Shown: piece by piece, positions 1 to 64,000 of the stretch | Layout of the letters: the number at the start of each line of letters is the position of its first letter | Numbering within the stretch: position 1 is the stretch's first letter | NCBI RefSeq assembly: GCF_903166585.1 | Contig: NZ_CAESCM010000011.1 | Coordinates: forward strand, 18,204 to 82,203 | DNA from: Pedobacter ghigonis | Lineage (GTDB): Bacteria; Bacteroidota; Bacteroidia; Sphingobacteriales; Sphingobacteriaceae | Direction: 5' to 3' | DNA length: 64,000 nucleotides | Position numbers and translations under genes: made by a program | Notes under the pieces: model-generated | What the model saw: only the letters and a program-made list of their open reading frames with translations | Told to the model about the DNA's origin: nothing | Databases searched by the model: none

Positions 1-252
1 GATATGATGGATTACCTGCTTTCTAAATCCGCTGATCTTCAAACCACCATTCCTGGCCTCATTTGGGGCAAAGGCTATCCCTGGGAGACGCTTATTGCAG
101 CGGTAAATCCGATCAGTTATGCAATGATGGGATTACTCCCGCAAATGCATAGGGAAGAAATAACAATTATGGATGTTGTTTGCAGGTTACTTAAAGCTGC
201 GTATGGTATTAGTTATGTACCTGGTAACATCCCTAATGTCTATCTGCGTTAG
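1..252 (+). CDS. Unrecognised protein, C-terminal part (possibly cut by window start)
   Basis: The frame is open from the first base, with an ATG at 4 and a stop at 250-252, so the gene may begin before the window. The visible 82 residues match no family I recognise. The last 57 codons recur at 1964-2132, where they lack a start. Of the four differences between the copies, three are silent third-position changes and one is Val to Ala, which suggests both copies were once under protein-level constraint. No promoter or partner gene can be judged from what is visible. Confidence 0.4.
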   Translation, partial: DMMDYLLSKSADLQTTIPGLIWGKGYPWETLIAAVNPISYAMMGLLPQMHREEITIMDVVCRLLKAAYGISYVPGNIPNVYLR

Positions 253-256
253 GGTA
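84..256 (+). repeat. Direct repeat, copy 1 (173 bp)
   Basis: Bases 84-256 match 1964-2136 at a constant offset of 1880 with four mismatches (87, 219, 228, 239). The repeat covers the 3' end of the first gene and its stop codon. Together the copies bracket the PadR regulator and its membrane partner. It may be a segmental duplication, or the scar of an insertion that displaced the end of a paralogous gene. Confidence 0.9.
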
Positions 257-570
257 ATACATTTGGATTAACTTTAGTTTTTTCTACTTCCCATCACACT
301 TATATTATACGCTATATCCAAAATTTAATTGATGAATTTGGTAATGGTTTCTTAGCCTTGCCTATTTCACAAACTTCAAATAATTGATATAAAATATTAT
401 TATGCCATCGATTCGCCTCAAAATAGCGACCGAGAGTTATAACTGCAAAAAGCCTTTTTTTGAGCGGGGGCTTATCAGCTTAACCTAATCGTCTCCTTGA
501 TTTAAAGCATAATGATATAAAAATAACAAGATAAAACTTGAATACTTAGAAGTTCTATGTATATTTGAAT
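257..570. other. Intergenic region upstream of padR-like gene
   Basis: This is an AT-rich spacer with no open frame of note. PadR regulators usually control their own operon, so an operator is expected here, but I could not pick out a convincing palindrome. A C- and T-rich stretch near 450-475 could form only a weak stem. Confidence 0.4.
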
Positions 571-942
571 ATGAAAGAGTTAAATAAGGATCTTATGGCA
601 AGCTCCCTGGCCCCTTTGGTTCTATTGATTTTGAGAAGACAGGAAAGTTACGGTTATCAGATTATCCAGGATTTGAAAGAAAAGACTGGAGGTGGGCTTA
701 ATGTGGCTGAAGGCACGCTTTATCCAGTACTCAAAAAAATGGAATCCAAGGAATGGATAGCTGGTGAGTGGAAAAAAGGAATTGCAGGAAGGGAGCGCCG
801 CTATTATTCGATTACCGAAAAGGGACTCCAGGAACTCAGTTCACAATATCAGCAGATCAGTTTTATCAACGAAATAATCACTAAATTATGGAATCTCCCC
901 GTTTCGACCTCGGAAATGCTATCTCCGAGCACATTAGCTTGA
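571..942 (+). CDS. PadR family transcriptional regulator
   Basis: This is a small winged-helix regulator of about 124 residues. PadR hallmarks are visible: LAPLVLLILRRQESYGYQI in helices 1-2, then EGTLYPVLKKME as the recognition helix (about residues 48-60), and the RRYYSITEKG wing. I chose the ATG at 571 over the in-frame TTG at 565. The end overlaps the next gene by 55 bp, so the two are surely cotranscribed. PadR proteins of this short type typically repress a neighbouring membrane-protein or transporter operon until a ligand binds. Here the partner is a permease-prefix membrane protein, the usual pairing in Bacteroidota. The ligand is unknown. Confidence 0.88.
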   Translation: MKELNKDLMASSLAPLVLLILRRQESYGYQIIQDLKEKTGGGLNVAEGTLYPVLKKMESKEWIAGEWKKGIAGRERRYYSITEKGLQELSSQYQQISFINEIITKLWNLPVSTSEMLSPSTLA

Positions 943-1952
943 TCAAAGATCAGGGTAGCCTCACTCTTTCAGATTGCAGGGAACTTAAGGATCATCTTTT
1001 CGATTCTGTCGAATCCCTACAAAGGCAGGGTCTCTCCGCCGAGGAATCATTTATTGTTGCACGCAAAAGGATCGGTCATGCCGAGCTTCTAGGTGAGGAA
1101 TATAGCAAGGTCAACCTTTCGCTTACCCATAATAAACTCTGGAGTTATCTATTGATTGGTTTTAATCTTTTTTATGGTGTCACTTCGTTGCTTTTAACCT
1201 TGATCAGTATAATTTATTTTATCATTTACAAGGAGTTTGGGACTTCCAGCCTAGCAAACACAATCGTCATTTCTCTTCATGCACTCTTGATTTTTATGCT
1301 TTACCGGATCCTAAAAGCAAAACACCAGATTGCACTTTTTATTGAAAAGCAAGTAAAACGGGGTCCTCTCCGACTGATATTCCTCTCCGCGCTACCGCTA
1401 CTGGTTAATTCCTTAATGACCTCACAGCTTGGAAAATTGATGCCCGACAGAAGTGTGCTTGCACCTGTAAGGATGTTCGATAACTCTCTTACTGAGTTAA
1501 GCTTCAACTTAACCGGCATCTGCCTTATCGGTTTTATGGTTTGCCTGGTATTTAGTTTGCGTAATACCGACAAGCTTACATTAAAGAATTTATTCCGTTC
1601 GCCATCTATAACTTTCTTATTACTGCTTGGCTTACTTGTAGAGTTTATTGCGGCCTCTTCAAGGTTGATCCATTTTAAACATATTATCTTTCAATCTTTA
1701 AGCTTTGGCCTGGTATATTTTGCTTTTTCTTTTTTCATTGCACGATATAACCGGAAAGAGGAAGCAACCAAATATGTGTTAATTGCTTCCAGTATCGGGT
1801 TTACACTTGAAGTAGGTGTGGGTATCAGCGCAGACATCTCAAGGGGAAATACTTACTATACTGTCTATTTTGGTCTTGCGCTACTGTTGACGGCAGCCTT
1901 TGGGCGTTATTTTGGAGGATTGTTTCGCCAGCATGAATTAAAGCAGGCTTAA
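888..1952 (+). CDS. Permease-prefix-domain membrane protein
   Basis: The protein has 354 residues. The first ~75 (ISEHISLIKDQGSLTLSDCRELKDHL ... GLSAEESFIVARKRIG) resemble the soluble permease prefix domain found beside PadR regulators. About eight hydrophobic segments follow, from roughly residue 85 to 340. The start at 888 lies inside the PadR gene in another frame, which implies translational coupling. There is no FtsX/MacB core, so this is probably not a complete antimicrobial-peptide permease but a stand-alone prefix plus membrane domain, of unknown function. Its stop codon lies 11 bases before the second copy of the 173-bp repeat. Confidence 0.7.
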   Translation: MESPRFDLGNAISEHISLIKDQGSLTLSDCRELKDHLFDSVESLQRQGLSAEESFIVARKRIGHAELLGEEYSKVNLSLTHNKLWSYLLIGFNLFYGVTSLLLTLISIIYFIIYKEFGTSSLANTIVISLHALLIFMLYRILKAKHQIALFIEKQVKRGPLRLIFLSALPLLVNSLMTSQLGKLMPDRSVLAPVRMFDNSLTELSFNLTGICLIGFMVCLVFSLRNTDKLTLKNLFRSPSITFLLLLGLLVEFIAASSRLIHFKHIIFQSLSFGLVYFAFSFFIARYNRKEEATKYVLIASSIGFTLEVGVGISADISRGNTYYTVYFGLALLLTAAFGRYFGGLFRQHELKQA

Positions 1953-1963
1953 TGCTACCTGAC

Positions 1964-2136
1964 GGAAACGCTTATTGCAGCGGTAAATCCGATCAGTTAT
2001 GCAATGATGGGATTACTCCCGCAAATGCATAGGGAAGAAATAACAATTATGGATGTTGTTTGCAGGTTACTTAAAGCTGCGTATGGTATTAGTTATGTGC
2101 CTGGTAATATCCCTAATGCCTATCTGCGTTAGGGTA
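1964..2136 (+). pseudogene. Truncated second copy of the window's first gene
   Basis: This is copy 2 of the 173-bp repeat. It keeps the last 57 codons and the stop (2130-2132) of the first gene, but an in-frame stop (1950-1952, that of the membrane protein) lies immediately upstream and no start is available for the full segment. It is best read as a remnant of a paralogous gene or of a duplication. Confidence 0.75.
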
Positions 2137-2590
2137 GATTAACAATAAGCAAAATGCGGTACAATATAGCCGTTTAATACTGTGCTAATCATACTGGTAC
2201 TTTCTAACAGTATTAGCTAGAATATCAAAAACAGGGAGATACCAGCATCTTTATGGCAAGCAGATGCATAGCATCTGGCATCATGATATACCATACATCC
2301 GTGGTAAATCCGTACTAAATCCGCATTTGAGTATAAGAACGCGGACTATATGCGGACTCACTACGGATTTACCCTTAACTTGTCAGCCAGATGGCAACAC
2401 TTTAGGATACCTAAATATGGGCGCTGTTATGCATCTTGAATTTACTTGTCGTTTTTTGAATTCTGATACTAGAATTAGTTTACATCTGTTAACCCAATGG
2501 TGGATGAGGCCATAAGAGAGGGCTATACTTTGTCTTGAATAACACTGGTTTTGGAAAGCTTCTTACTATAAATCTGGTTATTCTTAAGCA
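2137..2590. other. Gene-poor spacer with an imperfect inverted repeat
   Basis: An open frame at 2264-2515 looks spurious: its composition is odd and it overlaps an inverted repeat. The clearest structure is 2305-2326 paired with 2350-2371 (19 of 22 positions, 23-nt loop), built from the word AAATCCG and its complement. There is no evident terminator for the minus-strand operon that ends at 2591. Confidence 0.5.
2305..2371. repeat. Imperfect inverted repeat
   Basis: Arms 2305-2326 and 2350-2371 are complementary at 19 of 22 positions. AAATCCG is repeated in tandem in the left arm and GCGGACT in the right. It could be a hairpin in RNA or the end of a decayed mobile element. Confidence 0.6.
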
Positions 2591-4087
2591 TTATCTTGGT
2601 AATAGCGCCATCTTAAAAAGAAGCTCTGAGTAAAAATACGGAATAAGATAGGTTATATTCAGGGTCAATAAAATCAGTAAAATTATATCTGAGGGTCTGT
2701 GAACTGTGATATTGTAAAATGAAAATTCAGTTCCTTTCATAAATACCATCGCGATGAGCAGGATACCAAGAATAACGCTTGCAAGACCGAGGATAATAAT
2801 CAGTAAAACATTATCTAACTTATGGGATCCGAAAAAGCTTAAATAACCGCTCGCTAATATCATCAAAATTAGCAGCAAGCTTAACAACTCCGTGGAATAG
2901 TACCTGTAATCTGAAAAAAGTGGATAGCAAAAGGTAACTAAAGAAACAAAGAGAATAGTATCTCTGAATCTCAAAGGTGCAACACTGTTTCCCAAAAAGG
3001 CTATTAAATAAGTCATTCCAGAAAGAATAAAACTAACAATGAGCACTAGGCTTAATGGCCAGTTATTGGTTTCTAAAATGGTATTAACGTTCTCAACAGT
3101 TTCCTGAATACTGGTTAATTTTTCATCCATTGTCCCGCCTTCGGCCTGGTCAATGAGTCTATCGGTAAACAGGCTACCCTGGATGGAAAGCGAGTCGGCA
3201 TATCGGTAACTTCCTGAGTTTTTATGCTGGTAGTAGTAAACTGTCAGGCGTACCGGCTTAGCTATTGAATCTAATGCAATAAATGAACGTGAAAACACTT
3301 CAGTTCCATAGCATTTAGCGTATGTTTTACTTTCAGAGAATTGATTGTAGTAAATTCTACGGATCTTCCCGATTTCCTTATTTTTCATGTAAGATACCGG
3401 CGAAACGCTGATCCATCCCTTAACGGGATTGGAATCAGGGTGACAGATACTGTAGTTTTCTTCCATGATATGCTCTACTAATGTTTTGTTACTAAGCTTA
3501 GTTGCGGTTACGAACCGGTAAGCGAATATCGAATCCGAACTTGAGGCGCTGACATCTGTATATTGCTCAAGGGTCGACAACTTTTTCTTTCCATATATGC
3601 TATATTTCTCAGGTCCAAGGCGGCGATTTTGGTTGATTTCTTCGTAGAACTGGGTTGTTTTGAGTTCTGGCAAATCTTTATCTATCAAACGTTCCTGGAT
3701 ACCTTGATTCAAAATTTTGTAGGGTACAATCTGTATGATGATCATAAAGATTAACACCAGGTAATACAGGGAGAAGACTTTTAGGAAATGAACTTTATCG
3801 ATATCTACTTTTTGAAAGCTGTAACTGAGCATGCCCTGGCTATAAATCCAACCGATGAAAACGATAATCCCGGAAAGTGCTTGAAGGATTTTGATGTAGG
3901 TCATATCTGGAAGTATAGTTGTCCAGTAAGCGATTCCAATAGCTAGGCTTGTAGCAAAGAAAAAATATATTATCCCCCAGTAAAATATGTGATGAATTCT
4001 ACTCGACCAGAGCAGTGGCTGATTCAAAAGCAAATACTTATCAAGAGATGCTAACTGTTGCTTAGGTATATCTATTATCTTATTCAT
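2591..4087 (-). CDS. Large integral membrane partner of the ABC ATPase
   Basis: The protein has 498 residues from the ATG at 4087, which overlaps the ABC ATPase stop by 8 bp (ATGAATAA); an upstream in-frame start at 4141 is less likely. Three hydrophobic segments (about 33-54, 62-82, 101-122) precede a polar domain of ~215 residues with a few Cys, then about five more segments to the C-terminus. The N-terminus (YLLLNQPLLWSSRIHHIFYW) resembles a family of Bacteroidota membrane proteins encoded beside an ABC ATPase. It is not a standard ABC-2 or MacB permease. It most likely anchors the upstream ATPase in the inner membrane, with a large domain outside. In this operon it could be a membrane effector; that role is inference. 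Confidence 0.65.
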   Translation of the reverse strand: MNKIIDIPKQQLASLDKYLLLNQPLLWSSRIHHIFYWGIIYFFFATSLAIGIAYWTTILPDMTYIKILQALSGIIVFIGWIYSQGMLSYSFQKVDIDKVHFLKVFSLYYLVLIFMIIIQIVPYKILNQGIQERLIDKDLPELKTTQFYEEINQNRRLGPEKYSIYGKKKLSTLEQYTDVSASSSDSIFAYRFVTATKLSNKTLVEHIMEENYSICHPDSNPVKGWISVSPVSYMKNKEIGKIRRIYYNQFSESKTYAKCYGTEVFSRSFIALDSIAKPVRLTVYYYQHKNSGSYRYADSLSIQGSLFTDRLIDQAEGGTMDEKLTSIQETVENVNTILETNNWPLSLVLIVSFILSGMTYLIAFLGNSVAPLRFRDTILFVSLVTFCYPLFSDYRYYSTELLSLLLILMILASGYLSFFGSHKLDNVLLIIILGLASVILGILLIAMVFMKGTEFSFYNITVHRPSDIILLILLTLNITYLIPYFYSELLFKMALLPR

Positions 4088-5345
4088 TTTCAAAAAACAA
4101 TCTACTTGAATTACTGATATTCCTGAAATACTTAAATTCAACTTTGGCGGCTATAATTGCTGTCAAAAGTATATCTTGCGTGAGTTTGTTTGTAGTTTGG
4201 ATGATCTTTTCCTGTTGTTCTTCCTTAATCTGAATGATTTCTTCCGAAAGGTCTGAGAGGGCTGCACGAAGTTCTTCCAAACTGCAATTGGCATCAAGGA
4301 GATAACTCATAGATTCTCCTTTTGCACTTATCCCTTCTGCGCTACCATTATATACTGCTTGTCCATCATTTAGAAAGATGATATTATCTGATATTTTCTC
4401 AATTTCGTAAAGATTCTGAGAAGACATGATTATGGAGATGGGATATTTGATCGAGTCTGTGAGGTTGCGCAGGTCACTCAATAACATTGCTTGTGTCTTT
4501 ACATCTAGATTAGCCAGAGGTTCATCCATTATCAAAAGTTTAGGACTCCAAACTAGCTGCCTGGCAAGTTCAAATCTAAATTTAAATCCGTCCGATAGAA
4601 TTGTCCATGAACTATTCTGGTACTTGGAAAGTCCAAGGCGCTCCAGGATGTAGGCTACTGCCCGCTCATTTTCCTGTCCAAAGATCCCTTTACTGGAGGC
4701 AACGAAATGGAGGTGTTCTTTTAGGGAAATGACTCCTCCCAGATCGGGCAGGGATTGGGAAATGAATGCGATCTTACTTTTTATTTTTTTCCAGTCGAGA
4801 CTTTGCTCACAAAATTCTGGGAAAGCCCACTTTCCTTCATCGATGGAGATGATTCCCGCAACCATTTTTAAGAGCGTAGACTTACCGTTGCCATTTTTGC
4901 CGATGACACTGGTTATCTCTCCCAATTTAAGTTCAAAAGAGATGGGCTTTATTGAAAAACTCGCTCTATCTTTTGTGATATTTTCTGCCCGATATATAAC
5001 TTTCTCAGATTTCAGTGAAAGGAAGTACGCTCTTACGCTATGCTCTTTGGCTTTTATTTTAGCTAATTCGGCCTCGTTTATTTGTACTTCTGCAGCTGCA
5101 TCCAGGATTGCAATGGCGCGCCGTGCAAGTTCTTGTTCAATTTCTTTTACGTCTGCGGGAGATTTCTCCAAATCAAAAAAATCGTTTACCTCAGATCCTA
5201 GCAACAGTGCCTTTAACATCAGATCCGGATCGGACATTTTTGTCCATACCAATGTCTGAAAAGTACTAAATGAGGTTCTAAAATCAGTTCTGAGCACTTC
5301 TTTTAGCTGTCCAATCTCGCGTAGCAAAATATCTCTCTCTTCCAT
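4080..5345 (-). CDS. ABC ATPase with N-terminal helical domain
   Basis: The protein has 421 residues. Residues 1-~110 are a helical domain whose segment 16-52 aligns without gaps to the caspase C-terminus. The ABC core follows: Walker A GKNGNGKST (149-157), Q-loop FISQS (Gln197), Walker B KLLIMDEP (269-276) and D-loop NLD. Two motifs are degenerate: the signature reads LSDGFKFR instead of LSGGQ-like, and the switch His is Gln310 (MSSQN). A coiled tail (~355-400) and a short hydrophobic stretch end the protein. It starts 3 bp after the caspase gene and overlaps the membrane-protein gene. It is probably a membrane-associated, regulatory ATPase rather than a housekeeping importer. Confidence 0.82.
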   Translation of the reverse strand: MEERDILLREIGQLKEVLRTDFRTSFSTFQTLVWTKMSDPDLMLKALLLGSEVNDFFDLEKSPADVKEIEQELARRAIAILDAAAEVQINEAELAKIKAKEHSVRAYFLSLKSEKVIYRAENITKDRASFSIKPISFELKLGEITSVIGKNGNGKSTLLKMVAGIISIDEGKWAFPEFCEQSLDWKKIKSKIAFISQSLPDLGGVISLKEHLHFVASSKGIFGQENERAVAYILERLGLSKYQNSSWTILSDGFKFRFELARQLVWSPKLLIMDEPLANLDVKTQAMLLSDLRNLTDSIKYPISIIMSSQNLYEIEKISDNIIFLNDGQAVYNGSAEGISAKGESMSYLLDANCSLEELRAALSDLSEEIIQIKEEQQEKIIQTTNKLTQDILLTAIIAAKVEFKYFRNISNSSRLFFENE

Positions 5346-5348
5346 ATC

Positions 5349-6419
5349 TTAGTTCTGATTGGTGTTTTGATTAAATATTTCACGGATTAGCACTAGCATT
5401 GCTTTATACAATTCGGTTTTGCGTTTTGTGTACTCTTCCTGTTTTATGCGTTCTCTGCTGGTGGCGAGCTCGGTGCTCTCAGATGATAGCAGAATGGCCT
5501 CCATCACAAACTGTTCGGTAAGATCAAAATTCCATACGAAATCCAAAAACTTTTTGGCCAGTGAATCAAAGTTGTTCCTCATCATTTCTGTTTCGATTTC
5601 TCTGCGTTTTTCGAGGATGTCGGATTTGGAGTCTTCGTAACTGAAGTTTCTGAAATGCGATATATCGGCTATATCGCCTTCTGATTGATCCGGACTGATA
5701 ATCTCTGGCTTGACTGCCTCTACTGGATTATGGTCTTTGATGAAAGCATGCGTGAATTCAAGGATTTTCCTTAAAGGCACATATTTCTTTTTATAACTTC
5801 GGTCCCCAACGCTTAGCGCATGATCCAGCCCTTCAGTGAACATGGTTATGTTTCTGGTGCCAATTATCCTAGCCCGCAAATCTTTCGAGCTTGCGCAGAG
5901 CAGGGTTACTCCTCTAGAGGGAAAAGCATCTTTGAATTCTCTGGACAAGCCTTCATCAGATTCGGACATAAATCCCATGCCTCCGGCTCCTGCGAAACAG
6001 CAATCCAGGATCAGGAATGTCCTGATGGATCTAGCTTGCTTGGAAATGGTTTGCCCCAAGGCTTTGATGGGCATGCTGGAAAAAAGTGGACTTTCATGTC
6101 TGGTCGTTTTTAAGGATAGATAGAAATCCTCTCTGCTGTATCCTCCATGGCCGACGTAGTAAATAAACAGGTCTTCGATTCCTGCAGGAATCTTTGCTTT
6201 AAGGAAGTCGATTATGGCAGAATCCTGCGCGTCAAAACCTCCTTCGGAATCAAAGAGATCGAGTATATTTTGCCTTTCGACTTTTAGCGTCGAGCTGAAA
6301 TATTTCTCAATTCTGTTCTTTGCTTCTCTGAAAGCGGTATCAGGCGCAAAGTTTTTTGATTTGGGAAAAGACTCTGCTCCTATAAATATTACGGCTGTTT
6401 TGAAAGGATCGAGCGCCAC
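5349..6419 (-). CDS. Caspase-like (C14) cysteine protease with adaptor tail
   Basis: The protein has 356 residues. The N-terminal ~220 form a caspase-fold peptidase: AVIFIGAESF is the first strand, YYVGHGG carries the catalytic His91, and LILDCCFAGAG carries the catalytic Cys141 (Cys140 precedes it). Residues ~265-350 form a charged helical tail. Part of this tail (E278, R281, F284, F291, V295, W296, A308, L310, L311, S313, E314) aligns without gaps to the start of the ABC ATPase. Prokaryotic caspases of this kind act as regulated death or immune effectors. The gene lies 8 bp after the EACC1-like gene and 3 bp before the ABC gene, so all are one operon. Confidence 0.88.
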   Translation of the reverse strand: MALDPFKTAVIFIGAESFPKSKNFAPDTAFREAKNRIEKYFSSTLKVERQNILDLFDSEGGFDAQDSAIIDFLKAKIPAGIEDLFIYYVGHGGYSREDFYLSLKTTRHESPLFSSMPIKALGQTISKQARSIRTFLILDCCFAGAGGMGFMSESDEGLSREFKDAFPSRGVTLLCASSKDLRARIIGTRNITMFTEGLDHALSVGDRSYKKKYVPLRKILEFTHAFIKDHNPVEAVKPEIISPDQSEGDIADISHFRNFSYEDSKSDILEKRREIETEMMRNNFDSLAKKFLDFVWNFDLTEQFVMEAILLSSESTELATSRERIKQEEYTKRKTELYKAMLVLIREIFNQNTNQN

Positions 6420-6427
6420 TTAGAGAA

Positions 6428-6748
6428 CTATTTTAAGCTGTCAAGGATATTTTTGATATCATCGCTGCTAAGATTTTCTCCTTTGATCTCTCCATCTTTT
6501 TTGATGGTTAGCTTTTTGTCTTGCTTTTTTATCATCCAGTTTAACAGGCCCTTTGTGAGCGCGGTAACTGCGGTTGAACCGAGAATGAGTACGATTGTTG
6601 CTCCGAAGTCTTGAGTATCTGCGTCATCTTTTTCGATATTAACGTGCAGGTTCTCTGTGGATAAAAGATAGGATTGTAGGTCTAGGGCTAACTTGCCTGC
6701 CTCGGCTGGCGTTTCGCCATCGAAGTTGATTGTTAATTTTTCTTGCAT
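6428..6748 (-). CDS. EACC1-like effector-associated small protein
   Basis: The protein has 106 residues and is the first gene of the operon. An N-terminal alpha/beta part (LTINFDGETPAEAGKLALDL) leads to a hydrophobic helix with the pattern GSTAVTALTKGLLNWM (about 57-72), then a short Lys-rich strand pair. This matches my recollection of EACC1 (effector-associated constant component 1), a small protein found next to caspase, trypsin or other effectors in conflict operons. Its direct position before a caspase supports the call. It probably helps position or gate the effector at the membrane; the mechanism is unknown. The assignment is from pattern memory, not a search. Confidence 0.7.
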   Translation of the reverse strand: MQEKLTINFDGETPAEAGKLALDLQSYLLSTENLHVNIEKDDADTQDFGATIVLILGSTAVTALTKGLLNWMIKKQDKKLTIKKDGEIKGENLSSDDIKNILDSLK

Positions 6749-7061
6749 GAGATTGCTAATTCATTTTTCATCTACCAGCTCTATTACTGATAGAATAAAT
6801 GCGAATGTAGTAAAAAAACAAAAGTTATGAAACGCTTGGTAGAGATTTTGATTTACTTACTTTTTGCTATGGTAAAAAACCGGCTTTATAGTAACAAATA
6901 CCTGCTCCCATCACGGCCCCACTTAGAGTTTAACTGTTTTAATTTAAGTTTTTTTAACATAAATGAAATAGTTATCCAACTTTATCTCAATTTGTATTTG
7001 ACATAAGACAAAAAAAACGGCTTACATAGATAATTTCTACTGCCCTTTTGGGATGCTGCTT
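6749..7061. promoter_or_regulatory. Promoter region of the EACC1-caspase operon
   Basis: This 313-bp AT-rich spacer has no gene. On the minus strand TAACTTTTG (6827-6819) resembles the Bacteroidota -7 box TAnnTTTG with one extra T, about 70 bp before the EACC1-like start. I see no clear -33 box and no terminator for either side. Confidence 0.35.
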
Positions 7062-7883
7062 TTAGGCAGCTAGTGTTCGGTAGTAACTTAGGAAATAGCT
7101 ATATTCTTTGAAAAGTTTCCAAAGTTCGGGATTAATAAACTGCGGCAGAAGTACTTTGATGTCTTCTATTGTTGTAGTGGAATGACTGATGGCATTTTCT
7201 ACAATATGTTCCTTTAAATTTGTTATCTCTTCACTGGTTATCTTCTCTTGGCTAAGATTAGAAAGGGAAAACAGGTACCATAATCTTCTGATATCTATCA
7301 GTATCTTTTTATTGAGGTTTAAGATCTCAAAGTAGCTACGCTCTTGTGGATTGGTGCCATATACGATAGTGCCGTCTGGCAGATAAGCTATAACATCTTT
7401 AATGAGATTGAAGGGTGGTACAAAATCATCCGCTCTCTCTCTATTACAACAGGTAAAGGATGCTGAGGTTTCAAATGTCCTTCCGTTACAGGAGGCAACT
7501 ATATTATGGTATGCGATATGGTGGGGAAATGGAGGGCTATCCTTTTCTATAATTGCATTTTCGAAATCTGACTGTAAGACAACATTATTTTTCAAGGTAT
7601 CGCTCAAATCATAATATTTACTCAAATCTACTATTTGTGTTACTGACCTAGGGATAACATGCTCGAGCTCGCAGGTATGATCGTCTACGATCTTCCTACT
7701 ACAGTAACAACAGATATAATTTTGTTCGAGCACGAAGTAGCTTCGAAACCCGCCACGTTTGATGTCGCGGTACCCAATATTGATATATTTATATGCCCCT
7801 GATGCCGATACTAGCCAGTTCGCCTTTAGGAATTGAGAAATATGATCAATGGCCGCTTGGTTATTTTTTTCAAGAAAGATCAT
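7062..7883 (-). CDS. HNH endonuclease, PtuB-like partner of the ATPase
   Basis: The protein has 273 residues. A zinc-binding HNH core is visible: CCYC at 58-61, the ELEHVIPR catalytic turn (His75 region), a later Asn/His stretch (YHNIVASCN) and CCN at 145-147. The C-terminal ~110 residues are helical. It begins 9 bp after the end of the AAA ATPase frame, the order seen in Septu (PtuA ATPase plus PtuB HNH nuclease), a two-gene antiphage system in which PtuB is the nuclease and PtuA controls it. The nuclease looks intact although its ATPase partner is interrupted. The similarity to PtuB is in architecture; family membership was not tested. Confidence 0.75.
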   Translation of the reverse strand: MIFLEKNNQAAIDHISQFLKANWLVSASGAYKYINIGYRDIKRGGFRSYFVLEQNYICCYCSRKIVDDHTCELEHVIPRSVTQIVDLSKYYDLSDTLKNNVVLQSDFENAIIEKDSPPFPHHIAYHNIVASCNGRTFETSASFTCCNRERADDFVPPFNLIKDVIAYLPDGTIVYGTNPQERSYFEILNLNKKILIDIRRLWYLFSLSNLSQEKITSEEITNLKEHIVENAISHSTTTIEDIKVLLPQFINPELWKLFKEYSYFLSYYRTLAA

Positions 7884-7892
7884 CTCGCAAGG

Positions 7893-9365
7893 TTATCTGT
7901 TTTTAGCTGTGCGGTTTTCAATCTCTTGTTCAATTAGTTTGTTGTCTTCCCCAACCATTTGCTTTAATTCACGAAGAACGTTATCTGCCTGCTCGTATTT
8001 TCCAAGCTTACGCAAGATGACAACTGAGTCTATCAGACTTTCTAGTTCGGTCTCACGGTAATTGGCACCCATGATTTCGGTAAGACCTGTGTTATAGTCT
8101 ATTCCAAAGACGTTTTCCACTCTTTCGTTACTGTACTGGTTTCCTTCGTTTTCAAGTTTAATAAGCCTATTGTTTTCATCGGCTTTAAAGTTGCTTACGA
8201 TTAAGGGCGAATGGGTGGTAACGATGAACTGGATATTAGGGAATGTTTTCTTTAGTCTTTAGAGGATGTCCTGTTGAAGGGCCGGGTGCAGGTGTAGCTC
8301 GATTTCATCGATTAATATAATACCGTGGCTTTCCTTATTTTCATTGAGGATATAGCAACGGTAGGCGATGTCGATTACCATAGAAAATACTCTGCGGTAT
8401 CCCATGGGTAATGATTCGAAGGATATGATCCTTCCGTCTTCGAAACTAAATTCCAGGGTATCTGTTTTTTTGTCCTGCCTGTTGACTGCGATCTGGTAAA
8501 GCTGGAATTCTTTGTTGATGAAGTTCAGTGAATCAGAGACTGGTCTGGTAAATGTTAATAGTTTGTCCGTAATAAATTCTCTTTCTTTATTAAATGCTTT
8601 GGAGCGCTCATCTCCCTGCAAATAGTTTAAGCGCTCTTCCAGCCTAACAAGGTTACCATGGATTGTGTTTAGCTTGCTATCATCTCCCTGTTCTGCATCG
8701 GCTAGCCTTGATTTTGCTAGCTTAATCTGAGATTCAAGCGATCTGATATCGTCATGAAGGTTTTTCTCTGCGTTGGAAACTTTATAAAACCGATTCAGCC
8801 AAAGCTCTACGCAGTTGGTTCGCTCATCCCAGCCGTAGTAGGCCAGATCTCTGGGCAACAGGTCTTGGCTGATATTTTTTTTGACTTTTGCGCCGATGTT
8901 GATCTTTTCATGGGGAAAGGAGTCTGTTATTACAGAAATTACGGGAAGTTCCGACAATAGGTTTTTGTTGTAATATTCCAGAACACTAAACAGCGCATCT
9001 TTATAGCCATTGGTTTCATAACCACCCCCGGCTGTTTTCTTGCGCATCCCCCAATTTAGGTTTCCTGTCGGAAAGCTTGCCTGGAAAATATTGCTGATTG
9101 GGTAATTGTAACTTCGGGTTATTTGATCGAAATTGGCTTCATTGCGGCCAAATGATCTAACTTGTGCATTGTTAGAAGTGGCTAGGTTCTTGGCTAAAGT
9201 GCCTGGTCTAGAAAACATGAAACTTAGCCCCCTTCTGATAGCTGAGAGGACACTTGATTTTCCTGTTCCGTTTTTACCTATAAATATCGTGGTCTCTGTT
9301 CCATATTGTATTTTATACTCTTGGAAACAACGGAAATTGTTAAAAGTAGATTCTATTAACCTCAT
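7893..9365 (-). pseudogene. PtuA-like AAA/SMC-type ATPase interrupted by one stop codon
   Basis: The frame runs 490 codons with a single in-frame TAA at 8259-8261 (codon 369). Before it are Walker A GKNGTGKSS (30-38), a coiled middle (about 200-260), a signature-like FESLPMGYRR and Walker B GIILIDEIELHLHP. After it the same frame continues with RLKKTFPNIQFIVTTHSP, the expected His-switch region, to a normal end 9 bp before the HNH gene. The stop removes the switch and C-terminus, so ATPase function should be lost unless read through. A downstream ATG at 8120 could give only a 75-residue piece. A sequencing error cannot be excluded. Confidence 0.85.
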
Positions 9366-9735
9366 ATTTATTTATCGATGCCTGTTATCCATTGCTCTTG
9401 GCGAGAATGAATAAGTTCTGATATTATCCTTTATCAAAGAAACTAGGCTTCTTAGCGGATTACCGTTCAAATATAATCTTCTTTATACAATTTTTTGTTT
9501 TGTTTAGATAATTATATTGTGCCTTTAATAATCCAAGCAGATGCAATTCGAACTGTAACCTATCTCTTCTGTCAGGCTCTAGTGTGATGAGGATTGTAAT
9601 GTTATACTTGGGGACTTTACTAAAAGTGTGTGCTTATTCTCATTCCAAACTGTGCACCTCGTTTTTACACTTCTTTAAAGCTGAGCCAATCCTCCCGATT
9701 AATTATATATTTAACTAATTTTAAAATAAAAACAC
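9366..9735. other. Divergent intergenic region
   Basis: This 370-bp spacer separates the ATPase gene (minus) from the NAD(P)-binding gene (plus), so it should hold promoters for both. It is AT-rich, most strongly at 9460-9530 and 9700-9730. I could not choose promoter boxes confidently and see no RNA gene. Confidence 0.4.
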
Positions 9736-10374
9736 ATGAAAGCGCTGATCATTGGAGCCACTGGTGCTACCGGAAAAGACCTGCTTGAGGTACTGTTGCA
9801 GGATCCTGCCTATACCGAAGTGACTATTTTTGTACGCCGTTCATCGGGAATATTACACCCAAAATTAACCGAAACGCTTACCGGCTTTGATCACCTCGAA
9901 ACACTTTCAGTCCAGATTAAGGGCGATGTGCTATTCTGCTGCCTGGGCACTACCCTGAAAGCAGCCGGTTCTAAAGATAACCAGCTACATATCGATCATG
10001 AAATCCCGCTTCAATTTGCCAAAATGGCCCAAAATAACGGCATGCAAAGTGTTGTACTGCTCTCAGCTTATGGAGCTTCTGCTGCATCAAGGGTATTTTA
10101 TTCCAGGATTAAGGGCATGCTGGAAGAGGATATCGCCAAACTTGGTTTCAACCAATACATTATATTCAGGCCGGGATTACTTTTACGCAAAAACACAGAC
10201 AGGCTTGGTGAGCGCCTGTCAGCAAAGTTATTAAATCTGCTAAACAGTATAGGATTGCTCAGCAGGTTCAAACCACTGCCTACAGGATTGCTTGCAGAAA
10301 AGCTGGCAAAAGCACCTAAAGTTTTTTCCAGTGGTTCTCATGTGGTTGAGCTTAACGAAATCTTCAGCTTGTAG
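9736..10374 (+). CDS. NAD(P)-binding Rossmann oxidoreductase
   Basis: The protein has 212 residues. It starts with MKALIIGATGATGKDLL, the dinucleotide-binding GxxGxxG variant of atypical short-chain dehydrogenases of the YbjT/HTATIP2 type. FCCLGTT and SVVLLSAYGASAAS are the usual next two strands, and YSRIKGMLEE supplies the Tyr/Lys-like region (YSRIKG). No substrate can be inferred. The gene stands alone, with no operon partner on its strand. Confidence 0.8.
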   Translation: MKALIIGATGATGKDLLEVLLQDPAYTEVTIFVRRSSGILHPKLTETLTGFDHLETLSVQIKGDVLFCCLGTTLKAAGSKDNQLHIDHEIPLQFAKMAQNNGMQSVVLLSAYGASAASRVFYSRIKGMLEEDIAKLGFNQYIIFRPGLLLRKNTDRLGERLSAKLLNLLNSIGLLSRFKPLPTGLLAEKLAKAPKVFSSGSHVVELNEIFSL

Positions 10375-10464
10375 ACCGTTTTCAGCGTTACAGCTAAGCC
10401 GGTAGAGCCCTTTTTGCCGGCTATCTGCTCTGGTGGAGAATACAGAACAAAAAACAGAATCCCT

Positions 10465-10947
10465 TCATTCAGTGCTTTCGAATGCTTTCAGCCTGGAAAA
10501 TTCCTTTTGAAAAACCAGCAGGTCGTTATTTATATTGAAATGATGTTTCCTTGAAAGTAGCCTGCTTCCTAATCCATAACCAGTTCCGGCAACAAGGCCA
10601 GAGGCAGTACAGGCTGTCATCCAGAACAGCTGAACACTACCATCAAGATCGGTAAGGAAAGCGGTTGAACCGGCGGCTACTCCTATACCCGTTCCATAAA
10701 GTACACTTTTACCTAACGAAATTACCTTTTTACTTACAATTATCTTATCGATGGTTTTCGCCTTTACGGTAACCAAATTGCCCTTCAAACTTTTTATTGT
10801 AATTGCGTCTGACGAGAGTTCTTGCAAAACGCCTTTAATTTTGCCAATTGAGTCGGCATGTACAACAAACTCATACGAATGTACATATTGTCCATAAGCC
10901 AAATTGGTCAGCACAAGGAACAAAAATGATAGGTAAAGTTTTTTCAT
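10465..10947 (-). CDS. Exported hypothetical protein with glycine-rich membrane hairpin
   Basis: The protein has 160 residues from the ATG at 10947, which opens a clear signal peptide (MKKLYLSFLFLVLTNLAYGQ); a start at 10980 would bury it. The mature part has a beta-rich segment (GKIKGVLQELSSDAITIKS ... GNLVTVKAKTID) like a small nucleoporin- or SH3-like fold. Two Gly/Ala-rich hydrophobic stretches (GTGIGVAAGS; GLVAGTGYGLGS) follow. Bacteroidota have many such uncharacterised envelope proteins. No function is assigned. Confidence 0.6.
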   Translation of the reverse strand: MKKLYLSFLFLVLTNLAYGQYVHSYEFVVHADSIGKIKGVLQELSSDAITIKSLKGNLVTVKAKTIDKIIVSKKVISLGKSVLYGTGIGVAAGSTAFLTDLDGSVQLFWMTACTASGLVAGTGYGLGSRLLSRKHHFNINNDLLVFQKEFSRLKAFESTE

Positions 10948-11024
10948 ACCTGAATATAGGACATTAAAAGAATTGTTCAAATATAATCAGCCTAAACATC
11001 CAGTAAAACCGGTTTGAAATTGCT

Positions 11025-11219
11025 TCAGTCCGGCTTAATCCTGCCTTTGGAAGCGGCATTTATGGCTTTCCCTGCTAGCTTAGCCTCGGCGGCAAATCCC
11101 GTTATCGTTTTTTTGACAGCTTTTTTCACTTTGATCATGTGCCCGTAGGTCATACAATCGATATCCTGATCATCCACACATACTTGTCCGAATTTGCGAT
11201 CCAGCTTTAAAAATTCCAT
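11025..11219 (-). CDS. Small hypothetical protein, basic C-terminus
   Basis: The frame encodes 64 residues. The N-terminal half is acidic with two Cys (FGQVCVDDQDIDCMTYGH) and the second half is Lys/Ala-rich. I do not recognise it. It stands alone between a minus-strand exported protein and a plus-strand permease, with its own AT-rich upstream region (11220-11290). Codon use looks normal, so it is probably real. Confidence 0.45.
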   Translation of the reverse strand: MEFLKLDRKFGQVCVDDQDIDCMTYGHMIKVKKAVKKTITGFAAEAKLAGKAINAASKGRIKPD

Positions 11220-11458
11220 TTCTTTTTATTTATAGAAACAAAATTCAACGGGATTGGTTTAGGTTGCCAAAAATTTAATTCATACCTCGCCTAAACGTCT
11301 GGTCAGTATAATAAGCTGTGGGAAATAGCTGCTAAAGTATGGTTTGAAAAGTATGATCAGATGAGCAACGCATATCTAATATTGACTGAATAAAATAAAA
11401 AAGTATTACCGGAGAACATTTTAGCGATTACAATGTTCAAGATCAATATATATTTTAA

Positions 11459-12565
11459 ATGAAACGAGAATTTCCATTCTATATCAAAGCTCCAGCGATA
11501 CTGCTTGGCATTTTAATTACGGTTTTTATCTTAAGTGTGCTTCGTGACATCCTGGTACCACTAGCTTTCGCAGCACTTATCGCGATACTGCTCAACCCGC
11601 TTTCTGTAAGACTTGAAAAACTTGTTCACAAGATAGTGGCCATCACTATTTCTATGCTTATTGCAGTTCTGGCCATTGCCGGCATCGCCTACTTTTTAAG
11701 CTCCCAAATCGCCCATTTCTTTGATAATGTAGATGCGATGAAACAAAAATTCTACGAGCTGTTAACTATCATCCAGAAATGGCTGGAACAAACCTTCGGA
11801 ATAGGTGCCAGAAAACAGGCACAGATGATTAATGAAGCTGCAAACGGAAGCAAGGCAGTGATTGGGCAAACTTTGAGCGGGGCTTTGGGGATCTTAAGCG
11901 TGATTTTCCTGATTCCGGTATATACATTTTTGATTATGCTTTATAAAACCCTCGTCCTGAATTTTCTGTATGAGGTGTTTTCGGAGGAAAATCAGCAAAA
12001 AGTTGGTGAGATATTAACCGAGACTAAAGCAGCCATACAAAGTTACATTGTTGGCTTACTTATCGAGACAGGCATAGTTGCGGCAATGAATTCGTGTGCA
12101 TTACTGATATTAGGTGTTCAGAACGCAATCCTGATTGGCGTAATTGGTGCAATATTAAACCTGCTGCCCTACATTGGCGGTATCATTGCAATTGCGCTGC
12201 CTGTGCTGATGGCAACGCTCACTACCGACGGTTTTACCACCCAGCTACTTATTATTGCCTCCTATGCGCTCATCCAGTTCATTGATAACAATATACTAGT
12301 CCCCAGGATAGTATCCTCCAAGGTTCAGATCAATGCCCTGATATCCATTGTGGTGGTATTATTGGGCGCTGCACTCTGGGGAATTCCAGGAATGTTTTTA
12401 TCTATCCCATTTATCGCAGTACTAAAAATTGTTTTCGACAGGATTGATGGACTTAAGCCCTGGGGCAAGCTGCTGGGAGATAATATACCCACTGAGCATA
12501 TGGGCCAGCTAAAAAGGTTACGTAGAAGAAGTTCCAGGAGTTCAGCCTCAGCGGCAAAAAAATAA
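11459..12565 (+). CDS. AI-2E family transporter (PerM-like permease)
   Basis: The protein has 368 residues. It is hydrophobic with the family plan: two N-terminal TM segments (AILLGILITVFILSVL; LVPLAFAALIAILLNP), a middle amphipathic region, and a C-terminal block containing LNLLPYIGGIIAIALPVL and QFIDNNILVPRIVSSKV, the hallmark signature of the AI-2E/PerM family. A Lys/Arg/Ser tail ends it. Despite the name, family members transport varied solutes or act as Na+/H+ antiporters; the substrate is unknown. A paralogue of the same length lies at 46861. A strong hairpin terminator follows. Confidence 0.88.
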   Translation: MKREFPFYIKAPAILLGILITVFILSVLRDILVPLAFAALIAILLNPLSVRLEKLVHKIVAITISMLIAVLAIAGIAYFLSSQIAHFFDNVDAMKQKFYELLTIIQKWLEQTFGIGARKQAQMINEAANGSKAVIGQTLSGALGILSVIFLIPVYTFLIMLYKTLVLNFLYEVFSEENQQKVGEILTETKAAIQSYIVGLLIETGIVAAMNSCALLILGVQNAILIGVIGAILNLLPYIGGIIAIALPVLMATLTTDGFTTQLLIIASYALIQFIDNNILVPRIVSSKVQINALISIVVVLLGAALWGIPGMFLSIPFIAVLKIVFDRIDGLKPWGKLLGDNIPTEHMGQLKRLRRRSSRSSASAAKK

Positions 12566-12627
12566 CCAATACAGCTCTCCTGTTCAAAAATGCCTAAGAG
12601 CACTTTCCGTGTAAACCAGTTTTACTG

Positions 12628-12672
12628 AAAAACAATGCCGCAGTTGGCTCAACGCCCTGCTGCATTGTTTTT
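12628..12672. terminator. Bidirectional terminator between convergent genes
   Basis: A 16-bp stem with one mismatch pairs 12628-12643 with 12657-12672. It opens with five A and closes with five T, so it can serve both the plus-strand permease and the minus-strand histidine kinase. Confidence 0.8.
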
Positions 12673-12745
12673 AGTTCTGCTGCATCAGTCACTACAGGCC
12701 TTTGACCTTATTGTTTTTTTAACATCGATATATCAATCTCCTTAG

Positions 12746-14227
12746 CTAACAGAGTGGCAAAGTAAAATTAAAGGTGCTTCCTTCCCCTACTACACTTTCC
12801 GCCCAGATTTCTCCATGGTGCCCGTCGATAATTTCCTTGCAGAGATAGAGTCCTATACCAAAACCTGCAATCAGGTGGTTTCTTTCGCCCCTGTAATAAC
12901 GGTCAAAGAGTTTAGATAGCTCATCCGGGGCTATCCCGCGCCCCTCATCCCTTACGCTCACCAATAAGAAATGTTCGAGGGTTTTGAAATGAATGTGTAT
13001 CGTACTTTCGCGCCGGGCATATTTTACCGCATTATTAAGCAGGTTAACCAGCACCTGTGCAATCTTTTCCCGATCTGCCTCCACCATCACCTGCTGCGCC
13101 CCTGTAATTTCAAACTTGTGGGTGGAGTATAGTACTTTGATCTCCTCTTCCAGCTCGGTGATTAACAATCTGATATCAAAACAACTCTTTTCAAAAGCAA
13201 GTTGACCGGATTCCAAACGGGAAATATGGAGAAAGCCATTGATCATATTGGTCATCCTTCTGGTTTGCTTTAAGGATTGGATAATTGCTTTTTCAAATAA
13301 CGGATCATTTTTTCCTTTTACCTGGCGCTCCATTAACTGCAGATAGGTGACCATGGAGGTAAGTGGTGTTTTGAGCTCGTGGCTCACCATCCCGATGAAA
13401 TCATTTTTGCGATGTTCATTTTGCCTGATCTCGGTAATATCACGCGTAGTGCCTGCCACCGCCTCTACTTCGCCATTCTGGTTGATTACCGGAGTAAAAA
13501 TATAATCGTACACCCTTCTGCCTAATTCGGCATGTGGAAAAGAAACCTCTCCCCTAATAGATTTGCGCGTATCGCGAACCTGGTCAATCTCCCGTTCATG
13601 CATTGTGGCGTGCCAGGGTTCATATCCGTTTTCAAGTAATCCCTTGCCTATAGCCTCATCCCAGGTTTTGCCCCACATTGCCAGCAGCGCAGCATTGGCA
13701 TAAATAAAGCGATAATCCAGATCGAATACATACATCAGGTCAGGTGTATTGCTCACAATTGTCTCGTAAAGCCTTCTTTGCTGTTCTGATTGTTCTTTTG
13801 CTTCGCGCAAGGCCTGCTCAACCCGCTTAGCCTCACTGATATCTGAGGCGGTACCAAACCACTCTATTATTTCTCCATTTCCGTCCAGGATTGGTACAGC
13901 GCGGGAAAGTGTCCATCCAATATTTCCATCGGCACGCAGTACGCGGTGCTCGAGGTGAAAAATACGCTTCTCCTCCACAGCCGCTGCAATAGCTGCTTCC
14001 AGGAAAAGCTTGTCTTCGGGCAGGATGTATTTTTCAAGCCAGCCTGTGATCGGTTCAGTCGTATCCTTCAAAAATCCCCGGCCATCAAGCTCGCGCATCT
14101 CCTCCCAATCCGGGCTCATCCTGTATATGATATCTGAGGTTGCACTTACCAGGGCCCGGTAGCGCTGCTCATTTTCAGCAATTTCGTTACTGATAAAATT
14201 AGATTCTGGGGGTAAATTTATCTTCAT
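12746..14227 (-). CDS. PAS-PAS sensor histidine kinase
   Basis: The protein has 493 residues and is soluble. Two PAS domains (about 20-135 and 150-270) each have a PAC motif (EWFGTASDISE; VAGTTRDITE). The DHp helix has the phospho-acceptor His in MVSHELKTPLT (about 285). An HATPase_c domain follows, with N-box NLLNNAVKYA, G1 DEGRGIAP and G2 GFGIGLYLCKEI. There are no TM segments, so it likely senses a cytosolic signal. No response regulator gene is adjacent, making it an orphan kinase. Confidence 0.92.
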   Translation of the reverse strand: MKINLPPESNFISNEIAENEQRYRALVSATSDIIYRMSPDWEEMRELDGRGFLKDTTEPITGWLEKYILPEDKLFLEAAIAAAVEEKRIFHLEHRVLRADGNIGWTLSRAVPILDGNGEIIEWFGTASDISEAKRVEQALREAKEQSEQQRRLYETIVSNTPDLMYVFDLDYRFIYANAALLAMWGKTWDEAIGKGLLENGYEPWHATMHEREIDQVRDTRKSIRGEVSFPHAELGRRVYDYIFTPVINQNGEVEAVAGTTRDITEIRQNEHRKNDFIGMVSHELKTPLTSMVTYLQLMERQVKGKNDPLFEKAIIQSLKQTRRMTNMINGFLHISRLESGQLAFEKSCFDIRLLITELEEEIKVLYSTHKFEITGAQQVMVEADREKIAQVLVNLLNNAVKYARRESTIHIHFKTLEHFLLVSVRDEGRGIAPDELSKLFDRYYRGERNHLIAGFGIGLYLCKEIIDGHHGEIWAESVVGEGSTFNFTLPLC

Positions 14228-14431
14228 GGTTTGATTGAAAAATCAATTTAGAAACATCAGTGGGGGCATATTGTTTGCCCACCAACTAAATACCTTGACT
14301 TAAGTTTTTCGGATCAAAAAACAGTCTTCAATATCGTACAGACCAATTTGTTTTATTAGCGGTGAAGAAAATGGCCTAAAACTTTTTTTACAATACCATT
14401 GTTTATCTGCCAATAGTTTCGTTAAAGGACA

Positions 14432-15775
14432 TTGAACAAAGCACAAAACAGTTTGGAAAAGACGACTAAAAGGCCCGCAGAAGGAAAACTTGTTTACCGG
14501 ATTTTGCTAATTCTCTCCCTGGGCATATTGCTGATTGCCGAAGGTTTTTTCGGTTTCCGCCTGCATGAATTATCCGGTAAACAGGAACAGATCAAACATG
14601 ATTATTCCCGGGTGAACAACATTACTTATGGGCTGTTTTCGGTTCAGCAATGGAAGGATAAGGTAGCCGATATTGTCCATCATCAGGTTTCAGGCCTTAA
14701 AATAACCCGCCAGCAGAAAAAAGTATTGCAGGGCGAAGTGGAGCAGGTTCTTTTGGCGCTCATTGATAAGGCTGAAGCGCTGGTAAACAAGCCTAAAAAA
14801 ACCATCAGCGGCAAAATTCAAAAGTTCGCCATCAAAAATTTTGTTAACTCAGACAGTATCCGGGCACAGGTACCCACCTTTGCTAAAAAAATTATCGCCG
14901 AAATAGATAACCCTAAAAATAAAAAACAACTGGGGCGAATGGCTCTGGGCGAATTTAATGAAATAGCCCGGGAAGAAAGCCAGGATACGGCATTTGTTGC
15001 CAACAGGGCCATACTGAACAAAATATACAATAATTACGGGGTGTCTTCCAATCAACAACTCAACCAAAAACTCATTGCCTCGCTGGCCAACATACATAAA
15101 CAAACCTACTATTATTGTTTTGGCATGTTAGCTTGCGTAATTGTGGTGCTTGCATTCTGGTGGTTCCTGCGTAAACGCACAGATTTGCACACGCCACTAT
15201 TCATTATGTCGCTGCTTTTCGCATTCATACTTTTAGCTGTCGGACTTACTGCATCGATGATCGAGGTCGATGCCCGTATCCGTTCTTTAGACTTTGTATT
15301 ACTTGGAGAACATGTGGTGTTCGCAGATCAGGTGCTTTTTTTTCAGAGCAAAAGCATTATGGATGTGGTTAGGGTGCTGATCAGCCAGTCGGCGATAGAT
15401 TCGGTTCTGGTTGGTGTGCTGATACTCGCTTTCAGTATCCTGTTCCCAGTGGTAAAACTGAGCTCAACGGGTGTGCACCTGCTAGGCGGAAAGCGCTGGG
15501 CAGAGAACCGGCTGGTGCGTTACTTTGCTTTTCAATCCGGAAAATGGAGCATGGCGGATGTTATTGTTATTGCGATCCTGATGGCTTATATCGGTTTGAA
15601 CGGGCTTCTGGAAAGCCAGTTAAAGGCACTGAATATCAACAACGAGTCGCTAACAGTGCTCACCACCAACAATACTGCACTACAGCCAGGCTATATTATT
15701 TTTATCTGCTTTGTATTGTACGGATTAATTCTATCTACGATTCTCAAATCCATTACCACCCGCCAGGTGCATTAA
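14432..15775 (+). CDS. PqiA-like membrane protein, tandem copy 1
   Basis: The protein has 447 residues and is the first of two tandem paralogues. One N-terminal TM segment (~23-43) is followed by ~180 residues of polar, helical sequence, then five or more TM segments from ~225. The C-terminal half (FPVVKLSSTGVHLL ... FAFQSGKWSMADVIVIAILMAYIGLNGL) looks like paraquat-inducible protein A. No ATG is near: TTG at 14432 or TTG at 14453 would start it, and the choice is uncertain. The gene lies 13 bp before its paralogue, so they form an operon. PqiA family proteins belong to envelope lipid-transport systems, but no PqiB/MCE partner is present. Confidence 0.68.
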   Translation: MNKAQNSLEKTTKRPAEGKLVYRILLILSLGILLIAEGFFGFRLHELSGKQEQIKHDYSRVNNITYGLFSVQQWKDKVADIVHHQVSGLKITRQQKKVLQGEVEQVLLALIDKAEALVNKPKKTISGKIQKFAIKNFVNSDSIRAQVPTFAKKIIAEIDNPKNKKQLGRMALGEFNEIAREESQDTAFVANRAILNKIYNNYGVSSNQQLNQKLIASLANIHKQTYYYCFGMLACVIVVLAFWWFLRKRTDLHTPLFIMSLLFAFILLAVGLTASMIEVDARIRSLDFVLLGEHVVFADQVLFFQSKSIMDVVRVLISQSAIDSVLVGVLILAFSILFPVVKLSSTGVHLLGGKRWAENRLVRYFAFQSGKWSMADVIVIAILMAYIGLNGLLESQLKALNINNESLTVLTTNNTALQPGYIIFICFVLYGLILSTILKSITTRQVH

Positions 15776-15788
15776 ACCCGAAAAATTA

Positions 15789-17135
15789 ATGAGCAAACTG
15801 CAACAATATATCACCAGCGCTACCAAACCGGCTACCAGCCATTCAAAATCAGTGTCATTCGTCCTGGTCATGGCACTTTCGCTACTACTATTAGCAGCAG
15901 CCTACTGTGGATACCGTTTTAGAGCCCTTAGTTATAAACAGAAGCGTATTAAGGAAGATTATAGTCTTTCGAACAATATCACTTTTGGTATCTTTTCGGT
16001 TGACCGCTGGGGAGATAAAATATCTGCTGTGGTAGACCGCCGGGTAAAGGGCTTTAAATTAAACAAAACCCAGAAAGCAGATATGCAACAGGAGGTAGAA
16101 ACGCAGTTGCACCAGATGGTGAACAAAGCCGTGGCAGAGGTAACCCGGCCACAGAAAGGACTTGGCGCAAAACTCAAGAAACTGGCTTTCAACACTTTTG
16201 TAGATGTAAAGGAAATCCATGCACTGGTTCCCTCCTTCTCGCGCACGATCGTAAACAAAATAACCAGTCCGAAAAGCATCAAAAAGTTAAAATCTATAGC
16301 GAAGGGGAAACTCGATGAACTCGAAGCCCAGACTTATGACCGCAGCGACGGGACCATTTCGTCTCTAGAACGGAGTATTTACCGAAAATACCAGGTGGAA
16401 AATGCTGCCGCTTTCAACAAGCTTACTGATGCTAAACTGAAAAGGATTAAAGGGCTTAGTTATAACTATGCAATAGGAATGACAGCTTGTATCGCGATCG
16501 CACTGCTGCTTTGGCTGACCTTACGCAGGAAAGTAGACCTGGAGGTTCCCCTTTTTATCATCTCATTGCTTTTTGCCTTCATTCTGCTGGCAGTAGGTGT
16601 ATCTTCTCCCATCATAGAGGTTGATGCCAGGATAAGTACACTACAATTCGCATTACTTGGAGAAAAACTTGTCTTTAACAATCAGGTGCTTTTCTTTCAA
16701 AGCAAAAGTATACTGGGCATTATTGGTACGTTAATAGAACAACCTAAACCCGATGCGGTACTTGTGGGGGTGTTACTGCTACTATTTGTGGTCATCCTCC
16801 CCTTGCTAAGGCTGGTTGCCAGAGGCTTGCAGGCATCATGCAGTGAACTGCTGGGCAATTCTAAATTTGTCCGTTTTCTGGCTTTTGACCTTGGCAAGTG
16901 GGATATGGCAGATGTAATGGTGGTAGGGATAGCCATGACTTACATTGGGCTTAACGGGATCTTAAAAAGCCAGCTCTCGGGCCTCAATATAAAGAGCGAA
17001 ACATTAAATGTAGTTACGGCAAATAATTCGGCGTTGCAATTGGGTTTCTTCATCTTTGTAGCCTATGTGGCCTATAATATCATCTTATCCTCGATCCTCA
17101 AACGTATAGATGAACAAAATGGTCCCTGCAACTAA
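15789..17135 (+). CDS. PqiA-like membrane protein, tandem copy 2
   Basis: The protein has 448 residues and is collinear with copy 1. Shared blocks include DYS.xNNIT.G.FSV near residue 60, PLFIxSLLFAFILLAVG, IEVDARI, NQVLFFQSKSI and GKWxMADVxVxxIxMxYIGLNG. The long N-terminal extramembrane region has diverged more than the membrane part. It starts with an ATG 13 bp after copy 1. Two products in one operon suggest a hetero-oligomer. The stop overlaps a short inverted repeat (17129-17135 and 17146-17152). Confidence 0.7.
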   Translation: MSKLQQYITSATKPATSHSKSVSFVLVMALSLLLLAAAYCGYRFRALSYKQKRIKEDYSLSNNITFGIFSVDRWGDKISAVVDRRVKGFKLNKTQKADMQQEVETQLHQMVNKAVAEVTRPQKGLGAKLKKLAFNTFVDVKEIHALVPSFSRTIVNKITSPKSIKKLKSIAKGKLDELEAQTYDRSDGTISSLERSIYRKYQVENAAAFNKLTDAKLKRIKGLSYNYAIGMTACIAIALLLWLTLRRKVDLEVPLFIISLLFAFILLAVGVSSPIIEVDARISTLQFALLGEKLVFNNQVLFFQSKSILGIIGTLIEQPKPDAVLVGVLLLLFVVILPLLRLVARGLQASCSELLGNSKFVRFLAFDLGKWDMADVMVVGIAMTYIGLNGILKSQLSGLNIKSETLNVVTANNSALQLGFFIFVAYVAYNIILSSILKRIDEQNGPCN

Positions 17136-17200
17136 CAATAGCTTATTAGTTGGAAGATAACCACCTCAGCTTTTGTATGCTCTTCAGCTTTGGGTTTTGG

Positions 17201-17719
17201 TTATATTTTTACAATCAGTATTTCTGGATAAGCTTTTCCGCTAAGTTCAAAAGAACCAAATTCATGGGAATTAACTTTGAAGTTCCCGGCTTTAAGGTAA
17301 TCGGTAAAACAAGGGCTACTGGCTTTATGCTGGGTAAGGGTGAATTCAAAACTAACCTCAGTTAAACTTCCCAAAATGACCTTGTAGGTATATTTGCCGG
17401 GTTTATTATCCACAAGTGCAATTTCAACCGCGCCGCCTAATGGAGGATTTTGTTCATCTGACAATGTTCTCCAGCGGTTTATAGGTAGCTCTCCGGTAGC
17501 GGATAAAACCTTGATATCTGCTGTTTTCAATCCTGCTACTCCGATCAGATTTTTGCCGGTTAGTTTATCTTCGAACCTGATTAAAACCCGCTCGGGAGCT
17601 CGTTCAGCAAGTATATTAGCGCAAGCAGGAGTATCGGGTGCGTTTTTACGACAACCGAATGAAACAAGGATCAGTGCAGAGAAAGTTAAACCTAGCAGGC
17701 GTTTGGAAAAAGTTTTCAT
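17201..17719 (-). CDS. Hypothetical lipoprotein
   Basis: The protein has 172 residues. An SPII signal ends in LVSFGC, so the mature protein starts at Cys23 and is anchored in a membrane. The rest is beta-rich with no domain I recognise (GKNLIGVAGLKTADIKVLS; NPPLGGAVEIALVDNKPGKY). The gene is convergent with the PqiA-like pair and has its own short upstream AT-rich region. It is a typical single-copy Bacteroidota lipoprotein of unknown role. Confidence 0.7.
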   Translation of the reverse strand: MKTFSKRLLGLTFSALILVSFGCRKNAPDTPACANILAERAPERVLIRFEDKLTGKNLIGVAGLKTADIKVLSATGELPINRWRTLSDEQNPPLGGAVEIALVDNKPGKYTYKVILGSLTEVSFEFTLTQHKASSPCFTDYLKAGNFKVNSHEFGSFELSGKAYPEILIVKI

Positions 17720-17950
17720 TACGTTAATTTATTTAACGGTTAACTGTATCCGGTTCTATTGATAGCTTAAACGAATATCATATCCCTTTCGCGACAGCAT
17801 TTGGATTAAAAAAAGAAGGAAATTTTCAAAGGCATTACAATATCCCTTTTCAACTTAATTCATCTCCCCTCTTAGGAATTGGATAATGCGCAGGTGATGT
17901 AAGGCACACAATCTTAGCAAGGGATGGTAAAAATGATAGTTGTTTTAGTC

Positions 17951-19039
17951 TCAATGGGCATTAAGCATTTCCTGCATGCTGTAATGTTGTATTGTTTTTT
18001 GTTTAAGCGGGTTGGCGCTCCATTCTTCCCATACATTGGTTGAGGGGTTGTAGCCACATTTTAGCGGTTTGGATATATCAAGTCCTGCCTGGTTTGTATG
18101 TGTACGTTCTGTAAATGCCCTGCAATCTGTACAAACATTTCTGAACTCACAATCCCTGCAAACCATGATATCATTTTTAGTGATGTTCCAGTAAGCCTTA
18201 AATTCTTTAATATTTATGGCATCTTCTAAAGCAATGTCATTGATGTTTCCAAAACTCTGAGGCATTGCCGGGCAGTTTTTTATATTGCCATTTTTATCAA
18301 TACCTATTTTTTTATTAAGGCATGAATTATGATTAACGGCTTCTAAAACCTTCATAAGGTTAGTATCAAAATACTTTAAGTCTACTTTTCCACAAGAATT
18401 CAGTTTTAAATGTTGATTGGTAAAAACCAGGTTAAACCTGAAAATATCAGTTGGCTCAAACGGAGCATTTTCACATTTATAAAATATCAAACTGTAGATC
18501 CTGGTACAGTTCTTATTAAGTGTTTTTATAAAATCCTCATCAACTTCCGGGTGATACAGAGAGAAAATCTCGATGCTTTCTACACATGAGTCGTTGAATG
18601 TGGATTCTAAATTTAAAAAAGATGTTAAAGGAAACACAGTTTCACAATAGAATACCAAATGTTTTATCCCTAAATTAGCTATAGATTGCACCAGCTGTGG
18701 CGATAGCAATAAATCAGCCGTCTCAATAAATATATTCGAAATTTTGCCTGCCTCTCTAAATTCGAGAGAGAGTAGTGGAAAATTTCTATCCCAATCATGC
18801 TCAGTAATAAAGCCATATTCTTTTTCCAACAAATAATCGAGATATTCTTTTACTATTTCTTTTGATTCTTCATCATAAAAAGCAAATACTTCTTCAATAG
18901 AATTGGATTTCAACTCCTCAACAATGTTGTACAATTCTAAAGATTGCAACTCAGAATTGTTGCGCTGTAAATCAGAGATCAGGATCCTGTTAACACCTTT
19001 GGTTATTAAAATATCGCTAAATAAATTAAAGTACTTCAT
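17951..19039 (-). CDS. gwsS: Grasp-with-spasm system SPASM domain peptide maturase
   Basis: The protein has 362 residues and is the last gene of the RiPP operon. The C-terminal ~110 residues are a SPASM-like cysteine cluster: CPAMPQSFG..., then CRDCEFRNVCTDCRAFTERTH and a final CGYNP. No CxxxCxxC radical SAM motif is visible in the N-terminal part, as is typical of the GwsS type, which has SPASM without a working radical-SAM core. It likely binds Fe-S clusters and helps the ATP-grasp enzyme process the precursor. It starts with an ATGA overlap on the 59-codon gene, so translation is coupled. Confidence 0.85.
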   Translation of the reverse strand: MKYFNLFSDILITKGVNRILISDLQRNNSELQSLELYNIVEELKSNSIEEVFAFYDEESKEIVKEYLDYLLEKEYGFITEHDWDRNFPLLSLEFREAGKISNIFIETADLLLSPQLVQSIANLGIKHLVFYCETVFPLTSFLNLESTFNDSCVESIEIFSLYHPEVDEDFIKTLNKNCTRIYSLIFYKCENAPFEPTDIFRFNLVFTNQHLKLNSCGKVDLKYFDTNLMKVLEAVNHNSCLNKKIGIDKNGNIKNCPAMPQSFGNINDIALEDAINIKEFKAYWNITKNDIMVCRDCEFRNVCTDCRAFTERTHTNQAGLDISKPLKCGYNPSTNVWEEWSANPLKQKTIQHYSMQEMLNAH

Positions 19040-19215
19040 AACAATCTGCTAATTGGCTTATATGGTTTTACCAGCATCAGAAAGTTGGTCTTGTAGCAAT
19101 TGCATGTGCCATAAATCACCTCATTACTTTTTTGATTATTTTTTTCACCTCTGTATTCATCCACAAACCTGAATGTAAGCGGCAACTTATTTTTTTCTTC
19201 GATTTGGTATCTCAT
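19036..19215 (-). CDS. 59-residue protein between gwsG and gwsS, ATGA-coupled both sides
   Basis: I read this frame directly on the minus strand. ATG at 19215-19213 overlaps the GwsG stop (19214-19212). Fifty-nine codons follow, and the TGA at 19038-19036 overlaps the GwsS start (19039-19037). Both junctions are ATGA. The product is MRYQIEEKNKLPLTFRFVDE then a Lys/Asn-rich turn, GTCNCYKTNFLMLVKPY and SRLL. The features are a C-x-C pair in the middle and a basic C-terminus, with no signal peptide. Perfect double coupling argues that it is a real operon member. I know of no named family. A role as accessory or recognition protein for the maturases is inference. Confidence 0.75.
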   Translation of the reverse strand: MRYQIEEKNKLPLTFRFVDEYRGEKNNQKSNEVIYGTCNCYKTNFLMLVKPYKPISRLL

Positions 19216-20114
19216 AAATATTCGGCTATAGCTTTCTCTGCAGCATAATTACACATGGCTGAAACCCCTAAAAATTGGCCAACGGTATTTACCTCTAAAA
19301 AATAAAATTTCTCTCCGCTCTTAATAAAATCTATTGATCCACAGTTTACATCCAGTAACAGCATTAATTGATGCGTTTTCTCTTCAATTTCAACAGGAAG
19401 ATTATATCTCACATTTCGGTTAGGCTTTTGAAGATTGTACTTTCTGAAATCGGTTTTGGTTCGCTCATCACTTTGTGACATTATTGCTGTAGAAAAGAAC
19501 TCCCCGTTCAAATAAAAGCTCCGTATTTCGAAATCTTTCTCAATTTTTTCCTGAAAAAATGTGATAAAAAAACTGTCTTTTTCTTTATGCTCTATTATGT
19601 TGGTGTACATAATACTTTCCGCATAATCTTTGTAATTATTGATGGTAATGTTTCCGGTTAATGGCTTTATAATGGTTTTATCCAAAACCACTTCAGCCGT
19701 ATCTTCAGCCAAATAAAACTCAGGAACATCTAGTCCTAGCTTTTTGGCCTGCTCTAACACCATAAGCTTGTTTACAGCACTGGTGCTTTGCTTATTGACG
19801 TGTTTTTTTGATTCAATTTTTTTGATTACATAATCCTGCAACCAATGTTGGTGCTCCTGCATGTGGATATCTACAGCCGGGTTATCGTATTGGATATTTT
19901 TAAACCTTAATCTCCCTCTTCTGTACCAAACACTGGTTACTTCATCGATATAAAAGCAGTTTCTATGGCTTTCTATGTAGATGCGTTTTTCTTTCGCTCT
20001 TATCTCAAACACTTCATCTTCATCCACCCGAATGAATTTTTTATCCATTGCCAAAAGCCATTTTATAACTTCATTGGTGGTAGTCTCTTGCTTCTTGGAT
20101 ATAATTAAAATCAT
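19212..20114 (-). CDS. gwsG: Grasp-with-spasm system ATP-grasp peptide maturase
   Basis: The protein has 300 residues. MILIISKKQETTTNEVIKWL is the usual beginning of this ATP-grasp family. Later come KPLTGNITINNY (nucleotide-binding loop), FFQEKIEKDFEIRSFYLNGEFF and the metal-binding end FYFLEVNTVGQFLGVS. It is related to microviridin/graspetide ligases, which join Asp/Glu side chains to Thr/Ser/Lys of a precursor by ester or amide bonds using ATP. It is encoded 136 bp after the precursor gene and overlaps the 59-codon gene. Confidence 0.87.
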   Translation of the reverse strand: MILIISKKQETTTNEVIKWLLAMDKKFIRVDEDEVFEIRAKEKRIYIESHRNCFYIDEVTSVWYRRGRLRFKNIQYDNPAVDIHMQEHQHWLQDYVIKKIESKKHVNKQSTSAVNKLMVLEQAKKLGLDVPEFYLAEDTAEVVLDKTIIKPLTGNITINNYKDYAESIMYTNIIEHKEKDSFFITFFQEKIEKDFEIRSFYLNGEFFSTAIMSQSDERTKTDFRKYNLQKPNRNVRYNLPVEIEEKTHQLMLLLDVNCGSIDFIKSGEKFYFLEVNTVGQFLGVSAMCNYAAEKAIAEYL

Positions 20115-20150
20115 TGTTATTATCTTAAGCCCTCAATGTTTTTGATATGG

Positions 20151-20173
20151 TTGCCCCCGGTTTAAGAGGGCAA
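20151..20173 (-). promoter_or_regulatory. Hairpin between precursor and maturase genes
   Basis: A six-bp GC-rich stem pairs 20151-20156 with 20168-20173, extendable by two bp past a bulge. No T-run follows, so it is not a strong terminator. It could stabilise the short precursor mRNA or attenuate read-through, as is common after RiPP precursor genes. This is inference. Confidence 0.35.
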
Positions 20174-20250
20174 TCCATAACTTTTTCAATAATCGTGGTT
20201 AAATGGAATTTTGGCCGGAATTGATCGGCGAAATTACATTTACGCAGATG

Positions 20251-20490
20251 CTAGTAATTATGAATAGGTTCTCCCGGTGCAAGACGACGGATCTCCCTGT
20301 AAAGGTATTGACCTGTACCATTTTCGCCCGAATAGTGGTCATATTCTATACAACCCTCTCCAACAAATACATTAGATTGAATGTCGGTGTAACCTCCCAA
20401 TGCCCTTCCGCCGTTGATTGACGATAAATCAGTCAGTTTTTGGTTTTCAAGTAAGGAGAAATCCTTTTTCGTTCCTTTTAAATTTTTCAT
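20251..20490 (-). CDS. gwsA: RiPP precursor peptide of the grasp-with-spasm operon
   Basis: The peptide has 79 residues. The leader is MKNLKGTKKDFSLLENQKL then DLSSINGG, the Bacteroidota natural-product leader with a GG-type end near residue 27. The core of ~50 residues is rich in Gly, Tyr, Glu, Asp, Ser and Thr, with one Cys (VGEGCIEYD) and a C-terminal IRRLAPGEPIHNY. Acidic side chains near hydroxyl residues are what an ATP-grasp ligase of this group links. A second GG (ALGGY) lies four residues after the first, so the cleavage site is ambiguous. It is first in the operon. Confidence 0.82.
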   Translation of the reverse strand: MKNLKGTKKDFSLLENQKLTDLSSINGGRALGGYTDIQSNVFVGEGCIEYDHYSGENGTGQYLYREIRRLAPGEPIHNY

Positions 20491-20856
20491 GATATTAATT
20501 TTAATTGATTAGGTAAATTCGCCAACATGCCCTGGCGTGTGGGTTTTGTTCGTTTAAAATTCGATACAAACAAAGGGGATTACAAGCGGCAGTTGATATG
20601 TGATAGGTTTGCGTATCTTTTCGTTAATTCTGAATGCATATTCGTAAAAACGGATAAGCAGCAACAAAGAGTTTTACCTTTTATATGAAATTAAAGTTTC
20701 AACGAATGGCATATTGAAGCAGCACATTGACTATTTTTTGTTTTTTAGGAAGGATGATAATAAGCTGATCCCTTACGCAAATTTCCAAATAATAACTTAT
20801 TTCCTGCCATCTATAATAATTTAAAACTTCTGCCTGCTATGAGGGGTTAGTTAGTT
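20491..20856. promoter_or_regulatory. Divergent promoter region of RiPP operon and NmrA-like gene
   Basis: This 366-bp spacer has no gene. Promoters for gwsA (minus) and the NmrA-like gene (plus) must lie here, but no TAnnTTTG box at good spacing stands out. I checked the minus strand for a second precursor and found none. Confidence 0.45.
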
Positions 20857-21741
20857 ATGAAATCTAATTTTGTAATCTTAGGGGGCACCGGCCATATCGG
20901 ATCTGCACTGGCCAAGCAACTTTTAAAACGGGGGGAGTCTGTGCTCATTATCGGGCATAACAATGCGAAAGCAGAACTTTGGAGAAGTAAGGGAGTGGGC
21001 TTTGAGACTGCGGATGTGCTGGACAGCGAAAAATTACATGAACTTTTTGGGTTGGCTGATCGCCTTTTTATTTTAAATCCACCTGCGGATCCAGGCAAGG
21101 ATACTGAGGCACAGGAGCGAAAACAAGTACAAAGTATACTCAAAGCGTTAGCCGGGCTAAAGCCTGAGCAAATTGTAATGGCCTCTACCTATGGTGCAAG
21201 AGATGAGAAAGGGATATTTGACCTGGGTACCCTTTATGCGCTTGAGCAAGGGCTTAAAGCCCATGGATCTCCCCTTGCTATTATTAGGAGTGCTTATTAC
21301 ATGAGTAATTTAGATATGTCTGCTGAAATAGCGATTAAATCAGGAAAATTTGATACGCTGTTACCAGCGAACTTTAAATTACCAATGGTATCGCCTGTTG
21401 ATATCGGTCATTTTGCTGCGCAAATAATCAGTGAGAAGCGGCTGGGAACTTTTTATATTCAGGCGGCGGAGGAATATGCTGCGGCTGATGCGGTGCGTAT
21501 CCTAAATGATATCCTGGATAAAAACATAGTGGCCAATGAGATCCCTAAAGAGGATTGGGCAGCTTATTTGCAAAAGGCAGGTTTCTCTGCTGCTTCCACC
21601 CAATCATTTATCGGCATGACTGAGCTTACTATGAATGAAAAATTTGAGGCTCCCGAACCATATTTTGGAGAAACTACGCTGGAGGATTACCTCGGAGGGC
21701 TAGTGCAAAAATTATCACAGAAGCGAAAGGAAGAAGGATAA
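20857..21741 (+). CDS. NmrA-like NAD(P)-binding protein
   Basis: The protein has 294 residues. It starts NFVILGGTGHIGSALAKQLL, a GxxGxxG dinucleotide fold. FILNPPADPGKD, IVMASTYGAR and LAIIRSAYYMSNL follow the pattern of NmrA/HSCARG and quinone oxidoreductase 2-like atypical SDRs, which lack the catalytic Tyr-x3-Lys. It may be a redox sensor or an oxidoreductase; the substrate is unknown. It is monocistronic and divergent from the RiPP operon. Confidence 0.82.
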   Translation: MKSNFVILGGTGHIGSALAKQLLKRGESVLIIGHNNAKAELWRSKGVGFETADVLDSEKLHELFGLADRLFILNPPADPGKDTEAQERKQVQSILKALAGLKPEQIVMASTYGARDEKGIFDLGTLYALEQGLKAHGSPLAIIRSAYYMSNLDMSAEIAIKSGKFDTLLPANFKLPMVSPVDIGHFAAQIISEKRLGTFYIQAAEEYAAADAVRILNDILDKNIVANEIPKEDWAAYLQKAGFSAASTQSFIGMTELTMNEKFEAPEPYFGETTLEDYLGGLVQKLSQKRKEEG

Positions 21742-21773
21742 GCCAGGCTTTGGGAATAACAAAGCCGCGTAAA

Positions 21774-22187
21774 TCAGAATACGGCTGGACTGACGTGTTT
21801 AAATTCAGCGATTTTCAGGGTATATATTTTAGGACTGGTGATATTGCAGTTCGGAGTTGAAGTAGCTGCTCCTGTGATGGTAAAATCAAATCCCACCTTT
21901 TGCCCGACTTTCTTTAGGCTTTCATGAAGATCTGCTGTTTTGATTGCATTGGTATAGGAGACTCCGTTCAGGCTAAGCTTGTCCCCAAATTGTTGGCCGT
22001 GGGATGAGGCGGAGTAAATTTCGATCAGCCAGTAGTCTCTTGTGGTGTCGGTATTACAGGTTTCTTTTGCGATGACGGTTCCCACTGCACCATTGTAGGG
22101 CATTTTATAGGGTCCGTGTTCTTTGCAGGCTGATACAGCCAGAAAAGTGGTAAATAAAATTGAATAGATAAGGATTGATTTTTTCAT
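21774..22187 (-). CDS. Hypothetical lipoprotein
   Basis: The protein has 137 residues. The signal peptide has a lipobox near LAVSAC at Cys21. The mature part is small and beta-rich with three more Cys (KETCNTDTT; TPNCNITS). It is not recognised. It lies first in order along a run of three minus-strand lipoprotein genes (21774-23361) with spacings of ~90 and 27 bp, which may be partly cotranscribed. Confidence 0.65.
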   Translation of the reverse strand: MKKSILIYSILFTTFLAVSACKEHGPYKMPYNGAVGTVIAKETCNTDTTRDYWLIEIYSASSHGQQFGDKLSLNGVSYTNAIKTADLHESLKKVGQKVGFDFTITGAATSTPNCNITSPKIYTLKIAEFKHVSPAVF

Positions 22188-22278
22188 AGCTTTGTTTTAC
22201 TGGGTTGATCCTGGCTTTGGTAATTATACTTACGCGGCTATCGTTGGCTAGGTTTAACGTAAGGGCCTGGCAGGCTTA

Positions 22279-22674
22279 TTAATTTTTGTTGATCCGGCGG
22301 TAGCTCAGACCTCCCCCATCGTATGCATCCTGGCTGATGGAAAGTTGATAGCCGGTAATGGAGAAAAAGCTTTGTGGATCGGTGCCGTCAAATGAGAGAA
22401 AATCTTCCTCTTGCCTTGTGATCATGGAAGTTTTACGGATAGTGTTGTATCTTCCTTGCCTGAGTGATTTAAAGTCCCTGGTTTCCGAGTAGGTGTTTTT
22501 AGCAAATTCAAGGATGTTACCTTGTCCGCTCTGGTATTTGATGGTTCTTCCTGAAAATCCTTCCTGGACGGATTCCAGTTCCCATTTTCCGCTGAGCTGA
22601 TCAGAGTTTTGATTGTCTTTTTTACAGGATGCAGCGGTAAGCGAGATCATTAAGAGCAAGATTAGATTTTTCAT
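22279..22674 (-). CDS. Hypothetical lipocalin-like lipoprotein
   Basis: The protein has 131 residues. The SPII signal ends TAASC (Cys17). SGKWELESVQEGFSGRT ... GNILEFAKNTYSE is a pattern typical of small lipocalin-like or DUF5004-type Bacteroidota lipoproteins. It lies 27 bp after the neighbouring lipoprotein gene and is probably in the same transcript. No ligand can be inferred. Confidence 0.65.
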   Translation of the reverse strand: MKNLILLLMISLTAASCKKDNQNSDQLSGKWELESVQEGFSGRTIKYQSGQGNILEFAKNTYSETRDFKSLRQGRYNTIRKTSMITRQEEDFLSFDGTDPQSFFSITGYQLSISQDAYDGGGLSYRRINKN

Positions 22675-22701
22675 GATTTGCCTTTCTTTTTTTGTTGGGT
22701 T

Positions 22702-23361
22702 TTAATTGTATGGTAAATCGTCGGTATTTGGAATGAGTTGCTCGTGGTTGACTATTGGATCGGTTCCAAATTTGATTTTTTTATAAGTACCCCTGGTTTT
22801 GTAGCCTGGATAATGAGCGACAAACCGAATATAATTGTCCTGTCCGGGTTCGATTTTGAATTCCAGGATGGTGTCCAGGGGTTTTGCTGAAAGTGTCTGC
22901 CTTTTGAAGTTTACCGCAACTGTTAGGCTGTCTGCAGTTGTTTTATCTATTTTTAGGTGAAATTTAAGGGTGTTGAACTCGGTTGCTTTGACGATGATTT
23001 GGTTGTCTTTCCCTGCATTTAATGGGTAACTAAAGTACTCGTAGGCTGATTTATAGTCATCTGTTTGAATGAGCTGAAGCTCGTAGGCTGAATATTTTCC
23101 ATTGGAGGTAAAGTTGAGCTGAAAATTTCCGTCGCTTCCAGCGCTTGTAGTGGCTACCTGATCGCTACATATTTCCCCTCCGGAAAATGGGTGGATTTTG
23201 CAGCCAAGTATGGCGATTTTTGCGCCGCCAATGCGTTTGTTTTTGGCGGTATCGGTTACGTATCCGTATACTTTGGTTTGGACACCCTTTGGGACTTTCT
23301 TACAAGCCAGGGTGAAGAGGGTAATAGCGAGCAAGAGGTAAATGGTAAGTTTTGGATTCAT
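22702..23361 (-). CDS. Lipoprotein with carboxypeptidase-regulatory-like domain
   Basis: The protein has 219 residues. The signal is MNPKLTIYLLLAITLFTLAC with lipobox Cys20. After it, VYGYVTDTAKNKRIGGAKIAILG and GSDGNFQLNFTSNGKYSAY are the hallmarks of a CarboxypepD_reg/Cna-B-like beta-sandwich. The second half is another beta-rich region. It is probably a surface or periplasmic lipoprotein of unknown role, and first gene of the small lipoprotein cluster. Confidence 0.68.
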   Translation of the reverse strand: MNPKLTIYLLLAITLFTLACKKVPKGVQTKVYGYVTDTAKNKRIGGAKIAILGCKIHPFSGGEICSDQVATTSAGSDGNFQLNFTSNGKYSAYELQLIQTDDYKSAYEYFSYPLNAGKDNQIIVKATEFNTLKFHLKIDKTTADSLTVAVNFKRQTLSAKPLDTILEFKIEPGQDNYIRFVAHYPGYKTRGTYKKIKFGTDPIVNHEQLIPNTDDLPYN

Positions 23362-23858
23362 GAGCGTTTTTTGTTTTTAAAGAAACGCAAAGATTGGGCG
23401 GTTTGCGACAGGTTGTTAAAAAATTAATAATTAGTTAATACTGGGCGGGGACTGAGAGGTTGGGTAGCGTGTGCAGTTTGTTGTTGCAAATGGTAAACGC
23501 TGAACTAGTTATCCCGGCAAGTAAATTCAGGAGGGTACAGTATTTAAAACTACTTTATTTGAAGGCTATTTCCAGTGTATCGATCAGTTTATCTGTATTG
23601 TCTGCTGGATTCAAGATACTTCTCATTAAAAAGGATGATCTGCAAATACTATCTGAAAGTGTGGAAGAACCACTTTTGCCAAAATACCCAACTGGGAAAA
23701 AAGCTAAAAATACAATGCTGATAAGTCCCGTATTTTGTCTTAAACGACCCCCATCCGGATGGAACGAGTATATTATTTTTGATCTAAAATAATTAGGCAA
23801 AAATTTGTCTTCAATAAGCATTAAATATTTAAAGAAACCCAAAATAACAAGCACCAGG
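23362..23858. other. Spacer without a supported gene
   Basis: Open frames exist on both strands (23460-23792 plus, 23555-23986 minus), but neither resembles a family, the minus one overlaps the reductase gene, and neither shows a convincing start region. The stretch may hold a decayed gene. Confidence 0.4.
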
Positions 23859-24428
23859 ATGAGAAAAATTATTTCTTTTATGCATATATCCCTTGATGGT
23901 TTTGTTGCAGGTATTAACGGCGAAATGAACTGGATTAAGGTTGATGAAGAACTTTTTGACCATGTAGGCAAACGGATTAGTGGCACAGATACGGCCCTTT
24001 ATGGACGGAAAACTTACCAAATGATGCAAGGTTACTGGCCTACCGCAGCAGACCAGCCTGATGCGAGCAAACATGATATTGAACATTCAGCGTGGTATAA
24101 AAAAGCCCATAAACTCGTCCTGTCAAAAACAATGCAAGGGAGTGATTTGACTAATACAACAATTATCAGCAATAATATTGCAACACATATCAAAGAAATC
24201 AAGCAACAGGAAGGTAGTGAAATTTTACTTTTTGGCAGCCCAACAGCAACCCATTCCCTCATCAAGGAAAACCTGATTGATGGGTATTGGTTATTTGTGA
24301 ATCCGATTATTCTTGGAGAAGGTATTCCCCTTTTCAAAGATATTAAGGACAGGGTAAAACTGAACTTACTGAGCTCCACACAGTTTTCAAATGGTGTAAC
24401 TGAACTCAGTTATCTTGTAGAAAAATAA
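23859..24428 (+). CDS. Dihydrofolate reductase family (RibD C-terminal-like) protein
   Basis: The protein has 189 residues from the ATG at 23859. MRKIISFMHISLDGFVAGING is the typical opening, followed by DTALYGRKTYQMMQGYW, KLVLSKTM, ILLFGSPTATHSLIKENLIDGYWLFVNPIILGEGIPLF and the closing VTELSYLVEK. This is the YwjB/YyaP-type group of the RibD_C superfamily, NADPH-binding proteins of mostly unknown substrate. It is widespread and commonly monocistronic. An earlier in-frame start (23805) would add a tail that does not fit the family. Confidence 0.88.
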   Translation: MRKIISFMHISLDGFVAGINGEMNWIKVDEELFDHVGKRISGTDTALYGRKTYQMMQGYWPTAADQPDASKHDIEHSAWYKKAHKLVLSKTMQGSDLTNTTIISNNIATHIKEIKQQEGSEILLFGSPTATHSLIKENLIDGYWLFVNPIILGEGIPLFKDIKDRVKLNLLSSTQFSNGVTELSYLVEK

Positions 24429-24698
24429 CAGTGATTATTAAGTATGTGAACTATCAGGATCCCTGAAATCATGCAACCGGGAGGAAATTGATGTATTGTG
24501 GCGGTTCCTGAGCGACCAGGATAGGTTTGGAAAATAATGTAGTATATTCAATACTTTTGATCTGAATTTTAAAAAACCAGTTGACAAGAAAATGAAATGA
24601 AAACTGACTTTTTTGGTAGAAATGTCAGGACAGTGAAATATTGATCAGCTGTCCTGCCATACAGGCTTACTTGGTTTGATTTTTGAATACTTAACTGT
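24429..24698. other. Spacer before a small exported peptide gene
   Basis: There is no gene here. The motif TACTTTTG near 24553 resembles a -7 box, but it is ~145 bp from the next ATG. Confidence 0.3.
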
Positions 24699-24869
24699 AT
24701 GAAAAAATATCTTCCTTATTTATTTGCATCTGCGGTTTCGGTAGTAGCTATTTTGTCCTCCTTCACGCTAGCCGATCCTGAACTGGGGATTTCAACCGCC
24801 TGCTTAAGCTGGGTAACCTGTATATGGATCATTTCCGGTGATAAGAAAAACCATACCTGTCTTTCCTAA
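24699..24869 (+). CDS. Small exported peptide with three cysteines (56 residues)
   Basis: I read this directly: ATG at 24699, stop TAA at 24867. The first ~25 residues (MKKYLPYLFASAVSVVAILS) form a good signal peptide or TM helix ending near FTLADPE. A short mature part follows with three Cys (ACLSWVTC ... HTCLS) and a hydrophobic WVTCIWIIS stretch. It matches no family known to me. A signal-like start and a clean stop make it plausible, but it may be chance. Confidence 0.42.
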   Translation: MKKYLPYLFASAVSVVAILSSFTLADPELGISTACLSWVTCIWIISGDKKNHTCLS

Positions 24870-25301
24870 GTTTATTGTGCTAATTGATCCTGATTTACCA
24901 TGGGATCCAAATGCCCTTTAAAGGGGCTTCTACATTCCAACACAGTTTCCGTTAATTTCAGGTTTTGCTGTCAATTACGCAGCCTGTAAAAATTTCGAAG
25001 CTTTTCCTCCATGATTTGAGGTTGTTCGCAAACCTTATGCTACCAGAAAAGAAATGAAGTAATCCTCTTGAACTGTCGTTCTGCCAGTTATATATATTGG
25101 TAATATTCCTATCCCCTTTATGATCGCTAACGCTCGCTGAAATTATTACCATCACAAAACACAAGCCCCTCATTGTGAGGGGCTGTTATTGTTCCGGATT
25201 TTCTCTACCTAATCCTGGAGTCAATATATAGGCACGCAGGCATCCATATTAACAGAACAACAATCAAATTTAAGCCTTGAGCATATACTGCTCAGGACAA
25301 A
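24870..25301. other. Spacer with a perfect GC-rich hairpin
   Basis: There is no supported gene. A minus-strand frame at 24958-25173 lacks family features. Hairpin 25164-25184 is described separately. Confidence 0.4.
25164..25184. terminator. Terminator-like hairpin
   Basis: A perfect 9-bp stem pairs 25164-25172 with 25176-25184 around a 3-nt loop. Only weak T-runs lie on either side, so it may be a decayed terminator or part of an old mobile element. Confidence 0.45.
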
Positions 25302-26150
25302 TTAATTTTTAGCGTAATCTGTACTGCTCGAGATACTTTCCCATGCATCTACTTCTTTACCTCCCTCTTCGCTTTTGATACGGAAGGCAGCCACGGCGTC
25401 AGAACCTAGCGGCAAATGTATTGGCGGGTTTTCACTTTGGGCTAAATTAACAATTACCTCTGCTAATTTCACAGGATTGCCTGGTTGGTTTCCGTCTATC
25501 TGACTGATAAAACCCCTAACATGTCCGACTGTTTCTTTGTAATCCTCAACGATTTTTTCTGCCGCCTGATAGGATTCAGTAGAGGCAAATTTTGTTCTGA
25601 AATACCCGGGTGCTGCTGCTGTAACTTGTATTCCCAGCGGTTTTACTTCAAGGGCTAAACCTTCGGTTATACCTTCTACAGCAAATTTGGTAGAACCATA
25701 AAGTCCGAAACCAGGAACAGAAGCAGTATAACCAAGCAAAGAGGATATATTGATAATATGTCCTGATTTTTGGCTACGCATTTGGGGTAAAACAGCTCTT
25801 GTTACATTCAACAAACCAAAAACATTGGTATCATACTGTTTTCTTACCTCTTCATCGCTCACCTCTTCAGTAGCTCCCAGTAAGCCATATCCAGCGTTGT
25901 TCACCAATACATCTATACGGCCAAATTTGTTTATCGCATCCTGAACACCCTGCCTCACCTGATCTTCTTTGGTTACATCAAGGATTACTACCAATGTTTC
26001 GTTTTTATCCCCTAATATTTCTTCCAGTACAACAGCATTGCTTCTAACTGTTGCCACAACATAATCTCCTGCTGCAAGTGCTGCTTTGGCGATTTCTAAG
26101 CCAAAACCTTTTGATGCACCTGTAATAAACCATACTTTTTTCGTTTTCAT
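25302..26150 (-). CDS. Short-chain dehydrogenase/reductase (SDR)
   Basis: The protein has 282 residues from the ATG at 26150 (a second ATG three codons upstream is possible). It is a classical SDR: FITGASKGFG for cofactor binding, NNAG in LVNNAGYGLLG, the catalytic Ser in HIINISSLLG, and Tyr/Lys in LYGSTKFAVEG. It probably prefers NADP, judging from TVRSN at the end of the second strand. The C-terminal region fits the oxidoreductase group common in soil bacteria. It is monocistronic. Confidence 0.9.
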   Translation of the reverse strand: MKTKKVWFITGASKGFGLEIAKAALAAGDYVVATVRSNAVVLEEILGDKNETLVVILDVTKEDQVRQGVQDAINKFGRIDVLVNNAGYGLLGATEEVSDEEVRKQYDTNVFGLLNVTRAVLPQMRSQKSGHIINISSLLGYTASVPGFGLYGSTKFAVEGITEGLALEVKPLGIQVTAAAPGYFRTKFASTESYQAAEKIVEDYKETVGHVRGFISQIDGNQPGNPVKLAEVIVNLAQSENPPIHLPLGSDAVAAFRIKSEEGGKEVDAWESISSSTDYAKN

Positions 26151-26533
26151 AACCTTCATTTTTTTATGCTTTTAATAACACCACCCTGATTATCGATAGC
26201 ATTCTGCTTGCATTTTTATATTAACTAATCAGGCTGTAAAAGTGCTAACAAGAGCTAAAGGAGTTGCGTGACGTATATCACATTTTTAAGCTGCCCGATT
26301 ATCGTGACATACATCACATACAGATAGGCTGATGGCGGCTCGAAGAAAATGTTAGCAAAGCAAAAATCTTAGATCTTTATGGTCGGGGCAAATGTGCAAG
26401 CCTAACAGGATGTTTAGCATTCAATAACAATTCTTTTCACAAGTAATATATTGGTAAGTCGGTTTAGCTTATGAAAAAATCGCTGCAGATTATTGAAATA
26501 GCTCCACCTATTTATTATTGTTTTTCTACTTGG
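26151..26533. other. Spacer without a supported gene
   Basis: This region serves as upstream region of the SDR gene (minus). A palindromic word GTGACGTATATCAC-like is visible at 26268-26282, and a similar GTGACATACATCAC lies at 26303-26316. The repeated pair may be an operator. Confidence 0.4.
26268..26316. promoter_or_regulatory. Repeated palindromic operator-like motif
   Basis: Two near-copies, GTGACGTATATCACA (26268-26282) and GTGACATACATCACA (26303-26317), share the half-sites GTGA and TCAC with a spacer of six. That is the layout of CRP/FNR-type sites (TGTGA-N6-TCACA). They lie ~120-165 bp before the SDR start. Regulation of the SDR by a CRP-like protein is inference. Confidence 0.45.
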
Positions 26534-27322
26534 TTATTGATCCGGCTGCAACCAGTCTTGTTTTTTGGTATTAAGTTGGTATTTGAATACTCCTCCTCTC
26601 ATGCCTACATAAACCGTATTGTTGTGGTAAACGATTGAGTTTGGGGAGAGGTAATATAACCAGTTGGTGTTGCTATACAAGGTTGTGATGTTGAGCTTAT
26701 CATCTATGGATAGTAATGCGGATGCTGATGCGATGAGGAAATGTTTGTTGTTGTTTACAGTGATTGCCCTTGGAGCTGAAGGTAAGCTCAGGTAATTTGA
26801 TGCGCTCCATTTTTCTCCTTTTTTTTCGATTTGCAGGATTGAACCTAGGTTTAATGACATGTGGAAAAGGCCTTCTATGGCGTAGATTTTTCCATCGCGC
26901 TGTATAAACTGCTGGAGATTTGGGCGAGCGATCAGGTAATTTGCTTTTCCATCGGCGGAGAACCAGTTTAAGCTTCCGCCAAATTCTCCGTTATTAAAGC
27001 CGACTAAATAACCGTCATCTAATTGGAGTACGGTGCGGGTGCCGGCAAAAGGGCTATAAAATTCCTGGTTTTTCTCAGGTTTCCGGCTTTCGATTTCAAA
27101 TGGAAGGTCATTTTTTTTGCCGTTAATTCCTTTTTCGACTTTAACCTGATTGTCCTGGATGTAGACGCGGTAATCGCCGCTATGGCTATAGCTTAGCAGT
27201 GTGTCTCTACCGGATGGAAATGAATGGCTTTTCCGGTCTGCGACCAGAGAACTTTCTTTCTGGGCTTTTAGGCCTATGGGGAGGTTCAGCGAGAGAAATA
27301 AGAGCGTAATTAAGGTTTTCAC
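26534..27322 (-). CDS. Exported beta-propeller-like hypothetical protein
   Basis: The protein has 262 residues. The signal peptide is MKTLITLLFLSLNLPIGLKAQ. The mature part has repeated beta-strand blocks (LQLDDGYLVGFNNGEFGGSLNWF; IYAIEGLFHMSLNLGSI; SIVYHNNTVYVGMRGGVFKYQL) suggesting a small propeller. No catalytic motif is seen. It is probably periplasmic. It is the last chromosomal gene before the island's left att site. Confidence 0.6.
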   Translation of the reverse strand: MKTLITLLFLSLNLPIGLKAQKESSLVADRKSHSFPSGRDTLLSYSHSGDYRVYIQDNQVKVEKGINGKKNDLPFEIESRKPEKNQEFYSPFAGTRTVLQLDDGYLVGFNNGEFGGSLNWFSADGKANYLIARPNLQQFIQRDGKIYAIEGLFHMSLNLGSILQIEKKGEKWSASNYLSLPSAPRAITVNNNKHFLIASASALLSIDDKLNITTLYSNTNWLYYLSPNSIVYHNNTVYVGMRGGVFKYQLNTKKQDWLQPDQ

Positions 27323-27793
27323 AACTGTTAAGTTATGTTTTTAGTTTAAATTAGGGCCGCTTTCGCGAAAAACAGGAATAAAAAATCTATAACTAATAAC
27401 CAGCTATTTATCTATAAACACCAATCAATCATCTACTAATTCTATAGGATTACTTTCCTATGCAAAAAGTAACCTACCTTTAGGTATCAATAAGTTACAG
27501 GAAATAATCTGAAAATTGTATAATAGTCATGTATATAATAGGAAAATATATACAATTTAATATTAAATCAGTACTTCGTACAGTAGTGCAATATCATCTA
27601 TTTAAATATTAGATTTAGCAGTTTTAAGAATTACAACATTTTTAACAACTCCCTATTACAGTATGTTTAATAAATTATACTCATGTCATCATCAAGCAGT
27701 AAAATAAATTAAACATTAAACGCTAAGCTACTAAATTATTAGTATAAATATTTTTTGTATCTTGAGACTTTTATAAATCAATTATCACTCTCA
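27323..27793. other. Spacer containing the left att site of the island
   Basis: Up to 27449 the spacer is chromosomal upstream region of the exported protein. From 27468 the sequence becomes strikingly AT-rich and belongs to the island. It has no gene. Confidence 0.6.
27450..27467 (-). other. Left att site (attL)
   Basis: Minus strand reads TTTTGCATAGGAAAGTAA. It is identical to the mnmE end at 15 of 18 positions and still encodes Phe-Cys-Ile-Gly-Lys-stop. An in-frame TAG lies just upstream, so no more of mnmE is present here. Confidence 0.78.
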
Positions 27794-28648
27794 ATGAAGA
27801 AAAGAATTCCATTCAAAAATTATCGTTACCATTTAGTGCCCGTTAAATCAGACCAACTATCTATATTCAATAAAGAAATTACTGTTGAACAATTAAAAGA
27901 AAAGAAAAATCAATTTTTTAGCGAGATATTATTAGCAAATAAATCAATAAGGGGAATCAATACGGCTCAATTACCTATAGAAATAGATTATGCTGAAAAT
28001 GATATCTTTATAATGAAGCTTGCTGTAGAGAGAAAGACGACATTATATAAGGATTTCAAACCATTGGACTTTAATAATCAACCATTTATATACATTGCGA
28101 TAAATAATGATTCAGAAGTTCAAAAGATATTAATTGAAGATAATCAAAGCGCTTTTAAAAAAACGAGTACAGTAAGAAATATATTGCAGCATGCATACAG
28201 CACTCTGCTCGCCAAATATGAACTTACCATTCACATTGAACCTGTTGTAGATCAAGGATCATTTTGGGATTTTGTTGGAAAAAACCAGAAAAAGATAGAG
28301 AAACTTGAATTTGAAATTGTTAAGCCAAATCTTGCTAGCATTTCAAAATCTTTAACAGAGCCACTAAAACACCTCATTGACGTGACAAACAGTCACAAGA
28401 CTAATATCAGTCTTAAAGCTCCTGAGAATGGTGTCCTTGAAAACATTAACAAAAAAAACACTCATCTAAATAACTTAGTTAATTATAGTAACGAGGGTGG
28501 TGGAGATAATATTAAAATGAAACTCAAAGGTATTAAAAAGAAAGTTAGTACTTCAAATATGGTTAAGGAAACCTATATTGATTCCGCAGAATTTGAAAGC
28601 ACCAACCAGTTAAAGTTGATAGACGTATGGAATAAAATCTTTGAATAG
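27794..28648 (+). CDS. Unrecognised cytosolic protein, first gene of a two-gene module
   Basis: The protein has 284 residues from the ATG at 27794 (a TTG at 27755 is possible). It is Lys/Asn-rich and has no TM segment or signal. The N-terminal ~165 residues look alpha/beta (YHLVPVKSDQLSIFNKEI; FIYIAINNDSEVQKILIED; LTIHIEPVVDQGSFWDFVG). The C-terminal ~90 are polar and basic (MKLKGIKKKVS). I do not recognise it. It is followed after 3 bp by a four-TM protein gene, a sensor-plus-membrane-effector layout seen in several antiphage systems. A defence role is inference from this layout and the island setting. Confidence 0.6.
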   Translation: MKKRIPFKNYRYHLVPVKSDQLSIFNKEITVEQLKEKKNQFFSEILLANKSIRGINTAQLPIEIDYAENDIFIMKLAVERKTTLYKDFKPLDFNNQPFIYIAINNDSEVQKILIEDNQSAFKKTSTVRNILQHAYSTLLAKYELTIHIEPVVDQGSFWDFVGKNQKKIEKLEFEIVKPNLASISKSLTEPLKHLIDVTNSHKTNISLKAPENGVLENINKKNTHLNNLVNYSNEGGGDNIKMKLKGIKKKVSTSNMVKETYIDSAEFESTNQLKLIDVWNKIFE

Positions 28649-28651
28649 CTT

Positions 28652-29095
28652 ATGTTAAAGAACAGTTGTATATTTTTTGGTTTAGGTATCTTGATGACTG
28701 GGTTCTGTTATTCAATTAAAAGTGAGTTTTTAGCCAAATTTTTACATCAAAATATAATCAGCCTAACGATTACCCTAATAGCAATCACATCTGCTGTTAG
28801 AGCAATTATTTTGAGCAAGTTAACCGAGATTAAAATAGCACATAAGGAAATTGATTTTTCTGAAACATTCAAAGAATTAAAAATATCCATTTATGAGCAG
28901 GTTGCTATGATTGTAATATCGATAGTTACAATAACAATTGGAGACAGTAAAATTATTGCAAATGACGCTAGTTGTACAGCATCATTTGCGGTAGACTCTA
29001 TTTTAACTGCTGTGCTTTTTTATAGCATATATATTTTATATGATACGGCAATTGCAGTAATTGATATTTTTATAGCATTAAGTAAAAAAAGTTAA
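28652..29095 (+). CDS. Small four-TM membrane protein, second gene of the module
   Basis: The protein has 147 residues. Hydrophobic segments lie at about 5-22, 31-52, 86-105 and 115-145. Between the second and third is a charged cytosolic-type stretch (LTEIKIAHKEIDFSETFKEL). It has no known motif. The start is 3 bp after the previous stop, so translation is coupled. A small polytopic protein tied to a soluble protein in a defence-rich island could be a pore-forming or membrane-disrupting effector; this is inference. Confidence 0.6.
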   Translation: MLKNSCIFFGLGILMTGFCYSIKSEFLAKFLHQNIISLTITLIAITSAVRAIILSKLTEIKIAHKEIDFSETFKELKISIYEQVAMIVISIVTITIGDSKIIANDASCTASFAVDSILTAVLFYSIYILYDTAIAVIDIFIALSKKS

Positions 29096-29172
29096 ACGCG
29101 TTTATTTTAAGGTAATCTGTCATTAATCTATGCAATTTAGTTTTTTCAAAGGGATATTTATAATATTAGTTT

Positions 29173-30192
29173 CTATAAGTAAACTGCCATCCATTCGGGC
29201 TTTGTTTTAATAGTTTGTAAAAATGGTCGCTTCAAGAATTTACGGTCTTCAAACATTTCTAATTCATAATCTTCGATTGTGTCATCTAAAATTTGTTCGT
29301 ATGTCTGCCCTAATTTTCTATCTCTACTCCTAAAAAGTCTGTTTGCAACTGTTCTTAGTTCTGTTTTTGAAAAACCCCTAGTTTCTTCATTGTAACGTTC
29401 TTTGATTTGGAATAACCAGTCCCAAGTTGATAATTTATCGGCATCATTATCAAAATCAATTTCGATATCCGCTATTCTTAGTGTTCTGTAGTCTAAGTCG
29501 GCACTGTCGTTAATTGAAACTAAAACCCCAATTGGAATATGCGTGGTGTCGTATGCATAAAATGAAACTCGACCTGCATCAAAAGGATTTTTTGTGCTTT
29601 TACATTTCTTGTTACATTTGCTGCAAAGCGGAACTAAGTTTTGAAAATTCACTGTAGCGAATGGAAAATCTGCTTTAGGCAAATAATGGTCATTATCCTC
29701 TCTATAATGTGTTTCTGCTGATTCTATTGGAGATAAACCACAACATGGACAGAACTTAAATTCAGGATTAGCTGACCTCAATTGATTATAATAATCAAGC
29801 TTTTCGCCAGGTACTTCTGCTCTGTCTATTAGATAATCATAAAATTTTACCAACAAAGGTTTCATATCATCTTTTACAACATCCGCTAAAGTGTCTAACT
29901 CGATTGGAGTCAAAGTTCCTGCACACAACTCATCAATTCTATTATTCACATTGAAAGCTTCTCTTATGTCTGCTCTTTGCTCGTCAGTTAAGGTTTTACA
30001 CTTTTGGTAAATTGCATCAACATCAATTTTTAACCAAGCGTATGCGTTATATATTGTTTCAAAATTTGCTTCAAGTAAAGCTGAACAAGTCGATGCGTCA
30101 GAAGCATTACACCACACTTGACAAACCAAATGCTCAACGTATGAATGCAAAGTAAATATTGGATGATTTATTGGTCGGTAGGTTCTCAGCAT
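29173..30192 (-). CDS. HNH endonuclease, last gene of the type I restriction operon
   Basis: The protein has 339 residues. CPCCGLSP, then DNDHYLPKADFPFATVNFQNLVPLCSKCN forms a full HNH zinc-finger nuclease: two Cys pairs, Asp-His, the Asn of NFQNLVP, and His. The N-terminal ~140 residues are helical. It overlaps the AAA ATPase stop by 1 bp. An ATPase plus HNH pair is also the architecture of Septu, and it differs in sequence from the pair at 7-9.4 kb. It likely acts as a second, ATPase-controlled nuclease alongside the restriction enzyme. Confidence 0.78.
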   Translation of the reverse strand: MLRTYRPINHPIFTLHSYVEHLVCQVWCNASDASTCSALLEANFETIYNAYAWLKIDVDAIYQKCKTLTDEQRADIREAFNVNNRIDELCAGTLTPIELDTLADVVKDDMKPLLVKFYDYLIDRAEVPGEKLDYYNQLRSANPEFKFCPCCGLSPIESAETHYREDNDHYLPKADFPFATVNFQNLVPLCSKCNKKCKSTKNPFDAGRVSFYAYDTTHIPIGVLVSINDSADLDYRTLRIADIEIDFDNDADKLSTWDWLFQIKERYNEETRGFSKTELRTVANRLFRSRDRKLGQTYEQILDDTIEDYELEMFEDRKFLKRPFLQTIKTKPEWMAVYL

Positions 30193-31931
30193 TAGTTTGC
30201 GGTTTGAATTTTATTTAAACGTGCTAAAACCATATCTTTTTCAATTGACTCACCAAGCTTTTTAAGTTTGGATTTTACCTTTTCTACATCTTGCTTTGAA
30301 TTGATGTTCTCGAATTTGATATTTTCCAATTCAGAATTTGACAAATCACCAATTGATTGGTCATAATGAAATAATCTGTCTAAAATTAATTCTACTGATG
30401 TTCCGTAAGTATTAAAGGAACTATCTAATTCTGAAACTTTCTTCGCTGTGGTATTTCCCTTCACGTCTTTTTCAAATAGAACAACATTGTCGGGCAAACA
30501 ATCTGAAATAATAAAAGGAGAGTGAGAAGTTAATAGGACGTCCTTTAATAAATGTACATTATAGCTTCCATTCGGATGCTCTCCTTTATTACCTGCGGTA
30601 ATACTATCGTTTAATATTTTCACAAATTTGGCTCTCCAACTTGGATTAAAATGTGTTTCGGGTTCGTCCAATAATAAGAGAGAGCGCTTATCTTTTAGCA
30701 ACAAACAAATTCCCATTGTGTGAATAAATTGATGTTCTCCATCTGAAAAACTTCTTAAAAGTAAATCTTTAATTTCTCCTGTTTTCTTTAACTCCTTTGT
30801 AATGTAGAAATCTAAGAAATGAAAAACATCTTGCCTCGGGCTTCCTATTGGCAATTTTCCATCTGTGTAAACGCCTTTAGAACGGTACACATCTTTTTTC
30901 GTTTCTTCATCAACAAAATGATTATTCAATTCATACAACAATCTGAAAAACTGAAAACACTCTAACGAGTTATTATGAAAATGTACTTTGAAGGCATCCT
31001 TCGTGGCGTCATTCACATAAAAATCTAACCAAAGTGTTTTCGTTTTGTGGTCTAAAAACCAAGAAGTAGCACATTTTTTAAGGTCGTCTAGTTGTTGCTG
31101 TTCTATGAGTTTTAAAATTGGAATCGTTGTTTGCTTTTTAGTTTTCTCGTCTTCAAAAACAAAATCGTGTAATTGAATATTCATTCTGAAACTTTTCAGA
31201 CCCAATATTCCTGTATTGTCTATATCCCTTAATGGTGCTAATGTTTCTTTACTCTCAAACAAAAGACAAGCAAGCAAAACTGCCTGACTCATATTGTTGT
31301 CAATATAAATTAGACTGTTTTCAGGTTCGTCAAAGCGTTCATAATTATCTCTTGTTGCTTGTTTATATTCATCTAAGTGGATTAAGCGACTTTTAATGAA
31401 CGGTAAACTTAATATTTCATTTTCGCCTGAAGAGTAACCAATAATATGTGCAGGTAGATATACTTTTCCTTCTGCCGCACTGTCTCTTAACTTTGGTGGA
31501 ACTAAAGAAACTTCATTCCTTTCAGTGTTTCCAAATGGAAATGACTGAATAAACATTTTCGGCTCTTTTCCTTCTTCCTTGGTGATAGTTACTTTGTCGA
31601 ATAATGCGACAACATAACCTTTACGGTTATGCTGCCCAATCAAATATTCTAAAGTGAAAGCATCAGGTGTACATCCATTTCGGTTAAAGTTCTTCGGGTC
31701 TTTTATGCTTTCAGGTAAATATTTTGCAACACAAACTTCCAAGTGATAAAATATATTTGCTAATGCCTCTAATACGTTTGACTTACCGCTACCATTTAAA
31801 CCTGCAAAGCAGAATGGGCGAAAAGCACCCATTGCTTCGGTATCTGCCAAAGTATGAAAATTGATTTCAAAACCTTTTTGCAAGCTTCTGAAACCTTCTT
31901 CGTTTTCTATTTTGAGTTTTAATAGTTTCAT
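30192..31931 (-). CDS. Restriction system-associated AAA family ATPase
   Basis: The protein has 579 residues. It opens MKLLKLKIENEEGFRSLQKG, with Walker A GLNGSGKSN (44-52), signature-like RSFSDGEHQF, Walker B SLLLLDEPETHFNP, and the switch LTSHSPFIISD. It is an SMC/OLD-like ATPase without a TOPRIM domain. It fits a family I recall as restriction system-associated AAA ATPases next to type I genes. It overlaps hsdS by 1 bp and the HNH gene by 1 bp. It probably couples DNA sensing to the HNH nuclease. Confidence 0.83.
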   Translation of the reverse strand: MKLLKLKIENEEGFRSLQKGFEINFHTLADTEAMGAFRPFCFAGLNGSGKSNVLEALANIFYHLEVCVAKYLPESIKDPKNFNRNGCTPDAFTLEYLIGQHNRKGYVVALFDKVTITKEEGKEPKMFIQSFPFGNTERNEVSLVPPKLRDSAAEGKVYLPAHIIGYSSGENEILSLPFIKSRLIHLDEYKQATRDNYERFDEPENSLIYIDNNMSQAVLLACLLFESKETLAPLRDIDNTGILGLKSFRMNIQLHDFVFEDEKTKKQTTIPILKLIEQQQLDDLKKCATSWFLDHKTKTLWLDFYVNDATKDAFKVHFHNNSLECFQFFRLLYELNNHFVDEETKKDVYRSKGVYTDGKLPIGSPRQDVFHFLDFYITKELKKTGEIKDLLLRSFSDGEHQFIHTMGICLLLKDKRSLLLLDEPETHFNPSWRAKFVKILNDSITAGNKGEHPNGSYNVHLLKDVLLTSHSPFIISDCLPDNVVLFEKDVKGNTTAKKVSELDSSFNTYGTSVELILDRLFHYDQSIGDLSNSELENIKFENINSKQDVEKVKSKLKKLGESIEKDMVLARLNKIQTAN

Positions 31932-33289
31932 TAAACGGTAAGCTTTGCTCTTTTAGTTTTTTCATCAAATACTTGTTTCACTTTTCCCTCTTTCAAAAGC
32001 TCAAAAACAAATCCTTTAGCTTTATCATATATTTCTTGTTCTGAAAACTTTTTTTCGTTTAATTCGTCTTTATCAAGTCTTTCAAGCAATAGTTGAATTG
32101 ATTTGGTGTTACTATTTTCATTGAAAAAAGTAAAATCATTTTCAAGCAACACTTCTAAATCTACAGCGGTATTAAAATCCAATTCTCCTTTAAAAGCTAA
32201 TTGTGAAGTAGCATCTATAAGGATTTGAATATTTTTTCCTGATTCCCGCAGCTTGTTTTTCAGTTTAATTAATTTCAAAATCATTCTTGCAAATAAATTT
32301 TGCAATTCAAGAGGAGGGACAATGAATTCTATTTCAATCAAATCTTTAATATTGATTCTTTTTACAGTAGCTCCAATAACTTTTTTACTAATCATAAATT
32401 GAGTTCCATCAGAAAGCAATTGAGACCAAAAGAAAACAGGATTAATTAAATTTTCATCAGCTCTAAAAAGCATTACTCTTTGACCAAGGCTAATGTTTAA
32501 ATTGGGAGGTATAATTGCAGCATCTCCTACACTACCTTCTCTTCCAAAAATAATGTCATTTTCTCTTGGTTCTAATCTTGCTATCCTTGTTATATGGCTT
32601 GCCGCTGATATGTATTTCATACTATCCCAAAGAATTTCCCCATTTTTTATTTCAGAAGTTCTAATACAGGGATATTCGGATTTTACTTCTAAATACTCGG
32701 GAGTGGAATGTGGACAATCAATAACATTTGTAGAAATATTATTTAGGCTTAATTTCTCCCATTTTTTGTTATTTAAAAATGAGTCCCCAAACATATCTGA
32801 AAATGTGGAACGCCTTAATTCATCAAATAGATTTATTGAACTTTGTCTTTTTTCTAGAAGAGATTTTGCTTTATCCAAAATAGCAATAACCTTATTTTGT
32901 ATTTCAAGTTCAGGAATTGGTATTTCGATATTTTCAATATAATTCTTTGATATATGCTTTAACCCAGCACCTTTAAAACCTTCTTCAAGTATTTGGATAT
33001 TACTTGATAAATAGTAATAGACAAACTTCGTTTTAATATCATCAATTCTATTTATAGTCACTATACAGTCTGTTGAAGTTGAGAATGGCTCATCAACATA
33101 GTGAATGCTCGGACTGCCACCTGTGCCGAAAATCAATGCTTCATCAAAATATTGCTCTGTATCAATCCATTTTGACAAGTTTTGGCTTGATGTGTAAAAT
33201 GGGAATCGACCTTTTTCAAGACCATCACCTGCCTTTACTCTTGACTTAGGTGCAAACCAGAAAATATCCTTGAACTTTTCTTTTCTCAT
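31931..33289 (-). CDS. hsdS: Type I restriction specificity subunit
   Basis: The protein has 452 residues with two target-recognition domains: ~1-150 (FPFYTSSQNLSKWID ... KHISKNYIENIEIPIPELEIQ) and ~180-345 (LSLNNISTNVIDCPHSTPEYL ... IGATVKRINIKDLIEIEFIVPP), each followed by a coiled spacer. The last ~95 residues extend beyond the second spacer, ending in a helical tail (FELLKEGKVKQVFDEKTKRA). It sets the DNA sequence recognised by the methylase and nuclease. It begins with an ATGA overlap on hsdM. Confidence 0.88.
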   Translation of the reverse strand: MRKEKFKDIFWFAPKSRVKAGDGLEKGRFPFYTSSQNLSKWIDTEQYFDEALIFGTGGSPSIHYVDEPFSTSTDCIVTINRIDDIKTKFVYYYLSSNIQILEEGFKGAGLKHISKNYIENIEIPIPELEIQNKVIAILDKAKSLLEKRQSSINLFDELRRSTFSDMFGDSFLNNKKWEKLSLNNISTNVIDCPHSTPEYLEVKSEYPCIRTSEIKNGEILWDSMKYISAASHITRIARLEPRENDIIFGREGSVGDAAIIPPNLNISLGQRVMLFRADENLINPVFFWSQLLSDGTQFMISKKVIGATVKRINIKDLIEIEFIVPPLELQNLFARMILKLIKLKNKLRESGKNIQILIDATSQLAFKGELDFNTAVDLEVLLENDFTFFNENSNTKSIQLLLERLDKDELNEKKFSEQEIYDKAKGFVFELLKEGKVKQVFDEKTKRAKLTV

Positions 33290-34836
33290 CCTAATAAGTT
33301 TTTAAGTTCCTCCATTTCCTTGCGTATTTCATCTTCTAATTGAAACAAGGATTTAAGAATTTCTTGCGGTGGGTCATAGGTTTTTACTTCATATTCGTAC
33401 TTCTTGTATTTGTTGTAAGTCAAGTCTAAACCATTGTCTTGAATTTCGGATATTGGAACGAAGAAATGTTCAGTTCTTTCTATAGGTGTATTCGTAAACC
33501 TGTTTTTATATGCGTCAATAGCGATTGGAAGAGGATTTTCGGCTAATTTTTTTCTGTTATCATCTAAACTATAACCGTCATTTTTTAATTCATAAAACCA
33601 AACCTTTTCAGTATGCCAAGTTTGGCTCTCTTCTTCTGCTTTTGTAAAAATTAAAATCGCTGTTTTAACTCCAGTATATGGTTTGAATGAACCACTAGGT
33701 AGTGAAATAACCGCCTCTAATTGATTGTCCTTTAAAAGTATCTCTCTTGTTTGTTTTTGGTTTTTGCTTCCACCAAAAAGTACACCTTCAGGGATGATGA
33801 TGGCTGCTTTACCTCCCGGACGTAACATTTTGGAAATACGAACTAAAAAGAGCAATTCACTTTGAGTACCATCAATTTTTAATTTGTCACTCATACCGCC
33901 TTTGTCAATTCTGCCAGTAAATGGTGGATTTGCCATTATCACAGAATATTCTCCATCTTGATAATTTTGGTCGTATTTTTTTGAAAGTGTATCTGTATTT
34001 TCAATTTGAGGAATTTTAATACCGTGAAGCATTAAGTTCATCAAACCAATTCTTACCATTGTTTGGTCAACATCAAATCCATAAAATGTTTTTTCGTGGA
34101 GATTTTCCCAAACTTCTTGTTTTGATATTTTATCACCTCCATATTTTTTGAAACGCTTTAGTCCGTTTTCGTCTTCTGTAATTTCTTCGGGACTTGTATA
34201 TTTTGTCAATATATGCTGGTAAGCTCCTACCAAAAAACCACCTGTACCGCAAGCAGGGTCACAAATTTTGTCTGTCCAGTCAGGGTCTATAATTTCACTC
34301 ATAAACTGAATCAGGTGTCTTGGAGTACGGAACTGACCGTTCTTTCCTGATGAACCAATTTCGTTGATTAAATATTCGTAAACATCACCCTGTGTGTCTT
34401 GAAATTGCTGCCCTGCATCTTGCTGCGTTTTAATGTCTTCAAATATTTCATCAATTGCTTTTACTGCTTCATCCAATAAAGCAGAATTGTTGATGATAAA
34501 GATTGCATCCTGCATATACCTTGTATAAGGCTGTGAAGGGTCGTTTAGGTTTTTAATGAATGGAAAAGCCTTTTTAGAAACTACTTCCAGCATAGTGTTG
34601 GGGTCAAGCTGTGAGAAGTGCGACCAACGACAATCCTCATTTCCTTCAAAAATGGAGTTGTACTCTTGTTCGGAAAATGTTGTCTTTGCTTTTTCCAAGG
34701 AGTCTGCATCATCAATTCTACGCATAAAAAGCAAATAAGAAATTTGCTCAATAGCTGTAATCGGATTTGTAATCCCTCTGCTCCAGAACTTGTCCCAAAG
34801 CTTATTGATATTAGATTTTAGTTCGTTTGATAACAT
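33286..34836 (-). CDS. hsdM: Type I restriction DNA methyltransferase subunit
   Basis: The protein has 516 residues. An N-terminal helical HsdM_N domain (LWDKFWSRGITNPITAIEQISYLLFMRRID) is followed by an SAM-dependent N6-adenine methylase with DPACGTGGFL (motif I) and ANPPF (motif IV). Both catalytic motifs are intact. It modifies host DNA so that HsdR does not cut it. It overlaps hsdS by 4 bp and sits 18 bp after hsdR. Confidence 0.93.
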   Translation of the reverse strand: MLSNELKSNINKLWDKFWSRGITNPITAIEQISYLLFMRRIDDADSLEKAKTTFSEQEYNSIFEGNEDCRWSHFSQLDPNTMLEVVSKKAFPFIKNLNDPSQPYTRYMQDAIFIINNSALLDEAVKAIDEIFEDIKTQQDAGQQFQDTQGDVYEYLINEIGSSGKNGQFRTPRHLIQFMSEIIDPDWTDKICDPACGTGGFLVGAYQHILTKYTSPEEITEDENGLKRFKKYGGDKISKQEVWENLHEKTFYGFDVDQTMVRIGLMNLMLHGIKIPQIENTDTLSKKYDQNYQDGEYSVIMANPPFTGRIDKGGMSDKLKIDGTQSELLFLVRISKMLRPGGKAAIIIPEGVLFGGSKNQKQTREILLKDNQLEAVISLPSGSFKPYTGVKTAILIFTKAEEESQTWHTEKVWFYELKNDGYSLDDNRKKLAENPLPIAIDAYKNRFTNTPIERTEHFFVPISEIQDNGLDLTYNKYKKYEYEVKTYDPPQEILKSLFQLEDEIRKEMEELKNLLG

Positions 34837-34854
34837 TTGTTTTTTCTCTTTTTG

Positions 34855-37644
34855 TTATGCAGCTATTCTTTGAATAACTGTAATTATTTCTTCAATTTCT
34901 TTTTGCGAGAACACACCTAATATACCTAGTGGATGCAATTGTGTAAATGGTGGATTTATCAAGTCCTTCTTTTCAATTTTTCCTTTGTCAATCAAGTACT
35001 TTTTCAAAACCGTCATAAATTCAATTTGATTACTTGAAAGGTTGTTGTGCAATTTGATAAATTCATCAAAAGCCAAAGTCACGGTTTCTTCAAAAGAGTG
35101 TACTGCTTCAACTTGTAAGATGTGTTTGATAAACTGTAAAAACTTGGCGTGTTGGTTTCCATAAACTCGTTGCAATAGTTTTTCGGTAACGAAAGGGTCT
35201 TTTTCGTTCATCATTTCCGCAAGCTCATTCAATTCTTGCTCAGTTATTGATTCCCCTGATTTAATCCTTTTCAAAATCGGATTTTGGTTAGCCAATTGTT
35301 GAACCATTGCTTCAACCATTTCTTTGTATCGGCTTACACTCACCAATTCATTTTCAGGACCAAACTCAATCATTTCCTTTTTGTATGTCACATCTTTAAG
35401 ATTCAAACTTTCCTGTTCGTCACCACCGTCAAATCGTTGGCGGTATCTCATTAATGGTGCAACTTTATCAATGATTAATTTAAGGTCTCTGTCAGTTGGG
35501 TTTGTCCAAAAGCTGTTTTTTAAAGCTCGGTTGATGGTTTCTTTTTCTTTCGCAACGACACCAATATTTAAAGGTAATTCTGCAATTTGTGTAACGATTA
35601 ATTCCTTTAGGTTTTCAATGTCTTGTTCTTCGCTATTTAATTGAGCAATGGTAAATTCAACAATATCTTTTTCAAATCGCATTGCTTTGAAATCAACCGA
35701 GGATAAAGCCCTTAATATGGGTGCAATTGTTTGTTCAAGGAATTGAATTTTATCTTCATTCAGTTCATTCCAAAAATTAGGCTCATAAACTTTTTCCAAA
35801 TCCGTTGCATTGTCTTGAACTACTACATTGTTTTTTGGCAGAGAGTTAATTAGTTTTTCTAATTCTAATTTCTCGGAGTTTGCAATTTCAGAATTTCGTT
35901 CACGAGCAACTTTTAATTTTTCCAATCGCATTTTAAAGAGTCGAACAGGCAATGCTGTTTGCGTTGAGTTTTCCTTTCCTTTTGGATTAAGTTTGAAATA
36001 TTCAAAGTTGTCCCAACAATCAATGATTAGGAATTTGTCTTTGTCGTGACACCAGCTTCTTCTTTGATTCGGATTTAAAACTCTTGTTCCCCTTCCAATC
36101 ATTTGCCAAAACTTGGTATAAGAAAAAATCGGTTTTGCAAATACCAAATTTACTAATTCAGGAATGTCAATTCCTGTATCAAGCATATCAACACTGATGG
36201 CAACTCTTGGAAAGTCGTTATTTCTAAATTGGTCTAATAAACCACCTTTGCCGTAAACTCTTGGGTCGTCTGAAACAATCACTTTGGCTATTTCACCTGC
36301 ACCTTGCGGATAGAATTGGTCAAACACTTCTTTAATTCTCCTTGCGTGTTTCATTGTCATACAAAAGAAAATGGTTTTGCCTGGCAAAACTCCATTAGGG
36401 TCTTTTATACATTCTTCCCAAAATTCACGAACTATCAGAGCATTTGTTCCTTTGTTTGTAACCGCTTTTTCAATTTCTGTTCCTTCAAAATTTATTTCAA
36501 TCGGGTCTTTTCCTTCTGCAATTAATTTTCTTTGGTCTTCCTCACTTATAGTATTGAGATGAATTCCTTCCTGTTGAAACTTGGTTGTCAATTTCATCAC
36601 TTCGAAATTTGACAAGTAGGGTGGTTTGTTATTTACAGCATCTTCAAACGTATATGCAAAGGTTGGTAAACCATCTTCACACTCAAACAATTCAAATGTG
36701 TTATGGTCAACTGCATCAGTTGGTGTTGCTGTCAAGCCAAGCACAATTGTATTGAAGTAGTTGAGTACGTTTTGATAAACATTGTAAATAGAACGGTGAC
36801 TTTCATCAATAACAATCAAATCAAAAAAGTGGGGCGATAAGCCGCCTTTTTCATTTTCAATGATGTTTAACATTGTCGGATATGTTGAAACATAAATCCG
36901 TCTATCAGTTACTATTTTGGTTTCGCCAGTTTGTGGCCAAACAGAATATTGAGGTGCATTTTCTTTAAAGGCTTCGATTGCTTGGTCTCTTAAAGCAATT
37001 CTGTCCACTAAAAATAAAACTCTTGAAATCCAACTTGCTCGCATTAAACCGTCAACCATTGCAATACAAGTTCTTGTCTTGCCTGTTCCTGTTGCCATAA
37101 TCAAAAGGAATTTTCTTTTCCTTTCTTCCATGGCTTCAAATACAGCTCTGATAGCTTGTATTTGATAAGGTCTGCCAGCAATATTTGTATTTATTAATTC
37201 ATCTGCCAATGGTTTTTTGTTCTTGCGAATGAATACCATTCTTTCAAGGTCGGAACGTGTCGGAAAAGCAAAAATCTTTCTTGGGGAGTAATTTTCTAAG
37301 TCCCAAAAATAAATATCACTTCCATTAGTGTACATACAAAACGGCAAATCACAATTGTATTGTTTTTGAATATTGTAAGAGTATTGTTTTGCTTGTTCTT
37401 CACCAATTCTAGCATCTACAGTAGTTTTCTTAGCTTCAATCACTGCTAAAGGTTTACCATCTCTTCCTAATAAAACATAGTCGCTAAACTCGTTATTCTT
37501 AATCCTTGTATTGTTCTTCGAGTAACCATTAGAATCTATAATAAAAAACTCTTCAACGACTTGAGTGCGGTCTGCTATATTCCACCCAGCTGATTGTAAA
37601 CGTTGATCAATGATAAGTTTGCGAGTAGTTTTTTCGTCTTTCAA
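34855..37644 (-). CDS. hsdR: Type I restriction endonuclease subunit
   Basis: The protein has 929 residues. The N-terminal nuclease shows Asp55 with EAK at 70-72. The SF2 translocase has Walker A MATGTGKT (183-190), VIDESH and helicase motifs LGLTATPTD and VAISVDMLDTGIDIPELVN, ending with a helicase motif VI-like QMIGRGTR. The C-terminal ~350 residues are helical. It translocates DNA and cuts unmodified DNA. It is first gene of the five-gene operon; the upstream minus-strand word TAAATTTG (37766-37759) fits a -7 box ~115 bp away. Confidence 0.94.
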   Translation of the reverse strand: MKDEKTTRKLIIDQRLQSAGWNIADRTQVVEEFFIIDSNGYSKNNTRIKNNEFSDYVLLGRDGKPLAVIEAKKTTVDARIGEEQAKQYSYNIQKQYNCDLPFCMYTNGSDIYFWDLENYSPRKIFAFPTRSDLERMVFIRKNKKPLADELINTNIAGRPYQIQAIRAVFEAMEERKRKFLLIMATGTGKTRTCIAMVDGLMRASWISRVLFLVDRIALRDQAIEAFKENAPQYSVWPQTGETKIVTDRRIYVSTYPTMLNIIENEKGGLSPHFFDLIVIDESHRSIYNVYQNVLNYFNTIVLGLTATPTDAVDHNTFELFECEDGLPTFAYTFEDAVNNKPPYLSNFEVMKLTTKFQQEGIHLNTISEEDQRKLIAEGKDPIEINFEGTEIEKAVTNKGTNALIVREFWEECIKDPNGVLPGKTIFFCMTMKHARRIKEVFDQFYPQGAGEIAKVIVSDDPRVYGKGGLLDQFRNNDFPRVAISVDMLDTGIDIPELVNLVFAKPIFSYTKFWQMIGRGTRVLNPNQRRSWCHDKDKFLIIDCWDNFEYFKLNPKGKENSTQTALPVRLFKMRLEKLKVARERNSEIANSEKLELEKLINSLPKNNVVVQDNATDLEKVYEPNFWNELNEDKIQFLEQTIAPILRALSSVDFKAMRFEKDIVEFTIAQLNSEEQDIENLKELIVTQIAELPLNIGVVAKEKETINRALKNSFWTNPTDRDLKLIIDKVAPLMRYRQRFDGGDEQESLNLKDVTYKKEMIEFGPENELVSVSRYKEMVEAMVQQLANQNPILKRIKSGESITEQELNELAEMMNEKDPFVTEKLLQRVYGNQHAKFLQFIKHILQVEAVHSFEETVTLAFDEFIKLHNNLSSNQIEFMTVLKKYLIDKGKIEKKDLINPPFTQLHPLGILGVFSQKEIEEIITVIQRIAA

Positions 37645-37888
37645 TCTTTGTCAAAATATATGATATCAATAAAAAAGCGTTAATAGCGCTAAAGTATATA
37701 ATTAATCTAAGAAATGCGAAATCATAAAAAAGAGTTAATGTTTTGGTTGTTACCTTGACAAATTTAGTCTATAGATTTTATGATTTATGTTTTAAGATTC
37801 AATTAATAATCGGAAGTAAGTTGGATAAATCATCTTATACTTTTTTTAATCCCGAAAAACTCCCATACTTGTAAAAAGTCAGCAAGAA

Positions 37889-38110
37889 ATGAACAGAAAC
37901 GAACTTACCAAAATCACATATTCAGCCTGTTATACTGTAAATGGAATTAAGTATAATAAAACTCCGATATCTGGTAAATTTCATAAGTGGGCTGATGATC
38001 CCATCTATGAAAATGAGAAATGGTTTGCAAGAACCGTTGGGATTGTTGAAGACGAAAATGGAAAAGTTTTTAAAGCGCCATGTGACGCTATTTGCTTTTT
38101 AGATGTTTAG
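37889..38110 (+). CDS. Small hypothetical protein
   Basis: The frame encodes 73 residues: Lys- and Trp-rich, no signal or TM, three Cys (SACYTV, KAPCDAICF). FHKWADDPIYENEKWFARTVGIVED looks like a small beta-sheet domain. It is not recognised. It is divergent from hsdR. In the island context it may be a small regulator or anti-restriction-related protein, but nothing supports a specific role. Confidence 0.5.
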   Translation: MNRNELTKITYSACYTVNGIKYNKTPISGKFHKWADDPIYENEKWFARTVGIVEDENGKVFKAPCDAICFLDV

Positions 38111-38207
38111 AGGTAAAGTATATTCCTGCATTGTTTAAAGAAATATTCGGAATGATGCTAATGAATACATTCACAGAGGTGGGTTTTCATATATATTAAG
38201 ATATTTA

Positions 38208-38456
38208 TTATGCCAAGAATAAATTTTGTATTTTCTCAATTTCTGCAACCACCCCTATGATCACCTTAACATTCCTATCTTCTAAACTTTCGAACAGTTC
38301 TCTACTAAAGAAAAAGTGTTCTCCCTCCTCAATTGTATCTGACCATTCTTTTAATTCCCCAGTGATAGCTAAATCAAAAATCTTTTGAATAAGCTTATGC
38401 TTTATTTCAATTAAAATCTCAACCGTTTCAGAAATATTGGTTTGGTAATCATTCAT
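38208..38456 (-). CDS. Small hypothetical helical protein
   Basis: The frame encodes 82 residues, mostly helical and acidic, ending in a hydrophobic IEKIQNLFLA. It has no motif and no operon partner. Confidence 0.42.
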   Translation of the reverse strand: MNDYQTNISETVEILIEIKHKLIQKIFDLAITGELKEWSDTIEEGEHFFFSRELFESLEDRNVKVIIGVVAEIEKIQNLFLA

Positions 38457-38660
38457 ATATTAAGGAATGGAACTATCATAATTTCCATCTCCCTAAATAT
38501 AAAAAGAAGTGTCCAGTTACATTGTAATAACTTAAAAAGGCATTAGATTCCTTTGATTTAATACATTTATTAAGCGTAAACGATAAATTACCTTAACATT
38601 GGAAAAAACTTGTTTAAAACATAAATTTTAAAATCAGTTGTTTAAACAAAAAAATAAAAA

Positions 38661-38708
38661 CCTTTATATAGTTTAAATACTCCGCAAGCAAATCAAACTA
38701 TATAAAGG
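38661..38708 (-). terminator. Rho-independent terminator of the lipoprotein pair
   Basis: A perfect 14-bp stem pairs 38661-38674 with 38695-38708. On the minus strand it is followed by TTTTTATTTTTTT. It starts 6 bp after the stop of the lipoprotein gene at 38715. Confidence 0.85.
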
Positions 38709-38714
38709 CTAATA

Positions 38715-39134
38715 TTATTTTACCCTCTCAAGCTCCATTTCCTCGTCAGGCATTTCTAAAGTTAAATGATCTGAAGTTAGATCATATTTCAGTCGAGTAG
38801 TTGAATCATCAGAATTAACACCGATAAGCGTATTTTCATCTTGTTGTACAAGCCCTTGTTTAACAATCTCAAAATCCTTTTTAACAAGCAAGTATTTATC
38901 ATCATTTTTAGTAATGTCAAACAACTTCCCTTTACTAATATTTCTTTGTCCCGTAAGCGCTTCCAACTTGCCTTTTGAAGTAATGACAACCCATTCTCCG
39001 CAAAACTTTTGCTCTGTTGATAGTGATTCTTTGTTTTCTGATGCCGAAGACTCCTGATTTGTAGCTATTGTAGTGTTATTGCAAGAATACATTAACAATA
39101 AGAATGCAGCACAATAAAAGTAATTTTTGTTCAT
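38715..39134 (-). CDS. Hypothetical lipoprotein, gene 2 of pair
   Basis: The protein has 139 residues. The signal is MNKNYFYCAAFLLLMYSC with lipobox Cys18. The mature part has FCGEWVVITSKGKLEALTG and later beta strands, possibly lipocalin-like. It lies 15 bp after the neighbouring lipoprotein gene and is closed by a strong terminator. Confidence 0.62.
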   Translation of the reverse strand: MNKNYFYCAAFLLLMYSCNNTTIATNQESSASENKESLSTEQKFCGEWVVITSKGKLEALTGQRNISKGKLFDITKNDDKYLLVKKDFEIVKQGLVQQDENTLIGVNSDDSTTRLKYDLTSDHLTLEMPDEEMELERVK

Positions 39135-39149
39135 AATATGGTTATTAAT

Positions 39150-39647
39150 TTAAAAGTTAGAAATTAAACCGGCAAGCTTGTTAACCCTCGCCGAATCAAT
39201 CAATACATAATCTAGTAGCTTCCATCCACTATCTCTTTTTTCAAAATATGCTTTCCCTAGTACTTTGTATCCCCAGCCTACTTTAGTGAAATTTTGATTA
39301 GTAATATCCACACAATTTGAAATTTTAAAGCTTAATGGATATGATACCGTTTCAATACCTCTAGACAAATCTGATGAAGAAGTAATTTTTAATGGGGCGT
39401 CTTCCCAACAGCAGTTTTTTTCTGCAGAAATAAATCCTTTGAATTCAAGCTCATAAAGACTGTTTGTTGATTGAATTTCTTTGCCATCCAGTTTTTCAAA
39501 ATCATTGAACTTAAGAAGCCCTTGAGATGCAGTATTTACATCTAAGGAAATACGTTCAAAAACATCATTACCTCTTTTCTGATCGCCTGAGCAGCCTGCA
39601 ATTAAAATGTAAGTGGTGAGAACGCTAAATAAATAGTTTTTTTTCAT
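39150..39647 (-). CDS. Hypothetical lipoprotein, gene 1 of pair
   Basis: The protein has 165 residues. The signal ends LIAGC (Cys19). The mature region has a Cys pair (KNCCWEDAPL) and ends in a KVLGKAYFEKRDSGWKLLDYVL segment resembling NTF2-like lipoproteins. It is unassigned. The gene is divergent from the HTH gene 86 bp away. Confidence 0.6.
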   Translation of the reverse strand: MKKNYLFSVLTTYILIAGCSGDQKRGNDVFERISLDVNTASQGLLKFNDFEKLDGKEIQSTNSLYELEFKGFISAEKNCCWEDAPLKITSSSDLSRGIETVSYPLSFKISNCVDITNQNFTKVGWGYKVLGKAYFEKRDSGWKLLDYVLIDSARVNKLAGLISNF

Positions 39648-39733
39648 TTAATATTTTTCGATAAATATATAAAGAATTTACACATACATGTATGGGTGAA
39701 TAAAATTTTCTGTGTCCCGTTATTGCGCCTAAT

Positions 39734-39976
39734 ATGGCCGACAAAATTATTCACACAAAAATTGAGTTGTTTGTAATCTCCGAAATAAAAAGAAAGCGAG
39801 AAGAGATCGGATTGTCTCAAGCAGATTTTGCATTCCAAATGAATGTATCATATGGCTTTATTGGAAACGTAGAAAGTACAAAATACAGAGCAAAGTACAA
39901 TCTCAATCATATCAACCAAGCAGCTAAAATCTTCAAGTGTTCAGTAAAAGATTTTTTTCCTGTCGATCCATTTTAA
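39734..39976 (+). CDS. XRE-family HTH regulator
   Basis: The protein has 80 residues and is nearly all one HTH_3 domain: VISEIKRKREEIGLSQADFAFQMNVSYGFIGNVESTKYRAKYNLNHINQAAKIFKCSVKDFFP. It could be a control protein for the restriction genes, as XRE C-proteins often are, but it is some distance from them. It is more likely a regulator of the divergent lipoprotein pair or of the island. Confidence 0.8.
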   Translation: MADKIIHTKIELFVISEIKRKREEIGLSQADFAFQMNVSYGFIGNVESTKYRAKYNLNHINQAAKIFKCSVKDFFPVDPF

Positions 39977-40126
39977 AACTCAGTTTTAAAGCATAAAACT
40001 TAGGTTACTTTTTAACTTAAAATATAACCTACTATTGATTTTCAATAAGTTACAATAAATTGTATTAAAAACACCAGAAATTACGAGTGTTTTTGCGGTA
40101 TTTGCATAATTAAACGATCCACTAAG

Positions 40127-40860
40127 ATGCCACAAAACGAAATTGAAACACACCCGTATCTTCAAGATGGACTTATCCCAAATGCAACAAAACTCATTTT
40201 AGGGAGCTTTCCAGTTTATGAATGTACAGATGATGATAACCCCTTAAAAAAAGATATGCGATTAAAAAAAGGATCACAACGGTTTTTTTACGGCAGCAGT
40301 AAAAACAAATTTTGGGAAAAATACAGTAACAGTTTAGATTCGACCATCCTTCGTCCGTGGGATAGAGACAAAATTTTAATTAGCTTAAAGAAACATCAAA
40401 TTGCAATATCTGATACAATAATATCCTGTGATCGCTTCATTGTAAAAAAAGGTGTAGAAAATGGCCTTAGTAGTGAAGATTCTGCTTTACATAATATTGT
40501 CATAATGAAGACGCAATAATTAACCTTTTTAATCAAGGCGTAACTAAAGTTATGTGTACGTCAAAAGGCGTACTTAGTACGCTTCATAAAATTATGATTA
40601 GAAATGGCGGAAAAGTTGACTTAATATTATCTACCAATTTTCAGTATAGCTTCTTAAAAGCAATCAACGGTAATCTGACGGGAGATTTTAAACCAATAAC
40701 AATTTCGTTTAATATTGCAGAAAAAACCATTACAGCACTTGCTGTCCCATCCCCAGGTTCATTTCAACGGCAACTCAAACATTTTGGTTTTAATAATGGT
40801 GAGGCGAAAAATTACGCAGATCAATATTTTAATAGAGCATTTAATTGGCTAAATGAATAA
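40127..40860 (+). pseudogene. Uracil-DNA-glycosylase-like gene with a frameshift
   Basis: The first frame (40127-40519) opens with TKLILGSFP and continues FFYGSSKNKFWEKY, a pattern seen in UDG-superfamily-like proteins, then stops. A second frame picks up without interruption of meaning, HNEDAIINLFNQGVTKVMCTSKGVLSTLHK, to 40860. The shift lies near 40492-40500 and is repaired by adding one base. The whole would be about 244 residues. It is probably broken unless it is a sequencing error. The glycosylase call is tentative. Confidence 0.62.
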
Positions 40861-40950
40861 CGTGTTTAAACTAATAAATGCCCAAAGTGGTATAATTGAT
40901 CCGTCAATACAAAAGACTTTGTTAAATACGAAAATAATAAGGTAAAACAA

Positions 40951-40980
40951 AAAAGGCGAAAGTGTTATCTTTCGCCTTTT
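40951..40980. terminator. Bidirectional terminator
   Basis: A perfect 12-bp stem pairs 40951-40962 with 40969-40980 around loop TGTTAT. It opens with A and closes with T, and lies between convergent genes ending at 40860 and 40983. Confidence 0.88.
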
Positions 40981-40982
40981 AA

Positions 40983-41939
40983 TTAATGAAAATCTTCAAC
41001 CGCACATTTTGCTGCCTCATCCAATCTTTTTTCTAATTCAAGCAACATCGCAGGTACTTTACTAGACTGTGTTTTAGATGCTATAGCTTTTACAACAGTC
41101 TTTAAGTTTGATGATTGAGCTGGGTATTTAAAAACATTTCTTGCTTTCGCTTCCTGAATCATATTTATTATCCTTCCAAAACCACCTAAACTTTTCATTC
41201 CGTGGATAGCTAAGAAATCTCTAAAGCCACTCGCTGTATGGAAAAAGCTGTCTTCTGGAATGTTCAGTTCCATATCCTTTGGTATTAGATCAAAACTTTT
41301 ACGCCAATAATCAACCAATAAAGGATAATTATTGATTATATCAACGAGTTTTGCCCTTTTAACGTCTAATCTCTTCGAGATTTCCATGTTTCGGTTCATT
41401 CGAAATTCGTAACGAAGAACGTTTCTGTTCACAAGATCAGCATTTATTGACACTTGGGTTTTCTTCTCCTTAACTACTTTATCATATAGCAGAACAGTTC
41501 TGTTTTTATTTCTGAAATACAGTCCATTATCATCCTCTCTTCGTTTTAAAAAGCCACCTTTTATTAATAATGGATAATAACTCTCTGGTTTGAAGTTCAT
41601 GAAGAGATTATCAGCTAGGTCAATTCTTCTAACTATCGCTTCTTCTAAGTCTATTCCGAGTAGTCCTTCTAATTCCAAAATTGCTTGAACAAAATCAGGG
41701 TACGATAATGTTTTTTGATTGTTACCATAGTAGAACTTACAGATACTCCCATTTATTGTAATGGAATTATTATTTATTCGAATGCCAAAGTTCTTTATGT
41801 TGCCACTAAAAAATTCATCTCCAGTAATCTTACTTGTTAATTTATCAGGTTTTTGATTGAACAGACTTAAAATATGATTAAACTGTTTCTTGTTATTAGT
41901 AAAATCCAATGCTAAGAACAAAATTAATGTATCAATCAC
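40983..41939 (-). CDS. Replication-initiator-like protein of the island
   Basis: The protein has 318 residues. It begins MIDTLILFLALDF and contains the run VRRIDLADNLFMNF and NVLRYEFRMNR. This resembles phage/plasmid replication proteins of the gene II/X type common in Bacteroidota integrative elements. It lies 3 bp after the 41943 gene in an operon with the excisionase-like gene. The nickase Tyr cannot be assigned by eye, so a role in replication or mobilisation is a family-level guess. Confidence 0.5.
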   Translation of the reverse strand: MIDTLILFLALDFTNNKKQFNHILSLFNQKPDKLTSKITGDEFFSGNIKNFGIRINNNSITINGSICKFYYGNNQKTLSYPDFVQAILELEGLLGIDLEEAIVRRIDLADNLFMNFKPESYYPLLIKGGFLKRREDDNGLYFRNKNRTVLLYDKVVKEKKTQVSINADLVNRNVLRYEFRMNRNMEISKRLDVKRAKLVDIINNYPLLVDYWRKSFDLIPKDMELNIPEDSFFHTASGFRDFLAIHGMKSLGGFGRIINMIQEAKARNVFKYPAQSSNLKTVVKAIASKTQSSKVPAMLLELEKRLDEAAKCAVEDFH

Positions 41940-41942
41940 TTT

Positions 41943-42512
41943 TTAATGATCCGTTAAAAGGTTTATATTAATATTATATCCATCACAATCTCGGTATCCC
42001 TTTATTGCAGGTCGATAACTCGAGTAATAATACCTGTACCAGAACAAATTAAAATTACAAAGTTCATTTTGTAATTCACCATCGATAAATTCAATAAACA
42101 AGCTCTCACGTGATGGATATTGATTTTCGAATATGTAAACTTCAAAAATCAGATCTTTGGTAACCTTAAACAGAATTAAATCATCTAAACCTTTTCTAAA
42201 CTTGCCACTCCCTAGCCAACAAATATCATTAGTTAGTTCATTACTGAAATAATTTACAATACTCATTTGCCCAGTATCGCCAGTTTGTTGTAAAATACAA
42301 ATCGGCATTACGCTTTGATGGTATTTTGCTGAAATAATATATTGGGTAGTTTTTCCCAGCAACGCTGCCAAATTAACTCGTTTAACCTCAATATTATCAC
42401 ATTCAAAAATTTCATTAAATGCTATATGGTTATGCACTTTTTCAATTGGAATGATTGAAAAGCTATCTCCCGACTTGGGAAATAGCTCAAATTTGTAGTA
42501 AGCATTAACCAT
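41943..42512 (-). CDS. Hypothetical protein, middle gene of the rep operon
   Basis: The protein has 189 residues from the ATG at 42512, which overlaps the HTH-gene stop by 8 bp; ATGs at 42527 and 42575 are alternatives. It is rich in aromatic residues (FNLFWYRYYYSSYRP) and beta-prone. I do not recognise a family. Coupling on both sides puts it in the excisionase-to-replication operon. Confidence 0.55.
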   Translation of the reverse strand: MVNAYYKFELFPKSGDSFSIIPIEKVHNHIAFNEIFECDNIEVKRVNLAALLGKTTQYIISAKYHQSVMPICILQQTGDTGQMSIVNYFSNELTNDICWLGSGKFRKGLDDLILFKVTKDLIFEVYIFENQYPSRESLFIEFIDGELQNELCNFNLFWYRYYYSSYRPAIKGYRDCDGYNININLLTDH

Positions 42513-42795
42513 TATATCTACCTCCATTAAATGATTTAGAAGTGGTATAATTAATTGCTTCCTGTTCGATATCATCTACTGTTGAAATTTTATTTTTCAA
42601 AAGCCATGCATCAATTTCGTCTTTTTTAAAGATTAAGATCTTGCCTGATGGCTTGTAGTGTGGAAGCTGACCAGATGCCGTTTTTTTGTAGACCCACGAC
42701 TTTGATAATCCTGTATATCTGCTAAGATCATTGATATTGAAAATAGATTTCTGATTAAGGAGCAAATCCTCAATATGTTCTAAAGTGTTTTTCAT
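42505..42795 (-). CDS. Excisionase-like helix-turn-helix protein
   Basis: The protein has 96 residues. INDLSRYTGLSKSWVYKKTASGQLPHYKPSGKILIFKKDEIDAWLL is the winged-helix HTH_17/MerR-like excisionase motif that ends in DEIDAWL. Such proteins direct excision by the neighbouring tyrosine integrase. It is first gene of a three-gene operon with the 41943 and replication-like genes. Confidence 0.85.
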   Translation of the reverse strand: MKNTLEHIEDLLLNQKSIFNINDLSRYTGLSKSWVYKKTASGQLPHYKPSGKILIFKKDEIDAWLLKNKISTVDDIEQEAINYTTSKSFNGGRYNG

Positions 42796-42911
42796 TTTTC
42801 TTCTTTTAAAATTTTATCATTATATCGGGTTAGCTAAGCCCTGTCCTCAATTGAAGCACAATGATAAATAGAGAAAGAAAATGATAGGGTTGGCAAAAGT
42901 TTTAAAAAGGG

Positions 42912-43802
42912 TTATTTTACTTTCAACCCTTTTAATTTTAGTAACAAGGTTTTTAAATGCGTAAAGTTTCTCGGGGCTTTTATAGGTTTTTGAGATTGGG
43001 ATTCCAAACTTTTATAATCAAATGGCGAACCATTTTCAGTTTCAAAATGATCAATTATTGTTTTCAATTTAGAATCGCTAAATATTTCTAAACCTGTAAT
43101 TTCTAAGAAAGGTACTCCGAAGAATAAATTTATAAGATTTGCATTTGATCCGATAAATTTGATTTTTTTCCCCTGTTTAACATTTTTAAAATGAGCCTCG
43201 AATTCGTCAAATGTATTGTCGATGTAATGTGTTATTAAACCATTAAAAATTATTTTAACGGCATCATCATTATTTACACCATAATTTAATCTAATAAAAA
43301 CGTTCGACTGAACATAACTAAAAGCCTCATCTTTAATAGGCATTTGGATATGGTAACTATGTGCAAATTCATTTACCAAACCTTCCATTGTGCTAAATGC
43401 GAAAATATAGGATAGCTGCATCCCTAATAGGAGGTCACCATCGACTAACACTCGATTATCCACTCCACTATATCTTTTAAGTAAAGTATCAGTTTCTTCT
43501 TTATTTTCAACATACAATTTTAAAGCTTGTTTAAATTGTGAAATAAATTTGAATTGCCTAGCGAGCACGCCTTGGCAAAAATTAACATAGGAGTTTTCTT
43601 TACTTGAAAACCCCTCTATTATTTCATCTTTAAACCAATTATGAACTGTATTTAATGTTTGATATGTATTCAATTGACTGCTAACTATATCAATGCACCT
43701 TTTCTTATGCTCTAGAGTTCTATCAAAAAAAAAGGTATTGTAATGCCTGCGCGATGCAGAAAATAGTTGGTCAATTTTTTTTATATAATGATACGAATCC
43801 AT
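42912..43802 (-). CDS. Unrecognised protein downstream of the integrase
   Basis: The protein has 296 residues, mostly helical, Lys/Asn/Phe-rich, no TM or signal. QLSYIFAFSTMEGLVNEFAHSYHIQ and RNFTHLKTLLLKLKG stand out. It begins 2 bp after the integrase stop and is likely cotranscribed. Its function is unknown; an accessory gene of the element is likely. Confidence 0.55.
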   Translation of the reverse strand: MDSYHYIKKIDQLFSASRRHYNTFFFDRTLEHKKRCIDIVSSQLNTYQTLNTVHNWFKDEIIEGFSSKENSYVNFCQGVLARQFKFISQFKQALKLYVENKEETDTLLKRYSGVDNRVLVDGDLLLGMQLSYIFAFSTMEGLVNEFAHSYHIQMPIKDEAFSYVQSNVFIRLNYGVNNDDAVKIIFNGLITHYIDNTFDEFEAHFKNVKQGKKIKFIGSNANLINLFFGVPFLEITGLEIFSDSKLKTIIDHFETENGSPFDYKSLESQSQKPIKAPRNFTHLKTLLLKLKGLKVK

Positions 43803-43804
43803 AA

Positions 43805-44911
43805 TTAAATACCAATAGTTGGCATCAAATCTACAACCTTTAGTTTTTGTGTGTTAATTATCTTGCCATAAATTTCTGTTGTTTTCAAATCTTTATGGCC
43901 TAATATTTTCGAAACTGTATAAATGTCTGCACCCGAAGTGAGTAAAAGGGTAGCTGCCGTATGCCTCCCACAGTGAAACGTAATTTTTTTATTTATCCCT
44001 GCATCCGAGACCCATTGCTGTAAAAGATGATTATTCCAAGCACTGTATTTTAACCCGACAAAAACCCTCTTATCATCTTCCTTTCTATCTCCGAGTAACT
44101 GATAAGCTTCTTTTGAAATAGGATTGTACTGTAATGTTTTGGTTTTCTTCTGCCTGAAATGAATCTGCCATCTCTTTTCTGCTTCCCAATATACTACATC
44201 CTGCCATGTTAATTCATTAACATCCGACCATCTCATTCCTGTTAAACAGCTAAATAAAAATGCTCTTTTAAGCAGCGGGTATGAGCATGGAGTTTTCACC
44301 AATACTTTTAATTCTTCTTCCAACAGAAACTGGCGACTAGTTTCAACAGGTTTAATACCTCCAACTCTTTTACCTGGGTTCTCCAGTATTATTCTATCAT
44401 TAAAGGCTCGTGTTAATGCAGCCTTAAGCTTATTTAAGTACGAGATAGCAGAATTTTTTGCTAAAGGTGTATTGTTTCTAGTAATTTCTGCATTTTCTAA
44501 ATAATTTTTAAAGCCTTTAATGAATATTTCATTACAATCACTAAACCTTAAAATATCACTTTTGTTGAATGCGACAAGATGCTTGTATGCACTTTTCCAG
44601 TTTCCATAATTACCTTCACTTTTCTTTTTTTCTCGTATTAATTCTTTAAAGTATGCTAAGAAATTAGCCTGACTTTTAAATCCAGTATGGATGTTAAAAT
44701 GACTTTCTTGCATTTCTAAAATCCGTTTAGCTTTTATCTGTTCTGCAATAGCCAAAGTACGTTTATTATGTTCTTTCTCTAAAGTTGTTTTTGGCTTTTC
44801 GTAAACGAACATTTTAAGGTTTTCATACTTAGAAACCCCTTGGTAATAGATGTCTAATGATAAGCTGTAGCGATCGTTTTTTAGCTTGTTTTGTTTAATT
44901 TTGATACTCAT
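43805..44911 (-). CDS. Tyrosine recombinase (island integrase)
   Basis: The protein has 368 residues from the ATG at 44911; an upstream ATG at 44950 is possible. A SAM-like core-binding domain of ~100-200 residues is followed by the catalytic domain: Arg in CLTGMRWSDVNELTW, HCGRHTAATLL, ILGHKD, and Tyr in TEIYGKI. All are present. It lies between the 42912 gene and the mnmE 3' end, the typical place for an integrase acting on that site. It resembles Bacteroidota phage/ICE integrases. Confidence 0.92.
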   Translation of the reverse strand: MSIKIKQNKLKNDRYSLSLDIYYQGVSKYENLKMFVYEKPKTTLEKEHNKRTLAIAEQIKAKRILEMQESHFNIHTGFKSQANFLAYFKELIREKKKSEGNYGNWKSAYKHLVAFNKSDILRFSDCNEIFIKGFKNYLENAEITRNNTPLAKNSAISYLNKLKAALTRAFNDRIILENPGKRVGGIKPVETSRQFLLEEELKVLVKTPCSYPLLKRAFLFSCLTGMRWSDVNELTWQDVVYWEAEKRWQIHFRQKKTKTLQYNPISKEAYQLLGDRKEDDKRVFVGLKYSAWNNHLLQQWVSDAGINKKITFHCGRHTAATLLLTSGADIYTVSKILGHKDLKTTEIYGKIINTQKLKVVDLMPTIGI

Positions 44912-45202
44912 ATCGTATTGATTTTTAATGAACTGTAAAGTTACTTTCACTAAAAATTATAAATAAATATGAGGGGTAAAACCTTTGTCAGCAACTATTT
45001 TATTTTATTTCAAAAGAATTTAAAAGACAACAAAAGATAAAACCAAAAGAAATCAGTTTCCTACAATTTTCATACTAATTTTTTTGAGTCCGAAAATTCT
45101 CGGAAAAACTTAAGGAATAAATACAGTTAAATGAAACCAAAAGAAGTTGAAAACCCAGTCCATCCTAATATATGATAATATATGCAAACATCTGACAATC
45201 AA
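44912..45202. other. Integrase-proximal right end of the island
   Basis: There is no gene. This AT-rich region between the integrase and the right att site probably contains integrase arm sites, but I could not find a clear repeated motif. Confidence 0.45.
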
Positions 45203-45220
45203 CTATTTACCTATGCAAAA
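45203..45220 (-). other. Right att site (attR) in the mnmE end
   Basis: Minus strand reads TTTTGCATAGGTAAATAG, the last five codons and stop of mnmE (Phe-Cys-Ile-Gly-Lys). It is the counterpart of 27450-27467, with differences only at synonymous positions. Confidence 0.78.
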
Positions 45221-46561
45221 CTTCGTAAAAATATTCTCCAGTAAATCGTCTGTCGTAACAGTACCCGTTATCTCACCTAAATAATGGAGGGCCTGTTTAA
45301 TATCCATAGCCAGAAAATCGGAAGTTACCGGATTATCTACATTATCGAGTACCCGTTGTAGAGCATGTTCGGTTTGTTTCAATGCTTCTACATGGCGGAT
45401 ATTGGTTACCAGTGTTTCGCTGGTATTAATATGGTGCAGGTTAACCTGTTCTAATAAAGTGGTTTTTAACGCTTCAATACCTTGCTTCTCCTTAGCCGAA
45501 ATAAACACAACATTCAGGTCTGCAAAAGCCTTACGTTGTACTTCGGTAATTAAATCAGCTTTGTTTACCAGAATTAAATATGGAATAGCCAATTGTTCTA
45601 ATCCGCGGAGCTGTTCTTCAATTTCAGATACACTCTGGGCCGCATCGGCCATATAAATAATCAGTTTGGCCTGTTTCATTTTTTCGAGTGTACGCTCTAC
45701 TCCCAACGCTTCGATTATATCAGCTGTATCGCGGATGCCCGCGGTATCGATAAAACGGAAAACTACTCCGCCGATAGTTAGTTCGTCTTCAATGGTATCG
45801 CGGGTAGTGCCGGCAATGTCCGAAACAATGGCGCGTTCTTCATTTAACAAAGCATTTAACAAGGTCGATTTACCTACGTTAGGCTTGCCCGCTATGACTA
45901 TCGGAACCCCGTTTTTAATTACATTACCCATTTCGAAAGAAGAAATGAGGCGTTGCAGCACATAATTAATCTTGTTAACCAGGTTTTTCAACTGATCGCG
46001 GTTGGCAAATTCTACATCTTCTTCAGCAAAATCGAGCTCAAGCTCAATCATTGAAGCAAAATGAATCAATTGTTCGCGCAAACCTTTCAGTTCATTGGCA
46101 AAACCACCACGCATCTGCTGCATGGCTACATCGTGCGAAGCCTTCGAATTTGAAGCAATTAAATCGGCCACCGCTTCTGCCTGACTCAAATCAAACGCAC
46201 CGTTTAAAAAAGCACGCAAGGTAAATTCTCCTGGTTTAGCGGCTCTCGCCCCTTTGCTAATCAACAGGTTAATAATCTGCTGAATAATATAATTTGAACC
46301 GTGACACGAAATTTCGACCACATTTTCTTTGGTGTACGATTTTGGTGCAACAAACAATCCAGCCACAACTTCATCTACAATATGATCGCCATCTTTAACC
46401 AGACCAAAATGCAAGGTATGCGATGCCTGTTTTTCGAGGTCTTTGCCTGCAAAAACCGCATTGGTAAGCGAAATGGCTTCAGGTCCGGATAAACGGATAA
46501 CGCCAATGGCGCCTGATCCTGGCGGGGTAGATAATGCGATGATGGTGTCCTGATTGTTCAT
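45203..46561 (-). CDS. mnmE: tRNA uridine-5-carboxymethylaminomethyl(34) synthesis GTPase
   Basis: The protein has 452 residues from the ATG at 46561. The N-terminal folate-binding part (IIALSTPPGSGAIGVIRLSG) precedes the G domain, with GKPNVGKSTLLN (G1), DTAGIRDT (G3) and NKADL (G4), and the hallmark C-terminus FCIGK. It modifies U34 of certain tRNAs together with MnmG. The gene appears intact: the island is inserted at its last codons and supplies the end without changing the protein. Confidence 0.95.
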   Translation of the reverse strand: MNNQDTIIALSTPPGSGAIGVIRLSGPEAISLTNAVFAGKDLEKQASHTLHFGLVKDGDHIVDEVVAGLFVAPKSYTKENVVEISCHGSNYIIQQIINLLISKGARAAKPGEFTLRAFLNGAFDLSQAEAVADLIASNSKASHDVAMQQMRGGFANELKGLREQLIHFASMIELELDFAEEDVEFANRDQLKNLVNKINYVLQRLISSFEMGNVIKNGVPIVIAGKPNVGKSTLLNALLNEERAIVSDIAGTTRDTIEDELTIGGVVFRFIDTAGIRDTADIIEALGVERTLEKMKQAKLIIYMADAAQSVSEIEEQLRGLEQLAIPYLILVNKADLITEVQRKAFADLNVVFISAKEKQGIEALKTTLLEQVNLHHINTSETLVTNIRHVEALKQTEHALQRVLDNVDNPVTSDFLAMDIKQALHYLGEITGTVTTDDLLENIFTKFCIGK

Positions 46562-46860
46562 ATATAATGATAAAAGCCGCAAAAATAAGCCTAATCTGTG
46601 GGTATATGGTGTATGGGAAGTAATTTTTTTTACAATTCTTGATTAGTTCAATGGTTCATTCGTCATTTGTTCATTAGTATCAACCCACAGTTTAACCCAC
46701 TCACTGTTAAACTCATTCCTTGATTATTTAGGTTAACTTGTAAATCGCTTGTTTAAAATTGATCCTCAACTAATCGCCCTATGCGAAACTTAACTAACTT
46801 TACCATAACAAAACATTTTCCACCAAACGCTGTTTAAACCTCAATCAGAATAAGCTATTT

Positions 46861-48069
<1,209 letters not shown>

Positions 48070-48078
48070 AATGGAAAA

Positions 48079-48115
48079 GAAAAAGCATCGAAGGTTTAAT
48101 CAACGATGCTTTTTC
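48079..48115. terminator. Terminator between the AI-2E gene and argS
   Basis: A perfect 12-bp stem pairs 48079-48090 with 48104-48115 and is followed by TTTTT. It serves the plus-strand transporter and possibly the convergent argS. Confidence 0.82.
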
Positions 48116-48149
48116 TTTTTACTGTTATTTTAAAATATAGCTAAACTCA

Positions 48150-48250
48150 GATCTCCTGTCCCACATCTTCCATTTCCCATCTCACATTATCCATTTTCCA
48201 TCTTCCATTGTCCATCTCACATCGTCCATCTTACATTTTACATTTTACAT
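48150..48250. repeat. Degenerate CCAT-type array at the argS end
   Basis: A pyrimidine-rich run of TTCCAT, TCCAT, CTCACAT and TTTACAT words leads into the argS stop. On the minus strand it begins ATGTAAAATG, so the array includes the stop codon. It resembles the array at 60120-60200. Confidence 0.7.
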
Positions 48251-50011
48251 CCGCTCCGGCGAGGTAATCCCCAAAATCAACATTCCACGGTTAATAATGT
48301 CAGCTGTTTTTTTGCAAAGGTTTAAACGGAATTGTTTTTCTGCCCCTTCTTCCATTTTAAGAATATGAGGAACTTCGTGATAAAATTTATTAAACAATTT
48401 AGCCAGTTCGTATAGATAGTTGGCTAAACTCGCCGGACTATATGCCTTAGCCGCAATAGCAATTTCGGCAGGATATTTAGCCAATAACAGAATCATCTCC
48501 AATTCTACAGGCAAAATTTCAGCTGGTATTGTTGCTGTTAGCTCATAATTAGCTTTCGCCAGTAAAGATTTAATCCTTGCATGGGTATACTGAATAAACG
48601 GTCCGGTATTGCCCTGAAAATCGATACTTTCTGCAGGGTTAAACAACAAACGTTTTTTCGGTTCTACTTTCAATAAGAAATATTTTAAAGCACCTAAACC
48701 GATATTTTTGTACAATTCATCTTTATCTTCCTGCGCAAAATCATTGGTTTTACCCAATTCTTCAGTTTTTTCGCGGGCAGTAGTCACCATGCTTTCAATC
48801 AGCTCATCGGCATCTACAACGGTTCCTTCGCGGCTTTTCATTTTCCCGTTCGGTAAATCTACCATACCGTACGACAAGTGATACAAACCTTTTGCCCAGC
48901 TTTTCCCCAGTTTCTCTAAAATCAGGAACAACACTTTAAAGTGATAATCCTGCTCATTACCTACCACGTAAATCGACTCATCCATATTGAAATCGTCGTG
49001 TTTCATTTCGGCCGTACCCAAATCCTGGGTAATGTAAACCGAAGTACCATCGGCACGCAGCACGAGCTTCTGGTCTAAGCCATCGGCCGTTAAATCAATC
49101 CATACCGAACCATCTTCTTTTTTGAAGAAAACACCTTTTGCCAAACCTTCATCAACCGTACCTTTTCCTAAAAGATAAGTATTGCTTTCGTAGTAAAATT
49201 TATCAAAATCTACGCCCAGGTTTTTATAGGTAATATTGAAACCGGCGTAAACCCACTCGTTCATGGTTTTCCAAAGCGAAACCACTTCTTCATCACCCTG
49301 TTCCCATTTCAAAAGCATTTGTTGTGCTTCTTTAATCAATGGTGCGTTTTTCTTGGCCTCTTCTTCTGTTTGTCCGTTGGCTTTTAAAGCATCTATCTCT
49401 TTCTTGTATTCCTTATCAAAAATTACATAATACCTTCCAACCAGATGATCGCCCTTTTCGCCTGTACTTTCGGGAGTTTCGCCATTGCCCCATTTCTGCC
49501 AGGCCAGCATCGATTTACAGATGTGAATACCCCGGTCGTTAACCAGGTTTACCTTTACAACATCATAACCATAAGCCTTAAGCAATTCAGACACCGAATA
49601 ACCCAATAAGTTATTACGCACATGCCCCAGGTGAAGCGGCTTGTTGGTATTGGGCGATGAATATTCGACCATTACCTTTTTCCCGTTTGAGGGATAAACA
49701 CCAAAATCAGCAGCCAAAACTTCTTCGTTAAACTGCTTTAAGAAATAACTTTCGGCGATGCTCAGGTTCAAAAAACCTTTAACTACATTAAATTTGGTTA
49801 TATTTTCTACATTAGCCACTAAATATTCGCCAATTTCGGTAGCAGTTTGCTCAGGCGATTTTTTAGAAATTTTAGTAATCGGAAAAACCACAATGGTAGC
49901 CTGTCCTTCAAATTCTTTACGCGTTTCTTGTATATTGATTACACTTTCAGCTACTTCTTCTTTATAAAGCTCCAAAATAGCTTTCTGTGTCTCGGTAATA
50001 ATAAAATTCAT
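48245..50011 (-). CDS. argS: Arginyl-tRNA synthetase
   Basis: The protein has 588 residues. It has an N-terminal Add-1-like domain; the class I signature HLGH in HLGHVRNN (~120-130); the second signature GKMKSREG (KMSKS-like); and a helical anticodon-binding end with PERM at the C-terminus. Length and motifs are normal for Bacteroidota. It charges tRNA-Arg. It lies next to arginine-degrading genes on the other strand. Confidence 0.96.
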   Translation of the reverse strand: MNFIITETQKAILELYKEEVAESVINIQETRKEFEGQATIVVFPITKISKKSPEQTATEIGEYLVANVENITKFNVVKGFLNLSIAESYFLKQFNEEVLAADFGVYPSNGKKVMVEYSSPNTNKPLHLGHVRNNLLGYSVSELLKAYGYDVVKVNLVNDRGIHICKSMLAWQKWGNGETPESTGEKGDHLVGRYYVIFDKEYKKEIDALKANGQTEEEAKKNAPLIKEAQQMLLKWEQGDEEVVSLWKTMNEWVYAGFNITYKNLGVDFDKFYYESNTYLLGKGTVDEGLAKGVFFKKEDGSVWIDLTADGLDQKLVLRADGTSVYITQDLGTAEMKHDDFNMDESIYVVGNEQDYHFKVLFLILEKLGKSWAKGLYHLSYGMVDLPNGKMKSREGTVVDADELIESMVTTAREKTEELGKTNDFAQEDKDELYKNIGLGALKYFLLKVEPKKRLLFNPAESIDFQGNTGPFIQYTHARIKSLLAKANYELTATIPAEILPVELEMILLLAKYPAEIAIAAKAYSPASLANYLYELAKLFNKFYHEVPHILKMEEGAEKQFRLNLCKKTADIINRGMLILGITSPERM

Positions 50012-50029
50012 GGCGTAAAAATAGAGAAA

Positions 50030-50165
50030 AAAGTCCGGAGTCGGAAAGTCCGGAGTTAGAAGTATAGAGCAATATTATTTATCCAACTAAAGCCTTCCGC
50101 AAGGTTTTGTTTTATGGTTGTCAAAACTTCCGACCGCTGACACCGGACTTCCGGACTATAAAAAA
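50030..50165. repeat. Inverted TCCGGA-rich arrays between argS and the deiminase-like gene
   Basis: Near 50030-50058 the words AGTCCGGAGTCGGAAAGTCC are repeated on the plus strand. Near 50130-50158 the complementary words (CTTCCGAC, ACCGGACTTCCGGACT) appear in the opposite orientation. They flank the divergent start region of argS and the deiminase-like gene. Confidence 0.65.
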
Positions 50166-50170
50166 AATGA

Positions 50171-50178
50171 TAGCTTTG
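50171..50178 (+). promoter_or_regulatory. -7 box of the deiminase-like gene
   Basis: TAGCTTTG fits the Bacteroidota TAnnTTTG box exactly and ends 17 bp before the ATG at 50196. It supports that start rather than the in-frame 50118. No -33 TTG at good spacing is evident. Confidence 0.55.
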
Positions 50179-50195
50179 TAACAACTAATTTATTT

Positions 50196-51641
50196 ATGAG
50201 CGAGCAGAATCTTAATTTTAAAGTGAATGTAAACACCGAAATCGGCAGGTTGCGTAAGTTATTAATTCATAGTCCGGATAGCGGTTTAGGCAAGGTAGTA
50301 CCTTCAAAAGCGCAAGACTGGCTTTTCGAAGATATTGTACATTTAGATACCATACGCAAGGGCGAATACGATTATTACATCAAACTCCTGATGTATTTTT
50401 TAGATCCTGAAAAAATTAAAGGCAAACTGGCCGAAATTGATTCGGAAGCTGCAAACCGAAATTTTTACAAACCCAACCACCCCGACTTTCACAATTCGAC
50501 TGCAGTAATCGAAATCCAGAATTTATTGAGTGAAATGCTGGAAGATGAATCCATCAGAAAGAAATTGGTAGCCGCAGTTTGTGCCATTGAAGGTTGTACT
50601 TATAAAGTGCAGATTGCGCTCACCAACACCCCAGCCAAAGAACTGGCAGAGATTTTTATTTCGGGCACTTTAGCCAACGATACCATGATCTTTGCGCCAG
50701 TACCCAACCTGATTTTTACCCGCGATGTGGGTACCACCATTAATAACCACATCCTGTTAAATAAACCTGCAAAAAAAGCCCGCGTGCGCGAAACGCTTTT
50801 AATGCGCTATATTTTCTTTAACCATCCATTATTTGAAAGCTACCGCAGCAACATCCTCGAAATTCCGGATGTAACCATGCACTTTTTGCGTCCGGGCGAT
50901 GAACCTGCTTTCAGCACCACTTTAGAAGGTGGCGACGTAATGATGGTAAGCCCCAATCACGTATTAATTGGCTGTAGCGAGCGGACTTCTGAACATGGAG
51001 CCAACGAAGCCATTAAACTGTTGTTTGAGCAAAACGTAGTAGAAAAAGTAACTGTAGTAAAAATACCAAGTAAACGCGATTACATGCACCTGGATACTGT
51101 TTTTACCCAGGTTAAACGCAATACCTGGGTTATTTTAAATTCGATTGCACACTCTCCGAAATATAATCCTTACGAGCCGATCAACTTCTTAAAAGAGCCC
51201 GAAAAACTCGAAGCTACTACTGCCATTCAGTTTACTAAAGCCAATCCGCAGGAACCGAAACACTTTGAACATGTAGAAGCTTTGCTGAATGACATTAGTC
51301 AGAACGACTTAAAAAGTACCGAACCCACGAAGATCATCTATAGCGGAAACAACACATTCCCCTACGACTCGCGAGAGCAATGGACCGATTCGTGCAACCT
51401 CCTGGCCATTAAAGAAGGTGTGGTTTTGGGTTACGACAGAAATGATAAAACAGTTGAAGCTTTTAAAGCAGCCGGATTTGATGTGGTAGATGTGAAAGAT
51501 TTGATCCAGGACCTGGAAAGTGGCAAAGTAGATGCAGAAACCATAACCGATACTTTAATTTTAATGCCATCGGCAGAACTTTCGCGTGCCCGCGGTGGTT
51601 TCCATTGTATGAGTTTACCGATACTCAGAGACAATTTATGA
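50196..51641 (+). CDS. Arginine deiminase-like amidinotransferase family protein
   Basis: The protein has 481 residues from the ATG at 50196. It has the guanidino-modifying fold with FTRD, LEGGDVMMV, HLDTVFT and the catalytic Cys in RGGFHCMS. These fit arginine deiminase, which turns arginine into citrulline and ammonia, but the protein is longer than usual ADIs (~410) by insertions. Substrate choice needs more than motifs. It is followed by ctlX and, after one gene, speA, consistent with arginine turnover. Confidence 0.8.
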   Translation: MSEQNLNFKVNVNTEIGRLRKLLIHSPDSGLGKVVPSKAQDWLFEDIVHLDTIRKGEYDYYIKLLMYFLDPEKIKGKLAEIDSEAANRNFYKPNHPDFHNSTAVIEIQNLLSEMLEDESIRKKLVAAVCAIEGCTYKVQIALTNTPAKELAEIFISGTLANDTMIFAPVPNLIFTRDVGTTINNHILLNKPAKKARVRETLLMRYIFFNHPLFESYRSNILEIPDVTMHFLRPGDEPAFSTTLEGGDVMMVSPNHVLIGCSERTSEHGANEAIKLLFEQNVVEKVTVVKIPSKRDYMHLDTVFTQVKRNTWVILNSIAHSPKYNPYEPINFLKEPEKLEATTAIQFTKANPQEPKHFEHVEALLNDISQNDLKSTEPTKIIYSGNNTFPYDSREQWTDSCNLLAIKEGVVLGYDRNDKTVEAFKAAGFDVVDVKDLIQDLESGKVDAETITDTLILMPSAELSRARGGFHCMSLPILRDNL

Positions 51642-51709
51642 GGTGTTGAATATTTTATACATTACAAAACAGTTAACCGATTTAAACAATTTCAACAGCT
51701 AACCTAACT

Positions 51710-52621
51710 ATGCAAACTACCAACCATATCCTCATGATCCGCCCTGTCGACTTTAAATTTAATGAGCAGACAGCCGGGAACAACAAATTTCAGGTGGCAT
51801 CCGAAGCACAGGACGTACAGATTCAGGCCTTAAAAGAGTTTGATGGTTTTGTTGAACTATTAAGGCGAAACGATATTGATGTAACCGTTGTTGATGATAC
51901 CCTACATCCTGAAAAACCCGATTCGATTTTCCCGAACAACTGGGTTTCCTTTCACGAAGACGGATCGGTTTACCTCTACCCTATGTTTTCTGAAAACCGC
52001 CGGTTAGAGCGTAGAAAAGAAATATTGGATGGTCTGAATAATCGTTTTGAATTGAATCATGTAAGCGATCTGAGCTTTTACGAAATGCAATATGCGTTTT
52101 TAGAAGGCACTGGAAGTATGGTACTGGACCGCACCAATAAAATTGCCTATGCCTGTTTAAGTGTGCGTACCGATGAGGAAGTTTTAAATAATTTCTGCAT
52201 GCTTACCGGATATGAACCCGTTGTTTTTCAGGCGGTCGATAGTGATAACTTCCCGATTTACCACACCAATGTGATGATGTGTATAGGCGATCGTTTTGCA
52301 GTAATCTGCCTCGATTCGATCCGCAATGCGGAAGAAAGGTTACAGGTTAGTATCAGTTTAAAAGGAAGCGGGAAAGAAATTATCGAGATTAGTTTAGGGC
52401 AAATGAACCAGTTTGCTGGCAATATGTTACAACTTTCGAATGCAGAAGGCGAAAGCTTACTGGTAATGTCGGAGCAGGCTTATTTATCGTTAACCCCAGA
52501 ACAAATTACTGCTCTGCAACAATACAGCAGGATCATTTATACTCCACTTTATACTATCGAAAAAAATGGTGGTGGCAGTGCAAGGTGTATGCTGGCCGAG
52601 ATCCACTTGCCTGAGAAGTGA
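51710..52621 (+). CDS. ctlX: Citrulline utilisation hydrolase (CtlX type)
   Basis: The protein has 303 residues. It begins NHILMIRPVDFKFNEQTAGNN; key runs are IFPNNWVSFH, EGTGSMVLDR, YHTNVMMCIG (catalytic His) and NGGGSARCMLAEI (catalytic Cys near the end). It matches the CtlX/DDAH-like group of the amidinotransferase superfamily. It probably acts on citrulline or a related guanidino/ureido compound. It follows the deiminase-like gene after 68 bp. Confidence 0.82.
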   Translation: MQTTNHILMIRPVDFKFNEQTAGNNKFQVASEAQDVQIQALKEFDGFVELLRRNDIDVTVVDDTLHPEKPDSIFPNNWVSFHEDGSVYLYPMFSENRRLERRKEILDGLNNRFELNHVSDLSFYEMQYAFLEGTGSMVLDRTNKIAYACLSVRTDEEVLNNFCMLTGYEPVVFQAVDSDNFPIYHTNVMMCIGDRFAVICLDSIRNAEERLQVSISLKGSGKEIIEISLGQMNQFAGNMLQLSNAEGESLLVMSEQAYLSLTPEQITALQQYSRIIYTPLYTIEKNGGGSARCMLAEIHLPEK

Positions 52622-52683
52622 TCACAAGTTAAACTCAATTATTCCGGCAAGTTTTAGTACTTTCGCCGAAAATTTTCAATCAG

Positions 52684-53262
52684 ATGTCTCTAGTACAACA
52701 ATTACAAACCCGATCAGGCAATAAATGCGAATTATGTACCTCCGAAACCAATTTGTCGGTTTACGAAGTGCCACCAACCAGCAATGCCAACGCCGACAAC
52801 AGTATTCTGGTTTGTAAAAACTGTTTGGACCAGGTTGAAAAGAGCGAACAGCTTGATGCCGGTCATTGGAGAATTTTAACAGAAACGATGTGGTCGGAAT
52901 TTGCTCCGGTTCAGGTAGTGGCCTGGCGCATGTTAAGTCGCTTAAGAAATGAAGGCTGGGCTGCTGATAGCCTCGATATTTTATATTTAGATGATGAAAC
53001 TTTAGAATGGGCTAAAAAAACCGGCGATCATGAACAGGAAGGCACTGTTGAGTTTCATCAGGATAGCAACGGAGCACGTTTGTTTGAAGGCGACACCGTT
53101 GTTTTGATTAAAACACTTGATGTTAAAGGATCAACACTTAGCGCCAAACTGGGTACAGTGGTAAAAAACATCCGTTTAGTGCACGATAATACTGAACAGA
53201 TTGAGGGTAAGGTAGAAGGACAAACCATCGTAATTTTAACAAAATATTTAAGAAAAGGATAA
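52684..53262 (+). CDS. PhnA domain protein
   Basis: The protein has 192 residues. The N-terminal zinc ribbon has CELC at 15-18 and CKNC (VCKNCLDQV). The C-terminal PhnA domain shows GDTVVLIKTLDVKGST and IKTLDVKG... KLGTVVKNIRLV. E. coli YjdM/PhnA is the known relative; despite its name its role in phosphonate metabolism is unproven. The gene sits between ctlX and speA, possibly by chance. Confidence 0.85.
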   Translation: MSLVQQLQTRSGNKCELCTSETNLSVYEVPPTSNANADNSILVCKNCLDQVEKSEQLDAGHWRILTETMWSEFAPVQVVAWRMLSRLRNEGWAADSLDILYLDDETLEWAKKTGDHEQEGTVEFHQDSNGARLFEGDTVVLIKTLDVKGSTLSAKLGTVVKNIRLVHDNTEQIEGKVEGQTIVILTKYLRKG

Positions 53263-53278
53263 TCATACTTTATCAAGC

Positions 53279-53408
53279 TGGCATACGTTTCGAAAGCGCG
53301 CTTAAATAGCTTGACGATTGTATCTTAAACAATTTCCTTTACCGATGGCACGCGTTTCCAACGCGTGCCTAATTAGCCTAACGATTGTATCGTTACAACG
53401 ACATCCTT
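53279..53408 (+). repeat. Two REP-like imperfect copies with a palindrome
   Basis: Segments 53279-53340 and 53346-53408 align: TGGCA...CGTTT...CGCG, then TAGC..GACGATTGTATC and a CCTTT end. The second copy has a perfect 10-bp hairpin (53347-53356 with 53360-53369, loop TCC). This is the look of REP elements moved by RAYT transposases, but no such transposase gene is in the window. Confidence 0.68.
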
Positions 53409-53519
53409 TCAGCTGCTGCTACAATATTACCCAATCCGTTTCTCTACAGTAAAAATATTATCAATACCGTTTAATTCTCGATTTAAAATTACATTTTTGC
53501 AAAAATTATTTAAAAGTAA

Positions 53520-54908
53520 ATGCAGAGTTACTCAGAATTTCTCGATCTAAGCGTTGGCTTTCCACAAGAAGGCTTTGATGTTATAGATGATGAATTATAT
53601 TTTCAGGATTTAAACCTGATGGAAATGATCGAAACTTACGGCACTCCCCTACGTTTCACATACTTACCCATGGTGAGTAAGAAAATTCAGCAGGCGAAGA
53701 TTCTTTTCCAGACTGCCATTTTAAAAAACAACTACCGTGGCGATTACAAATATTGTTACTGTACAAAAAGTTCGCACTTCAGACACATTGTAGAAGAAGC
53801 ATTAAAGAACAATATCCACCTGGAAACATCTTCGGCTTTTGATATGCCAATGGTTGATGCCCTGGAGAAAAAAGGCGCCTTAACCAAAGATACCACCATT
53901 ATCTGCAACGGATTTAAAACCTATCAATACAAACAGTATATCATCGATATGCTGCACGATGGTTACACCAATATTATTCCGGTTCTAGACAACAAAGAGG
54001 AATTTAACCTTTTTGATGATGAAGTAGATATCGATACTCCTTGCAACCTGGGAATCCGTATCGCGGCTGAGGAGCAACCCGACTCGCAATTCTACACGTC
54101 ACGTTTAGGTGTACGTATGGAAGATGTGATCGAGTTCTACAACAATAAAATCGTTCACAACCCTAATTTCAGGGTAAAACTATTGCACTTTTTTATCAAT
54201 TCGGGTATCACCGATTCGCCATACTATTGGAACGAGTTAGAGAAATACGTAACCCTTTACTGCAAGTTCAAAAAAATCAATCCTGATTTAGATACCCTTG
54301 ATATTGGTGGCGGTATGCCATTTAAAGATTCGCTGGTTTTTGATTTCGATTACGAGTACATGGTAAACGAAATTGTGAAAAGGATTAAAGAAATCTGTGC
54401 CATTCACGAAGTAATGGAACCAGATATTATTACTGAATTTGGTAAATATACAGTAGCAGAAGCTTCAGGTATTTTATATAAAGTTTTAGGCCGTAAACAA
54501 CAAAACGACCGCGAACGCTGGCTAATGTTGGATGGTTCTTTCATCACCAATTTACCTGATGTTTGGGCATTGAATCAAAAATATATTTTACTCCCAATAA
54601 ACAACTGGGATGCCGAATACGAACGGGTTAACTTAGGTGGTATTACCTGCGATGGTCAGGATTATTACAACCAGGAAGCCCACATGAACAGTGTATTTAT
54701 GCCAAAAACGCGTAAAGTGCAGTATTTAGGTTTCTTCCATACCGGCGCATACCAGGAAGTATTGAGCGGATATGGCGGCATACACCATTGTTTATTGCCT
54801 AGCCCTAAACATGTCCTGATTCGCAGAAACCGCGACGAAAGTTTCAACTTCGAAGTTTTTGGAGAAGAGCAGAACAGTAAGCAGGTATTGAAGATACTGG
54901 GTTACTAG
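53520..54908 (+). CDS. speA: Biosynthetic-type arginine decarboxylase
   Basis: The protein has 462 residues. It is a fold-III PLP enzyme: YKYCYCTKSSHF has the Lys region, NIHLETSSAFDMPM, DIGGGMP and DGSFITNLPDV. SpeA turns arginine into agmatine for polyamine synthesis. It is shorter than the E. coli enzyme (~650) and of Bacteroidota type. It has a clear terminator at 54944. Confidence 0.88.
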   Translation: MQSYSEFLDLSVGFPQEGFDVIDDELYFQDLNLMEMIETYGTPLRFTYLPMVSKKIQQAKILFQTAILKNNYRGDYKYCYCTKSSHFRHIVEEALKNNIHLETSSAFDMPMVDALEKKGALTKDTTIICNGFKTYQYKQYIIDMLHDGYTNIIPVLDNKEEFNLFDDEVDIDTPCNLGIRIAAEEQPDSQFYTSRLGVRMEDVIEFYNNKIVHNPNFRVKLLHFFINSGITDSPYYWNELEKYVTLYCKFKKINPDLDTLDIGGGMPFKDSLVFDFDYEYMVNEIVKRIKEICAIHEVMEPDIITEFGKYTVAEASGILYKVLGRKQQNDRERWLMLDGSFITNLPDVWALNQKYILLPINNWDAEYERVNLGGITCDGQDYYNQEAHMNSVFMPKTRKVQYLGFFHTGAYQEVLSGYGGIHHCLLPSPKHVLIRRNRDESFNFEVFGEEQNSKQVLKILGY

Positions 54909-54943
54909 TTTTAAACACAAAGGACACAAAGTTTTTCGCAAAG

Positions 54944-54972
54944 AGCGCTAAGTATTTACTTGGCGCTTTTTA
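54944..54972 (+). terminator. Terminator of speA
   Basis: A stem pairs 54944-54953 with 54958-54967 (one G-U pair) and is followed by TTTT. It starts 36 bp after the speA stop. Confidence 0.78.
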
Positions 54973-55010
54973 AGTTTTTAACCATTTATATTAAGCTAAA
55001 CTAAACACAT

Positions 55011-55076
55011 CGTCATGCTGAATTTATTTCAGCATCTTTAATGCAGAATAAACCCCAAAATAAATTCAGGGTGACG
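55011..55076. repeat. Hairpin repeat element with CGTCA ends
   Basis: Arms 55011-55029 and 55058-55076 pair at 17 of 19 positions and start with CGTCA. This type of intergenic hairpin (GTCATGCTGAATTTATTTC) is widespread in Bacteroidota. It lies inside the upstream extension of the DUF72 frame, so the later start is preferred. Confidence 0.7.
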
Positions 55077-55142
55077 AACGCTTATGCTGAATCCTTTACA
55101 ATTTTCTTTATTAACTTAGCAGAAAACAAAATACATTTTACT

Positions 55143-56033
55143 ATGAAATTCGGCCAGGTAGAAGACCCCTCAATAATAGATTTTAAACTCCCTGCAGATG
55201 CACCCGAAACTGCAGCTATTTTAGCAGCCAATAAACCCAAACAAGCTTTCACAGCCTATGTAGGTTGTGCAAAATGGAATAAAGCAGATTTAAAAGGCTT
55301 CTATCCAAAAGGCACTAAAGATGAGTTAACTTATTACGCCACGCAGTTTAATTCTATTGAGCTTAACGCAACCTTTTATGGCATGCCATCCAGCGAGCAG
55401 GTCATTACCTGGACTCAAAAAACACCAGCTGATTTTAAGTTCTTTCCGAAATTAACCAATACGATTAGCCATTTTAAAAGGTTGATTAACGTAAAAGAAC
55501 CGGTTGAGCAATATTGCGATGCCATCAGTAATTTTGAAGATAAACTCGGTATGGCTTTCTTACAGCTGCACGATAATTTTAAACCGAAGGATTTTGAAAG
55601 GCTTAAAACCGTAGTAAGCGAATTTCCGAAAGTAATTCCCCTGGGTGTAGAAGTACGCAACGAAGAATGGTTTTCCAACCCAACCGTTGCAAATGAGTTT
55701 GCTCAGTTATTTCAGGAAAACGGCGTAGCCAATATTATTGTTGATACTGCAGGAAGAAGAGACATGTTGCACATGCGCTTAACTAGCCCCACAGCTTTTG
55801 TACGCTACGTAGGCGCAAACCACGAAAGCGACTATACGCGTTTGGATGAATGGGTAGACAGAATTGTACAATGGAAAGCACAGGGACTTGAAAATCTGTA
55901 TTTCTTTGTACACCAGAACGTGGAGCTGGCTTCGCCCCTGTTATCAGCCTATTTTATCGAAAAATTAAACAAAGCCATCGGAACAGATTTAAAAATCCCG
56001 GTACTTGCAACTACAACACCAACATTGTTTTAA
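55143..56033 (+). CDS. DUF72 (YecE-like) family protein
   Basis: The protein has 296 residues from the ATG at 55143. AYVGCAKWNKADLKGFYPKGTKDELTYYATQFNSIELNATFYGMPS is the DUF72 hallmark, with later DFKFFPKLTNTISH, LGVEVRNEEWF and LYFFVHQN. This is a TIM-barrel-like family of unknown enzymatic function. It ends at a perfect terminator. Confidence 0.9.
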   Translation: MKFGQVEDPSIIDFKLPADAPETAAILAANKPKQAFTAYVGCAKWNKADLKGFYPKGTKDELTYYATQFNSIELNATFYGMPSSEQVITWTQKTPADFKFFPKLTNTISHFKRLINVKEPVEQYCDAISNFEDKLGMAFLQLHDNFKPKDFERLKTVVSEFPKVIPLGVEVRNEEWFSNPTVANEFAQLFQENGVANIIVDTAGRRDMLHMRLTSPTAFVRYVGANHESDYTRLDEWVDRIVQWKAQGLENLYFFVHQNVELASPLLSAYFIEKLNKAIGTDLKIPVLATTTPTLF

Positions 56034-56043
56034 TATTTCATCT

Positions 56044-56072
56044 ACCTATCAGGTTTTAGAAACCTGATAGGT
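56044..56072. terminator. Bidirectional terminator
   Basis: A perfect 13-bp stem pairs 56044-56056 with 56060-56072 around a three-base loop. It separates the convergent DUF72 and DUF1579 genes. Confidence 0.85.
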
Positions 56073-56079
56073 TTGGTTA

Positions 56080-56577
56080 TTAATTTCTACGATAAACAGT
56101 TTCCGTAGCTTTAGCTTCTTCCCCTTCAGGCGAAACATTATAAGCCGTAAGTACGATTTCATCAGCACTGTTTATCGCCAAAACCGTGCGCCAGCCCCAA
56201 AGCTGTTCGCCATATTCCGGGCTGCCATATTCGCCAAACACAGAAAAGCCATTGGCGGTAGCCTCGCCACTCGAGAGCATAATCTGCGTACCCATGTGGA
56301 AGCTATCTATCCAGCTTACCGTAAACCTTTGGTAAGGAATATCGAAACCGATAATCATTTTACCTTCAAAAGGTTTTCCTTCCAGGCTTCCATTATAATC
56401 GAACGAAATGAACCGTGCACCTAAAATAGAAGTAACTGTTCCATCTGAGGCCGATTCATCTGCCAGAATATCTTTTTCAAACCAGGTTTTGGTATTGCCC
56501 TTCCAGCTGCCAACCAAACCTTGGAGTTGTTGATGAGCACCATCTGCTAAAGATTGCTCGAATTTACTTTTCGCCAT
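56080..56577 (-). CDS. DUF1579 family protein
   Basis: The protein has 165 residues from the ATG at 56577. LQGLVGSWKGNTKTWF, KPFEGKMIIGFDIPYQRFTVSWIDSFH and GYxV-like ends are typical of DUF1579, a beta-barrel resembling lipocalin folds. The function is unknown. It probably stands alone. Confidence 0.85.
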   Translation of the reverse strand: MAKSKFEQSLADGAHQQLQGLVGSWKGNTKTWFEKDILADESASDGTVTSILGARFISFDYNGSLEGKPFEGKMIIGFDIPYQRFTVSWIDSFHMGTQIMLSSGEATANGFSVFGEYGSPEYGEQLWGWRTVLAINSADEIVLTAYNVSPEGEEAKATETVYRRN

Positions 56578-56658
56578 ATCCAAACTTATAAAATATATTT
56601 CGTCTGCTATAATTATGAATAGAAAACTGTAAATTGATAACAGAAAACTATCTGCTAT

Positions 56659-57372
56659 ATGCTAAAAACGTTAGATCTCAACCAGGTAATGGTGCTCGAT
56701 ATTGAAACCGTTCCGCAATACCCGTCATTTCAGGATGTACCGCCCAATTTTCAGGAGCTTTGGGAACATAAAACACATTACCAGCGCAACAATGATCAGA
56801 GTGCAGAAGAATTTTACGAGCGCGCAGGTATAATGGCCGAATTTGGTAAAATTATCTGCATCAGCCTGGGTATTTTCTATACAGAAGAAAAAACAAATAA
56901 ACTGCGGATCAAATCTTTTTCCGGTCATGATGAAGAAGAAATACTCCGGCAATTTTCGGCATTACTCAATAAACAAACGCCAAACTTAATGTTCTGCGCC
57001 CACAACGGAAAAGAGTTTGATTTCCCTTATCTGTGTCGCAGGCTTTTAATTAACCGCATCGAAATTCCGGTACAGTTGCAGTTAGCTGGTAAAAAGCCAT
57101 GGGAAGTAAGCCACATCGATACCATGGAGCTCTGGAAATTTGGCGACCACAAACATTTTACTTCGCTCAACCTGCTTGCCGCCATTCTGGATATTCCTAC
57201 CCCAAAAGATGATATCAACGGTAGTCAGGTAAAACAGGTGTACTACGAAGAAAAGAACCTGCCGCGAATTGTTACCTATTGCCAGAAAGATGTAATTACT
57301 ACAGCACAGGTATTGTTAAAATTTAAAGGAATGGATATAATTCCGGCAGAAAACATTACCATTGTAACCTAA
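56659..57372 (+). CDS. Predicted 3'-5' exonuclease (DEDD, PolB-like)
   Basis: The protein has 237 residues. Exonuclease motifs are DIETVPQ (ExoI), CAHNGKEFDFPYL (ExoII) and the ExoIII YCQKDVITT. It belongs to the family of PolB-like exonucleases without a polymerase domain, and probably acts in DNA repair. Its stop overlaps the ABC ATPase start by one base, so they are cotranscribed by chance or for coupling. Confidence 0.87.
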   Translation: MLKTLDLNQVMVLDIETVPQYPSFQDVPPNFQELWEHKTHYQRNNDQSAEEFYERAGIMAEFGKIICISLGIFYTEEKTNKLRIKSFSGHDEEEILRQFSALLNKQTPNLMFCAHNGKEFDFPYLCRRLLINRIEIPVQLQLAGKKPWEVSHIDTMELWKFGDHKHFTSLNLLAAILDIPTPKDDINGSQVKQVYYEEKNLPRIVTYCQKDVITTAQVLLKFKGMDIIPAENITIVT

Positions 57373-59078
57373 TGTTAAACGTTGAGAACTTAAATATCGA
57401 TTTCTATAACCAGGAGGATAAAAACTGGTTCAGCGCCGTTAAAAAAATCAGCTTTAACGTAAAAAAGGGCACAGTTTTGGGCATTGTGGGCGAATCGGGC
57501 TCTGGTAAATCGGTTACCTCGTTTTCAATTATGCGTTTACATGATGAACGCCTGGCAAAAATTACCGGGGATATTGATTTTGAAGATATTAGTCTGCTCA
57601 ATTTAAACACTAACGAAATCAGGCAAATTCGGGGGAATCAGATTTCGATGATTTTCCAGGAACCCATGACTTCGCTAAATCCGGTTTTTACCTGCGGCGA
57701 TCAGGTGGCAGAAGCCATTACCCTGCACCAGAAAGTAGATAAAGCCGAAGCGAAAAAGCAAACTATTGCCTTATTCAACGAAGTTCAGCTTCCCCGACCC
57801 GAAAAAATATTTGACAGTTATCCGCACCAGATTTCTGGCGGACAAAAGCAGCGGGTAATGATTGCCATGGCACTGAGCTGCAACCCAAAATTGCTTATCG
57901 CCGACGAACCTACAACTGCCCTGGATGTTACCGTACAAAAAACCATCCTGCAATTGCTGCTCAAACTCAAAACAGAGCGTAACATGGCCATGATCTTTAT
58001 TTCGCATGATTTAGGTGTGGTAAACGAAATTGCCGATGAAGTTGCCGTAATGTATAAGGGCGAAATTGTAGAGCAGGGACCAGCAAAATCAGTATTCGAA
58101 AATCCACAACATCCCTATACCAAAGGCTTACTGGCCTGCAGGCCTTCACCACACCTTCAATTAAAAAAATTACCAGTTGTAGCCGACTTTTTAAGCAATG
58201 AAACCGGCGATATACCTGCTTATTTACAACCATCGAACCAGCTCACCGCAACTGAAATTGCTCTACGGCGGGAAATACTTTACCAGCAAAAACCCTTGTT
58301 GCAAGTTAAAGCGCTATGCACCTGGTACCCTATCCGCAACGGATTGTTCGGTAAAACGACCGATTATGTTAAAGCCGTAGACCAGATTAATTTTGAAGTA
58401 TTCCCCGGCGAAACCTTAGGCCTTGTAGGCGAATCGGGTTGCGGAAAAACAACCTTAGGCCGTACCATTTTAAGGCTTATCCAGCCAACTTCAGGCAGCA
58501 TTGTATTTAACGGACAAGACATTACGCACGTGGGCAAAAGCGAACTGAGAAAACTTAGAAAAGATATACAGATCATTTTTCAGGATCCTTATGCTTCGCT
58601 AAATCCGAAACTAAGCATTGGCCAATCCATACTGGAACCGCTGCAGGTACACCAACTTTATCAAAATGATACAGAAAGAAAACAAAAAGTGCTGGAATTG
58701 TTAGATAAGGTTGGTTTAAAACCCGAACATTACAACCGCTATCCGCACGAATTTAGTGGTGGCCAGCGGCAACGGGTGGTTATTGCACGAGCTTTGGCTT
58801 TGCAACCTAAATTCATCATTTGCGATGAATCGGTATCAGCACTCGATGTTTCCGTTCAGGCACAGGTGCTTAACCTCATTAAATCTTTACAGGCAGAATT
58901 TGGCCTGACTTATATTTTCATTTCCCACGATCTGGCGGTGGTAAAACACATTTCAGATCGTATTTTAGTAATGAACAAAGGAAAAATTGAAGAAGAAGGT
59001 TTCCCCGAACAGTTATTCAGCTCGCCTAAAGCAACTTATACTCAAAAACTTATAGCCGCCATTCCCGGACACCAATAA
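57372..59078 (+). CDS. Fused dipeptide/oligopeptide ABC ATPase (two domains)
   Basis: The protein has 568 residues. Two complete ABC domains: the first has GESGSGKS, ISGGQKQR and LLIADEPTTALD; the second has GESGCGKTT, FSGGQRQR and FIICDESVSALD. Both have H-loop SHDL. It has the GsiA/YejF-like fused OppD-OppF plan. It supplies ATPase energy to an oligopeptide-type importer. No permease gene is nearby. Confidence 0.92.
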   Translation: MLNVENLNIDFYNQEDKNWFSAVKKISFNVKKGTVLGIVGESGSGKSVTSFSIMRLHDERLAKITGDIDFEDISLLNLNTNEIRQIRGNQISMIFQEPMTSLNPVFTCGDQVAEAITLHQKVDKAEAKKQTIALFNEVQLPRPEKIFDSYPHQISGGQKQRVMIAMALSCNPKLLIADEPTTALDVTVQKTILQLLLKLKTERNMAMIFISHDLGVVNEIADEVAVMYKGEIVEQGPAKSVFENPQHPYTKGLLACRPSPHLQLKKLPVVADFLSNETGDIPAYLQPSNQLTATEIALRREILYQQKPLLQVKALCTWYPIRNGLFGKTTDYVKAVDQINFEVFPGETLGLVGESGCGKTTLGRTILRLIQPTSGSIVFNGQDITHVGKSELRKLRKDIQIIFQDPYASLNPKLSIGQSILEPLQVHQLYQNDTERKQKVLELLDKVGLKPEHYNRYPHEFSGGQRQRVVIARALALQPKFIICDESVSALDVSVQAQVLNLIKSLQAEFGLTYIFISHDLAVVKHISDRILVMNKGKIEEEGFPEQLFSSPKATYTQKLIAAIPGHQ

Positions 59079-59080
59079 AT

Positions 59081-60112
59081 ATGTTTAGATTCCTCTCTAT
59101 AGCTACCCTATTGTTTCTTACCTTCAATGGTTATGCGCAAAAAGTAGAAATTGTGCAGTCAGGCGCTGTTTTTAACCAGGTGCCTTTCGAAGCTTGTCAT
59201 GCTTCCACCCTCGTCGATCTCGGAAATGGAGAAATTTTGGCCGCCTGGTTTGGAGGCAAGCACGAAGGCAGTAAAGATGTGGTTATCTGGTCGGCTGTGA
59301 AAAATGGCACACAATGGAGTAGTCCTGTTGAAATTGCCAATGGCATACAAAACGATACCAGTCGTTTCGCCTGCTGGAATCCGGTATTATTTAAAGCAAA
59401 AAATGGCATCTTATTTTTACACTACAAAGTAGGGCAAAATCCGCGTACCTGGTGGGCCGAATATAAAACATCGGCCAATAATGGTAAATCCTGGTCAAAG
59501 GCAAAAAAACTGCCGAGAGACTTTTTAGGCCCCATTAAAAACAAACCTGTACAATTGGCAAACGGAAACATCCTCTACCCATCGAGCACCGAAAGCCTGG
59601 ATGAAAAAACATGGAATATCCATATTGAAAAATCAGATGCCAAAGGTAAAAACTGGAGAAAAATCAATATCAATTGCGATACTTTTGGCGTTATTCAACC
59701 CTCTATCCTTAGCTATCCCAACGGTAAATTACAACTTCTGTGCAGAAGCAGGCAAAATGTAATTGTAGAAAGCTGGTCGGCTGATAATGGCGAAAGCTGG
59801 TCGAAACTTAAGCCTACACAACTCCCCAACCCCAATTCGGGCAGCGATGCAGTAAGCTTACAAGATGGCAGGCAATTACTTATTTACAATCCGCTAACAG
59901 CTGGTAAAAACTGGTGGGAAGGCCGCTCAGTATTAAAGCTGGCTATATCCACAGACGGCGAAAACTGGAAAGATATTTATACCCTCGAAAATCATTTAAA
60001 AGGCGAATACAGCTACCCGGCCATTATTCAGGATAAAAAAGGCAATATCCACCTCAGTTACACAGCCGAGCGCAAAAACATTACCTATGTAGAACTTAAA
60101 TTAACAAAATAG
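59081..60112 (+). CDS. Exported sialidase-like (BNR repeat) protein
   Basis: The protein has 343 residues. The signal peptide is MFRFLSIATLLFLTFNGYAQ. Asp-box-type motifs (SANNGKSWS, SADNGESWS, STDGENWK) mark a six-bladed propeller. An N-terminal ACHASTLVDLGNGEILAAWFGG fits exo-alpha-sialidase-like proteins. It is probably periplasmic or outer-membrane. It starts 2 bp after the ABC ATPase. The true substrate is unknown. Confidence 0.78.
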   Translation: MFRFLSIATLLFLTFNGYAQKVEIVQSGAVFNQVPFEACHASTLVDLGNGEILAAWFGGKHEGSKDVVIWSAVKNGTQWSSPVEIANGIQNDTSRFACWNPVLFKAKNGILFLHYKVGQNPRTWWAEYKTSANNGKSWSKAKKLPRDFLGPIKNKPVQLANGNILYPSSTESLDEKTWNIHIEKSDAKGKNWRKININCDTFGVIQPSILSYPNGKLQLLCRSRQNVIVESWSADNGESWSKLKPTQLPNPNSGSDAVSLQDGRQLLIYNPLTAGKNWWEGRSVLKLAISTDGENWKDIYTLENHLKGEYSYPAIIQDKKGNIHLSYTAERKNITYVELKLTK

Positions 60113-60119
60113 TAATTTA

Positions 60120-60200
60120 CTATTCCATCCCCCATTTTCCATCTTCCATCATCCATTTTCCATCATCCCTCATCCATCTCCCATCATCCCTCTTCCATTT
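60120..60200. repeat. Degenerate CCAT-type array after the sialidase-like gene
   Basis: A pyrimidine-rich run of CCATTTTCCATC and CCATCATCC words starts just after the stop codon. It is the same style as the arrays at 47983 and 48150, though not identical. Confidence 0.68.
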
Positions 60201-60262
60201 TTACGCCCAAAACCCGCCACTTCCCTATCTTTTCTGTATCTTCGGTAAATTCAGTTTAGCGT

Positions 60263-62395
60263 ATGGCAAAGAAAAAATCGGCAAATATTAAATTGGTTCT
60301 GAATCAATTGGTTAGTGATGTTTTTGAAAAGAACAACAATCAACTGCTCAATTACAAACAGGTTTCAGCAAAACTAAACCTAAACGATCAGGAATCAAGA
60401 GAAACGATTTTAGAGATATTAAAAGAAGGAAAAAACAACGGCATTTTCTTAGAACCTGAAAAAGGAAAATTTAAACTTAAGGAACTACAGAACTTCATTA
60501 TCGGTACCGTTGATATGACTGCCGATGGTTCGGCTTATATCGTACCCGAAGATGAGTTTGAAAAAGACATTTTCGTTGCACCCCGTAAGCTTAAAAATGC
60601 CTTGCATGGCGATACCGTAAAAGCTTATGTATTTGCCAAAAAGAGCGGCCGCAAAAACGACGGTGAAGTAATCGAAATCATTAAAAGGGCTAAATCAGAT
60701 TTTACCGGAGTCATTAAAATTTCAGACCGCTTTGCATTCGTAATTGCCGACGATAAAAAGATGATGCACGATATTTTTGTACCACTGGCCGATACACATG
60801 GTGCAAAAAGCGGTCAAAGGGTTTTGGTAACCCTATCCGACTGGCCTGAAAGTGCTAAAAATCCAATTGGTATTGTTAAACACGTACTGGGCAACCAGGG
60901 CGAAAACAATACCGAAATGAATGCCATTTTAGCGCAATACGGTTTTCCTTTAGAATTTCCATCGCAGGTTGAAAGAGAAGCCAATGCCATTCCCGAAGAA
61001 ATTCCGGCTGCCGAAATTGCCAAACGCAAGGATTTCAGGAATGTTTTGACTTTTACCATCGATCCGGCTGATGCCAAAGATTTTGATGATGCCATTTCCT
61101 ACCAGAAATTACCAAACGGAAACCACGAAATCGGTGTCCACATTGCCGATGTTTCGCACTACGTAATTCAGGGAAGTGAGCTTGATAAAGAAGCTTACAG
61201 CCGTGCTACATCCGTTTATCTGGTTGATCGTGTAATCCCGATGCTTCCTGAGCGTTTAAGTAACGGAGTATGCTCACTTCGCCCGCACGAAGACAAACTC
61301 TGCTTTGCAGCTGTTTTTGAGCTCGATGAGCAGGCAAACATCCAAAATGAATGGTATGGCAGAACAGTAATCCATTCCGACCGGAGATTCGCCTATGAAG
61401 AAGCCCAGGAAGTAATTGAAAACAAAACCGGCGATTACGCAATCGAAATACTGAAACTGAATGAATTGGCTTACATTCTTCGCGATCGTAAGTTTAAAAA
61501 CGGTGCCATCAGCTTTGAGAGTACCGAAGTTAAATTTAAGCTCGATGAAACAGGTAAACCTATAGGCGTGTACGTAAAAGAGCGTAAAGATGCCCATAAA
61601 CTGATTGAAGATTACATGCTTTTGGCCAACCGCAAAGTGGCCGAATTTATTGCCAAAAAGAGTAAGGGTAAGCAAAAATTAACCTTTATTTACCGGGTGC
61701 ACGATTCGCCAAACATGGAAACCCTCAATACATTTGCCAACTTTGCTTCCCGTTTTGGTTACAAAATCAACACCAAATCGGATAAGGAAATTGCCAAATC
61801 GCTAAACCATTTAATGAGTGAGGTGGAAGGCAAAAAAGAGCAGAACATTTTAACCTCGCTGGCTATCCGCTCTATGGCCAAAGCCATTTATACAACTAAA
61901 AAAACCAGTCATTACGGTCTGGCTTTCGAATATTATACCCATTTTACCTCACCAATCCGTCGTTACCCTGATGTGATGGCACACCGTTTACTGCAAACCT
62001 ATTTGGATGGCGGAAAATCGGCCGATATGGAGTTTTACGAAGTAGCGTCTGTACATTCATCGGCAATGGAGAAACGGGCTGCAGATGCCGAAAGGGCTTC
62101 GATTAAATACAAACAGGCCGAATATTTGGAAAACAATATTGGTACTGCGTACAAAGGCATTATTTCGGGCGTTACCGAATGGGGCATGTATGTAGAAATT
62201 GAAGAGAATAAATGCGAAGGCATGATCCGTTTGCGCGATATATCTGACGATTTTTACGTTCTTGACGAAAAAAACTACTGTATTGTAGGCCAAAGAAAGA
62301 AGAAAAAATACCAACTGGGTGATGAAGTGATGATCCGTGTAAAAAAAGTTGACCTTTCTAAGCGCCAAATCGATTTTACCCTTATTCCTGATTAA
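60263..62395 (+). CDS. rnr: Ribonuclease R
   Basis: The protein has 710 residues. An N-terminal helical part is followed by two cold-shock domains (~70-220). The RNB catalytic domain has DPADAKDFDDAIS with the catalytic Asp cluster, and HYGLAFEYYTHFTSPIRRYPD. The C-terminal S1 domain (GTAYKGIISGVTEWGMYVEI) ends it. It degrades structured RNA from the 3' end. It is probably cotranscribed with the next gene. Confidence 0.95.
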   Translation: MAKKKSANIKLVLNQLVSDVFEKNNNQLLNYKQVSAKLNLNDQESRETILEILKEGKNNGIFLEPEKGKFKLKELQNFIIGTVDMTADGSAYIVPEDEFEKDIFVAPRKLKNALHGDTVKAYVFAKKSGRKNDGEVIEIIKRAKSDFTGVIKISDRFAFVIADDKKMMHDIFVPLADTHGAKSGQRVLVTLSDWPESAKNPIGIVKHVLGNQGENNTEMNAILAQYGFPLEFPSQVEREANAIPEEIPAAEIAKRKDFRNVLTFTIDPADAKDFDDAISYQKLPNGNHEIGVHIADVSHYVIQGSELDKEAYSRATSVYLVDRVIPMLPERLSNGVCSLRPHEDKLCFAAVFELDEQANIQNEWYGRTVIHSDRRFAYEEAQEVIENKTGDYAIEILKLNELAYILRDRKFKNGAISFESTEVKFKLDETGKPIGVYVKERKDAHKLIEDYMLLANRKVAEFIAKKSKGKQKLTFIYRVHDSPNMETLNTFANFASRFGYKINTKSDKEIAKSLNHLMSEVEGKKEQNILTSLAIRSMAKAIYTTKKTSHYGLAFEYYTHFTSPIRRYPDVMAHRLLQTYLDGGKSADMEFYEVASVHSSAMEKRAADAERASIKYKQAEYLENNIGTAYKGIISGVTEWGMYVEIEENKCEGMIRLRDISDDFYVLDEKNYCIVGQRKKKKYQLGDEVMIRVKKVDLSKRQIDFTLIPD

Positions 62396-62439
62396 AAAAT
62401 TAAGACATTTGTGCCCGAAACACAGTGTTGAAACAAAGC

Positions 62440-63414
62440 ATGCATACTACAGAACAATTACAGCAGATTTTAGATACCGCAATACAAAATTTAAAGTTTC
62501 CAGATCACCCGAAGCAACTTTACGATCCAATTAGTTACATCATTAACCTTGGCGGCAAAAGGGTAAGACCACTTTTAGTGCTCATGGCTACCGAATTGTT
62601 TGGTGCAGATCCTAATGAATCTGTTCATGCAGCGATGGCGATTGAAGTTTTCCATAATTTTACGCTTGTACACGATGATATTATGGATAATGCGCCATTA
62701 CGCAGAGGCCAGGCAACAGTGCACGAAAAATGGAGTACCAATGTAGCCATTTTAAGTGGCGATGTAATGATGGTAGAAGCCAATAAAAACCTCGCTAAAG
62801 TAAATCCTGTTTTCCTAAAAGATGTACTGGATACGTTCAACGCTACTGCACAGGGTGTTTGCGAGGGGCAGCAACTGGATATGGAATTTGAAGGTCGTGA
62901 TGATGTGAGTATTGAAGAGTACATCAACATGATCAGACTAAAAACGGCTGTACTATTGGGTGGTGCGCTTAAATTAGGAGCGATCATTGCCGGCGCATCT
63001 GCAAAAGATGCAAGTTTGATTGAGCAATTTGGCGAAAATATTGGTATTGCCTTTCAACTGCAGGATGATATTTTAGATGTATATGCTGATCCTGAAAAGT
63101 TTGGCAAACAGGTTGGTGGCGATATTATTGCCAATAAAAAGACTTTCCTGCTATTAAAAGCTTTTGAACTTGCTGAAGGTGATACCAAAGCTGCTTTAAA
63201 CACCTGGACAGCTTGTAAAGACTTTAACGCGCAAGAAAAAGTAGAAACAGTTAAAGCTGTTTATGATACTCTGGATATACAGCAAATCGCTAAAGAACAC
63301 ATGGACCATTACCGCGATAAAGCGCTGGCTTTTTTTGCACAAATAAATGTGAGCGATGAACGAAAAGCCAGTCTGTTAACACTCACCAACCAGTTAATGG
63401 CCAGAGAGTATTAA
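62440..63414 (+). CDS. Polyprenyl synthetase (trans-isoprenyl diphosphate synthase)
   Basis: The protein has 324 residues from the ATG at 62440; a GTG at 62425 is possible. It has GGKRVRPLLVL, the first Asp-rich motif VHDDIMDNAPLRRG, GQQLDMEFE and the second Asp-rich motif QLQDDILDVY. It condenses isopentenyl diphosphate onto allylic diphosphates; chain length cannot be read reliably from the motifs. It lies 44 bp after rnr. Confidence 0.92.
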   Translation: MHTTEQLQQILDTAIQNLKFPDHPKQLYDPISYIINLGGKRVRPLLVLMATELFGADPNESVHAAMAIEVFHNFTLVHDDIMDNAPLRRGQATVHEKWSTNVAILSGDVMMVEANKNLAKVNPVFLKDVLDTFNATAQGVCEGQQLDMEFEGRDDVSIEEYINMIRLKTAVLLGGALKLGAIIAGASAKDASLIEQFGENIGIAFQLQDDILDVYADPEKFGKQVGGDIIANKKTFLLLKAFELAEGDTKAALNTWTACKDFNAQEKVETVKAVYDTLDIQQIAKEHMDHYRDKALAFFAQINVSDERKASLLTLTNQLMAREY

Positions 63415-63443
63415 AAAAAGTGCTTAATTGCTTTATTTTTTTT

Positions 63444-63461
63444 AGGGGCCTGATCGCCCCT
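63444..63461 (+). terminator. Terminator-like hairpin
   Basis: A six-bp GC-rich stem pairs 63444-63449 with 63456-63461, 30 bp after the polyprenyl synthetase stop. A short pyrimidine run follows. It is weak but well placed. Confidence 0.4.
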
Positions 63462-63471
63462 CTCTTCTTAG

Positions 63472-63572
63472 CGTCATTTCGAGCGGAATGCAATGAAGTC
63501 GAGAAATCTACATATTACAGCTATAGATCTCTCCCGACTTAATGTCGGGACTGCGCTCCAGTCGAGATGACG
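63472..63572. repeat. Hairpin repeat element with CGTCAT ends
   Basis: The outer arms 63472-63483 and 63561-63572 pair imperfectly, and an inner perfect stem pairs 63533-63538 with 63544-63549. It is a common type of Bacteroidota intergenic repeat element, with ends like those of the element at 55011. Confidence 0.65.
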
Positions 63573-63587
63573 ACTTACCTCTAAATC

Positions 63588-64000
63588 CTACCCTTTAATC
63601 AGCTTATATTTAATCCAGAAATCGGTTGATTTAGCAGTAGATTCCATACCTCCCTGAGGTCTTTGGCCACGGCCTCCACCACCGCCCATTCCGCCACCAG
63701 ATCTTCCACCTCCCATACCGCCACGGCCGCCGCCCATGCCACCTCTCGACATACCACCGCCAGGTCTTTCGCCTCCTTCCGGTCTGCCTTCTTTATGCAT
63801 TTCAGCTTTATTTGGCTGGTTAAGCTTAATATTATAAACCAATGGCTTTTTCATGTCCAGATTGACAGCCAATTGGGCTAATGGAATACTGAGTTCATAA
63901 ATCAGGTCTTTATTGGGATGAATACTCATACCCGTTTCAATTCCGCTCTGGTTATCTGCAGGCAAATCGCCATCAGCAATGTTTTTGAAACCCGAAATGC
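63588..64000 (-). CDS. Gly-rich protein, C-terminal part (cut by the window end)
   Basis: The frame is open to the right edge, so the gene starts beyond 64000. The visible part holds a beta-rich segment (GIETGMSIHPNKDLIYELSIPL), then a Lys/Glu-rich stretch, then ~40 residues of Gly/Met/Arg repeats (GGMGGGRGGMGGGR) and a closing STDFWIKYKLIKG. I do not recognise the family. The Gly-rich part is low complexity and probably a flexible linker. Product and function are unknown. Confidence 0.62.
   Translation of the reverse strand, partial: ISGFKNIADGDLPADNQSGIETGMSIHPNKDLIYELSIPLAQLAVNLDMKKPLVYNIKLNQPNKAEMHKEGRPEGGERPGGGMSRGGMGGGRGGMGGGRSGGGMGGGGGRGQRPQGGMESTAKSTDFWIKYKLIKG

What the first reader, a model, noticed from the sequence alone, without database searches (positions are those of the whole stretch)
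19036..19215. Unannotated 59-codon gene locked between gwsG and gwsS by two ATGA overlaps
Both its start and stop overlap the neighbouring genes by exactly four bases, a strong sign of a real coupled gene. The product has a C-x-C pair and a basic tail. I know of no fourth named component of grasp-with-spasm systems, so it could be a missed recognition or carrier protein.
Basis: partly seen in the sequence, partly recalled or inferred. Interest (0 to 1): 0.75.

Follow-up and report, generated by a model that had tools for sequence, protein, structure and literature searches.

The report
Small LPL protein in graspetide operon
A short gene squeezed between two peptide-modifying enzymes of a Pedobacter-type bacterium is real and conserved across the Bacteroidota; it belongs to a family first noted in 2022 (LPL) whose job is untested, and the comparison here suggests that it supplies, as a separate protein, the docking segment that such enzymes normally read from their substrate.

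Summary
Window 19036-19215(-) is a 59-codon ORF that overlaps gwsG and gwsS by ATGA at each end. It is a real gene: a homologous small ORF lies behind gwsG in about 134 of 137 gwsG/gwsS loci recovered from Bacteroidota, with dN/dS mostly near 0.1. The claim that no fourth component is known is wrong: Makarova et al. 2022 (PMC8939145) described the LPL family in this position and guessed a PqqD-like chaperone role.

New here: (1) a set of 'LPL-less' proteins in this position aligns with the same family (hhalign 94%), joined by a YKPIS[KR]L tail; (2) when the genes are separated, LPL stays with gwsG, not gwsS (13 loci against 0); one locus has two gwsG-LPL pairs for one gwsS; (3) the LPLxFxY segment resembles the microviridin leader helix LPFFARFL that activates ATP-grasp ligases, and is essentially absent from 104 gws precursors; (4) GwsS models with its own leader-recognition (RRE) domain, so a PqqD stand-in is not needed. 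I favour a trans-acting, leader-like activator or adaptor of GwsG. AlphaFold2 read-through fusions left LPL disordered, so docking is inference. The CxC pair is not conserved.

The parts
19036..19215 (-). 59-aa LPL-family small protein gene (gws fourth component)
   Evidence: ORF; homologues between gwsG and gwsS in other Bacteroidota; purifying selection
19212..19215 (-). ATGA overlap of gwsG stop and small-gene start
   Evidence: sequence
19036..19039 (-). ATGA overlap of small-gene stop and gwsS start
   Evidence: sequence
19162..19185 (-). LPLTFRFV segment (residues 11-18), leader-like motif; Pro12 invariant in alignment A3
   Evidence: compare MdnA LPFFARFL in 5ig9_P
19084..19095 (-). YKTN segment (residues 41-44), the family's Y[QNK][TS] motif
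19039..19065 (-). PYKPISRLL C-terminal motif (residues 51-59)
   Evidence: conserved as protein, with all four Pro codons used and a 2-44 nt distance to gwsS in all but one case
19212..20114 (-). gwsG, ATP-grasp graspetide synthetase
   Evidence: TIGR04192 330 bits; closest solved structures MdnC-MdnA 5ig9 and CdnC 7mgv
17951..19039 (-). gwsS, SPASM-domain protein with RRE-like N-terminal domain
   Evidence: TIGR04193 390 bits; model of a homologue matches CteB 5why/5wgg and the RRE TbiB1 5v1v
20251..20490 (-). gwsA precursor peptide with GG leader, no LPL-type motif
   Evidence: TIGR04139 42 bits, PF14406 25.3 bits

Best explanation
The ORF encodes an LPL-family protein, a standing fourth component of grasp-with-spasm graspetide biosynthesis (shown: homology, position, constraint). 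Most likely it is not a substrate but a leader-like activator/adaptor supplied in trans: its N-terminal LPLxFxY[IL] segment docks on GwsG where the microviridin leader helix PFFARFL docks on MdnC and switches the ligase on, while the precursor GwsA, which lacks that segment, is recognised through its own GG leader by the RRE domain of GwsS. The conserved YKPIS[KR]L tail would hold a partner, probably GwsS, so that GwsG, GwsS and GwsA are brought together (all docking steps are inferred).
For: Family and position; 94 of 115 members and 43 of 58 clusters are recovered when held out. Tied to gwsG: in every locus where the genes are separated (13 distinct loci, six with another gene inserted) the gap is between LPL and gwsS, never between gwsG and LPL (largest gap 112 nt, no gene in it); L070 has gwsG-LPL-orf-gwsG-LPL-gwsS. 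In 20 whole genomes every LPL hit at E<0.01 lies beside a gwsG (compared). Leader-like motif: strict pattern in 60 of 122 LPL proteins and 0 of 104 gws precursors, loose pattern 89 of 122 against 4 (1 in a leader); resembles MdnA KALPFFARFL in 5ig9_P; GwsG's nearest structures are MdnC-MdnA and CdnC. The microviridin leader is an allosteric helix and works in trans in vitro (PMC7823629). GwsS has an RRE-like domain. Partner-protein-dependent graspetide synthetases exist (PMC13097080).
Against: AlphaFold2 of a gwsG-LPL read-through left LPL at pLDDT 24-46, and of an LPL-gwsS read-through at 33-55: no docking seen, though with only 9 and 12 fused rows and forced linkers. Mirror-tree signal is shared between G (partial 0.25) and S (0.35), not significantly different and slightly for S. 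In the window's clade the GwsG segment that anchors the leader in MdnC is about four residues shorter. The motif is short and degenerate, and about a quarter of members lack even the loose pattern. The LPL profile finds no leader peptide in the PDB.
Confidence: 0.42

Rival explanations
1. LPL is a PqqD-like chaperone that carries the precursor to the SPASM protein GwsS (the proposal of Makarova et al. 2022). It would bind GwsA and present it to GwsS.
For: It is usually directly upstream of gwsS (117 of 134 within 20 nt); mirror-tree partial correlation with GwsS is 0.35; published proposal.
Against: GwsS models with an RRE-like domain of its own (best hits CteB 5why/5wgg; RRE TbiB1 5v1v, TM 0.65, prob 0.99), which is the fold that PqqD has. 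LPL is shorter than a PqqD/RRE domain and no wHTH is predicted. Where the genes part, LPL stays with gwsG.
Confidence: 0.2
2. LPL is a structural subunit or assembly factor that stabilises GwsG and/or GwsS, as MirC does for MirB in rosaritide biosynthesis, without a leader-like role.
For: Near-strict co-occurrence and overlapping genes; partner-dependent graspetide synthetases with copurifying complexes are known (PMC13097080); conserved tail motif.
Against: No fold or interface predicted; does not explain the leader-like motif or its absence from the precursors.
Confidence: 0.28
3. LPL is itself a second modified peptide (a substrate).
For: Small, and encoded in a RiPP operon.
Against: No GG motif in the window protein; conserved parts are at both ends rather than around a variable core; unrelated to the precursors by profile comparison (prob 0.3%); constraint like the enzymes; precursors vary in number per operon while LPL is single beside each gwsG.
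Confidence: 0.05
4. A spacer ORF kept only for translational coupling of gwsG to gwsS, its protein irrelevant.
For: 4-bp overlaps at both ends.
Against: Protein-level conservation with synonymous variation in the motif codons, dN/dS near 0.1, and LPL retained where gwsS is 100-1200 nt away.
Confidence: 0.02

Closest known systems
LPL family of Bacteroidetes 'branch 5' graspetide loci (Makarova et al. 2022, PMC8939145)
   Same: Small protein between ATP-grasp and SPASM genes, LPL signature, no GG motif; the same family and position.
   Different: That paper says always directly upstream of the SPASM gene and treats non-LPL proteins there as unrelated. Here the gene stays with gwsG when separated, and a set of the non-LPL proteins aligns with the family, most clearly through the YKPIS tail.
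Microviridin leader peptide (MdnA, PFFARFL) with MdnC, PDB 5ig9
   Same: LP[FL]xx[KR][FY][LIV] segment; the ligase is homologous to GwsG; the leader also works in trans in vitro.
   Different: There the segment is part of the precursor; here it sits on a separate, conserved protein with no core peptide.
PqqD and other RREs
   Same: Small auxiliary protein of a SPASM-containing RiPP pathway.
   Different: LPL has no predicted wHTH fold, and GwsS already has such a domain.
MirC and CorC partner proteins of graspetide synthetases (PMC13097080)
   Same: Strictly co-occurring partner on which the synthetase may depend.
   Different: MirC is a chaperone-domain protein of over 300 aa and CorC a divergent oxygenase; no relation is apparent from their descriptions, not compared by sequence.

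Membership tests
LPL family (PMC8939145) | LPL signature motif in the N-terminal half | tested here: met
   NKLPLTFRF at residues 9-17
LPL family (PMC8939145) | encoded between branch-5 ATP-grasp and SPASM peptide maturase genes | tested here: met
   TIGR04192 and TIGR04193 neighbours above cut-off
LPL family (PMC8939145) | small, no GG motif | tested here: met
   59 aa, no GG in the sequence
LPL family (PMC8939145) | sequence similarity to the published alignment (their Fig. S2) | not testable with these tools
RiPP recognition element / PqqD | wHTH fold of about 80-90 aa with three beta strands | tested here: not met
   59 aa; no such fold in either model; no Pfam hit. The AlphaFold rows were shallow for this part.
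Graspetide precursor (TIGR04139/TIGR04149/PF14406) | MKKL-type leader, GG cleavage motif, profile match | tested here: not met
   no hit; profile comparison prob 0.3%
Microviridin-type leader (PFFARFL) function | LP-h-x-x-[KR]-[FY]-h motif | tested here: met
   LPLTFRFV against LPFFARFL; short motif, resemblance only
Microviridin-type leader (PFFARFL) function | binds and activates the ATP-grasp ligase | tested here: inconclusive
   AlphaFold2 read-through gave no ordered docking; needs experiment
Grasp-with-spasm operon | precursor, GwsG, GwsS together on one strand | tested here: met
   gwsA TIGR04139, gwsG TIGR04192, gwsS TIGR04193, all on the minus strand

The most novel reading that the evidence does not exclude
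A natural split-leader RiPP system: the ligase-activating part of the leader has been moved off the precursor onto a dedicated, conserved protein coupled to the ligase gene, so that one activator serves many unrelated, fast-changing precursors, which are recruited by the RRE of a SPASM protein. This would explain why Bacteroidota gws precursors are so diverse beside similar ligases.
Probability: 0.33. Interest if true: 0.75.

Novelty: new member of a known kind. Interest (0 to 1): 0.45.

Why it matters
No experiment on an LPL protein was found in the papers searched here. If it is required, attempts to reconstitute gws peptides from precursor, GwsG and GwsS alone would fail for lack of a 60-aa protein that the family libraries scanned here do not name. 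If it is a trans leader, it separates ligase activation from substrate recognition, which would make the ligase usable on free core peptides and would explain the extreme precursor diversity of this branch.

Tried and rejected
Pfam and NCBIfam scans of the ORF and of 31 relatives: no family. PDB profile search with LPL: only chance hits. AlphaFold2 read-through fusions to look for docking on GwsG or GwsS: LPL disordered in both. A mixed alignment with LPL-only rows was discarded because MAFFT misplaced those rows. Mirror-tree, whole and by halves: no discrimination between G and S. Association of the tail motif with loss of SPASM cysteines: p=0.001, but related sequences count repeatedly and the pattern was loose, so not used. 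Rejected: chance ORF, pure coupling spacer, second precursor, functional CxC pair.

Full report
Observation. The 59-codon ORF at 19036-19215(-) exists as described, with ATGA overlaps at both ends. Its neighbours are a grasp-with-spasm ATP-grasp (TIGR04192, 330 bits) and SPASM protein (TIGR04193, 390 bits), with a TIGR04139 precursor upstream. The ORF itself matches no Pfam or NCBIfam family.

It is a real gene. Among the gwsG loci of the same bacterial family, gwsG-gwsS pairs carry a 50-80 aa ORF between the two genes; gwsG-like loci without a detected gwsS (L028-L031) show none with the motifs. Extending to 167 loci (Pedobacter, Sphingobacterium, Chryseobacterium, Flavobacterium, Taibaiella, Saprospiraceae and others) gives 137 distinct gwsS loci, of which 134 show the family. 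Because that profile was built from members, a cluster-wise hold-out was run: 94 of 115 members and 43 of 58 clusters are still found. dN/dS is 0.04-0.32 in eleven pairs, in the range of gwsG and gwsS. Consensus: MKK..., KLPLxFxx[LI]E, a lysine-rich linker, [YI][QN][TS], then [FP]YKP[IL]S[KR]LL. The window's CxC pair is not conserved.

It is not new as a family. Makarova et al. 2022 (PMC8939145) described the LPL family: 116 small proteins in Bacteroidetes branch 5 loci, always directly upstream of the SPASM gene in their data, proposed to be PqqD-like; they noted possible contact with the ATP-grasp because LPL recalls the leader motif Phhx(1,2)h, which branch 5 precursors lack. Loci without LPL were said to hold unrelated small proteins in the same place. 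The window ORF has the LPL signature, the position, the size and lacks GG: a new member. The trans-leader idea developed below therefore builds on a hint already in that paper.

First, a set of the 'unrelated' proteins looks related: a profile of ten LPL-less members matches the LPL profile at 94% probability, E 1.3e-7, over 51 columns, against 0.3% for the gws precursors as control. The shared KPIS tail is conserved as protein, since all four Pro codons and several Ser codons occur and its distance to the gwsS start varies from 2 to 44 nt with one outlier.

Second, the gene goes with gwsG. Of 134 loci, the gwsG-LPL gap never exceeds 112 nt and holds no gene, while 13 distinct loci have 114-1195 nt between LPL and gwsS, six of them with another gene there (lipoprotein-like in L035, L082, L129, L114 and short in L106; a different protein in L113). 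L070 reads gwsG-LPL-orf-gwsG-LPL-gwsS, two gwsG-LPL pairs for one gwsS. In 20 whole genomes every LPL hit at E<0.01 is beside a gwsG (compared with 7 and 25). Several of the insertions are in Chryseobacterium and may share one origin, so the number of independent events is perhaps three to five.

Third, the N-terminal segment looks like a leader helix. MdnA in 5ig9 reads KALPFFARFLSVSKEES and the LPL consensus NKLPLTFKYIE. The MdnA helix binds the MdnC hairpin (Arg17 to Glu191, Asp192, Asn195) as an allosteric switch and can be given in trans (PMC7823629). GwsG's closest structures are MdnC-MdnA, AMdnB and CdnC with leader. A strict LP[LIVF]x[FYLI] pattern is in 60 of 122 LPL proteins and in none of 104 gws precursors; a loose one in 89 against 4. 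The equivalent GwsG segment is on average acidic, of MdnC-like length in many members and about four residues shorter in the window's clade (only 63 of 115 sequences could be parsed).

Fourth, GwsS does not need a PqqD. The model of a gwsS homologue is confident (mostly above 90) and matches CteB, a sactipeptide enzyme with RRE, radical SAM and SPASM parts (its architecture from general knowledge), and the RRE protein TbiB1 (82 columns, TM 0.65, prob 0.99).

What fails to support the model. In AlphaFold2 read-through fusions of gwsG-LPL (L065) and LPL-gwsS (L019), LPL stays disordered. The tool folds one chain and only 9 or 12 rows carried the fusion, so this is weak evidence against docking rather than a refutation. 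Distance-matrix correlations do not choose between G and S.

Conclusion. Shown: real gene, LPL-family member, conserved fourth component, gene order tied to gwsG, RRE-like domain in GwsS (by model). Inferred: a trans-acting leader-like activator/adaptor of GwsG. The novelty is in the mechanism proposal and in widening and re-anchoring a known family, not in the gene itself.

Noticed in passing
gwsS of L002, L014, L016, L020 and others, including the own genome's second gws locus C1:459855-461972: A GwsS subfamily has lost three of the seven SPASM cysteines together (equivalents of C240, C256, C306; pattern YGCCCSC), leaving four, as if one auxiliary iron-sulfur site were lost; the LPL proteins of L002, L014, L015, L016 and L020 end in KSP[IL]. 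L025 and L027 have lost nearly all.
   Followed up: partly
L035, L082, L129, L106, L070, behind LPL: A recurrent lipoprotein-like protein of about 300 aa (CKNRNxxYITYYNKVNxIDSIYR...) sits in the operon; it fits the published description of 'cluster 23', not tested.
   Followed up: no
window 14432-15775 and 15789-17135, + strand: Two adjacent similar-looking membrane proteins of 447 and 448 aa, apparently a tandem duplication.
   Followed up: no
window 20251-20490: The window's precursor matches TIGR04139 (named for CxxCx5CxxC) but holds a single cysteine.
   Followed up: no
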